Shown here: one piece after another, positions 1 to 64,000 of the stretch
How the letters are laid out: each line of letters opens with the position of its first letter
Position numbering within the stretch: the stretch's first letter is position 1
Assembly (NCBI RefSeq): GCF_016859285.1
Contig: NC_053412.1
Coordinates: 6,199,789 to 6,263,788 of the forward strand
Direction of reading: 5' to 3'
Source of the DNA: Xiphias gladius
Lineage: Eukaryota; Chordata; Actinopteri; Istiophoriformes; Xiphiidae
DNA: 64,000 bases
Notes under the pieces: generated by a model
Seen by the model: only the letters and a program-made list of their open reading frames with translations
Told to the model about the DNA's origin: nothing
The model's database searches: none
Translations under genes and position numbers: made by a program

Positions 1-138
1 TAAATTATTGGAGAGGTCTATGATTTTCTGCCATTGCCCCGAAACATTCTAACAACAGATACATTAAAACCTAAAAGCTCTATTGCATTCAGATTGTCAA
101 CAAAGCAAATTCAGTTTCTTAATTACATATGTTTTCAG

Positions 139-3100
139 TCATCCTAGAGGAGATCCAGCGGACCTCATGCCAACCCAGAGAGGTGTGTGTCGAGGTCGCC
201 AAAGAATACCCAGAATCCACCAGTCAATTCTACCTCCCTCGCTGTGTGGCACTGCATCGGTGCGGTGGATGCTGCACCAACGAGGCCTTTTACTGCACGA
301 ATACAAGTCACTCGCTTGTAAACAAGACAGTAAGGGCCTGGATTCTCTTCCTTCTTTTTGGTTTTCACCCTGTTTATTTCCATGTCAGACACTTTTCATC
401 ACTCAAATCATTTAACACTCTGCTCCGTTACACGCACATACCTGTTGGTATTTTCTGCACTTACACCTCAAACTGCCTCAGGACAGAGGACAGAAACCAA
501 TCTACCCAGTTATGTAACAAGCCTGTATGTATCATATCTCATCCTACTGCAATGGGACACCTTTTGGCTGCAACTGGACATCAAGACCATACAACTCACA
601 CAGTCACGCACAGTTGTACAGTCTTTCAACAGTTACATCAAATTCTACGGCTGAAAAACTCATGACCAGTATTATTGTAATGACAGCAGCAGCAGAAACA
701 AATTTACCAAGGATTATAATCAAAGAGAAACAACTTTGTTGTTATTGTTCTCTTACACAGTGTAGTTTTGCACATAAACACACACACAAACACTTCTAAC
801 CTTCATCTCTCGTCTGTCCAGTTGATGGAACTGTCTCCACCCAGGATGGATCGCGCCGATGTCATGGTAACCTTCGTCAACCACACCTCATGCGAATGCA
901 TCTCCAAACGGCCGCTCCACTCCATCATAAGACGAGCCGTGACAGATCACCTGTGAGTGAGGGTGAAGAGTGTGTGTGTGTGTGTGCATTTACAAAAATT
1001 TCTGAGTCAGTGTTTGTTATTTCATGCATTTATAATGGGTGTGTGTATGTAGGTGTTCCCCTCCTGAAGTTCCCTGCGCCTCAGGTTCATTATGGGATCC
1101 GGTGAACTGTGTGTGTGTCTCTACGGATGCGATAAACTACTCTGAGAGAGAGACAGGTAAATTTGTTCCGTTTCTGCTGATGTATGATTAAGGGGCGCTA
1201 AGATAAATGTGAGGGTAACAAAATGATCCAAGAGGGAAGAAAGTAAAATTTCTGTTACACCAAATTCTGTTCATTTTTTCTATAATCTGTGCTCGTTGAA
1301 ATGTAAAATACCGGATACTTTGAGCTCCTGAGGCCTCTCCATCAAATCAATCAAATTACTAACAAGAGAACACTGCTTCATTTTAAGGCCAAAAAAACAG
1401 GAAACGTGTTCTCTACTGAGAGCAGCAAATCTCTAAAGCTGGCTCTATCCTGGGTCATGATCCATTACTTAACAAATAAAAAACAAGCTTTGCACTCATC
1501 AAATGCTAGAAAGTAGTGAGAATTTTGCCAAATGAAAATTAAACAAGGAATCAAAACACTCTAACTCTCCAGTATTTAAAGCAAATGTAATGTTATAGCC
1601 TCAATTAAGCGTGGAGACCGAGATTTCAAACAACTAACATGCAAATTCTAAATCAAGAAGTCTGTTCCATTAAAAAAAAAACAGGATTTACCTCATGGGT
1701 AAAATACTGCAGTCACACCAGTGTTTGGACAGTGTGATGACAACGCAGCAGGTTCAGGATGGGTCATCTGGCACAAGACAAGCAAACACAGCACCAGGTG
1801 ATTTCACTGATGGAAGTGGAAATCACCTGCTGCAGAGTGTGAAAAGTTGCACAACCTCGACCCTACACAGTGTGGAACCCCCCCACCACCACCACTGCAG
1901 TGTGGAGTACACAAATACCTAAAGCATGTTGTGAACAGATTCCAGCAGCCAGAAACATCATCCAAGGGTGATTCTTGTTGAAAAAATGTGCTTTTATTTC
2001 TAAAAGCGTGTCTCTAAAAAGTGGATTTTATTTCCCTTTTTCCTTCTGACTACTGAAGAGGAATGTGATTTCCCAGATCTGAACCGGAACGCGGTGTCAT
2101 CCAAAAGGTGGTTACACCTTCAAACCCCACTGATCAGTTTGTTTGTGGTATCAACCAGATTTCATTAAAGATATCTTCGAAAAGTAACTCCACCACCACA
2201 GCTAAACGATGATGATCATCAGGATGATTGCCTGGGCAGCAAATGAAATGATATGAAACAAATTCCCCTTGAGGGAATGTTTATTCAACTGTAACATTAG
2301 AAGCCAAAGTGTCTTTGTGGTATTTTACATGTACAGTCATGTAGTGAAGTACAGCGGCTGCCATCTTCAGCTACTTTTTATTTTTCCATCAATAAACTGA
2401 CAAACCTTTTTATTACATTCTTTTAAGGCCTGAAAATAAATGCCAATGGGAAAGAGTCTTAATGATTAGAAATACAAACTAATTTTGATATATATTAATA
2501 TTTGGGACGTGTCCCATTTACCTCTCCTGGGAACTCTCCTGGGAAACTTGTGTTTCCACAAGCAAATTTAGTGTAATAAATTAAAACAGGAAAGGTATCC
2601 TCCTCTTTGGGGCTGCACTAAGGACCACAGTTATGTGACACCTGCAAAGCTCAACCGACGACCTGAAAAAAGAAAATTCCAACCTCTTTCCAACTTTGAC
2701 CACTGACGCTGTAGCTGCTTGCCCTTCTGGCATGCATGACACAAGAGTCTACGGCCATGCGGCGCTGGTATGGCTGGAAAAAACAAAATCAACAGCAGAA
2801 AGACAAAATAAAGCTGGAAAAAAATTAAATAACATTGTTTACTTCCTTTCCATGTGGCTTCCAGATGCACTGGACTCCGGTCTGCTGGCTCTCTGTGGGC
2901 CCAACAGGGTTCTGCAGGAGTCTACCTGCGAGTGCGTCTGTCGAAACGGACTCACCGAGGACAGCTGCGATCCAGGCTGGAAACTGGACCACAACACCTG
3001 TAAGGAGGGTTTCAGTTACTGAAAATACATTAAACTATATCGTTGTTTGGAACAGAATTTACGTCTTACAGTGTGCACCACTGCCTGGACCAGCTAAGAA

Positions 3101-6100
3101 GTGTAAGTCAGGAATTTTAGGGAAGACGTAAAAAAAAAAGGAACAAATAAATGGGAGGGGATGTGAGAGAGTGTCTTAAAATTTCACTTCTGTTACATGC
3201 TATATATCCAATAGGTGCTTCTCCTGAAAAAAGGTGCCAAAGTGCTCCTCTTTTGTGTTAAGCTACGTCTTGGTTTCACAAAGACCGGTTTACTGTAAAC
3301 ACACCAAATTTTTGTGAAAGGGTTGTCAGTCTGAAAACAACCGAGCAAGATCGAGAGTGAAAGGATTAATGGATAGAGGGAAGTGTCGGGAAGTTTGTGC
3401 AAATATCCTACAAGTAAAGACATGACCACCAAAAATTTAGCCCACCAGTGCTGGCAGAGTTGCACAATTCAATTTTTGATAAAGTTTGGCTTTAATTCAT
3501 AAAATTACCTTCATGTTCTTGTCTCTCTCCCTGTTTATGTTAAACTTATTAATCTCTCAGGTGAATGCCAGTGTGAAGGTCAGGGTGAGGGGAAGTGGTG
3601 CCCTGTGGGCCAGAGGTGGGATGAAGACTTGTGTGGCTGTGTGTGTGCTGCAGATTGCCCTGGGAATCAGCCCCTGAACCCCGACACCTGCCTGTGTCAG
3701 TGCAGAGAGAGTCCACAGTCGTGTCTGCGGCAGGGCAAGAGGTTCAACCCCAACACCTGCAGGTAGGCCTACAAAGAAGATTTCAAGCCCAAGTTCCAGC
3801 AAATGTGCATCCTGCTTAAGTGTCATTGAGCTACACACTGAATTCCTCAGCTCTGCACTCTGACCTCCCTGTGGAGAGGGAGCAATGAGAGAATGGCTCC
3901 TTTGGGAGATGAAATTATCCAAAGTATCCACACTCTGGGTCTCTGCCAACCAGACCCTTAAACTTTAAGAACCCGCTCTGCTCTAAGCTAAAAAAGCCAA
4001 TAAGCAATAATAAACATTTTTGGTCATGAACGTGCTTATCTTGCTTCTGTATAGAGAACAGCATTAATCAAGTACTTTATTGTAACACTTATTAATGTTA
4101 ATGTTCATAATAATTACACTTCTCATTTACAGCAGCTGGAATTTGATGATTTCTGGTATTTCCTCTCTGGTGGCATCAAAATATTTAGCATACCCACCCC
4201 CACTTTTCTCAATCCAAGCTGTACAGTATATCACGTAAACTGCCTGACAACTGTGTGTTTATACATTCACTTTAATTCTAAAATTAGTATCCAAGTCTGG
4301 ATTCCTGCATCAGAACAGTTCCCTGGAGTAAATGGTTCCTATCTTCCTTGTTACACAGTTGCATAAAATAAAAATCCTCAGCTTGACGTAAACGCACAGT
4401 TCCACAAATTTTCCAGCTGCCCTACACGTGTCAGTGAGCTGTATGCTTTCATTGAATTGCATAAAGGTATTTACTACAGTATGTGGCTAAAGACAGCGTG
4501 ACTTGCCCGTAGAGACACCCAGTCTCTACAGACTAAAACTCCTTATAAAAGGATTTTAAGAGGGCATAAAATATGTTAGGGGCAACTGAGAGCAAGTAGG
4601 TGATGTAAAATGGTCTATGGGGCCAAAAGAAGGTCTGATCTCTTGGACAGCGATGACTATGATCAGTACATAGTGTCTCAAAACATACCACAGTTGATTT
4701 CAGAGCAAGTTTTTACTGGTTAACGAACACTTTCCTCAACGCTAATTTTGATTTTTGTGTGCTTTGATAATGCCTGCTTGTTACCTGGTGAACCATAATC
4801 TGCGGTTAGTGTGTCACTCTTTCTGTTCCACACATATGTTCTGTTTAACTGAGTTCACTCTTTAAAGCTCTAACTCACTGTTTTGAAACTGTAGCTAAGG
4901 ATATGATAGTTCCTGGTCACAGTAACTAGGTTGCTAGCAACTATTCCCATTTGTATTCCACTTGTAACTATTACATTTTAGCGAGTATTGAAGCACAATG
5001 TAAAGTTTATCAACTGTGTTTGGGGAAGATACATTCTAAATTTGTTAGAACTGTATTAAGAAGTTAAGATGACTTGTAGATTTAGAAAAAGACATAAGTC
5101 AGGTTGTGTATTATCTGAACACAGCCAACTCTCCACTGGACCGCTAAAGGATAAAGGAGATTTGTGATCTACCTCTGAATTCTCTGCAGCTCAAAAGCAA
5201 AATTTCTGTGCGTGAGTTCATCCTGAGTTACCTGAACCAGTGGCTTATACTGGGAGAACTGGATCCTGTGTGCTGTGCTGCTCGGCCTGGTTGGTTCTTG
5301 GGATACTACCACAAGTCTTAGAACTGGGAGCTCTGCTAGAGGAAGAGGAAAAGATTGAGAACCAGAGCTTTGAGAGAAAGGCAGCAAGTGAAATCTCAAT
5401 GGACATGTCAAACATTCCAAACTTGAAAAAGAAAAACTTCCTTCCTCCATGTTCTTTCACATGTTTCCATATGACCTTTTATGGAAACGGGGCGTCCTAA
5501 ACATTCAACCATGGACTCAGCTGCGTGTGCATGTTTTGCATGCGTGTTGCGGTTCCCACAGCCAGCATGCAAGAGATCACTCTTCCTCTGAACCCAGAGG
5601 CCTGCAGAGACAGACAGGGAGACTGGGTGAGCTTAATGACAGTGAGCAGAACAGCCATCGGACAGGCGGGCAGGCTCAGAGACAGATGGAGTGACAGGCA
5701 CAAAGAAAAACACATACTATAAGCAGACATTAGCCTTGAAATGAATGATTTCTAATCATGGCTTTACACATATGGGAAAGTTCACAGAAATACGCACAAG
5801 TGACCTTTGATGGCAGAGTTCAGCTGCAGAGGGCCAAAAAAATAAGCCCTTTACTCAAACTAAGAATTACATTTCCTTGGTTGTGAAGTTGCAAGCCCCC
5901 ATTTTGACCCAATTTTGTTTTTCCATGTATTTGTTGGGGGTTTTCTTACCTAGAAAACCTAAGTAAAATTCAAATATTTTACAGCTTGAAGTTCCAAATT
6001 CAGTAATCTTCATACGTAATCTAGATATAAAGGAAGTGTTTACTAAGTGTAGATCCGCACATCTATGAATTAAAATAGGTTGCAATACACAAACTGGTTT

Positions 6101-7649
6101 TTAGTAGAGATTAGTTGTTACCGAAGCTAGACAAATATTTACAACCACTAATCTAATTACCATGTGTAGCTGTTGCAAAGCTAACTGAACTAGCGATAGC
6201 TCATTGATAAAATCTAAAGTTAGCTTGTAAATTTATGACCGTTTAGTAGGAAGAGCAATATAGGTTACTGATGAAATTAAATGGTTTACATATCTTACCA
6301 GACACTTGATAAAACACTTTAATAATTTAATACGTCACATTTCACAAAAACTACCCAACCTACCTCAATTTATAAAACGTCAAATTACCAAATAAGGTTA
6401 GCTAGGCTAGCATAATCAGATATTTCCCATTTCATTCTCAGCTGCAGGTAGTATACTACCCTACACAGCCACTTAAATCTGAAGTTACTACAAACCCCAG
6501 CAAAAGATTAAACCCAACACTCAAAACAAAAGAGCCAAATCCAAGTAAAGCTAGCTGGGGATACAGCCATGGCTAAAGCTATATTTACTCACTTTTCCCC
6601 CAATCTCTCTCCTGTAATTCAAATATATCACTTCAGATGAACCAACACCTGGGTAATTTACTTAATCTTATCTTAATATTATGTTATCCCACATAAATAA
6701 GGCAATATCTCCAGTAATGTAATATAAAAACCTAGCCTAGCTTAGCAGAGTAGCAGAGATAACTACTGCAATCTTTTGATTTTAGTGGAATTTACAATCG
6801 GGTGTGGTTAAGCTGCCTTTCAATCAAAAATTTACATGTAATAAATTGTAGATTTATTTATTATATTGATTTCATGAGGTTATTAACCAATTGTGGACGG
6901 AAATTTGAGGAAACTTACGGGTAACTGGTACAACCCAATCCAGCTCTTCGATACAGACAGGGCAGTGTGGGACAATATTATTCACTCCATCATTCTATTC
7001 ATTGTTTTGTCTATTTCTTGGTTTGACTCAACATCTGGTCACAGGAGGTGGCACACAGAAGACCATACACCTACTGTGATTTTGAAAAAGGAGAGTTCCC
7101 AGAATTTGGCTTTATTCCTGCCCTCTCTGGAGAAATACTCCCTCTTTTTCTCACACACAGAATCTTTTGATGCACACGCAAACAAAACTTGGATCAGGGT
7201 TTATCCAGAAGGGATGTGGAGATCTGAATTATCAATAGAATGCATGCCAAGAGAACATAATCTCCCCTGTGTCTTCATTTTATTTCTCCTCTGTTCTCCT
7301 CAACCTCACCCCTTTTTCCCTCTACAATCTCTCAAAAATCTTTCTCCTTATACCTCTCTCTCTCTCCTCTTTTTTCATTCTGCTCTCTATCTTTTTTCCC
7401 TCATGCACTTTCATTCTAATTTCCTCTCTTTTCTGTCTTTTTTCCTACTTCGGCTCCCTCTTTTCATCTTCCTCTTGATCTTGCTTTTTCTGGCTTCCCC
7501 TCCCCCCCATCTCCCTCCTCCTTCTCCATCTGTCTAGTTGTTACAGGTTGCCTTGCAGAAATCCCAGGCGTGTGTGCCCATCCGGCTTTTACTACAGCCA
7601 CCAAGTCTGCCAGTGCATCCCCAACTACATGAGGCCTGAGTGGAATTAA
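139..7649 (+). CDS. vegfc: Vascular endothelial growth factor C-like, 3' six coding exons (partial)
   Basis: Secreted growth factor of the VEGF-C/D subfamily, which acts on VEGFR-3/VEGFR-2 in lymphatic and vascular growth. Exons seen: 139-329, 822-952, 1053-1156, 2865-2999, 3561-3762 and 7538-7649 (TAA at 7647-7649); all junctions have AG/GT ends and matching phase. The first two exons carry the cystine-knot VEGF domain, with CQPREVC, RCGGCC and NHTSCECIS. They are followed by HSIIRRA, which matches the VEGF-C C-terminal processing site HSIIRR/S. The remaining exons encode the cysteine-rich silk-homology tail: CGPNRVLQESTCECVC, CPGNQPLNPDTCLCQC, then a last exon ending YMRPEWN. The number of Balbiani-ring-type repeats and the ending fit VEGF-C better than VEGF-D. 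Signal peptide and propeptide exons lie left of base 1. The last intron is 3.8 kb while the second is only 100 bases. Which teleost VEGF-C/D paralogue this is remains inferred. Confidence 0.85.
1157..2864 (+). other. vegfc intron, no other gene seen
   Basis: AT-rich intron between the third and fourth vegfc exons in the window. Short open frames here, for example around 1695-1922, have no conserved motif or supporting splice structure. An 11-base inverted repeat (1795-1805 against 1819-1829) is the only local structure noticed. Confidence 0.6.
3763..7537 (+). other. vegfc last intron, no other gene seen
   Basis: A 3.8 kb intron of AT-rich unique-looking sequence. No exon, RNA gene or recognisable transposon was found. 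Its last 270 bases form the pyrimidine-rich tract listed separately. Confidence 0.55.
7262..7530 (+). repeat. Long pyrimidine-rich tract before the vegfc last exon
   Basis: About 270 bases that are very largely C and T run up to the acceptor at 7537. A normal polypyrimidine tract is 15-40 bases. The open frame through it (Phe/Leu/Ser-rich) is a composition effect, not a gene. Confidence 0.75.
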
Positions 7650-10410
7650 CCAATCGCAGGCAGACAGCGGACACCACCATTTATTGCACTTTGACGTGAG
7701 GCTTCAAACTTTTTTTTGGCCTGAAAACAAAGGAGCAAAATGGCAGAAGTGCCTCTCGACAGGAGGGCAGGAAGGAGCAACTACACATTTACATGTATTG
7801 GGCTACATCAGACTACAACCAGTACTTGGAGGAGTTTTAATAATGCGGTCTGTGCACTGACACTCTTCCGAAAAAGCTAAATACCATAGTGCAGGATGGG
7901 AGTGCTTCCCAGTGAAACAGAAAGTCCAAAACAGCCACCCATAGGTGGCAAAACCTGTAAAACGAAGAGGAAATGAGGAGAGATATATGACATTCTGGGA
8001 CACTTTCTGTCAGTGTCCATCTGCTGGCCTCCTTCCCATTGCTAACAACATGATCTTGACTGGAAACAACCAATTACACCTGGAGACTGCCTAAAAGCTT
8101 GACAGCAAGGGCGGGATGGACCAATAAGACCCTGAGCCAGCATTCGTCTCCGCTGCGACGTGTTCGAGCAAGCAAAATCAACCACTGATCCGCTGCAAAG
8201 CCACCGCTCACAACTGTGTGAAATGGAAAGTGGAATAAGATAATAACACACCAGACTCCATGCTTTTCTAGATTAAATTGGCTGTAGGGTACTTCACACT
8301 GTGGCAGCATTGAGTCATGAGATATTTGAAAGGTTGAAGGATTTGTTTTGCAGAATTCATGTAATGTGATGAGGCTGGGACCTTATATTCCGTCTTTTAG
8401 TACAGTAGGAAATGGTGACAGATTCTTGTGGTGGTCCATTCAAAGCATCAGAAACTATTTCCAACTCTAGATTTTATCTGTGGGGAACAAATAGTGTCCA
8501 TTGCTTCTATACTGAAAGGGATGGAGTGAATCTCTTATTGCAGCTCAGTTTTTTTTTTTTTTTTTTATTTAGGCTCATGATAAAAATGTCTTTTTACATT
8601 AAAGCCTTACCTGGTGCAGCTTCCATCATTTTTTTTTTAAGAGAGCAAAGGTTTAATGCCAGAGCCAGTTTAATTAAACGCTAATATAAACACTCCCAAC
8701 AGTTATTATATCTTCCAGTTTCTACTTGCCCCTACTGCAGCGCTGCTCTTTGAAGATTTCCTTCATACATGGCTGAATCCATTGCAGTGGATGTTAACAC
8801 TTGGGTACAGTTCTGAGTCTTCTACTAATTTAACTTTACACGTTCTATGTAATATATTTTGTAAATATTTAAATCCTTTTCATATTTAAAACAGTGATAT
8901 TTTAAAGGTGGAATCGTGTAGATGTAAAATACTGTATTTAAGTCACTATCATAACTAAAAAATATTGTTTTGGAATGAAACTATTTACATGTCTTCGTAC
9001 TCCAGTAGTTTTAATTACTACGGAGAAATTGAATTATGTTTTTAATTGTCCATTTTGCCTGCACTGCAAAAGATTCATTTTAACGGTTCATTTAGACACC
9101 TTAGCTTCAAAAAGCTATGATCTTTCGGCTCAAACATACACAAAAATGTTAAGATGAAGATTTATTGCAGTGTAGAAATGATTGTATTGTTTGTGCTATA
9201 TGGATGTAGAAAAAAAATGAAATTCTTTTCTCATGCTATGATTGAATATTTAAAGTAGTTTTGAGGTATTGATTAAAAGCCTTGTCAGACTGACACGCTT
9301 AGTGTCCCTGTTTTGTTCATGTTGAATGTTACGGCGCTTTTTTGAGGATGAACTAGAGACGACAACCTGTGAGGGATAGAGAAGCAGCTACTGTATGTTA
9401 TAGTCACAATATTGAGAGCAGAACCCTCTTTTAATAATTTTATCATGTTAAGCTCGATAACATTAAATGCATAAAACATACCTGTTACCACTATCAGGAC
9501 GTAACCGGGATTTCGGAAATGTTGAGGGCAATGTTTGACTGTCCACTAACCAAAGTCTGTGAAATCTCCACAGTATTTAAAAAAAAACAAAAACACAATT
9601 TCACATTTTATTTTGTCATTTAAAGCAATACTGTGTTACTTTTGCTGAACAACGGCCGCTGTGGCTCCAAGTGACTATAAGGAGAGTTGCTGAATACTGA
9701 ACGACTGGAAGTACTGTTTATCATTCAGCAAAAATGCTAAGCTACTGTAACAACAGCACAAGCGGAGAAGAGTCATTAAGTCTGCTAACCAAGTTTACCT
9801 AAAGTTTGCCTACATCAGTGATTTGTGCTATGGTTAAACCAGACACACTAGGCTGTAGCAGCGAAAAACCCCTGAATGTAAGGAATTGAGCTATGGTTTA
9901 TTTCGCTGTCTATGAATTCAACTTCTCTTTTGTAACGTGAACTATGTGTTATTTTTTAAAGTTAGTCTCATTTTAGCTGCTCGGTTATATTTTCTGTAAA
10001 TTTGATCTCCCTGGTCCTGTGGCAGCCACGTACATTTTGGTGGAGAATACCACATACCTTTCATTTTATTTTAATTCACGTTTTGCATAAAAACAGTCAA
10101 ATTTAGACTAAAAAAAATAGAATCAACTATTCAAAAAAAAAAAAAAAAACCCAATACATATCATATTTCTGTTACCATGAAATGTAAATCCTCTGCATGG
10201 CATCATAAACCAAATTTCCTGAAATATTACACAATAATACAACAATAATAATAATAGATTACATGAATAAAAAATGTGTTACTGGTCCTTTAAAGAGCCA
10301 ACTGCATGTAAATTCTCTGGAAACTACAGGATGACAAATACATTACGTTGCTCATGTTTCAAATGACAATTCAGTGGGAAAAAAAAAAAAACCTTCACCC
10401 CCTCGGCACG

Positions 10411-10414
<4 letters not shown>

Positions 10415-10458
<44 letters not shown>
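10415..10458. repeat. (CA)n microsatellite
   Basis: Uninterrupted CA dinucleotides of about 22 units in the vegfc/znf654 spacer. Confidence 0.95.
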
Positions 10459-10462
<4 letters not shown>

Positions 10463-11433
10463 CCTGTGAATGGAAACTTGACTCGTCCTGTGGTATCCTA
10501 TTTCTTCTTCCCCCTACTTTTTGGCCGTTTCCATTTCCCTCTGTCTACCACGATAAACAATATTGACTCAGATGGAAAATACAGTGATCTCGCTTCTGTC
10601 TGGTCCCTGTGACTGTCTGCCTGCTGTGCAGCCTCAACGGTTATGCGTCTGCATCATTAGCTGACACCAGTGACTAACGGCTGAACGGTAATGAATAACA
10701 TCCAAACCAGAAAGCTCCAGCTACCTAAAGCATTTTTAAACTATGACTATTTTTGAACAGCTGTGCTAAATCAAGAGCTGAGACCAGGCAGGGTTTACAT
10801 TTTGGCTGCTCTCCTGACAATGACAGGCAGAAATAGGATTTGTTTCACAGTAATACTACATGCCATTCTCTAGATAGTGTGCTCACATTGCAGGAAAATT
10901 ACCCCGAAATGTCTGTGAAGTTTCAGGCAGAGAGAGTCTGGGCCTGAGGGTACAGTCAGTCTTCTGAGTGCAGCTGCGGGCTCAGTTCCTTGTCAGATCA
11001 GAAGTGGTCATTAAAAGTAAAGTCAATGTCATTTAATGAAGACTGTCTAATAAATATTCTTGTTTAAATATTCCCGTTATATACCTACAACGGGTATATT
11101 TCAGATATCAAATCGTCAAACTCTTCACAATGAAGGTCAAACATTGAAGTTAAGTTAGAAAAAAGAAAAACAGATTTTTGAATGGGGGGGGGGGGACTTA
11201 GTCTGGACTTGCACTCCTTCCCGTACTCCTGCACCACCGATTTTCACTACTGTCACATGAAAATACTCAGAACTTCGGTATTGAAACCAAAACACTCTGG
11301 TGCGTGTGCATTTTAAAGAGCTGCGAGCACTGACAGCTAAGGATTTAAAATAGGAAAAAAAAGAAAAAAGGTCTCTTGACAACTGCACTCATTTAAGACG
11401 GCAATTTGTGTACTGGATAAAAACATGAAGTCT

Positions 11434-11439
11434 TTTATT
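11434..11439 (-). terminator. Candidate polyadenylation signal for znf654
   Basis: TTTATT on the plus strand is AATAAA on the minus strand. It would give a 3' UTR of about 2.4 kb. Other minus-strand AATAAA hexamers lie closer to the stop codon, for example near 13793, so the choice is uncertain. Confidence 0.3.
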
Positions 11440-13888
11440 GCCAGGTTCTTCACACTTGGCAATAGGGTTCTCCTCCTCGCTGCTTTTATCTTTTAAGTAG
11501 CTTCACGTGTTGGCTTGCAAAGCTTTTGTGAGCTGAGATAAGCCAAAGTGCGGCAAAGGTGAGGATTAATCTTGTCAGTCTTCTGAGTCTTCATTGGTGT
11601 ACTTGGGACATAATTTAGTATTTTCGTCCTCTGCAGCCCAGTGCACTGACACGTTCTATTTCCTAATGTTGGAGTAATCTGCTCATTCCTCAGATAAAAA
11701 CGTGCACTTCTCTGGTATATTGGTTACCACTGTAAAGCCAGGAGAATAGAAGCCATTTGAAATAAGTTTTATTTTTAATTCAAGAACAAAATATAAACCC
11801 GGCTCCAACATCCCCTTATATAATAAGCCGTTGAAACTCTTCAAATATTTACAAAAGATAGAAAATAAAACATAAATAAATATAACCTGCTGCTGCTCAT
11901 GAAAGACTGGTGCGGCCTCCCAGTAACATTTAAAACTGTGGTAGTTTGACTGCCACATCTCCGTTCCTCTCTGAATTAATCCTGAAAGAGAACATTCACC
12001 CTACAAGAGGAATCACATGTTTCTAGGGTCTTGGACAGTTCAGTAAAGATAAAAATGAAAAATCTATATTGAAGTGAGAAAATAGAATATGAGCCAGAAT
12101 GTCAGCTGCTCCACTGACGGCGAATAATTGACAGAACATGATCAGTGACAGAATCCAGCAAAAATATTAGTGGGATACTGGCACATTTTGTGGGTGGCAG
12201 TTGTTATTGCTGAAGGAAATACAGCTAGATGGATGTGACTGGAAGTGAAAGCATTTCTTGAGGCTGTACAGTGATAAATGCAGTGGAGCAACTGTGTATG
12301 TATAAATCTGTCTGTTGCAAAAAAGCAAACAATATCATCTTGTGTTTAGTAAGAGGAAGAAAAGGAATCTGTTTAACACAATGAAGAGCTTCGGATTGGT
12401 GCACACTGACCCCTACTGGTTACTCATTATGAGGACAAGCAGCACAGACCTAACCAACCCCTTGGGGCAACTTTGTATAAGAAATACAATTAGTATTTAA
12501 ACAAGGATTCTACATAAAAACATCCCAAAAAAAAAAAAAAAGACTCTGATACAGCAATCTTACAACTTTCAAAGTTTAGACTCTGTCTACACTATGTTTG
12601 TAACCTTAGGATGTTAAAATAGCATGAACTTTGAACGCTTATTTCATTGTACAATTCGCATCACTTGGAGTTTAAGAAGAAAAAAAATTAACAGAATATC
12701 TTATGAGAAGAGTGCAAAAAGCAAACAATGTCATTTTATGGCTTACTGATGTGAAAAATATGTATCCTAGTGATAGCAGGAGCAGCCTCGTCATCTAGCG
12801 TCAGTCTTTTCACAGCTTTCAAGAGTCCAGTCTTTAAGCCACAGTGCTTAATCTCCATACCAGGTGAAGCAGCTGGAAACAGCACGGCGCTTCCAGAGCA
12901 GGCACTTCAGTACTAGCTGTTCTGCTAACAGTCTGACTGGGATTCAGTTCAGTAGTCTTTTTATTGATTGGTTATTGGATGTGTTCTGGCCGCTGCCGGG
13001 CCTTGCGTTACAGGCACGCACCGCAGCAGAAGTCAGGTAACCCTTTCAAGTTCTCGGCCTCCTCTCAGAACTCCTGACGCATGAGTCTTTGCCCGAAAGT
13101 AACCAACGAGTCATTTAGACAGCACTGATCTGTTGAGGTACAATCCGTTCAGGGGCCTCATGCAGGTCCACAGGTAAGTCTATTATGCCTCCGAGATGAC
13201 AATCCATTTCGACTTAGGTAGACCTGTTCAACTGTTGCCTGAAACAGAATAAAACAAAAGAAAGAGAATAATGACACAGCTACAGATGTTTTAACAAATT
13301 TAACTTCTCTTGCTGCAGAGTGTTGGCTACACAGGAGGCATAGCGGGAGCAGCAACGTTAGCAAAGCAGCGGCTGCTTCAAGTCATTCGTGTAGCCTGTG
13401 TAGGCGGCCAGACTGATTCAAATAGGAGTGAATCTGTTTGACCAGACAAAATTAAAACACGGTTGAAAAGCTTTGTGTGTAGACAAAACAGGTTACTTCA
13501 AGTCTGTGTGTAGTGTCTTTTAGAGTGAGTCAGCCCTACAAGTTCGTAGCCCAGTTAAATCTAGTGGAATTTTTCGAGTTGATGAATGAAAAAAAAAAAA
13601 AAAAAAAATCTGACAGCAAAGAAAATTATACCAGCTGCTTCCAAGAGCCTGACAAGACGAGTGTGAGAGTATGTGACTGATAAGCAAGAAACATACGGAG
13701 AACTTGTGTTAGGCTTTAATGAAAGTGTTTAACGCTTCATTTTACCAGAGAAAAGACTAAAAGTATGAGGACCATCGTATTGTTGGACTAATTTTATTTT
13801 GTTTCTCAACATCGGATCAACACGGTATTCTCAATGTCCAAGCATGCTGTATTGACACTTTCCATGTGAACTCATCAATAATAAAGGC

Positions 13889-16800
13889 TTAAGACTCACC
13901 CTCATCATCAGAGTCGAACCCAAAGAGGTTCGAGCACTTCTGCAGTTGGAGATGACTCTGCAGATCCTCAGCACTGTTAAAAGTAGCGAAACAATTGGCA
14001 CATCGTTGTCTCTGTAGAGCTGCTGTAACACAGGCCTGCCCAGGAGGGGGACTGATCTGGTGCGACTGGAAAAGCGTCATCTCCTTCCTCCGTTTTGGCA
14101 TGGTGATGTACTTCTCATCAAGGTAAGCTGTAGGTGGCGGGCGCATGTATGGCCTCTTACTATACTTGGCAAGAGTGTCCTTACACACTGTGGATTTTAC
14201 ATCTTCACTTGCTGCTTGTCCGTTCATTACTACAGAATAACCGGGGCTGCTAATTGTAGATGGTGGTGTTTCTACTGAAGTCTTTCCCTCCTCACCTGCA
14301 GAGCTCTCCTCTACCTCTGCTTTCACCTCAGTAAGTGGTTGGACTTCGGCTTTTGACTTTGCAGGCTCCTCGGATACTGAGGGAAGACCCTGATCTTTAG
14401 ATTTTTTCTTGATAATCTTTGGGTCACCTTCTTTATGAATTTTCTTGTGCTTCTTACTTGCTTTGTTGGTATCAGTGTTTTTCGTATCATTAGATTTCTT
14501 TGATTTTTTCTCTGTCGTTACCCCCTGCGTGTTCTCTTCAGTGGCAGTGGGTGGAGAGTTCTTTTCATTCAAGCTGCTAGTAACAGCAGGCACGGAGGGA
14601 CCAGAGCGGTCAAGTGTTGCATCTGAGGCTTCTTCCTTTACTTGTCCCTCTTCATTAAGAGTGCTCATTACTGAGGCTGCAGCTGTTTTGGTCTCATCCT
14701 GTTGTTCGGCTACAGATTTTGACTTGGCAGTCATTTTCAAGGCAGATGTTTTGCCTGGGTCTTTGTATGGCCGTTTGTCCTTGACTGTCTTTTTGTCCTC
14801 ATTTTTATTAGTATCTTTGTATTTCTTATTTGCCTTGCCTGAGTCTGAAGAAGCTTTTTTAGTATTCTTTTCTTTATGTGTCTCCTTTTTCTTGATGTGT
14901 GATTTCTTTGACTTTTCATCTGTTGTTACCTTCTGTGTTTTCTCTCCTGATTTGGAGGGTGGTGTACTTGCCTCATTTAAACTGTTGGCTGTAACAGCAG
15001 GCACAGAGTTACCAGTGCTGTTTTGTGTTGAGTCTGTGTTTTCTGCCTTTGCTTTTCCATCCTCATCAGCAGAACGTTCTTCTACTACTACTGGTGCTAC
15101 TGCTGCTGCTGCTGGTGGTGCTGCTACTGCTGCTGCTGCTTTGTCTTCAACTTGTGGGACAACAGATATTGCCTTGGCAGGCTTTTTCAAGGCAGACTCT
15201 GGTTCTTTGAGAGGACATTTTTTCTTGACAGTCTTTGTGTTGACTATGCTATTTGTAACCTTGTGCTTCTTCGACTTGCTGGAGTCTGAAGCAGCAGTTT
15301 GGCTACCGTTTTCTTTAGGAGTGGAGCGCTTTTTTGCTTTGTGCACTTTCTTCATTTTGTCAGTGGTTAACTTCTGTGTTTTGTCAGCTGAGGTGGGGCA
15401 GATTAATTGATTTAAACCGTTATCGGATTCAAGAGCTGTAGACCTATCATGAGAGACACCTTTTTGTTTAACATGATTCTTCTTAATCTGCTTGTTCACT
15501 GATTTCTTAGACTTTGATTCATCGACTGATGTTTCTGTAGTTTTGACTACATCTTGGTCCTGCTTACTCTTTTCTTCTACTGTTAACCTGTTGCTCACAT
15601 TTGTGGTCTCTGCTGCTTTAGGTGGGCTTGCATGCTGAGTGGGACTCTTTGGATCCTTTTGCAGAGAAGTTTTTTCTTTGACAGTTTCATTGTTTTGACC
15701 AGTAGAAGTGTTTTCATCATGCACAGCTTTATTTGATTTAGGAGGACGACCTCTTCTTGTAGGACCCTTTGCCTTTACTTTGACCTGCTTTTTCTTTAAT
15801 TTATGCCTCAAGTTGCTACAGTGTTTTAACAATGATGATGAGATGACTTTGTGAGTTTTGGGAGCTGCCAAATTTGTTACTTGCCCTTTTCTTAATGTTT
15901 GCCTCAATCTCAGATTAGGAACAGTAGGCTGTGCGGAGGTGTCTTTGTTGGAGAGATTCTTTAAGACATTTGAATCCTTGGTCTCATTTCTGTCTTTCAA
16001 CTCCTGTTTCAATGCAGATGCTCTGACAGAGGAGAGAGGAGCTTTAACGTGTTTTCTTGATGACGAGTTATGTATTGCCTGTCCTCTTAATTTACGAGCA
16101 GCCTTTACAGTCACAGTCTTATTTACAGCAGTGGCAGCAGTAGCATATTTTGACTTATGATCCTGTTGTTTCTTTCCAACTGCTGAGTTATTATGTTTGT
16201 CACCTGTTTGCTCATTTGTGATCTTGTCTGGTTTAGTGGGTTTGGACGTAGCGTAGTGCTCTCTTTCATGAAGGTTTAGTGCCCAGAGACAAATAAATAG
16301 TTGAGAACAACCAGGGAGACAGCACACTGCCTGCAGTGGACTGTGCCTCCTGGCGTGCCGTCTCATTTCCATTCCGGTTTTGAACCTGGCAGTACAGCCC
16401 TGATGAAGGCAAGGATGCCGAGGAGTGATCCTGTGTCTTTCAACATGGTGTTGAAAGTGTTTGAAACTCCACAAAACCCTCATGCAAATAGTACATCTGC
16501 TGTTTCCGACACGGAATGCCAGTTCTAAAGGTTTGACCTCACCATAGTGATCTTCCAGAGCATGGTACAGGAGTGCAACACGGTTTTTTGACAAGTCTGT
16601 AAACCAAGCACATCCATCCACAGGACAGCAAACTTTCTCTTGAGTCTCCACATTTTTCTCTTCAACAGCTTTCCCATTTTCTTTTGTGGCTGCCTTCAGG
16701 ACCTGCAGAGATTCTGTCTCCTTCATTTTATCCTCAGTGGGACAACCAAACTCTTTCCCTACCTGAATTGAAGATGCAGAGGAATCCATCTCTATATCTT

Positions 16801-19800
16801 GGTTTTCTGGCAACTCGGGATTCCCAGATCCATTACTCGTTCTTTCTCGGGAGATCTCCTGTTGTGCAAGTGGCTGCTTGGCTTCCAAGTCCTTTTTTGC
16901 TGTGTCAAGTTCTTTCCGTTTGCCAATATGCCCATTTATCTTATGAAAAGGAGTTTCGCTGTTAAGGTGCTTTGATGTATTTTGTTTCTTTCCTTGTAAA
17001 AACTGACCATCCACCTGCTTGTCATTAGATCTTAACTTTCTGAATTCAGACGGGCTTGAATCTTGAAGGCTTTCTGATTTAGGACAAACAGCAGATTTCT
17101 TCGGTCTCCCACTACTACGACGACTAGAAGACGTATTTGTGGTCTTAGCTTTGGCAGAGGTTTTAGGTGTGGAATTATCTTTGGTCTCTGAGACCGGGTT
17201 TTCTTGGGCTTTGTTACTGACTGACTCTTTGCTCTTCTTTAGCTTCTCTATATGATCAGAAAGGTGCATCATGGCCAGAAGGTCATCTTTGAACATTGTC
17301 CCACAGAACATGCACTCGTCTCTACGATAATGGAACATTGCATGTGATACAACACGACTTCCCTTGAAGACCTTGTTGCAGAAGGTACAACAGTACTCCA
17401 ATTTTGATTCCTCTGATTCTGGTTGTGTTTCCATAGGCTCACTGTTCTCAGGTGTTTCTGGAGCAATATCCTGAGTTCCTTCTTTCCCTTTCTTCAGTTG
17501 CACATCAACAACCACAGAGGCCTCCCTATCTGGTTCAGAGCAGCTGGAGGCAGTCCATATTTTATGAGGTACTTCAGGTTTACTTCCAGCTGTGGACTCC
17601 TTGGAGGCACTGTTCTCTGGAGCTTGAGGTTTGTCATTCTCGAGATCTCGAGCAAGTGCCTCAGGAGAAAGTTCAGTAACCATCTCTGTTACTAATGTCA
17701 GAGCAGATATGTCATTTATACTGTCCAGGTCTGTAGGTAAACAAGTACCCGGAGTCTCTGATACCTTACTAAGAGTGACCATGTTTCCTCTGGGGCTTGT
17801 GTCTTTTTCACCAGATGCATGTCCTTTTGCATCTTTAGGTAAATCTTCTGCGACATCCACCTCAGCAATGCTGTTGCTGATTGTGGTGAGCACCTCTTGA
17901 GTGTCTGCTTTTGCTTCGGCTACAGGAATTTTGCCAGTGTCAGCCTGAGAGGTAAGTGACTGAAGTTCTTGTTCCCCATCTCTAAGAACATCATCTTGGG
18001 AATGAGAGGGCGTGGGATCTGCAGAGCCAATGTTTGAATTGTTGGCCCTATTGGAGACTAGAAGGATTCCATCAGTAACCATCTTCTGATTGTTGTCTGC
18101 AGTTGTGGTCTGTGAAACCTCATCTGAAGCTGTGGTTATTGAGAGGTCTTCTGCACTTTGAGCTTTACAGACCTTATCTAAACCTGGGGATTGTGACACT
18201 TTAGCTGCTGCTGGGGTCTGTGAGGCAATAGTGACTTTCATCTCAACAGCAGGCTCTTCACAGAGCTCTCTTGCTGAGGCTGTGGTTTGAGCTTGCAGGA
18301 CCTTATCTAACACTGGGGCCCCTGTCACTTCAACTGCTGCCAAAGTCTGTGAGGCAGTGGTAGCTTTCATTTCAGCAGCTGACTTTTCATGGAGCCCTCT
18401 TGCTGAAGTAATGGTTTGAAAGACTTTTCCTTTGCTTGGAGGTTGAGGGACCTTGTCTAAAACTAGGGATTCTGTCACTTTTACTGCTGCTTGTGTATGT
18501 GGAGCAACAGTAGCTTTCATCTCATCAGCAGACTTTTCAGAGAGCTCTCTTGCTGCAGATGTCTTTCGTAAGACTGCTTTAGTAGTTTGAGCTTGAAGGA
18601 CTTTTTCTTTGGATGCTGTAACTTCATCTGTTGTTGGTGTCTGAGAGGCAATTCCACCTTTCATCTCAGGCTTTTCACAGAATTCTCTTAGTGGATCTTT
18701 AGGAGGACTTCCCTGCACAGAAGAGCGTGTGATTGTTGATACTGAGCCGTGAACATTTGACCCATTACCCTTTCCTTTCTGCCGCCGAGCATAACAGTGC
18801 AACTGTTGCACAAACATTGGTGCATCCCGCGCTCTAAGAATAACCTCTTTGCGATGTACAGTCTTCATGGGTTGTGATATGGCAGGAAGCTTTACTGTAG
18901 GTTTGTAAAGAAGCACTTGAGGGAACCCTCTTTGTCTGTTGCAAGTGTCCTCAGTAAATGTACCCATCAGTTCATTGTCTGGCAAGGAGAGTTCAAGAAT
19001 TACTTGTGGAGGGGTGGTTGCTTTAAGACAATCCAAAGAAAATCCTCTCTGGTGCTTGTTGTTTTCCCTTGCCTTTAAATGAGAATTTACTGAAGGTTTG
19101 TGTTTAGCATTGTTCTTGATATGACCAGTTTCAGACCTCTTTACGACAGAAGATCGATGGTGCTTTTGATGTTTCAATTCGTGCTTTTTGATCTTCGGAG
19201 GAGCATTGTTCTCTTCAAGAGTTCCCGAGTCTTCCAGAAGCCACTTGGGTTTTCTAATCCTCCGTTTAGGTGGGTTCTTCTCTGAGAGTCTTGTGGTGCG
19301 TCTATGTTCTCCATACCCGATAGCAACATTGTCCTGTATTCTGTCTAGCTGCCAAAATGAACGCCTCAAACGTTCAGATGATGCTTCCTTCAAAGGTCGT
19401 GATCCTTGGGTGCCTTTCTTCTTTACAGCGTGATCAACATTTAGTCGCGTTTTACCTGGGCCCACCTTTAATTTTTTGGAAGCAGTGTCAGTATCCTCTT
19501 TATGATGCCGCTTCTTTGCTGCTGCCTGAAGTGCCCCTTTACTTCCTTTCTGACATAATGATGTGCTTGACCGGAAAGCGGGCTCTTTGGTGCAATAGTT
19601 AGGGATCCATTTGTCCTCCATGATTTCTTCAAGGGCAGCACTAACCACCTTCTCACTCATCAACTTCAAACAATTTGTCCGCAAAGCAATGAGGTTCCAA
19701 AACTCTGGGTCAAAATAGAGGTCTTTTTTCAAGACCTGAGGGGAGAGATAAAAGAAAACGTTTTGGTACAACAATATGGAAAAATGGCAAGCAACAGTGT

Positions 19801-22800
19801 CATGTACCAATTCTGTACTGCTCATCTGAACTGAGCTGAATTCCAAACTATGCCTTTTCTTTGTCATGATTTGTGATAAAGAAGCTCTACCTGCAGTGTT
19901 TCAAAGCGAACATGATTTCCGATGGGGCTGTATTCCACATGATACTCCTGATCAGGATGCATGTAAAGAAGGTACACCATCTTGTAGGCCTCAACAGTGC
20001 GTTCCAGGAAGAAGACAAGAAGAGCACATGCTCGGCAAACCTCCAAGTCATTGGGAAGCAGGCCGGCAATGGTTTTATAGATTAGGGACTTCGTCACAAC
20101 ATCACAGGGAAGGCAAGACTCCAGGGCATTAGCACAAAGCTCCACGCAGAATTGGATACCATCTTCACCCAGCTATGAAGTTACAAACAAAGGACTTTAT
20201 AAAATCCTAACATCTTAATAAATCTACTAAATTTTTTTTTTTTTTTTAAATATAATCCTGTAAATATTCACTGCATTTCAAATTTCTACCTCACCTCTTG
20301 CAGTATGGCTCTGATGAAAGGGAAGATTGAGTTAACATTGGTGGCAGACAGCATCAGCTGATGACTCTCCTCAAGTAGAGCTTGCTTTGATGTATTCAAC
20401 CGACTATGAAGTTTACTCCATATGAAGACAAGATCACTGCAAATAACATAATAAATAATTGTTCTTAATGTTGTATAACCTGGCAGCTATGATTTTTGTA
20501 GAAATTAGGAAGCCTTGAATAGGCTTCAGTTGATGTTATACACTGACTTCTTATTACATTAGCATCAAATTGAAGTTTATTTACCACAAATAGTACATGT
20601 CTCCCCTGCGGAGCTTCTGGGAGAGGATGGCTCTGCTGAGAGCTAGCAGCAAGTCATCCTTTTCCTCACACTCCAAACTACAGATGATGTGAACTGCATC
20701 TTTACCATTAAGGTCATCCACCTGAAAAAACAAAGGACAACTGAAGCATCAGTTTAGCCCAAAAGATAGTTCTCATACATAATACTGTGATCTAGTTGTG
20801 TGGTACCCAAGCAAAATTCAGACAGAAAAATTCTCACCACTTGAATGAAAGACATGCTACTCTACAATATACAGCAGTTATTTTACCCACCTCTTCATGT
20901 AGGCGGTCATGTTGTGAAGTTTTGTAAAGCCACGTGAGGTAGACCTGGAGGAAGAACAAGTGTTGTCCTGTTGTGGGATGCCGAGCACAACACTTTGCCA
21001 GGGCCATGGCCTCACTGACCCGCTCACGGGTTAAAAGGTAGCGCACCCGAAGCTCAAAGAACACTGGCAGCTCAGAGTTGATGCACCCATCCACTAAGGA
21101 AAGGCCAAGCCAGAGAGGAGGCAAATTAATGCTGCAAACATTTCAAGTAATTACAAGGAAAAGAGAGGGAACAAACTATTTTTAAGCAAACACCTCCAGA
21201 TATGCTCTGGTCTACATTAAAAATTTACTAGGAAATGCGTGCAGTAGAGTGCATACTTCCACAAAGTCCAGTGTCAAAGAACATACACTAGACTTCAGGG
21301 GAAAAAAACTCTAATTCAATATAAAAGTTCCAGATCTGCCCCAAAATTTAATGGGTTCTTCCCTGGCCCATGCCCTACCCGTCTACCAAGTTTGGTGAAA
21401 ATTGGTTCTGTATGTTTTGTTCTGGGGGAACAGGAGTTCAATTCGGCTACATAATGGAATCAAACTTTTGGTTTGAGAGTTTACAGTATGAGACATTAAA
21501 AAATAATATTACCTCAAGATTTTATATGAGAACTACATATTGTATGGAGAAGTATCTGGCACTATGCTAAACGAATTTCAACTCTTACTTTAAAATTATA
21601 GTTTAACATGGTAAATATATTACAATGTGATATAACAGCTAATAATAAATCGATTTAAATTACTAAGGCAAAGTGAAATTCACACACTGATGTATGTCAA
21701 CAACTGATTGAAATGGCTTGCATTTGCATGTGGCTGACGTTTCAGTGGTCAGAAAGTGAGAGATGAAAAGAGAAAAACGAATTTACTCTATTCCATCGTT
21801 ATACCAATAATGACATCAGTCTTGTGTATAATACAAATGTTGAATGTTACCTACCTTCATTCTGAGGTAAACTGGACTCACTGAGGATTGCCTGTAAGAC
21901 CGAGCTGGCCCAAAGCCCGCCGCCCTGAACCAAACGCTCCACCTGAAGTAAGTGAACATTCTGATGCCTTGCAAGGGCCAATTGACATTCCTGGAGAAGG
22001 GACAAGGGACCAAAAAAAAAAAGAAAAGAAAAAAAAAAGTGACTTATAATGCTAGTACCAGTATCTTAACAAATATTTTCTGCCACAACAATGCCCTAAA
22101 CGGTTATCTGTCCAGAGAGGTATAGCACACAATGAAGAATTGTAAAATTAAGTCTTAAAGTTTCTAATCTTTGATTCAATTGCACTTCCTACTTACCTGG
22201 AATGTAACAGTGAAGTGTTTCAGTGGCTCCTGATGGAAGTCTCTCTGGTCAAAGAACAGCAGCAACTCAAAAACACTCCTGTGAGGAAATCAAAAATTGT
22301 TGGTAATCCTACTTAATACCTATGATCTGTTAGCCAAATTCACAGAAATTCAGTTGGTTATATGGATCCAAAGACACTGACTGTGATAAAGAGGTAGTGG
22401 AAAGCTGTTAATTGGGAAACTGAGGGAAACCATGGGGGACAGAGGATGGAGGACAGAGAGTTTATGGATGAAGCAGGGTATACAGCTGGCAGCATGCCAG
22501 GGATTTTCCTGGCTCACAAATGTGCTTGTGTGAGCTAGCGAACACAATCAACTTTCGGTTCCATAAAAGTTGCCACCAAAGTATAGAAAATACTAGAGCC
22601 CAGCCCAGCCCAGAATATACGAGACCACTTCAGAGGTGGTGGACAAATATATAAAAACAAAGGTTTTATTTAATATATATGTGGGAATAATCCTGTTTTC
22701 TGTTTGCAATTGGTTTAAAAGGTTTTTTTCTCTGTGTGTGACGACGTTAGCAAGTATTATTTTATTATACCTGTTTATTTTATAAAAATTGTGTATATAG

Positions 22801-25800
22801 TTAATGCTCTGTCATATCAGTGTCTAGTGTGTCTATTTTTTCCCTGGGGGTGTGTGATGTTCGCCAATTCCCTGATGGGCAATAAAAAGTTTCATTTACT
22901 CACAAATAACCCAATGTGAAATTTGGACAGTAGACGGAAATTTAAATTTAGACTAGTCTAAAAGTAAGAAAACACTCAGAAAACAGTCAAAACTGAGCAC
23001 AAATTAATCGATAAAGTTAAACATTGTCTGAAAAATTATTGCATGTATTTACGCATCGCTCCAGTCGAGAGGTTAAATGCCAATTTATTCTGAATCAGCT
23101 TTTATACAACCTTATTTTACTTTTCTAGATCTAAATGCTGGCAAACCGTGCTGGTTTTACGAGATGTCATTTATCCCACGGTTCACCTTCCTGGTTTACA
23201 ACATCTGGGCACTAGCATGAGGACAGGGGGGCTTCCGTCTGGTAGTGGCAGGCGGCTGCGGAACATCTTAGACGCGCTAGTTAACCAGCCTTGTACATCA
23301 ATAAAATATTAATGATTAGTGTAACCAACTAGTAATTCTGGTGCCAACTGGTGAGGATAGCAATATTTAATTGTTTAGTTGACTAATTGCACACATCCCT
23401 AAATGTAACAGTAAAAGAAAAATCCAGTATACGCTCTAGAAATCAAGAAATCAAAAACTGAGGTTGTTATGCAAACATCTGGATACTTGTATGGTTGTTC
23501 AGAGAAAATAATTCAGGCAACAAATTTTGACAATTCCCCTATGTAGTCCTTCTGGCAAGAAGCAAGTGGTTACTACTGATGTATTGGATGACTAACTTTA
23601 AACAGTTTGAGTGAAAAGTCACCACCATACACTCATAAGAAAGTATGGAGGTGTGTATTAAATTTATAGAGAAAACATTGAGTGTTCAAAATACATTTAA
23701 CTTTCTTCAATAGTACAACCTTTGTTCAACTGGACTACACTTGAACTGGTCCTTAAAGAACACGTGGCCTCTGTGTTGTCCATTGCAAAGATGCATCCTT
23801 AGTAAGTATTTTTGAAGCAGTTATATAACCTTTCTGGTACCATTCACATTAACAGTGAGGAGATTCAGAAATGGTGGCAGGAGTTGAGATATAAAAAGCC
23901 TGGGCTCGTCGCTCTGTCAGTAGCACATTGTTCGAACATTACATACCGCAAATTCAGCCACTTGTCATACGTGTGTTACATGTGTCAACACCATGTCTCA
24001 TTATCTTCTACACTGAGTAATAGTGAAAACAGCAACACTTCTATATGCTGCTGTACTACCTGAAATGTAATTTCGCAAACAAAAGTAGAGTAAAAGACAG
24101 TCTTTGTGAAAACAGTTCTAAATGCCAGCACTTAAGTGTCACTGCTGTCGTTTTAAAGTCGGAAATGAAATCTGTTGCTATTACTTTAGCATGCAAATAC
24201 TGAAAGCCACCGCTTTAGGGAGGTCTGTGTACTCACAAGGCCAGACTACTGAGTGTGTGGAGCACATGATCACAGTTTGATGTGAAGAAGGTAGAGGCTC
24301 GAGCAAAGTAGCAGAGAGCTATCTCAAGGATCCTGAGCTGAGGCAGTGGCACCTGCCAGCGTGAGGCATACTCCTCCACCAGCTGCACAGAGAAAAGGCA
24401 AAACAAAGACGAGTCAAAAACAAAATTACAAGGACAATTAACAGTTTGTATCATTTACCATGTTTAAGGTTGTGGCTATATTAGATGTTTTGACTGCAGT
24501 TATAGGTACACTGATGATGTAACACGTACAAGTCTAGGCCTCATGGAATTTATGCAGTGTCACCCATAAAAAGCAGTCAGAGCTATAACAATTAGTAGAT
24601 CAACATAAAATATAATTGACAATGATTTTGATGATGGATTAATAGTTTAAGTTACTTTTCAAGAAAAAATGGCAAAAAATTGCTGTTTTCTCAGCCTCTC
24701 AGTTATGAAGATTTCCTGCTTTTCTATGTTTTATACCGTGGTAAATGTTATATTTTGGGGTCTTGGACTGTTTATCAGACTAAAAAAGAAATTATAAGAA
24801 TGTGGATTTAATAGACTAAACAATTATTGAGAAAATAATCAATCAGCAGAATAACTGATCATGAAAATATCAGTTGCAGCCATTCAACCACTACCTCTGT
24901 TCTGTACAACATTAAAAACCAAGAGAAAACAGACAGCTACCTAATTCGCTGATTACCCTTATAGCAACTAGCACATGGGAGTCATAAGTATGGATGAGCC
25001 ACATTTTTCTATGATATTGCTCGCATCAAAATACTATTTGTACAGTCAATGCAGACCAGCCGCATCCAACATTTTGACTGGAGCAGTTATGTCTGCAGCT
25101 TCCCCCATAAATCCTTTGTAGCTGCAGCACACCACGATAACCTAAGTAAGTCAGGGGCTTGTTTGGAAACCAAATGTGGCATTTAGTGCCGCTTTACACG
25201 ATACTTCCAGTTGACCTGACAGATCCTTAAAATACAATGTGCTTATATTGCCCTCTAATGGTAGAGATCCAAAACATCACTCTTGTGCACCACTGGAATC
25301 CTGTTGATGTTAAGTGTCAATAACGTTGGTGACTGTTGTCCAATCAGTACATCTAGTTTCCTATTAAATAAAACTACAGGAAGTAACAAAGTATCACAAC
25401 TTAAGTTTGGCAGGTTATTTGATCCAAAACAATAATGAAACACACTGATTGTGATTTATGCGCCCAAACGGTGTTTGTATACTGAGCTAAACTAAATGTT
25501 GACTTTCAATGTAATGCCAGTAGCCCAGTAGAAAAATGATCATAGATGTGTTGGATTTATCAACAGCAGACTACACTATTTTCCACTGTTACTACGTAGG
25601 CTATAACCTTATCTGTGACTCTTTTCTATGACGGTGGGAAATTTACCAGCAATTCCCCCACAACTGACATTTAAATGCACTTTTCCACGAGATAAAATTA
25701 ACTGGTTTTATTCCAATAACGTTATAGCATCTTGAAAACTTCAGGCTATGAGGACATCTCGTGATGCCAAAAATTGTGTTATCTATTACTACAAGAGTAA

Positions 25801-26514
25801 ATTTACAGTTACATTCCTTGTTGCCGTTGGGGGTTAAGACAGGTCATTAAGAAACATTTCGAAGTTGAGCTTTATAGAAAATGCTTGATAACGCAGGGCA
25901 GCCTCGAGTTAGACATCAACTAAGAAGCTAACAAGTTCACTGCTAGTTAAATGTTTACCAAACGTTTTGTTTGGCTGCAAACAGTTGTCCAGTCAGTGGC
26001 TCAGTTTGGTAAACATTCAGCGTACTAACTATGCTAACTTGCAGGCAAATTCTGGGCTAGCTGGCGAGCTGGCTCAAGCGAGTAGCCGAGTTAGCTCGCT
26101 AGCTGTATAGTGAACAATCACTGTCAAAATAGTACAAAATTTACTGACTCGGACGTTTCGATAACGACAACTGAATCCGAGCCTGTGTTATTCGACACCA
26201 TGTTCAAAGGGCGTTACGGTGGTATATTTGTTTTTAAAGCGACTACGGATCGTTAGCTAGATGCTAACGAGCTTAACTGCTAATGCTAGCCGAGTGACGA
26301 CCAGTTCTGGGGGAGGGGAGTCGACTAACATAAACGCTCCTATCTTTCGACAACAAGCCTGTCACCAACTTCAGCTACGTCTCCTTACCTTGCAAAAGTC
26401 AGAGCAGAACGGTTTACTGTCGGTTCGCGATTCATCACTTGAGTAGCGGCTTAACAAATTCTGTAATTGTGTTTCTAGCCCCTCTAACTCGTACACACAG
26501 CCCTCCTCCGCCAT
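13889..26514 (-). CDS. znf654: Zinc finger protein 654-like, complete, repeat-expanded
   Basis: Putative nuclear C2H2 protein of the ZNF292/RLF/ZNF654 family; the molecular role is poorly known. Coding exons in transcript order: 26514-26389, 24382-24237, 22278-22197, 21990-21855, 21093-20891, 20721-20585, 20436-20295, 20172-19891, 19735-13889. The sum is 7101 bases (2366 residues), in frame throughout. The start is MAEEGCVYELEG. Residues about 40-450 form the family's alpha-helical N-terminal region (VEEYASRWQVPLPQL, LIYKTIAGLLPNDLEV, FDPEFWN). Two C2H2 fingers begin near residue 1197, and four more, some C-x4-C, lie at about 1452-1576. A degenerate RCANC finger sits near 2326. The tail (RPYMRPPPTAYLDEKY, FGFDSDDE) matches the ZNF654 C-terminus closely, which together with the few fingers favours ZNF654 over RLF or ZNF292. 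Human ZNF654 is roughly half this length; the extra is repetitive Lys-, Ser- and Thr-rich sequence inside the huge last exon. Two AT-hook-like motifs occur (SGRPKKS, RRGRPPKS). Confidence 0.9.
14280..15400 (-). repeat. znf654: Three degenerate lysine-rich repeats inside znf654
   Basis: Residues about 1863-2236 contain three successive copies of a block of roughly 110-130 residues. Each opens with a motif like EKTQKVTTDEKSKK or ENTQGVTTEKKSKK and continues with a Lys-rich stretch. Then come an alanine- or glutamate-rich linker and, in two copies, SVPAVT plus SLNE. The copies are clearly diverged, so this is an old expansion. An alanine/proline run of about 25 residues lies in the first copy. 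Confidence 0.75.
18170..18620 (-). repeat. znf654: Three to four tandem repeats of about 45 residues inside znf654
   Basis: Residues about 790-940 repeat a pattern of SARELxEKSAxEMKAT, then QTxAAxKVT, then LDKVxQAQT. Copies differ at many positions but keep order and spacing. I know of no such repeat in mammalian ZNF654. Confidence 0.7.
21233..21440. repeat. Teleost-type dispersed repeat in znf654 intron
   Basis: The stretch around CCAAGTTTGGTGAAAATTGG, preceded by a run beginning near CTGCCCCAAAATTTAATG, resembles a short repeat that recurs in many fish genomes. Family name and exact ends are not assignable by eye. Confidence 0.45.
24580..24881 (+). repeat. Dispersed repeat, copy 1 of 3 in the window
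   Basis: Shares ordered blocks with 36340-36500 and 37795-38070: GATTAATAGTT, then AAAATGGCAAAAAATT or a variant, a TGCTG..TTTCT core, then GACTAAACAATTATTGAG or a variant, ending CAGTTGCAGCC. This is a common kind of AT-rich non-autonomous teleost element. It sits in the first intron of znf654. Confidence 0.6.
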
Positions 26515-26640
26515 ACTGCCTGTCTAGCCCTGCTCGTAGCAGCTACCACACAACACATACATCGCCACGGTCAACGACTTGCATTTGACAACGCTGATTG
26601 GATACTGCGAACGTATAGGTGCTCGCTCCTTCACCACACC
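26515..26640 (-). promoter_or_regulatory. znf654: Putative znf654 promoter/5' UTR
   Basis: The region just upstream of the minus-strand ATG is less AT-rich than its surroundings. It carries a CCAAT box on the minus strand near 26600 (GATTGG on plus), 80-90 bases before the start codon. No TATA box was noticed. The promoter call rests on position only. Confidence 0.4.
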
Positions 26641-28453
26641 ACGGTACGCCGAAGGAGAGCTAATTAGGGCGGGGTCTTAGATCCACCGTTGATCAAAGAG
26701 GCCCCCCAACCCACCCCCAATTATGCCCCGCCGACACGGTGCTACTAGAAGACCATTACATGCGCCACAAACCACATGGCAGACACAAACACAGCGCGTT
26801 AATGAATATATATTTGCGTTCACGTCCCGTGGCCCAAACTTGGAAAAATGAAAAATGCAGCTATTAGAGTCATTTTGCTGTTTAGAAAACAAAAAACAAA
26901 AAACAAAACCCCCCAAAAAACCGGTGCATTGCATTTATATGAATTATTTAACACAAATAACATTACAAATAAAACTTTTACTCATGTTTTAACCATATTT
27001 ATATCTTATTCACAGGGTATATACAAATATATGATCCTTTTTTTTGGAGGGTTGTGTTTAGGTACACTATGTGAACGTTCACTGTGTGCAGATTTATCTT
27101 TAATGATATACCTTGAATCACCTCAGAAGAATTTAAGGCAGAAGTTCCCATTTAAAAAAAAAAAAAAAATTATTGACCCTTTAAAATGAAGCCGTGCCTG
27201 CTTGTGAGCTGTGAGCAGTTCAACCAAACAGTCATTTTTACTTCTCGTATAGTTTCATTTGAAGGATAATTAGATTACAGGCCTGAATAGAAGAAAAACC
27301 GGGAAAATTAGAGACAAAGTTTTAATAAAAAGAAATGAGTAACAGAAACCGCAATATATCTCTTTATCCTTCTAATCTTCTTGTGACCCCTTGCATTTAA
27401 GGGACGTTGTTTAAAACTACCCAAGCAAGGATAAAACTAAATACATTTTATGTGGCAATATTTTTATAAAATAACTGACATGAAAATTCCACTTGACACT
27501 AAATATGTCCCTTTATATTTGCATATATTCAATATTTCCTACATACTTTTACATAAAATAGTCTCTCTGGAGATAGCAAGAATATATCCTTGCCCTTTAG
27601 TACCGAGGGTATGAAGCATTACTTTATGATTGTTACTGCAATATTGTATTTACAATAACTGGGAAGACAGCTTACATACTTTCTTGAGATTTTATTTAAT
27701 CATACATATTCATGAAGGAAAAATGATGCAATATAAAATGTTTTTCCCAGACACAGCTAAGATTAAATAGTCACTTTACAGTTACATCACAGGCACTGTG
27801 TTGAAACAGGAAAAAGGAAACGACAATACATGATTGTTTTTCAGAACTGTGATTATACTCTATTATGCATTTCTTTTTGTGGACACATACACAAAATAAA
27901 AAGAAGCACACAGGGAGCAACACTGGGAAGATCATATGCTTATTATGTACAGCAATTCGCTACTTGTCTAATTTTGATAAATGAGATGAATGTGGCTTTT
28001 ATACTATTGTCTTATTTCTAATGTTTGATTGGTACGCAAGGCCGCAATAAAACAATCATGTACTTTTCGGACAAATAAAACAGCAACACAGAGGCCTCTA
28101 TTCAAGACTCTGATAAAAAAAAAAAAAAAAAGCTTTCTACAAGTCACAAACTTATAAAAGATTGCTTTGAGCACTACAAGCAGATATAAGTAATAATCAA
28201 ATGACTCAAATAAGTAATATCACAAAATGACCGCATGTCACAACACTTTTTGCTTATTATACTTAAAGACATAAGTTCAAACATAAAAAAAATGAAATCA
28301 ATATTTTTTTAAGTGGAAAAAAAAAGAGAACATCTATCAATTTTTTTTTGCCATCTTTCAGATGCATCTACTAAACTTGTCATCATGTTTGTTATGTTAT
28401 GAATAAAACTGAATAAAATGTACAAGTGTGTACTGTGTGTTTTAGTCTGCCGG
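26641..28453. other. Spacer between znf654 and cbs, with cbs 3' UTR
   Basis: AT-rich sequence with no coding exon. The right part is presumably the cbs 3' UTR on the minus strand. TTTATT at 27691-27696 (AATAAA on minus) is a plausible polyadenylation signal about 760 bases after the stop. Confidence 0.45.
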
Positions 28454-35229
<6,776 letters not shown>

Positions 35230-36339
35230 GGCTTACCCTGGAAAACACAGAGGAAACGGGGTTATGAAATTATCTGCGACGCTTGTTCCACTTTGCTAGT
35301 TTGTCAGCAAAAACTGTGAGTCAGTCTCTAGATAGATAATGAAAAGCTTTTAACAACTGCTGTTTCTGACACTGTGTCCGAGGGGTTCTTTCACTAGAAA
35401 CACCACGAAAGGAAAAATGAAAATTAAACTTGATTGGCAGAAAAGTTAATGAAATCTTTTTATGAAAAACACAATCAGTCAAGGGTACATTTAATTTACT
35501 TCTAACTGCATTCAAATATTATGACACAACAGCAGAGCCCAGTGGAACGACTCCTTCCTTCCATTAATGCTGAGTCACACGAGCACTGACAAATAAATCA
35601 TCATCATCATCGTACTTGGTCAGGAGATTTGGCAGCACCCTCTGCTGTTGTTGCTCTTCCCACACCCTCTGCTGCCCTTCGAGGTTTCGGTCCTGCACAT
35701 ACTCACTACTTCACATTGTTACATAGTAAGGACGAGCCATCAAATTATTCGAGCACATTCTGCCGCCGTCGCGGCTGACGGGAGGAAAACAGAACTGACA
35801 CTTGCGGAAAGGGACGGACATCTGGCTGATCCGGCTTTAGTCAATACTGCATCATTCACTCAATGTAGAAAAAAAAAAAAAAAAAAAACAATGACTTGGC
35901 CTAAGAAGTTGCTTGGCATCACATTTTCAAAGAATCCCAGAAAAGACAGGAAACCTGCAGACGTGTAACTGTATGCGCATTGAACAAACAGATTATCTTT
36001 GTTTGTGAACATAAAACTAAAAATGACTCAATCATTGGCCGTTACCGGCTATAAAATGCTGTAAAAGTCGCAAATGTGTAACTAAACGTTAAACATTATC
36101 CTAGACTGCAGTTCAGTAGCTAGCTGAAATATATCACCAGTCTGAGTAGTCCAAAGAGGGGCGCTGCAGCGAGTTACAGCCACAAATAAGTTAATGAGTT
36201 AGGTTTTCGACCAACAATAAAATAACTGAAGGGCTGATATCAGTTACAGTGATAGAGTTCCAAGAACAGGACCTGACATTTCGTCTAGCAGGTACATCTA
36301 TGGTCTGGCAGACAACAAGTGCCGCAAAAGGTTAGTAGA

Positions 36340-36500
36340 AAATTAATGGGTAACTATTTCGGTAATTGATTAATAGTTTTAATCCTTTAGGAAATAAAAA
36401 CTGCCAAGAATATCATTGTTCCAGCCGCTCAATCGCGAGGAGTTGCTTTTTTCTTTATTTATCTGATTGTTTTGTTGAATCAACAGTCCGGTTTACAAAG
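36340..36500 (+). repeat. Dispersed repeat, copy 2 of 3 (short)
   Basis: Shares GGTAATTGATTAATAGTTTT and the AAAACTGCCAAGAAT to TTGCTTTTTT core with the copy at 24580, in the same orientation. The distal part is missing. Confidence 0.5.
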
Positions 36501-36741
36501 CTTCAGTAAACTGTGGTGACTGCTTGATTAATGTTTTCATTTACAAAATAATGCGCGGACCAATCACTAATGAAAAATATTAGATACAAGCCTGCAGACA
36601 ACAATATTAGATATGAGACTATTTCACATAATTTTAAAACAAAAAGATAAAATCGGATGCCTCCCATCCTTCAGTCCACCAACATCTCTGTTTAACTTGT
36701 GCATGAATCCATTAGGTTTCTCCACCATCCAACTCATATTA

Positions 36742-36775
36742 AACCTTCACTAATACACACGTATTAGTGAAGGTT
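36742..36775. repeat. Perfect 15-bp inverted repeat with 4-base loop
   Basis: The left arm 36742-36756 is the exact reverse complement of 36761-36775; the loop is ACAC. It lies in the presumed 5' intron of cbs. Confidence 0.95.
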
Positions 36776-37794
36776 CTATGAAGGTATTACGAGTTCAGAC
36801 GATGTCCACACAGTGAAACCAACTACGTCGCCTTAAAATATTCTCACTCCACCTAAGAAAACAGCAATCACCGTACACTGACGGCAAAATTAGGTGTATA
36901 CTTTTGCCCTTATACCCTGCTTTACTTGCGTCAGTAATACTGACTTATCGGTATTAAAGTGGTCACCCTGCTTGATCACAATCCGTTCTCCATCTTACGC
37001 GTTTCTGTTCAAGCCCATATCAAAGTGTCGGTAATCAGATCCCTGCGGGCCACACCACGTCACGCCGCTACTTATGGTTACACTGGCAGCAACTGTGGTA
37101 AGCGTTGGAAAGAGCGGTGGCCTTACAGGGTTCAACGGGGCAACATGATCCTCCGTGAGAGCACACGAGGCAGCGAGCCCGGAGTGCAAGGCAGGAAAGA
37201 CTCGCAAGAGGATTTAACGAGAAGAAACTTCAATTTGTTTAATACGCCACATCGAAGCCAAGAATCCAATCCTCAAATACCTGCCAGGCTGAAGAAATAC
37301 AGTGCAAAAAAAAAAAAAAAAAAAATCACCTGATCTGAGACTGGCAACATCAAAACCAATCTAATGAAAAATCCCTGTAATATTCTTACCAATCAGACTT
37401 GGTTATCTGCTTAAGTTATGGCATTTCTAATCTCCTTCGGTATGTTCGGTGCTCCCAGAGTACACGATCGCTGCGCAGTAGCTTGTTTTGGCTCAGCCTT
37501 TTTAAAAAGTGGCACAAGTCTTGCTCAAAAACTAACCGCTCTACCAGCAACAAATGCAACCAAGTACGTCGGCTTGTCAACAGCACAAGAAGAGCAGACT
37601 ATAGATATGCAGTCAGCCATAGCAAATGGAAGGGCTAAATGTGAACAGCAGGAATGCTGGCTGGAGAAACACAATGTCAAAATGCAGAAATGCACACCTG
37701 AAATATAAACCACCACAAATTACAATGACTGCAAATAACCATGTTTGAAAAGAGTGTATAATGATAAGGATAGTAGATACTATACAAGGGCTGA

Positions 37795-38070
37795 AAAGAT
37801 AGGCTGATTAATCGATTAGCTGATCAAAAAAAAAAATAAATAAATAAAATAAAATAATAATAATAATAATTTGTCAACCATCTTCAATTATTGTTTTTTC
37901 AAGCAAAAATGCCAAACATTTGATGGTTCCAGACTCTCAAATGTGAGAATGTGCTGCTTTCTTAGTTTTTTTAGTTCTTAGTTTTGGGGTTTTAGTCTCT
38001 GAAGATGGCAGTGGTTTCTGCTGTATTACAGACTAAACGATTAATCGACTGATGAAAAACCATTCGACAT
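37795..38070 (+). repeat. Dispersed repeat, copy 3 of 3
   Basis: Starts GGCTGATTAATCGATTAGC and ends near GACTAAACGATTAATCGAC, with the same internal order as the copy at 24580. An A/AT-rich simple-sequence stretch (37828-37870) interrupts its left part. Confidence 0.6.
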
Positions 38071-38704
38071 TTCATCATCTTTAGCGGAGAAGCAAAAACA
38101 AAAGAAATTTCACCGTGTCAGCTTTTCAAATGAGTTAGGCTGTGACCAACACGTCCCCTTTGCGGGACATTAAATCCAACGATTAATCCATAAAAAAAGC
38201 GGACATATTGATCGTTAGGCGCAGCCGTACTTTGTAACAGCAAGTTGTCCGCCACCTGCCTCAACATCCAACAGGAATCTAACAGGGAAACCATACAAAC
38301 AGATTAAAAGGGAGCCGAATTTAAAACGAGGATTATCAGAACGGAACGAAGCAAAATACTATAAAAAGGCAAATGGACACGACTCGGCACTGACTGTATG
38401 GATGCCAAAAATGGAAAAAAAAAGAAAAGAAAAAACAAAACAAAACACACACGTAAGAATTAACGGAGCATAATTACATGAGAAGAAGACGTACTGAGTT
38501 TACTGTCGGCGGCCAAAAAGCGTAAACACAAACCAGACCGAATCGCGACGCATGCTGAGCCTTCGCAATGTTGCATCAGCACGGCAGCTACGGAGCGGCG
38601 CGCAGTCACCAAATGTCAAAAACCACGTGGGTTAAATCGATTAAAGTTACGCTCGGTTCCCACTCACCTGAGGAGTCCAATCTGCACGAAATTCTGTTTC
38701 TTAA

Positions 38705-38780
38705 AATATATATATATATATGTACATGTATATATATATATGGATATATTAATATACATATATATATAGGTATATGTAGA
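38705..38780. repeat. (TA)n-rich simple repeat
   Basis: Imperfect TA/TATATG dinucleotide run. It lies just upstream (in the minus sense) of the candidate cbs 5' donor. Confidence 0.85.
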
Positions 38781-38990
38781 TATGTATCACAGACGACTCC
38801 GACGTACACCACCAACCCGGACTACACAGCGAGTGAGCCCGTCCGGACGAAGCCGCAGATGTCGGTGACGAAACACGTGGCCCGAACGCAGAGTGCGTGG
38901 GCATAGCTTCAGTCCTGCTCTGCCATTGGCCGCGGCGAGGGCGTGCCTTTGGCCCGCTGCGCGAATCGGAGCAGGGATTTCTCAATAATG
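38781..38990 (-). promoter_or_regulatory. cbs: Putative cbs promoter, GC-rich
   Basis: A locally CpG-rich block in an otherwise AT-rich region, with a CCAAT box on the minus strand at about 38925 (GCCATTGGCC on plus). Position upstream of the cbs first coding exon and base composition are the only support. Confidence 0.4.
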
Positions 38991-38999
38991 CGGCCTGGG

Positions 39000-40428
39000 A
39001 AAAAAAAAAAAAAAAAAAAACCCGCTGCTTTCCGGACCATCTGTTTACCTTTTATTGACCAAACACGCACCGCGTGAACTTTGACGCATGGGACATCTTG
39101 GGAACTTCTCAAGAGCGGCTGCTGCTGCCAGCGTGTTACTGTTATTAAGAAAAACAAGTTGTTGTTTTTTTTATTAATTCATTGATTTATTTTACGATAT
39201 TTCAGCTCCATTTTTATTAAGATTTGGACGTTTTGTCGACATATACCGGGGTTATGTTGATCTCAAATTAGTTTTGATTTTGAGTAAATCTTTTTGGCTT
39301 TTGGTGCCAAATATTATTCTTCACCACGGGTAATCTTTGAATTTTGGAACATACACATAATTGATAAGTTTTTCCATAGTTTTCCGACATTACCTTGACT
39401 TCGCCAATCGACCGGGCCGCTTATTTGTTAGGAAACAACTACCCTGGAGTAGCAACCAGGCAGAGCAGGCAGCATGTTCCCCACCAGCCGGGAGCCCAGA
39501 AGTCTCAGGTTCACTGGGACATTTGACGAATTGCAAATTTGTACAGTGCAACATCAACCCAGTGGCCCTGTCTTGTAGAGGGGATCTGTGTAAAAATCTA
39601 ATTCTAACACTTCTTTTTTTATCTTAAATTGTCCTAACATGGTGCATATTCATAAATAAAGTGGTTTTTTTACCAAATCACCTATTACTTAAGTAATGTA
39701 TCTGGATATTTTTTTGTCACGGCTGGCTTTAATGTGTTAATTTTAAGCAAACACATTGGTAAAGCAAACCCAGTCCCTAAGAAAACCGAAGTAGGTGTGG
39801 GCTAAAGGCAGGTGGCTGATTGCACTTCGTTGATATTGCATCATTCAATCTCTATACAATTGAACAAGCATGTCACAGGAAAAAAAAGGCAATGTACTTT
39901 GGAAGTATGAATTAAGATACATTTGACACAATGCAATTGTATGTATCCATCTATTATGAATTATATTCTCAAATTTAAAGATTATTTATGTGTTTTTGAG
40001 TTAAGTATCTGCCATTGGTAATCATTTAGAGATTTATGACTAAATGTTAAAGATTATTCAAAGTGTGAGTGATAAGCGCAGGTGTAGCAGGACTTAAAAG
40101 GGAACTGTAAATTGGGTTATTGACCGTTTAAAAAACAATTGGTGCCTATTCCATTATATCACAATTTCTTTCAAAGTGCTCAGAAACAAAGAATAATATG
40201 CCTCCAAACCTTTTATCCCTCAATATTCTGACACAAATCTTGGCTCAACTTTTAATAAATCTGTGCAATTTCTTTCCAGAAAGTCTCACCAAGTAACCAC
40301 ATTCGTCTTTAATGCCTTCCCACATCTGTGTAATGTAATCCACATTTTCCTTCTTTAAAAATAAGAAATAAGAAATAAACTGATAATTCTTTTAAGCAAG
40401 TGGTGCCAGTGTAGAATTACAAATCTGT
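39000..40428. other. Spacer between cbs and u2af1
   Basis: AT-rich sequence with no exon, RNA gene or recognisable repeat beyond homopolymers. Confidence 0.5.
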
Positions 40429-40434
40429 TTTATT
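40429..40434 (-). terminator. u2af1: u2af1 polyadenylation signal
   Basis: TTTATT on plus is AATAAA on minus, 150 bases after the u2af1 stop codon. This is the nearest canonical hexamer. Confidence 0.65.
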
Positions 40435-40583
40435 GAGAAAGCGACACAAGCTCGTCTTAAAAAAGGGAATAAAAGAAAAAACACTTCCAACAATTCACCA
40501 AAAAAGAAAATAACTTTGTTGTCATCACTGCTGGGGTTAGGAGGGAAGGATCTGGTGGGACACGGGGACAGTCTTGGCCTCCT

Positions 40584-43500
40584 TCAGAATCTTCCAGAGC
40601 GCTCACGATCCCTCGACCTCCGCCTTTCGCGGTCCCGTCGTCGATCCCTTGAGCGGGAGCGTCGTTCCCGGGAACGAGAGCGAGAGCGGTGCCTGGTGGG
40701 AGAAGAAGAAAAAAAACAAAAAAACAAAACCAACAGGATTCGATTACAAATTCTCACCGATCCTCAAGTAAAAATCTTTCATTTTCAAGATTTCTGCACC
40801 TTTTCCTGCGGCGGCCATACAACTCCCTTCGAAGTTCTCGTGATATGGGTTTCAGGTGCATGAAGTTGCAGAAACCGCCTCGGGTGCACTCTCTGTAGGA
40901 AAACGGCACATGACGGGTTAAAACTTGCTGGCCTGTTATTTGGGGGAGTTATGCCACAAGGAAAAGTTGGCTCTTGGTTACACATGCTGAGGAGTATGCC
41001 AGCCTACCAGGCAAAGCATCTGATCTTTATCCCCCTAGACACTGAGTTCTTCCTATCACTGGCAGAGCAAACAACCTCTGAGTCAATGGAAAATCACTGA
41101 GAGACTCATAAAGAAAAGGATCAGAAGTTTCGTCCCACTGTGAAAGGACAAAGTTTATCTTTGTATTTAGAAGAAAATGGAAGAAAATGTGGTAATTCAC
41201 ACAGTGCCCATGCAGCTGGAGTGGTTTCAGCGCCTTGCTGAAGGACATGTACAAGCTGAATGCAGTGAACAGCAAAGATTAAACTAGTTGCAGGCATGGC
41301 CTGCTTTACCTGCTACGGGTCCTCAGGGCAGAAATGAGCTCCCGGATCCCCATTTACCCCACGTTCATCCCACTGTGTGCAATGTGTACAGTTTTTCTAT
41401 GCTCTGTGCCCTTATCATGTCAGTTGATAGTGTTGATACTTCATTGATCCCTGCAGGGAAATTGCTTTGTTATGATTGCACAACAGGCTGTTAGGAAAGT
41501 TAGCAGCCTCTGGCCAGTTGCTCTCTTCGCCCGGTTGGTAATCCAGCCTTAGCTGCTGGGTGAACAGTGAACCTTTATCTTGGATCCTCTAGCGGCTGAC
41601 TTTCTTCCCACCTCACCACCCTGCTTCCAATGCCACTGACCTTTTTCTGCCTGTAGCCAATGCCCTTACTGTTTATTATAAAATTGCTTCTCAAATAAAT
41701 CAAATAAAATATTTGCCTTTCAGCAGACAACTCTTCAAAAATATTGTATTAAAAGACCTGGGTTAATGTTGCAACAGCAATCACTTGTAGTTGTGTTTTG
41801 ACACATGTGATTGTGTTTTGGTACATGTGATTTTATGGACACAATTGTTGGGTTTTACAGCTACTGATAATTTAAATGTCATTACTGATGATGATATAAC
41901 CAGTCACGTAATGTCCTCTCTAAATGTTTCTGAGTCAGTGATAATGTTTCAAAAATACCAAACATCTGCTGGTTAAATCTTAGCATTAATCTTTGGTATC
42001 TACTGATGAGACCAAGTAAAAAGAAGATAAGAACATAACCTCTAGACAAGCTTAAAAATTCACGATACTTACTTAAAATATTATCCTGGGATTGCAGTAA
42101 ACCCAACAATTGTGTGCATAAAATCCCATTTGATGTATTTCCTACATTTCAGAATCTACAGAAAATGTTGAAATAAATGTAAAAAGTTTTAAGCTGGTTC
42201 TGAGCAGAGTTTGTTTCTAGTGTGCGACAACACCCTTCTTCATGTAAAAAAAACAATATGGAAATTAAACTTTGGCCTCTGGACCTTGGATGGGAATTTA
42301 TTATTTTCAACATTTCTTAGACCAAACAGTTAACTACCTGTTAAATTGTTTAATGTTTTATGTCTTTTATCATGTCCAACTCTGTTACACTCTACATTTT
42401 TTTTTTAATTCATTGCATTAAAAAGGATTTATTACATTTAATCAAATTCAAGGGAACATCATATTATGTTTTTAAAATTAGCAGGCAGTTCTCAGTGCTC
42501 CTACAGCTTTCCAGGTGGTACTCACCCCATTTCATACTGACGGCAACAAGCTTCCCTGAAGTCAGTGACAGGGGAGAGCTCTGCGTGGATGGGTTGACCA
42601 TTGAACCAGCGGTTGTTCAGGTCCATGACTGCTTTCTCTGCATCCTCCTCACGACGAAACTACAAACACAGGATACACGTACTTAGGGAATAACTGGTTG
42701 TAGCTAACATGAAATAGATCAAATTTAGTGCATCTACACTAAAAATAAAAAATAAAAACCTTCAAATGACCTGGACAACAGAAAATTTGTAAATTAGAAT
42801 TTTTTTAGTCTGACATAAAATCTTGACACAGTGCTGTGTTTATATCAGCTCATAGCGATTTCAATCCAATATCTCACTAAATTTAACTGCATTTATATTA
42901 CCTTCTTAAATCCATATCCTATTAGTTTCTCCTCTTGAGAATACATTTAGATCCATCACTAACCTTGACGTAAACGTTGCCGACAAGGTGGTCGCCCAAG
43001 TTATCGCACACGTTCATCTCCTCCACCTCTCCGTACTTCTCCTCCATCTCCGTGAACACCTCCTGTGTTGAAAACAGGAGAGGAAAAGAATAATCAGCTG
43101 GTTCTCATCTTTTATCTATTATTCTATGTTAAAATTAGTACCTCTTACCATCAACAGTATCACTCATTAGTGAGTGATACTGTTTATGTGGAGTGGTTTT
43201 GACAGTGTAACCAACTCTTCTTGCCAAAACATTCTTTTAAACTGTACATATTGTATAAAATATGGATACTGTAAGTAGCATTTCATTGCATTTCTTTCAT
43301 TTTATAACAGTTTTAAAAAAAATGTCACACCTCAACCATCCTTTCTCAACAACACATGGAACACAAAGTACTCATCTAGTTTTCCCCCAGACTATTTAGA
43401 ATCATCTCAACCACATATTTCAAACCTGTAAACTATGTCATTATTAGGGAAAATGGAAAAGAAAATAAAGAAAATGGCAACTTTTTTTAAAACTTGCAAA

Positions 43501-46500
43501 TACTATCACAATCACATTTTTTTGTTTATTTATGATACCCCACATGTTCCATGAGGGAAAGCTGTTACAGCTGAGGCAAATTCCTGCTATGTAAATATTT
43601 ACTCCTAAACCAATTAAGGATTCTTGCACCAGCAAAAGCTGGATATATTGTGGCACTGTCATGTTGCACCTTTTGTCAGCAGTGTGTTACCGAAGGCGGA
43701 TAAACACACGTCGTGCCAGTCAATATCTGGAATTTAAAAAAGTAACAAGAACAAAAGGTGGCTCACCTCAAAGAACTCGTCATAGTGCTCCTGCATTTCC
43801 ACATCGCTGACAGCGCCTACAAAATGTCAACAAAGGACAGTCAGGGCAAAGCTAGACAGGTGTTGGGAGAAAAGTCTTTAAATGGACTGTGTAATACCTT
43901 TTAGGAGACAAAACTAACTGTAGCAACATAGCATGATGCTTCTTGCTATAATAGTGACACTCTTATGGATGTTACCGGTGAACTTAATATACAGAATCTT
44001 ACCTCTTTGATCTATCGGATGCTACAAAAAACAGCCTTTTCTCCCTCATGGCAATTCAGCCTCTCACACAGAAGCTAAGTACAAACAAGAGCCGAGCCCT
44101 CTTAGTCTTCTCCTGGTTTGGTAGTTTTATTTTAAAAAAGACATTTGCCAATGTTTTACCTTTCTTTTTTAAACAAAGGTATTTGTTTAACTACATGTAC
44201 ATTATGTGCGGAGGCGCAATTATGTAACATGATTTTTAGGAAAACTCTTCCAACTAGGTCATGTTGAACATGAAAGAGGGAACTGATAACAGCACTAATA
44301 GAATCCTGCTTCTTTAAATATGAAGCAGAACTTTTGCACTCACTGTGAAATTTAAGTGTAAAGGAAAGAACACAGGAACATGAAGTTAATCAGAGCTCTT
44401 GAGTCTATCACTTCTACTCCATATAAGCAAGACGTAGGATCTGAAACCATAGCTGTTCTGTGCACATTACTGCACCACACTGACTCAGGTAGTTTTGAGT
44501 TAGGCCAGGAAAACATGCAAAACAGCATGAGGCCAGTTTAATCTAACTCCAGGAAATGATGTGATGCATTAAATGTCTCTTGAGGACATATTCCTACACT
44601 AAGCCAGATTTATGTGGGGAGGTGTGATGCAGTAAATTAAGTGGTCAGTGCTGGAGGGTCCTGCGGATGAAGGGAGAACTTACAGTGTAAACCATCAGCA
44701 GACTGGGCAGAGTTTTGAAGGTTATGAAGGTAAATGTTCAAGAGGGAAATGGTCTGAAATACAAAACGTAAACTTCTGTGATGTAAATCCAACCAAATAT
44801 AGAGCTGGGGAGGAAAAAAATGTGATTAGATATTTTCCGAACTAATTATGTGACAGATGAAGCTGCATTCACAAGCATCTCAGAAATAACTACTCTGTCA
44901 TTTATTGCAGGGGAAGCTCATTGCACCCCCTCATGGTCTTGTACATTGTTTCAATAGATAGCATGTTTTTCGCCTACTTTTAATTCTTTTTTAATAAAGC
45001 AGGGCATGGGCAGAAAAGAGGCAACAATTTTATAGTCTAGCTATAATTTCCATGGCAAGTTAGACACGATGCATGGCATAAAAATATTGGTTTGGTTCAG
45101 CTTGAAAAGGTTGTGATCCTGCTAACGCAGGTCAAAAGTTTTTTTAGTTGACTGAAGGCTTTATTATGGAGATAAAAAACAAGAAAATCAAATACATAAT
45201 GATCCATGCTGTTTGTTTACAACTTGTCTCTCTTTTGTCTTTTCTCTTATGTTTTTGAGTTCATGCGCATTATATGAAAACTTGATTCAAACTTGTATAC
45301 TGCAACTTGACTGCTCTGATGCAACCTTGCAAAACAGAACTTTAAGCTACTCACTCTTAGTGAAGTACGATGTTTACTGGGTAAAGAGTAAAGAGTTGTT
45401 TGTTAAGATAATTTGATGCTGATCTAAAGCTGTATTCCAAAACTCACAACAACATTATGAATAAGATTTGGGAGAAGTAAAATGAGAAAAAAAAAGGAAC
45501 AAAGCTAAAATAAAATGGAACTGTCCTTTAAATAGTCCACAGGCGGCTGTTGTTTTTCATAATTTCATCACCGATGTAGTTTTCACCAGAGTAACATTGT
45601 TGATAGAGACCTTTTCGACCAACTCAACAGGCATGTGAAACAGTTTTATATCAATAGCAGAGTGAATGCAATCCTCTTAAAATTCACTGGATGCATAGTT
45701 TGAATACAGGGACCAAAGAAAAACAGAAAAACCAAATCCAAAATCCCAGAGGCCCCCTGACTCCATTACACACCTACCTGTATAAGAAGTTCTGCTTCAG
45801 CTCCACTAGACTGGATTCAACATATTTAATGTGCACACTTCACATGCACACTTCTAAGTATTCTGCCATAATCAGCACAGTCTGTGAGTACTGTTTGTTT
45901 TGTTTGGGACTACAGTTGGGATACACTGACCCACAGTGCAGAGGACTGCACAGTGGGTCACGTGAAGGCTTAGCTAAACATGGTTGAAAAACAGATAGTG
46001 GAGGCATCAGAAGCAGGTGTTTTACTTGTTGAGGGTATTATATGATATCGGATGAATGTATTATAAGTATCTGGGATACTTGGGAGATAATGGGGTCCCA
46101 CCTGCGTCTCCAGCTAACAGGGCTGAAGCAGTACCTCACATCTGCTGTTATATGTGAACACCAGTTTTACGAAACAGAAAGAGGGGTTGATGACAATATT
46201 TTTTTTTACTTACAGCGAGAAGCGTCGGCAGTCTGTGCACTGTTCTGGGGATTACGGTAGATGTTCTGAATCAAGATGGTCTGTGAAGGAAAGAACAAAA
46301 AGACGTGGTCAGACAGGATAGTTTGATGGGTTCTGAGCCATTTCTAATGACATCAACTTTTATTTAAGCTTGTTTACATCTTTTGACAAGAAGCCGGAGG
46401 AAAAAAAGCGATGGTTATGACACGTCAGGTGAGCTAAAGTCCATCTTTGGGTTTAGCTCATCATACATTGACATCCTCCTAAAGTCAGAGTCATACTGGT

Positions 46501-48667
46501 CTGTAAACTGGCCTTCCGCATTTTTCCACTTGTACACAGAAGATCATTCTTCTTCAAAATAACAACCCTCACCCATCTATGGGTTTGGGACAATATGAGT
46601 AGAACACTGTGTGTAAACATCACCTGCTTAATATTAAAAAAAGAAAAACTTTTGAAAAAGTATCTCATACACGTGAACACATTTGACTCTTGGTTCTAAA
46701 GTCTAACAAAACAGGTTACGCCTGAGAGATGACATAGCTGATATATTAAATTAATAATTAATTTAATTTTTTTTAACAGCAATTTAATAATAATTTACCT
46801 TACACATTTTCCCCCTTTAGATTAATAAAAATAGACCTTTACAAATAGATCAGCTTCATAGGTGAGTGCCTATGAAGTGAGCCCCTTTAAATGTGCTGTA
46901 TAAAAAATGAATTATTATCATAAGCTATAGAGTGGTCAGACAACATCCACTGGTTGAATCAGCTGCACGACTTGCGTGCCTTGATGAGTGGGAGGACAAA
47001 ATATTTCATTAACAGTGATATGTCAATCTAGCAGAATAAAGCCATTATTTATTGGATAAAAACTTTGTTGGGATCCTCACCTGGCTGAAGGTTGGTTTGT
47101 TGTGCAATCTCGAGCAGCGGTCTCCATGTCTGCAAGCTCCAATTTTAAAATAGAAGGAACAATTGACCCTGGAAAAGAAGGAAAAGTGTCATCACACTCA
47201 TAGTTTGCCTTTACTTCAATGGAACTGGTAAAGGACAAGGCTGATAACATATTTTTTTTTTTGTAATTACACAAAAAGACAAAATCCAATAAAACCATAC
47301 ATGGGACTCCAGTGCTCATGTTACTCCCATGTTCATTGTGACGAGTGAACATGTCACGCAGTCCAGCAGTGTGACTGTTTTTAACGTATTTTCAATAGTT
47401 TGTGGACAAGAACTGAGTTCTACGGCAAAGAGAAATGACCTATATCAGATTTCGACAACACGGGCAACACTTATAATTAGGATCAGCTGGTGGTTTCGGT
47501 TATTTCATGGGATTTGTTGGCTGTATGTGTGTCAAAAGAAACCCTACAGCCAGACCAATCCTTCTAAACAACCAGACCTACAGTAGAAGGTCATAGGACC
47601 ACTTAAATGGGTATGGGAGCTTTATTGATATATCATTCTCACAGTACTAAACTAGGTATATTGTTTGGAAGTTATATTACCACAATGAGTGTGTTTACAT
47701 GTGCACGAGTACCCTGGTTAGGATTAGGCTTTTGAAGTATCCTGGTAATGTGCTGCACATTTAAACATCTCCTCCCGATTTAAGAAACCTGGATGAAACC
47801 TGAATCGGGTGCCTTGATAAGTTCATCTATCAAGGCACCCGATTCAGGTTTCATTATTTGTTGGTACAGAACGTAGTGGCTGAGATGTTGAGAAACCCGG
47901 GGTTACGCCTGGCATGTAGACGTACTTATTTATTTTATCACATCCTTTTCTTGGTTTTAAACCTCTGACCAAGCAATACATTTATTTTTGTCCACTTAAC
48001 TGAATGAATGCAATGAACATTACACGGCTCTGCTTGGCTATTTTGACCACTGCTTTGTTTTAAACTATCTCGGAGACCACCAGGTAGCCATACTCCAAAT
48101 AATCGTCACATTATTGTGATAAACGCACGACAAACATATCGCGACAATTGTCTGTTTCAACCGCAAACAGTTTCTTAGCCTCAAATGTGTAGAAAGCATT
48201 TTGCTGCACTCCACCGGCAAAAAGGAACAAAACAACCCGCCTGAACAAGACAACTACTCTGCTAACAACCGCATTTATTGACCAGGGCATGCGTTACCTG
48301 GCTGTTTAATAACCAACAAAGTATGCTTCCGGTGTTTATGCGTGTACCTGAAACCTAGTGAACATTTTGTAAAATAAAACGTGTTGGCGCAAACCAAAAG
48401 CACACAGTAGCTGCTGGTTAGCTAAGGTGTCTTCGTGAGTTTCATTCAATGCGTTAGCTGACCGTTAGCTTCCTCTTGCTAATTTAAGCTTTACTGAGAC
48501 ATTCAGCGGCGCTGCGTCTACAAACTGAGAGCCGCCGGCGATGGAGAAGAACCGCTGCAAACACAGTTCGCATACAACTAATCGTTTGGGGGACTATAAC
48601 AATAATTATTAAATAAAACTTACTTGTCTTTCTCTGTGCCGAAAATGGACGCCAGGTACTCCGCCAT
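40584..48667 (-). CDS. u2af1: U2 small nuclear RNA auxiliary factor 1 (U2AF35), complete
   Basis: Small subunit of the nuclear U2AF heterodimer, which recognises the 3' splice-site AG during spliceosome assembly. Coding exons in transcript order: 48667-48624, 47168-47081, 46280-46214, 43816-43767, 43062-42964, 42659-42526, 40892-40800, 40692-40584. Total 684 bases, 227 residues, in frame. The order is: N-terminus [15 protein letters not shown], first CCCH zinc finger ([20 protein letters not shown]), U2AF-homology RRM ([16 protein letters not shown] to [12 protein letters not shown]), second CCCH finger ([17 protein letters not shown]), and an Arg/Ser tail ending RERSGRF. The serine and glutamine equivalent to human S34 and Q157 are present. 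Human is 240 residues; the difference is the missing glycine run in the tail. The last intron is only 107 bases. cbs adjacency matches human 21q22.3. Confidence 0.97.
43153..43184. repeat. Perfect 14-bp hairpin in u2af1 intron
   Basis: Arms 43153-43166 and 43171-43184 are exact reverse complements with a TTAG loop. Confidence 0.95.
45927..45960. repeat. 15-bp hairpin with one mismatch in u2af1 intron
   Basis: Arms 45927-45941 and 45946-45960 pair except for one A/A mismatch; the loop is AGGA. Confidence 0.9.
47690..47935. mobile_element. Putative MITE-like element with a perfect 27-bp central hairpin
   Basis: The core is a perfect inverted repeat, 47793-47819 against 47828-47854, with an 8-base loop. 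About 95 bases outward on the left is GTGTTTACATG, and about 65 bases outward on the right is CATGTAGACGTAC. These match each other in inverse orientation over about ten bases, as degenerate terminal repeats would. No coding capacity is present. It lies in the first intron of u2af1. Element limits and class are inferred. Confidence 0.5.
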
Positions 48668-48720
48668 TTTCGGCTCGTCGGAGACGTAGTGTTGTACGTC
48701 ATTACGTAAAGGGAGGGGGG
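48668..48720 (-). promoter_or_regulatory. u2af1: Putative u2af1 promoter with CRE-like site
   Basis: A TGACGTA motif (minus strand, within 48695-48701) lies about 30 bases before the ATG, next to a second TACGTAA-like palindrome. A G-run follows at 48711-48724. It may lie in the 5' UTR; the regulatory role is inferred. Confidence 0.35.
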
Positions 48721-48963
48721 GGGGTGCGCAGTCGCTACCACCCGACGACACGCACTGACCCTGAACGCCACATATCTGCGCTGTTGTTACAGGAAAAAAA
48801 AAAGTATTTATTCCTCAACAACAATGGTTTTCTTCTTATCTCAGATAAGCCTACTTGTCTTATTGCTCGAATGCCCTCAAGACGTCGCTACAATTAGTCA
48901 GTCTTGTAATTTGTCGTTTTCTTCCTCTCCCCCGAGATTTACACAACAACAGTTGAGTATTAC

Positions 48964-49233
48964 AGAGGTGGAAAGTAACTGAGTACATCAAATATGTACC
49001 TCAAGTACAGATTTGATGTACTTGAATTTTACTTGAGTATTTCCTTTTCCTTCTACTTAAAAACTATGATGCATTGTAATTGATGAAACTACTCGTGATA
49101 AAGTAGGTAAAGTTAGCTAAATGCAACCGTTATGATAATCCTACAGTTTAATATATTAACTATATAATACTACAACACTCTGAAAGCGGCCATACTGAGT
49201 ACTTTTACTTTTGATACACAGATTACACATTGC

Positions 49234-49282
<49 letters not shown>

Positions 49283-49400
49283 TCTGTACTTTTATTTGGG
49301 AAATAATTGGCAAACAGGCCCTCTACTTGCAATGGAGTGTTTTTACAATGAGGTATTATTACTTTTACTTCAGTAAAAGGATCTGAAAGCTACAGAATAA
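48964..49400 (+). mobile_element. Teleost non-autonomous DNA-transposon-like repeat
   Basis: Begins GAGGTGGAAAGTAACTGAGT and continues with TACTTGAATTTTACTTGAGT. It closes with a mirrored block near TTACTTTTACTTCAGTAAAA. This arrangement is one of the commonest short dispersed elements in fish genomes. The right terminus is degraded. An (ATA)n microsatellite is embedded. Confidence 0.6.
49233..49282. repeat. (ATA)n microsatellite
   Basis: About 16 uninterrupted trinucleotide units inside the preceding element. Confidence 0.95.
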
Positions 49401-50656
49401 GGTTTTACATGAAAAATGTAGAATAAGCTCATATAATGCATTGTAAGGGTCAGGCCACTTGTAAGATGACAACTTGTTAAGGGTTTCAGAATGCCAATTT
49501 TCAGGACAGATACTGAAGTGGGCCAACGTTTTACTGATGATTATGTATTTTTAGGTGGGTAAAGTTTAGAATCTGGCTCTTTTTTGTAGTATTTTAGGCT
49601 ACATTTGCCACTTTACCCACACTTTTACCTAACAGTGCTCAAGTTGGGGGACTTACAAGAAATAGGGTGAAAGATAGCTAAAATGGAATCAGCAGAGCTT
49701 GACATATCCTGACTTTTTGTCTTAAGCATAGATCAAGCCCCCTAAACACTGGATCCTATATTTCCCATAATACAGCTGGTCAACCCTGACATCATTACAG
49801 TTGTTTTTTCAGACTTTACAAAGTTTCCTCCAGAGCCACAAAAGACACTATACAACTGTTTTCACAGGCTAAACAGTACTGTCTTTAACAAGTCATCTGA
49901 ACTTGATGTGAAAAATTGGTGGAGTGCTCTTTTAAAACATGAATGAGGATGAGGATCATTGATAAAGAAACAGTCCACAGGCTGACGGTGTTGCCTGATA
50001 GCAACCCCGCGCACGACAGAGAGTGGCCATTAAAACTCAGGGGGCCGTAGCATCCGCATCTTCTCTTCAGTGCACTGAATATCCTCCCCTCAAACCACAA
50101 CACTGTGCACAGGGCCAAAAAAGTTTGCAGGAGATGCAGACAGCAAATACAAAAAGAAAGGGAGAGAGGAGAGGAAGTGAGCTTGACGAAGGTGAACCAC
50201 AGACACTGTTAAGAAGTAATGACGAAAATGTAAAGGTGCACAGACTGAAATGAGTCGGAAATGAAGAGCTTATGTTGGGGGGGTTGGGGGTTGTAATAAA
50301 ACATAACATCTATGCCATAACTGTATCGTAGCAGAGTCGGCGCCTGAAACTGTGGGAACGCCCCGTTTTGAAAAGGTTCAATGCATTGGACCTGCAACAT
50401 TTGCAGAACCAAGACCACCCACCGACTTACATTCACCTCAACTTCAGTCACATCCCCTACTTTCAAGGGGAAAGAGGCAGCAGTAGGAAGGGAGCAGACA
50501 GAGTAGAAAGAGGAAGCAGCATGTAGATACAGTGAGTAGCTCCGAACAGCACTTCTCTATTTTGTTTAAACAAATAATGATGCGCTTAGAGGGACATACA
50601 CCATTTGGATTGTCTGCCTCTGGAAGAAGACACGAGGGTTTCTTAGTATTCCCATC
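49401..50656. other. Spacer upstream of the BTLA gene
   Basis: No exon or recognisable repeat. The proximal end should hold the promoter and 5' UTR of the BTLA gene, but no core promoter motif could be fixed. Confidence 0.4.
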
Positions 50657-53615
50657 ATGAGGCCTAACCACTGCTGGAACGTCCTGCATGTGCCCATGTT
50701 GGCAGCACTGGTTCTCACCTTAAACGCTGACAGTAAGTTATTTTTTGCGTATTTTGCTATCTCAGTATTTGTGTGGTGCTACCTGCAGATCTTTGATGTG
50801 TTAAATCAGGCCTTCGGACTAAAAAGTCAGCTCATTTTATGTTGTCGGGAGAGCTGCAAAGCCACTATCCAATTTCTGTGGTTAAGGGTTGGAGGGATGA
50901 TTTCTGTAAGGGTCCTGAAGTTTAAAGTGCTGTGTACAAGTCCACACTGGATTCGGATTTTTAAAAGGACAGAATCCGCGTACATTTACATCCCAAAAAC
51001 CACCATCGGCTCACCAACAGCTATCGAAGTAGGTTGATTGTGAGTGGACCATGATTCTGCCTTAAGCATATAACATAAGCGTTTCAGCTGAAAAAAGTGC
51101 TTCTTGCGGAGGGTGTTTTTCATGAGTGTGGGAGCTTGATGGAAACCATAAGAGATTTAGTTTCTCACATTATGAAGCAGAAAATATATCTCTGAAAGCA
51201 AGGCAGAGAAAAACATTTTTTTCCTAGAACTTACTCATTAGCTTCATGAATCATCTACCCAATCCATGTGATTTTGAAGTGTTGATTTAGACAACAGAGG
51301 TTGAAATTCATCCTTTTGCAATAAGAAGTACTACTGTGATTTCTTCTTTTAATAAGCAGTGCTGACTATGAGTGAATGACTTTATTCACAGCCACACTTT
51401 CATTCATGTATGTCCACATTTGATCATAATGAATTTTACAGCTAGACTGAATGATTAAGTGCTCCTATACGGGCGGAGAACATTCTCCCACTTATAACAA
51501 AAATAACCTATTTAAAAAGCCATTGGTTTAAACATAAGTGCATCATCTCAAATCTGAGAACAGAGCTGTGTCTTTTCAGTCATGTAAAGGTGACACTTTG
51601 CACTTACGTGTTTTTTACAGGACAGTGGCAAGCCCCATTGTTTTGGATATATACGGTAGATGTTTAAATTTCCACCTCTTCAGATCATGTGACATGTCCG
51701 AAAGCTCCAGAACAGCTACTAAATGGACCTTGTAGGGGGACTGTTTTGTCAACTGCTGTTTCCAAGGTCAATAATGAAGTCATGCACAAGCTTTATGGTT
51801 AAACTGAGATATGTGGCTTTAAAGTTCCCCCATGAGACATTCTGCTTTAGGTGGGGTTCACTCTGACTTCCTTCAACAGTCGCTGGATTTGTGAATTGTA
51901 TTCAAACTCATCACAAAAATGAATATGCTTTCATTTTTTACTGTAGTTACTCATGCATCATGTTTACTTGTCTTTTTCCCTTGTATTATTGCATATGATG
52001 GTACTTCTTTCCGGTGTGACTTTCACAGTCTTACCAAGACAGTATTGTTAATGGATATCAAATATGTGTATAGTGGCCTCTAACTAATATAACAACTCCC
52101 ATCGACCAATCTTTGTAGAAGACACTTTGTCATAAGATATAATGTTGTTGGTATAAAGAAGGCTTTATTGGACTCAAATTCAACTGTTTCATAGTATCAT
52201 GCAAAGATAGATTCATTTTATCATTTGTAATCTGCATGTATTGTCATTTTCCTTTTGCAGGCAAAGACTCGGACTGTTTCGTAGAAATTAGAGTACGCCG
52301 CAAAACGGTTTATGAAGCTTTGGCTGGAGCAGACCTTAGGATTAACTGCACAGTCGCTTTCTGCAACAATTCATCACCAGCAGTGTCCTGGTATAAAGTT
52401 GAGGAAATTTCTGTCCCTGTCAATGTCAACGGTCTCAGTCACGTTAAAACGGAGTGGAAAGAGTTAAGCCGTTCAGAAGGGATATCGTATTTGATTTTCC
52501 AGGAAATACGCAGCAGCGACTCAGGTCTGTATCAGTGTTGGAGTGGAAACGGTGTGAGTCATAGCATCAATGTCTCTGTCCATGGTGAGTGCGACTTTTT
52601 CAGTAATTTATACATGTACTGTATATCGGACTTGACTCTCAAAGGAAGCCTGTGTTTATAGTTGAAGCTGATCTTACCACCGTGGCATGGACGGATGACA
52701 CATGTAAGAAAAGTTTATTTATAGCGTTTTGCAGTGATACTGCTATTCCACCTCCTTTCCATGCCTTAACATTCGTCTGAATCCTAAAACATTTTTTATT
52801 CTTTCAAACACTGTAGCCTCTATAACTTAGGTTTAAATACAGTACATAAACGCACATTCATGTTGAGTCAAACTTCTTTTCTTTTCTTGCAGATGCCACA
52901 ACTTCTAATCCTGAAACCCCACAAAATCTATGGATATACGTGTACTCTGCTGCCGGGATTGTGGCGTTCGTCATCATGGTGATAGTAACATCTGTCATGT
53001 CAGTGCGAGGGTGTAAAAGTGAGATGCTCAAATTTCTTTATTAATTTAATCCTGTATTCCAAGATAAAATGACAAGTATTTGAATAATTATGCCATGTAG
53101 TGCATATTAATGAGACTGAAAACAATAACTAATTTAACCAAAATGTCCATCATGCAGGGAAATCAAAGAGAGAGACAGACACTGAAAATCAGGTAAGATA
53201 AGAATGTAGTTCAAACTTATATCCTCTTTATCCCATTTTATTCCTTCAAACAGTTTAATGCAATATACTTTGTTGGTGTGTACAGTACATGGCAATCCCC
53301 ATGTTTGAGCAACCCTTCCCACACGCCAGCCTCCAGCCCTCGCCAAGAGAGAGCCCCTCTGCCCCGCCACCTCGGAGATCTACCCGGAGAAAGGCACCGG
53401 CCCCACGTCCCAATGAGTCGACGTTGCCGAGAGATAGTGAGCATGTTTACGACAGGACTAAAAAGGACAGGGACAGACAGAGGAATGGGATGGAGGAGGA
53501 AGGGAGTTCCGTTGTGTATGCTGCACTCAACCATCAGATGCCGCCGGGGGCTGCTGTTCGGCCGCCGAGGCCACGGGAGGAGTTTTCAGAGTACGCGGCT
53601 ATTTGTGTCTCTTAA
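50657..53615 (+). CDS. btla: B- and T-lymphocyte attenuator (BTLA)-like receptor, complete
   Basis: Single-pass immune inhibitory receptor. Exons: 50657-50732 (leader), 52261-52584 (Ig), 52893-53018 (stalk and membrane), 53158-53192, 53286-53615; 891 bases, 296 residues. Residues 1-25 are a signal peptide (MLAALVLTLNAD). The Ig domain at about 27-133 keeps the four cysteines expected in BTLA: SDC, INC, AFC and YQC, corresponding to human C34-C63 and C58-C115. The transmembrane segment is about 147-169. The tail has three tyrosine motifs in the human BTLA order: HVYDRT (Tyr242, the Grb2-site position), SVVYAALNH (Tyr265, ITIM; human IVYASLNH) and FSEYAAICVS (Tyr290; human TEYASICVRS). In mammals BTLA binds HVEM and recruits SHP phosphatases; that role is inferred here. 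An optional in-frame mini-exon (52662-52703) would add 14 residues. Identity rests on the tail and cysteine pattern. Confidence 0.85.
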
Positions 53616-55947
53616 AGACCCAACACCCACTTGACTGAATCACTTCAAAGCGGAGGAAATCTCACATTATGCAGAGTAATTCTTTCAAATTTTTTTTTTT
53701 TTCTTGAGGCTGATATAACCGCTCACACTAGAGGACCACTGGCGAACATGTCAAACTGGAACTTTCCAGAGGAGCTTAGGATGTAAACGGCTCTGGGAGG
53801 AAGGCAATTTAAAGAGGATACAATGACCCTCTCACAGCAACGACTGCTGATACAGAAAACACCTCCTGGACTGGGTCTTTTTTTTTTTTTCCTCCTGCAT
53901 TTTTGTAAAAACTGCTCTTTTATCACAAAATTAGCATGCTACAGCACAGACCGGTCCACCCAGTCTACTTGAGAGACTGAACGTGACATACTCTGCATTG
54001 AGGAAAGCCCAGTCTGTGCACAGCTATACAATCCAGAGAAAGAGGCGTGATAAGTGAAAACGCCCGTGTAGGTGTAACATGGGTGTGTAGGGCTTTTAAC
54101 ATTCATAACTATGCAGTTAGCAAGAATGTGATAAATAATATCCTTCCTACAAAGAAGCTGACTAGCCAGAATATGTTTTGTTGAATTGCTAACATGCTAT
54201 TGTCAGTTTTCCCTATTCAGTGACCTTTCATGCTAATAATTTTGGACAAGGTAAATAGTTTACAACACTTGTTAGCATGTACTTAGCAACAGCTTGAAGA
54301 CAAAAGACGACGAGGTACTTAAATAGCTAGTAAGATTGCCTGATTAACACCGTAAAACTGTAGTAACCTTCTTTGTTTTGCTTGCTTTACCTGGAAGGGT
54401 TGGTGCGAGATTTTTGGTCATTTCAGGTTGTGAGCTGCCAAATTGCAGGCGCGTCATCGACCCTCACTTCGATATGTAAATCGAGAGCATTTAGAGGTTA
54501 AAGGATGAGGTTAGTGATATTCGACATATTTCTTAATGTCAATAAATCCCATGACAAGACTGAAACCAACAACAAATTGACCCCACTAACAAGTATTGTC
54601 TTTGAAGCCAAAGCCTGATATATTTTATTCCTCTGTGCCATAGAGCTCCATTGTCCAAAAAGTATTAAAAACACATAAATTGGCCAGTGACATGTTCCTT
54701 TATTACGATGAACAGGGCCAATTTAATTTAAAGTCAATTTCAACTGCTGACTAGAGCAAAAAATGAGTATTAATCCGCTACTGAAAATAGCCCCCAACCA
54801 TCTCGTTCTTTACACCTGTTTGAGTAACATTTGCTAAAACCTACAATACCCACTTTCCACCAGGAGATTACATTTTATAAAAATGAAAGCAAACTTTGTA
54901 ACCTTGTGCCCCATTTTTAAAGAGTTGAATCTAGGTCTTTTCTGTGATAGGAGCCAGTTGGCTTGGGGCTGAACGTCACAAACAGGGTGAAAAGTCAGCA
55001 AGTGTTGAAAGATGGACTACTTTCTGTTGGATTTTGTTTTTTTGTTTTTTTATTGGATTTGTTGACAATGAACATATAATAATATGTATAATACATATAA
55101 TATTGATAGTAATATTTTTTAAAAAAAAACAGAGTTACACCAGCCTTATCCTCTAAGATACAAGAGAAAAAGGAATAAATCAGGCTACAAATCCTTCAGA
55201 ATCTGTAGATTGACCGCATGGGAAAGGCCAAAAGCTGCACTATGTCTTACCAAACTGGATGTATTTAACCAGAAATGTTCTAACCTTTTCTACAACTAGT
55301 GTGGTTTTCTTTGTGATCTTGGTTTGAATGATTTGTGTCATGTACTCACTGTACATCAAAACTGTGACTTGTGCTGTTGCACATCCCTGAATTGAATTTA
55401 CTCTTCTGAGTATCATCGCATCTGAAAACAGTAATGGTTTCATTAGCTTACAACCTGTAACATATCAACCATTCATACATTTTCTGACTATTTGAATGAC
55501 TAATGAGCTTTTATAATTTTGTGTTCCACAAACCTTTAGGATTACCAATTGTGATTCTTTAACTGGGAAACTGAGAATGTAATAATTACCTGATCGTTTT
55601 GTGCAATCAAATAACATAATGTGTATCCATAATTGGTCGATATGAATTCAGATTATATGATGCCATCACTGCTGACACACTTATGTACCTTGTTTGTTTT
55701 TTGTAAAACAATTTATGCTAAGGAAGAAGGGATGTTTACTTGTTACCAAAGGTTGAAAAAAAGATGTGTGCTGCAAATGTCCTGAGCGTATTAGCCTTCC
55801 TAGCGTTAACTGTAATAGACATGCACCAAGGACCACCGAAAAAACAGGAAGTAAAGTCAACCACCAGTCATTTACTGTCATATGTCGAGCAAATCTGTAT
55901 AAGGAGTTTAAAGGGGGTGGGTAGCTGGTTCTTTCAGTGTTTCTACC
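53616..55947. other. BTLA 3' UTR and spacer to the second copy
   Basis: No exon found. AATAAA hexamers near 54540 and 55174 are candidate polyadenylation signals for the first copy. Poly(T) runs and AT-rich sequence fill the rest. Confidence 0.45.
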
Positions 55948-58261
55948 ATGAGACCTAATTACTACCTGACAATCCTTTATGTCTCTGTCTTTGTGGTACC
56001 TGTCTTCATTTTTGAAGCTTATAGTAAGTTATTGTTTACTATTTCTAGATCGCTCACTCAGTCCGAGCAGCTCTTTGTTACGGCCTTTGTTTCTCTGACG
56101 CAAAGTAATGTGTTCACAAATATGAAACTGAATTTTTTAAATTATGTTCAAGGCTATGAAGACTGAAAAAGTTACAATATTGCAATATTAAACTTGACAA
56201 AGAAATAAAACCCGTGATAAGAGTCAACTAAATTCCTATTAAGGAAAACATTAAATTAATATACCATTTATATAATAATGTTATTACTGTACAGCCTTAC
56301 TCTGTGAAAAAAAACTAAAAAAGACCCAAAGACGGTTTAACACAAATGGCTGTTAAACTGATAAAATGTGAATTTGTAAAAAGGGTCTGTGATGCTGTAA
56401 TACACATTTTAGTTCATTGTTTGCACCTCTGGAGGATCTTTATAGAGTACGTGTCGGCTGGGATGAAATGGAGCATTTCTGATATTTCCCCATATACTTT
56501 CCCCCCTTCCTTTTACTGATAAAAAAATTTTAACAATACATTGAAGAAGAATGAAATTAGTTTTGACACACAAAAAAAAGGATGACTAAATGTAATTTCG
56601 TTTGGATTATAAGGCAAACCCTGATCCCAGCCTAAACGCTACCATTCAGTGATACAAACCTTGACATACTATATTTAATTAGAAGAATTCATTACAGGCA
56701 GCTCACAACCTGAGAGGCTCAGCCCAGGGTAGAAAATTGCCTTATCCACAAAGATGTCAAAGATGATTTCCAATCCTGCAAAAGCTGATCTGAATTTTCA
56801 GTTTGATAGCCTAAGATCCAACTTTTTCTGTGATCTAATTCATTTCAGTATCATTGCTACAAGTTGATTTTTTTTTTTTTTTTTTTTTAAACTTTCATAT
56901 TCTGTAATCATCAGCTGGTATCAAATTTGCGATCTAGGATGAGGACGAATATACCAGCAATTTTAATATTAGGTTTTGTCATTTTCCTTTTGCAGGCAAA
57001 GACTCGGACTGTTTCGTAGAAATTAGAGTACGCCGCAAAACGGTTTATGAAGCTTTGGCTGGAGCAGACCTTAGGATTAACTGCACAGTCGCTTTCTGCA
57101 ACAATTCATCACCAGCAGTGTCCTGGTATAAAGTTGAGGAAATTTCTCTCCCTGATCTGTATCAGCGTGGAAGCGGAAACGGTGTGAGTCACACCATGAA
57201 TGTCTCTGTTCATGGTGAGTGTGACTTTCTGGACAATAGGACTCTATCCATACTAGGATACAGGAAACTATTTATAACTGCTACTGAATGAAGGATGAAT
57301 TACCATTTTTCTGGCTAATAAGCACTCGGCAATATCGAGCCCACCACAGTTATGTGGATGACTTTGGAACCAGGTAAGAACTTAATTCAGTCTCTGACAG
57401 TGGTGTTGCTGTCCCACCTGCATTGTATGGCCGATGCAGCACACGTGTCACATGAATCCTAAAACACTTTTCTGCATGAATTAAGTTTACATACATCACT
57501 GCTTCTCTGATACCGAGTCAAATGTCCTCTTCTCTCTTGAAGGGGACCAAACGGCTCAGGACACTTTCTGGCAATATGTGTACCGTGTCGTTGGAGTCAT
57601 GGGGTTCGTCGTCATAGTGATAGCTACATGTGTTACACCAAAGCGAAGGTGTAAAGGTGAGACACTCTGGATTTCTTTCCCTACGGTAACTGTTTGATTC
57701 CTCAGGGTCAGTCAGCACCGCACTCTGCAGGCCTCCAGTTGAAAGGATCAGGTCCCACCTGACAAATAAAATATTGAAAAACAGGTTAAAAATGCAAAAA
57801 AAAAAAAAAAAAACCACAACAAGAATAAATATGTAAATGAATAATATGTAATATGTAAATCTCACCTGGACTTTGTGCTTTTGGATTCCTATAAATCAGG
57901 CTGTAATAATACAGAAGTGAAATTTCTTACATGAGAAACTGCTATTGTTTAATCTAACAAGACTGTGCGTCAGTGCGTGTCCTCTATGTAACACATTTAC
58001 AGGTAAATACTTTTGTTTCCTGTAAAGGGATCAATCTTTGTGCACACATCCTGTACAAGTACCTCTTTTAAATGTGATTGCTTGTCTATATTGGTGTGTG
58101 TGTGTGTGTTTGCATATCTGTTCTTTCTGCTCTCTGGTGATGATGACCAAAGTAGCTTTTCTTCTTTGGGTACAGTGTCTGATGTGCGTTCGCGAGCAGA
58201 TAGACTGACGATCGACGAACAGGAAGCAGAATTAAACCACGCGTCACATAACCATATGTGA
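55948..58261 (+). CDS. BTLA-like tandem paralogue with truncated Ig domain, possibly decaying
   Basis: Second copy with the same exon plan: leader 55948-56023 (76 bases, the same length as in the upstream gene, MRPNYYLTILYVSVFV), Ig exon 56996-57214, membrane exon 57543-57656 (FWQYVYRVVGVMGFVVIVIA) and a possible last exon 58176-58261. Joined, these are open for 164 residues. The Ig exon is 105 bases shorter than in the upstream gene, an in-frame loss of 35 codons between strands C and F. The canonical second Ig cysteine is arginine (LYQRGSGNG for LYQCWSGNG). The proposed tail (VSDVRSRADRLTIDEQ) has no tyrosine and thus no ITIM; it is supported only by phase and an acceptor. This could be a recently broken gene, a decoy receptor, or a copy whose true tail I missed. 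The open frame and intact splice sites argue against an old pseudogene. Confidence 0.5.
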
Positions 58262-58624
58262 AAACAAAGGGATGTAGGTTGTTTTACTGTGGGAGATATA
58301 AATCAGATACATACCAAACTACTCATTATCAGTCTCAAGTTCAGATTTCACCCGGCTGCCGAGGGAAAGATGTGTCACTCAAAAAACCCCATCGTATTTT
58401 CAAATGTCATTTTTTTGGAGTATGAACGCCGACGCTGTACTGAGCTAAAAGCTAGCACGTCTTTGTTTAGCCTGTTAGGATACCAACGAGAACTACCACT
58501 GAAGGTGATGGGAATGCCGTTAGTTCTGCAGGTGTTTGGTCAAAAACAAAAGTATCGGACGAACTAAAATTTTGACCTGAAGAGAAGTTACGGGATAACT
58601 TTTCCTGTAACGCTATCCATACAA

Positions 58625-58770
58625 TAATATCCACCTCATGGTGGCGCTAGTGGAAAATTCGAGGGATCTCCGAAAGTCATTAGGATTCATTATCTGAGAA
58701 CCATGGATGTCTGTACAAAATTTTTTACCAACAGCAACGACACTGCCTACCCATGCTTTTAGCATGGCTA
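58625..58770 (+). repeat. Teleost dispersed repeat
   Basis: The run from CTCATGGTGGCGCTAGTGGA through AAGTCATTAGGATTCATTAT to ATGGATGTCTGTACAAAATT follows a very common fish repeat. Its distal end has diverged. Confidence 0.55.
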
Positions 58771-59715
58771 GAAAAACTGTACCTTATTTTCAAATGTAAA
58801 CCTTTGGTCGGAGTTGAGGGAAAAAAAAGCTAAATAAGCTAAAGTCACATTTAATGTTTACAGTGGAATATGATGGGTATCAGTGGATAAATAACAACCA
58901 GCAACAACAACAAGAAGTTGAATTTCTAATATTGGCAGATGTGCAGACATACACATTGGATTGTGCGTTGACTTTTGTACACATCGTATGGCAATTACGG
59001 TGCACTTAATTCAGTAACATGCATCCATTCACACACTGAGCTCGATTAGTTCACTGTGTAAACCACCTCACCCTTTCCTGCTTTTGCAGGTTGATGAGGT
59101 AATAAATTACTGTAAATCCCAACACGACGTCTGCCTCATTTCAATATGAGTCACCTTTAACCTGCAGGTATTGAAGCACATGTTTGGAGCTGACATACGG
59201 AGGGGAAATCTTTCTCACTGTTCTCTTTTAGCTCATCGGTAAGGAATTGACACCTTTCAGTTCGGACAGAAACCATCAATCTCAATAAAAAACAGAAGCA
59301 AAAATTTCCACTGGATCCTGAAATTTGACTCTAAAGGTCACAAAATATAAAATGTCTGCAACACATACCACCTCAAAAGACTGAGCTTTGGACACATTTT
59401 CATTCACAAATGCATATATTTGTGGCAAGATCGCAGCAACCACATTGATCTCTCTGATAACTTTTGTTGTAGATTGTGTCAAAGATAGTTTTCAGCTGTA
59501 AACAAGCTACAACAGGTGACAGATTGCAAAAACACAATTGAGAACTGATCTGATTGGAGAGTGGGGGAGCGATAGGAGGAGACTGTATGAAGCACGTGAA
59601 GAAGCGTAGCCTGAGGGATGTGCTACCTCTGTGGTTTTAAAAGTGCTAAAGGCTGACGTACATCGCTGCACTGCCTGCACACTATCTGGTGCGGGCACTC
59701 TCTCTCTCTCTCTTT

Positions 59716-59717
<2 letters not shown>

Positions 59718-59780
<63 letters not shown>
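59718..59780. repeat. (CA)n microsatellite
   Basis: About 31 uninterrupted CA units, preceded by a (TC)n run at 59698-59716. Confidence 0.95.
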
Positions 59781-59782
<2 letters not shown>

Positions 59783-60915
59783 TTGATAAACACCCCACCC
59801 AACATGCTGCATTGCCCACCAAACACCATTGTACGCATGTAAGTAGAGACACATGGCCCCTTTAGGGGTCATAAACAAGGAATTTCAAAATTCAGTATCC
59901 TGAACTTTAAAGGCAACTGGCCAATTGATATTTTATCTTGGTAACACAGTTGTTGACAGATCGACAAAACCCTTGAAATAAATGAAAACAAAGGTGTGGA
60001 AATACTGAAATTATTATTTCCTATGAGTGTGACTCCAAAAGTCTTTAAAAGCCAAAAAGGGAAGAAAAACAAAAACGCACTAGTGATTTCATTGTTAGTT
60101 CACTCAGTGTCAGCAGTTTCAGCCAGATAAGCCTCTATATTAATAATAATAATAGTCAAATTATCTTCTTTAATGACATCAATGTCCCTGATAACAATCA
60201 AAAAATTCTGTCACTCAGATGCCAGTCAGCGCCTCTAAGTAGCAAAGGAAATGCCTACTCTTTCCTGTCTTTGTGAGGCTTGTGGAAACTGAAAAAAAAA
60301 TAAATCATTATTTATTGTACATGACAGGTATTTGGATAGAACAATGGTCCAAGTCAGAATGAAAGGTCCATTTCCCAAACAGGATGAACCCAGTTTGGAA
60401 TAAAGGTCTCGAAATGGGTCAATTTCTCAGTTACCATTGTCAGCCTAACACTTTAAAAGCAATTTCATCCTGTAGTCTTATGATAGATAACTTTCTCTGT
60501 AAAAAAAAAAAAAAAAACCTGAAATGACACGTGTCAAACTGGATGTAAATTAATTTGAGGCTATTTTAAGCTTTAGATATTTACAATGGTTAGTCAGAGA
60601 TCATTTAAAAAAAAAAAAAGGCATGAAGATCCAATTTTGCCACTCGCAGTGTCTAAAAAAAAAAAAAAAGAAAAGTCACTGGAGTGGGCTGTGGAGGAAA
60701 TGATTTTCCTATTGTGTAACTTTCTGTTGAGGTTACCCTACCACCCACAGTCTCCATACATCATAACCCAACATAACCCAGAGTTCAGTTACAAATTTTA
60801 AGTTTTTTTTGTTTGTTTGTTTTTTTTTTTACAAAAAAACATCTCATATTCTTCCTCATAATCCCAAAAATACAGAGGACAGAAATAAGCAGTGAAACAA
60901 AAGCAGATAAAGTCT

Positions 60916-62410
60916 CAGGTTTTATTTGTTCCAACTAGTGTAATCCACTCAGCACCAGCACAGGAAACAGTTAATCAACTCTTACAGATACTAAAAAGAG
61001 CATACTGCTCAAAAACAAAACACTGTTGACACCGAAGACAGAGATATCAAATGGAAAAGAAAATGGAAGTGTGGAAAAATTGAATGTTTTACAGCAGATT
61101 TAGTATTTTTGTAACGCCAAGGCTTTAATCGAGATTTAAACCTTATAATCCTCTTAATATACAGATCACTGACTTCAACGTGAAAGTAGATGTTAACTTT
61201 AAATGTAGGCATCCATCAGCTGTGGAAAAATATATATTTAATTGTTGTTAGAATACATGATGCATTTTTTTTCCTTTTTGATAAATGAGATTTTCTACAA
61301 AATTAACTAAATATATTGTACACAGCCCATGTAGACCTGTATTAATATTTTCTGCTAATAAAAGGGCTAAAGTCTAACACTGGAGCTCCCTATGGTTCGA
61401 CTCTAAAAGTCATGAAATATTGTACATCAGTGCAAGCGAATGCACACATACACGTTGACACACGCTGAAAAACATACTCACACAGACATTCAGAAAGAGA
61501 CACGCACGCCTCCTGCTGCTGTCTCACATGCCTGCAAACAGTGATTCACAACTGCAGGGTTTGTACGCACAGGAATGATTTGGGGGCGGTGTAAACCACT
61601 ACAAGGTTGCACACCGACCACCCTTCTGTCCCGCGCAGCGCAGCAGCTAGAGATAACAAACATGTCGTTCTTTCTCCACTCAAGCCATATATTTTCAGTC
61701 TGAGTCATACAGAGCTGCTTCACTAAGAGTCAATCTCCTTTTCATTTCCCGTAACTCGCAAGTTTGGATCAAAAGTGACACGGTGTCTTCTCAATTATCC
61801 TGTTTTTCCCTTTTTCACAACCACAAGCAGGGGGCGTTCAGGTAACGTAACAACCTGCGGCGTCCACAGCAACCAGGCTGCAGTGGCCAAGAGCAGCTGT
61901 TGTGTCTATAAATTTTCAGCCACCGCAAAAGGACCCCGAAAATCTATTTTCTCAATCAGCTGTGAGTGAAGGGGTCCTACGTGAAGACAAAATTTTCTGC
62001 CAAAGTTGGAATAGTTTTGGTTATTTGATTTGAGAGATGCTGCGTTGGTGTTTTTGTCAGGTGGAAAAGGGCAACTGTTTTTTTTTTTTTTTTTTTTAAA
62101 TGGGAACTAATCAATCCCCAATAGATAAAGGAATTATTGATTTATTTAAGCTTGTAGGGACTTTTCAACCACTACTCTTAAATTTTGGGACATCACTTTA
62201 GCAGACGTATTTAAATAGCCCAAGTTGTGCTGAAAAAATGATATGAATTACTTGAGTGCACCTTATGCTACTGAATTTTTAACAACTTTGAGAGAGCAGT
62301 CATAGGAAAAAATGTCAAAACACTTCAAACTAAGTCAGCAAACTCTACTCAAGCTATATATGCAACCAAAATTAAAAAAAAATAAAAATGTATAATTTAT
62401 CATGATGTTC

Positions 62411-62461
<51 letters not shown>

Positions 62462-62784
62462 GCAGTCTTTTTATGGATAGAGTATTGTTTGACCCCAACA
62501 GCTGGGCCTTCATTTATGGCACGAGATATACTGATTCAAGTCCAAAGCCCTTGATTCTTATCGTGAGGATTTCCCCAGTAACCAAAAGCAACTTTTCTAC
62601 TGTAAGTGTAATATCTAGCATCAAATAATGTGGTTTTAGTTCGGTTTACTTTGTAGTCAATTTGTGTCTGCACTAGCAGGATCTTCCCGGCTCACGGAAG
62701 CAGAACCAGCAGTGTTGGCTCAGCTCTGTTCCCTCCCCCTGCACACTGAGCTGGAGGGCACGGTGCTGCGCAGCTAGGTCAGGC
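60916..62784 (-). other. Probable 3' UTR of the gene ending at 62785
   Basis: Minus-strand continuation after the putative stop. TTTATT near 60921 (AATAAA on minus) would give a 3' UTR of about 1.85 kb. It contains a CA repeat and poly(T) at about 62080-62097. The call depends on the exon call at 62785-62841. Confidence 0.35.
62412..62461. repeat. (CA)n microsatellite
   Basis: About 25 uninterrupted CA units. Confidence 0.95.
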
Positions 62785-62841
62785 TCAGAGCTCCCGCTGG
62801 ACCGTCATCAAAGCAGCAGTGACGCCGGAATCCAAATCAGT
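62785..62841 (-). CDS. Putative last coding exon of an unidentified gene (partial)
   Basis: On the minus strand an acceptor (TTCTGTGCAG) at 62842 is followed by a phase-0 reading TDLDSGVTAALMTVQREL and then TGA. The local sequence is GC-richer than its surroundings, and the peptide is balanced rather than low complexity. The rest of the gene would lie beyond 64000. I do not recognise the protein. A chance open frame cannot be excluded for such a short piece. Confidence 0.4.
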   Translation of the reverse strand, partial: TDLDSGVTAALMTVQREL

Positions 62842-64000
62842 CTGCACAGAAGGAGGGAGACACACAGATAGTTGGTCAGCCTGCCGCTCCCCCCCCCCCC
62901 CCCCAAGACCACAAGAAACTTTTATCAAATGTTTCATTTTTTTCCCTCCGTTTTGCATTTGCCCAGGAAAAGGTCAAACCCTCCCTGCTTGATCTGTACA
63001 TCCTGTCCAGCTTTGGCGCCGTTTTCCTGACAGAAGAGTGCTTTGAGATTGACAGGATGACATCTGGTTTTTGGCAAATGGCTCACTGGTCATTACACTG
63101 AATCATGTACGTTCATATTGGCAATCAGTTCCTCTGCTGATCCACTTTGACATGAAACAATTATGTGTCTTTTATTATATTTCCTTAACGTTTTCAGCCC
63201 AGATGAGTCATGACTCTCACTGCACAAGTGACAGACCATTGTGTCCTCCATTGCCCCAATTTGTGAAAATGTTGCGGTTGATTTTTGTCAGAAGTTGTGT
63301 CACTAAATAGATAAAAGTTTTGGATAACATTACCTTACAAAATCTTTTGATTTGTCACCACATAGATTACAGCTGCTACAACTAAAATGATGCTAACTGC
63401 TCACTTCTACTCCTCATATAATGTGAAAATGTCTAAAACGGCTACAAATCTCAGCGACTTTGTCTCTACAAGAATGCCCAGTGACGAGCGAGAGTTTCTC
63501 GAGACAAAAATCTCTCCAACGTCACGTGCAGGAGTCGTATTTCCCTGATGTAAATCCCACACAGGAACGTGAAAATAAACATAGCCCGCACATACATGTC
63601 TGGGTACACGCACGCACGCACGCACACTTACACACACAGAGTCGACCAGGAAGCCCACTCTAGCAAAAAAGACCACACGCCCAAAATAATGAAACCCTGC
63701 ACGAATTCCACAGCCATAATTCATGGCCTTCCACGCCTCAATGTACATGTCGCAGCAATGTGAGTTATTTCGAGGTGATTCAAAAAGTGCATAGCGTCGA
63801 AGCTGAGATGACGCATCTAGCCTACAAGCCAATTAGAGCAAGAGCGACAAGTTAACTCAGTTGTGCGTGACAGAGAAAATCAATAAACACTGCAGAAAAA
63901 AGAGATATTAAGATATTAAGACAACAATCATCATTTGTTTTCCTGGCTCTAATCTCTGCGGAGCAATCAGTGTCCTGCCCTCCCGATTCAACGGCCAACC
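62842..64000. other. Right-end region, probably intron of the minus-strand gene
   Basis: No exon recognised. A run of 16 C residues lies near 62889-62904. A 141-codon open frame at 63407-63832 on minus has no conserved feature and looks fortuitous. Confidence 0.4.

Follow-up and report, generated by a model that had tools for sequence, protein, structure and literature searches.

Gene A and copy B at the BTLA locus

The window analyzed here is a 64-kb stretch of DNA (C13:6199789-6263788) with zero N, taken from a contig of 14,985,604 bases in a 690.8-Mb assembly of 1298 contigs. The size of the assembly and its gene content would suit a teleost. The window carries a tandem pair of BTLA-like genes on the plus strand, designated gene A and copy B. 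Elsewhere in the window, a PDGF/VEGF domain exon was found at 123-662 (Pfam PF00341, E 7.8e-17), and an Rlf-like zinc finger gene was found on the minus strand at 13892-20172, with TPR_Rlf matches in two frames, including an open frame of 2003 codons. PALP exons (pyridoxal-phosphate enzyme; E 1.4e-9) with a weak CBS domain match below cutoff (E 0.0082) were located on the minus strand at 31448-33555 and probably belong to a cystathionine beta-synthase gene, as named from these domains. An inverted pair of ~135 nt and 70% identity, formed by 54540-54674 (between A and B) and 47386-47519 (upstream of A), is perhaps an old mobile-element remnant.

Exon models of gene A and copy B were built on splice-site consensus and phase and are predictions from genomic sequence rather than from transcripts. 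Gene A has the make-up of a complete BTLA gene, with exons for the signal peptide, the Ig domain, the membrane segment and the ITIM/ITSM tail; its six predicted exons have GT-AG splice sites and matching phases and yield an open 310-residue protein. Exon 1 (50657-50732) encodes the signal peptide (MRPNHCWNV...) in a frame open from the ATG to a GTAAGT donor in phase 1. Exon 2 (52261-52584, 324 nt) encodes a complete BTLA Ig domain. The short, membrane-proximal exon 3 (52662-52703) was predicted from splice sites and phase (1-1), the transmembrane exon 4 (52893-53018) from a hydrophobic segment, AAGIVAFVIMVIVTSVMSV, and splice sites, and the cytoplasmic exon 5 (53158-53192) from splice sites and phase. 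Exon 6 (53286-53615) encodes the cytoplasmic tail, in which the ITIM VVYAAL is followed by the ITSM-like SEYAAI at the C-terminus (...SEYAAICVS). Binding of an HVEM-like ligand is a feature of BTLA. An ITIM/ITSM pair is described for BTLA in PMC12151841. The single Ig domain of gene A lies nearest to BTLA by PDB sequence matches, the five best of which were all BTLA (1xau_A, E 2.2e-9; 2aw2_A, E 6.7e-7); the best Pfam Ig models scored just below their cutoffs (Ig_3, 28.6 vs 30 bits).

Copy B is located 4.7 kb downstream of gene A. Its exon 1 (55948-56023) encodes a signal peptide (MRPNYYLTI...), ends in a GTAAGT donor and matches the gene A leader at 45/76 bases, as expected from the original prediction of strongly diverged leaders. 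Exon 2 (56996-57214) is an Ig exon shortened to 219 nt, and a possible short exon 3 (57350-57373) was placed weakly, by splice sites and phase. The transmembrane exon (57543-57656; VYRVVGVMGFVVIVIATCV) was assigned by hydropathy, carries an Arg at the segment's outer edge and matches gene A in 76/112 columns of a gapped alignment, which favors identity. A possible last exon (58176-58261; VSDVRSRADRLTIDEQEAELNHASHNHM, stop) was placed speculatively by acceptor, phase and stop codon; it encodes no tyrosine and no ITIM and is perhaps an eroded or unrelated exon. Together the predicted exons of copy B form an open 172-residue frame.

The shortening of the copy B Ig exon is a loss of 105 nt (35 codons) in frame, visible as two matching pieces that lie 105 nt farther apart in gene A. 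The lost 35 residues follow the VSWYK stretch and end directly before LYQC, a region whose motifs we take to be the C and F strands of a V-set domain. In copy B the LYQC motif reads LYQR (YQC to YQR), so that the F-strand Cys is replaced by Arg. The Pfam Ig_3 score was 14.2 bits (E 0.065, cutoff 30), and with 35 codons missing, the Cys replaced and the score low, copy B does not encode a complete Ig domain. No ITIM/ITSM tail was found in a plausible frame on the plus strand of 57657-60500, predicted tail included; three motif matches there all lay in open frames of 11-37 residues. Judged by its sequence, copy B is most likely a receptor in decay or a truncated one.

Searches with both proteins by tblastn recovered A and B as the BTLA exons of the window, and all other matches had E values of 0.16 or worse. 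Against the whole assembly, the Ig protein gave three matches at E <= 1, namely A, B and a third BTLA-like gene on C16 (L005:1423-1890; match G000:C16:17119556-17119876) with 35% protein identity over the Ig domain (E 1.4e-5). Frames neighboring the C16 match contained, by eye, a membrane-like segment and the ITIM-like motifs AVYAEI and PEYATH (L005:2581-3018). The Ig domain of this gene also lacks the F-strand Cys (DDGLYRWDL); loss of that Cys alone is therefore no proof that copy B is dead. The original prediction had placed the copy pair correctly and recognized its identity; it had missed the 105-nt deletion, the change of YQC to YQR, the ITIM-less tail of copy B and the third gene elsewhere.

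The identical tract and the divergence around it

Direct comparison of 52241-52412 in gene A with 56976-57147 in copy B (both plus strand) gave 172/172 identical bases and a mismatch at the next base on each side. The tract takes in the final 20 bases of intron 1, AG acceptor included, together with 152 bases at the 5' end of the Ig exon; its position, composition and length had been called from the letters of the window, and all of these held without extension by a single base. With two mismatches allowed, the match extended to 52238-52419 and 56973-57154 (182 nt, 98.9%). It is followed by a second matching piece, 52526-52598 and 57156-57228, identical at 64/73 bases and made up of 59 exon and 14 intron bases. 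Both tract edges lie in homologous register between gene A and copy B, and the copy B deletion begins about 7 bases past the 3' edge of the exact tract, a placement ambiguous by ~1 base.

The 172-mer was searched against the whole assembly and gave two candidates, both of which were scored and reported as matches at E <= 0.001 inside the window; no third copy of the tract was reported at this threshold. A 901-bp query over copy B gave ten matches, consisting of B itself, the two pieces of A and seven short stretches (about 30-44 bases) overlapping the poly-T region of copy B. Match counts in the assembly are lower bounds for repeats. Among the matches reported for the 901-bp query, none was an alternative version of copy B elsewhere.

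Immediately outside the tract, the introns had been said not to align closely. Introns were examined by scoring the real A/B pair against 100 shuffles and counting the shuffles with an equal or higher score. For the whole of intron 1, 66/100 shuffles were as good or better. The first 150 bases of intron 1 were equaled by 1/100 shuffles, the matching part being the donor end (about 22 bases), and the last 150 bases by 26/100. Intron 2 was equaled by 1/100 shuffles with its first 14 bases included and by 7/100 without them; intron 3 (0/100) is still alignable, and the counts were 63/100 for intron 4 and 28/100 for the 300 bases upstream of the start codon. Thus intron 3 and certain exon borders retain old homology, which is absent beside the 5' edge of the tract. 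In its 3' part, the Ig exon had been said to differ at many positions; it does so mainly through the 105-nt in-frame deletion, and the remaining piece matches at the 64/73 bases given above. This 3' piece (88%) is closer between the copies than the leader and transmembrane exons are, which may reflect constraint or an older conversion of the whole exon.

Codon sites were compared between the tract and the other coding pieces. Third positions differed at 0/50 codons in the tract and at 29/71 outside it (leader, 15/25; 3' Ig, 5/19; last 27 transmembrane codons, 9/27), and fourfold sites differed at 0/23 in the tract and 6/19 outside (leader, 3/5; 3' Ig, 1/7; transmembrane, 2/7). At the lowest divergence seen outside the tract (9/73, 3' Ig piece), the probability of 172 identical bases is ~1.5e-10 with sites assumed independent, and the 95% upper limit on divergence within the tract is 1.7%. 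A permutation, which treats sites as independent and exchangeable, was run over 414 aligned columns with 67 differences, drawn from the leader (76), the 182-nt match, the 73-nt piece and the last 83 transmembrane columns; the short exon 3, the gapped start of the transmembrane exon and other intron sequence were left out. A run of 172 was reached in 0/20000 permutations, the longest being 69. Given the run length and the codon-site comparisons, chance is untenable as the cause of the tract.

Probable gene conversion and rival explanations

Recent ectopic gene conversion within an old tandem BTLA pair is the best explanation of these data, and we hold it to be probable. This reading rests on flanks that diverged long ago, on a sharply bounded identical patch lying in homologous register, and on the retention of splice site and frame; local identity in the tract lies far above that of the paralogous flanks. 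BTLA would have been duplicated in tandem long ago, after which gene A would have stayed an intact inhibitory receptor gene while copy B diverged and was left without a recognizable ITIM tail. More recently, a patch of ~172-180 bp, running from the end of intron 1 through the acceptor and the 5' half of the Ig exon, would have been copied between the genes by synthesis from the paralogous template in the course of break repair. The 105-nt deletion of copy B could belong to the same repair event or be separate from it. Lying beside the 3' edge, it hints at end joining as the step that closed a repair patch. The deletion may also be independent of conversion, because base 57148 differs from A and the next bases, CCCTG, match, as would be the case in the older sequence of B. 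Against conversion stand the shortness of the tract and the absence of similarity upstream in intron 1; guiding homology on the 5' side, if any, would thus be confined to the exon border. The C16 paralogue, at 35% protein identity, is too diverged to polarize the conversion.

The original prediction had paired an old duplication and a recent conversion, which fit the data and remain the best reading, with an assembly chimera as the alternative, which has become less likely. An assembly or consensus artefact would have replaced the 5' Ig exon of B with A sequence through assembly, polishing or a chimeric read. Such an origin would suit a tract that is short (172 nt), perfectly identical and abutted by an abrupt truncation of the copy B exon; on the other side, the edges are in homologous register with acceptor and frame kept, the window is free of N within a 15-Mb contig, the tract had its two reported matches with no alternative copy B among those reported for the 901-bp query, and consensus errors should rarely overwrite sequence diverged by 10% or more. 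We regard an artefact as unlikely. Improbable, in our judgment, is a transfer by template switching or a small duplicative insertion, in which a 172-bp piece of A was moved into B and the 105-nt loss was part of the same event. The nearness of the 3' edge to the deletion point (about 7 bases) and the missing intron homology just 5' of the tract are what such a transfer would leave, yet exact register with splice site and frame needs guidance by homology, at which point the process is hardly distinct from conversion, and inspection of the tract edges by eye revealed no target-site duplication.

It is scarcely credible that divergence is uniformly old and that extreme purifying selection acted on this portion of the exon. 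The Ig domain segment encoded by the tract does align well with PDB BTLA chains; selection of this kind would nevertheless have to account for differences at 0/50 third positions and 0/20 intron bases next to 9/73 in the 3' piece of the same exon, for constraint on a copy B domain whose truncation makes constraint doubtful, and for a C16 BTLA-like gene whose protein shares just 35% identity across this domain. Judged by run length and codon sites, selection is untenable as the cause of the tract.

A further possibility concerns the role of copy B, namely that it is an expressed, ITIM-less partner of BTLA, with A and B forming an inhibitory and activating (or decoy) pair in which conversion maintains the N-terminal ectodomain of B. 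We consider this improbable. In such a pair, the Arg of copy B could recruit an activating adaptor, and the shortened Ig domain could still work without its canonical disulfide. Decay of copy B is likelier than an activating role because its Ig domain is truncated. In fish NITRs, activating receptors are described as lacking an ITIM and carrying a positive residue inside the transmembrane segment (PMC2442602). Copy B resembles these loosely: no ITIM was found, and an Arg is present, though at the outer edge of the segment.

Comparison with known systems and implications

In primates, PMC5701461 describes conversion between SIGLEC11 and SIGLEC16 that homogenizes the V-set exon region and leaves the 3' region more diverged; the core with the V-set exon (~2 kb) is 97-99% identical in all five primates compared, and the more 3' region is 87.6-93.4% identical. 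SIGLEC16 is often non-functional in humans and carries a large deletion in baboon (PMC5701461). The BTLA pair is alike in comprising duplicated Ig receptor genes, one inhibitory, with a stretch at the Ig exon probably homogenized by conversion, a more diverged 3' region and a partner that is probably decaying or truncated. It differs in that the BTLA tract is 172 bp in one genome, as against the ~2-kb SIGLEC core, and in that SIGLEC16 is an activating partner, whereas the Ig exon of copy B is truncated. Among 164 duplicated teleost genes, interlocus conversion is estimated to account for a median of 7-8% of post-duplication codon substitutions (PMC10503786); the process is the same, but the keywords of that work name the teleost genome duplication, whereas BTLA A and B are a tandem pair. 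In the titles and abstract openings of the five papers found to name BTLA and gene conversion together, no such event was evident.

Multiple BTLA genes have reportedly been described in jawed vertebrates by Bernard et al. in 2007, to go by the title of that work, and the present genome is alike in having more than one BTLA-like gene, two of them (A and B) on C13 and another on C16. What is new here is one further instance of a known process. The case is small and clean: two immune-receptor paralogues share a conversion patch, and a deletion lies beside its edge. A phylogeny inferred from this Ig exon would place the BTLA duplication at the wrong date. Should copy B prove to be expressed, paired BTLA receptors would be suggested for fish; if it is not expressed, the locus would be an ordinary example of concerted evolution linking a gene with its failing copy.
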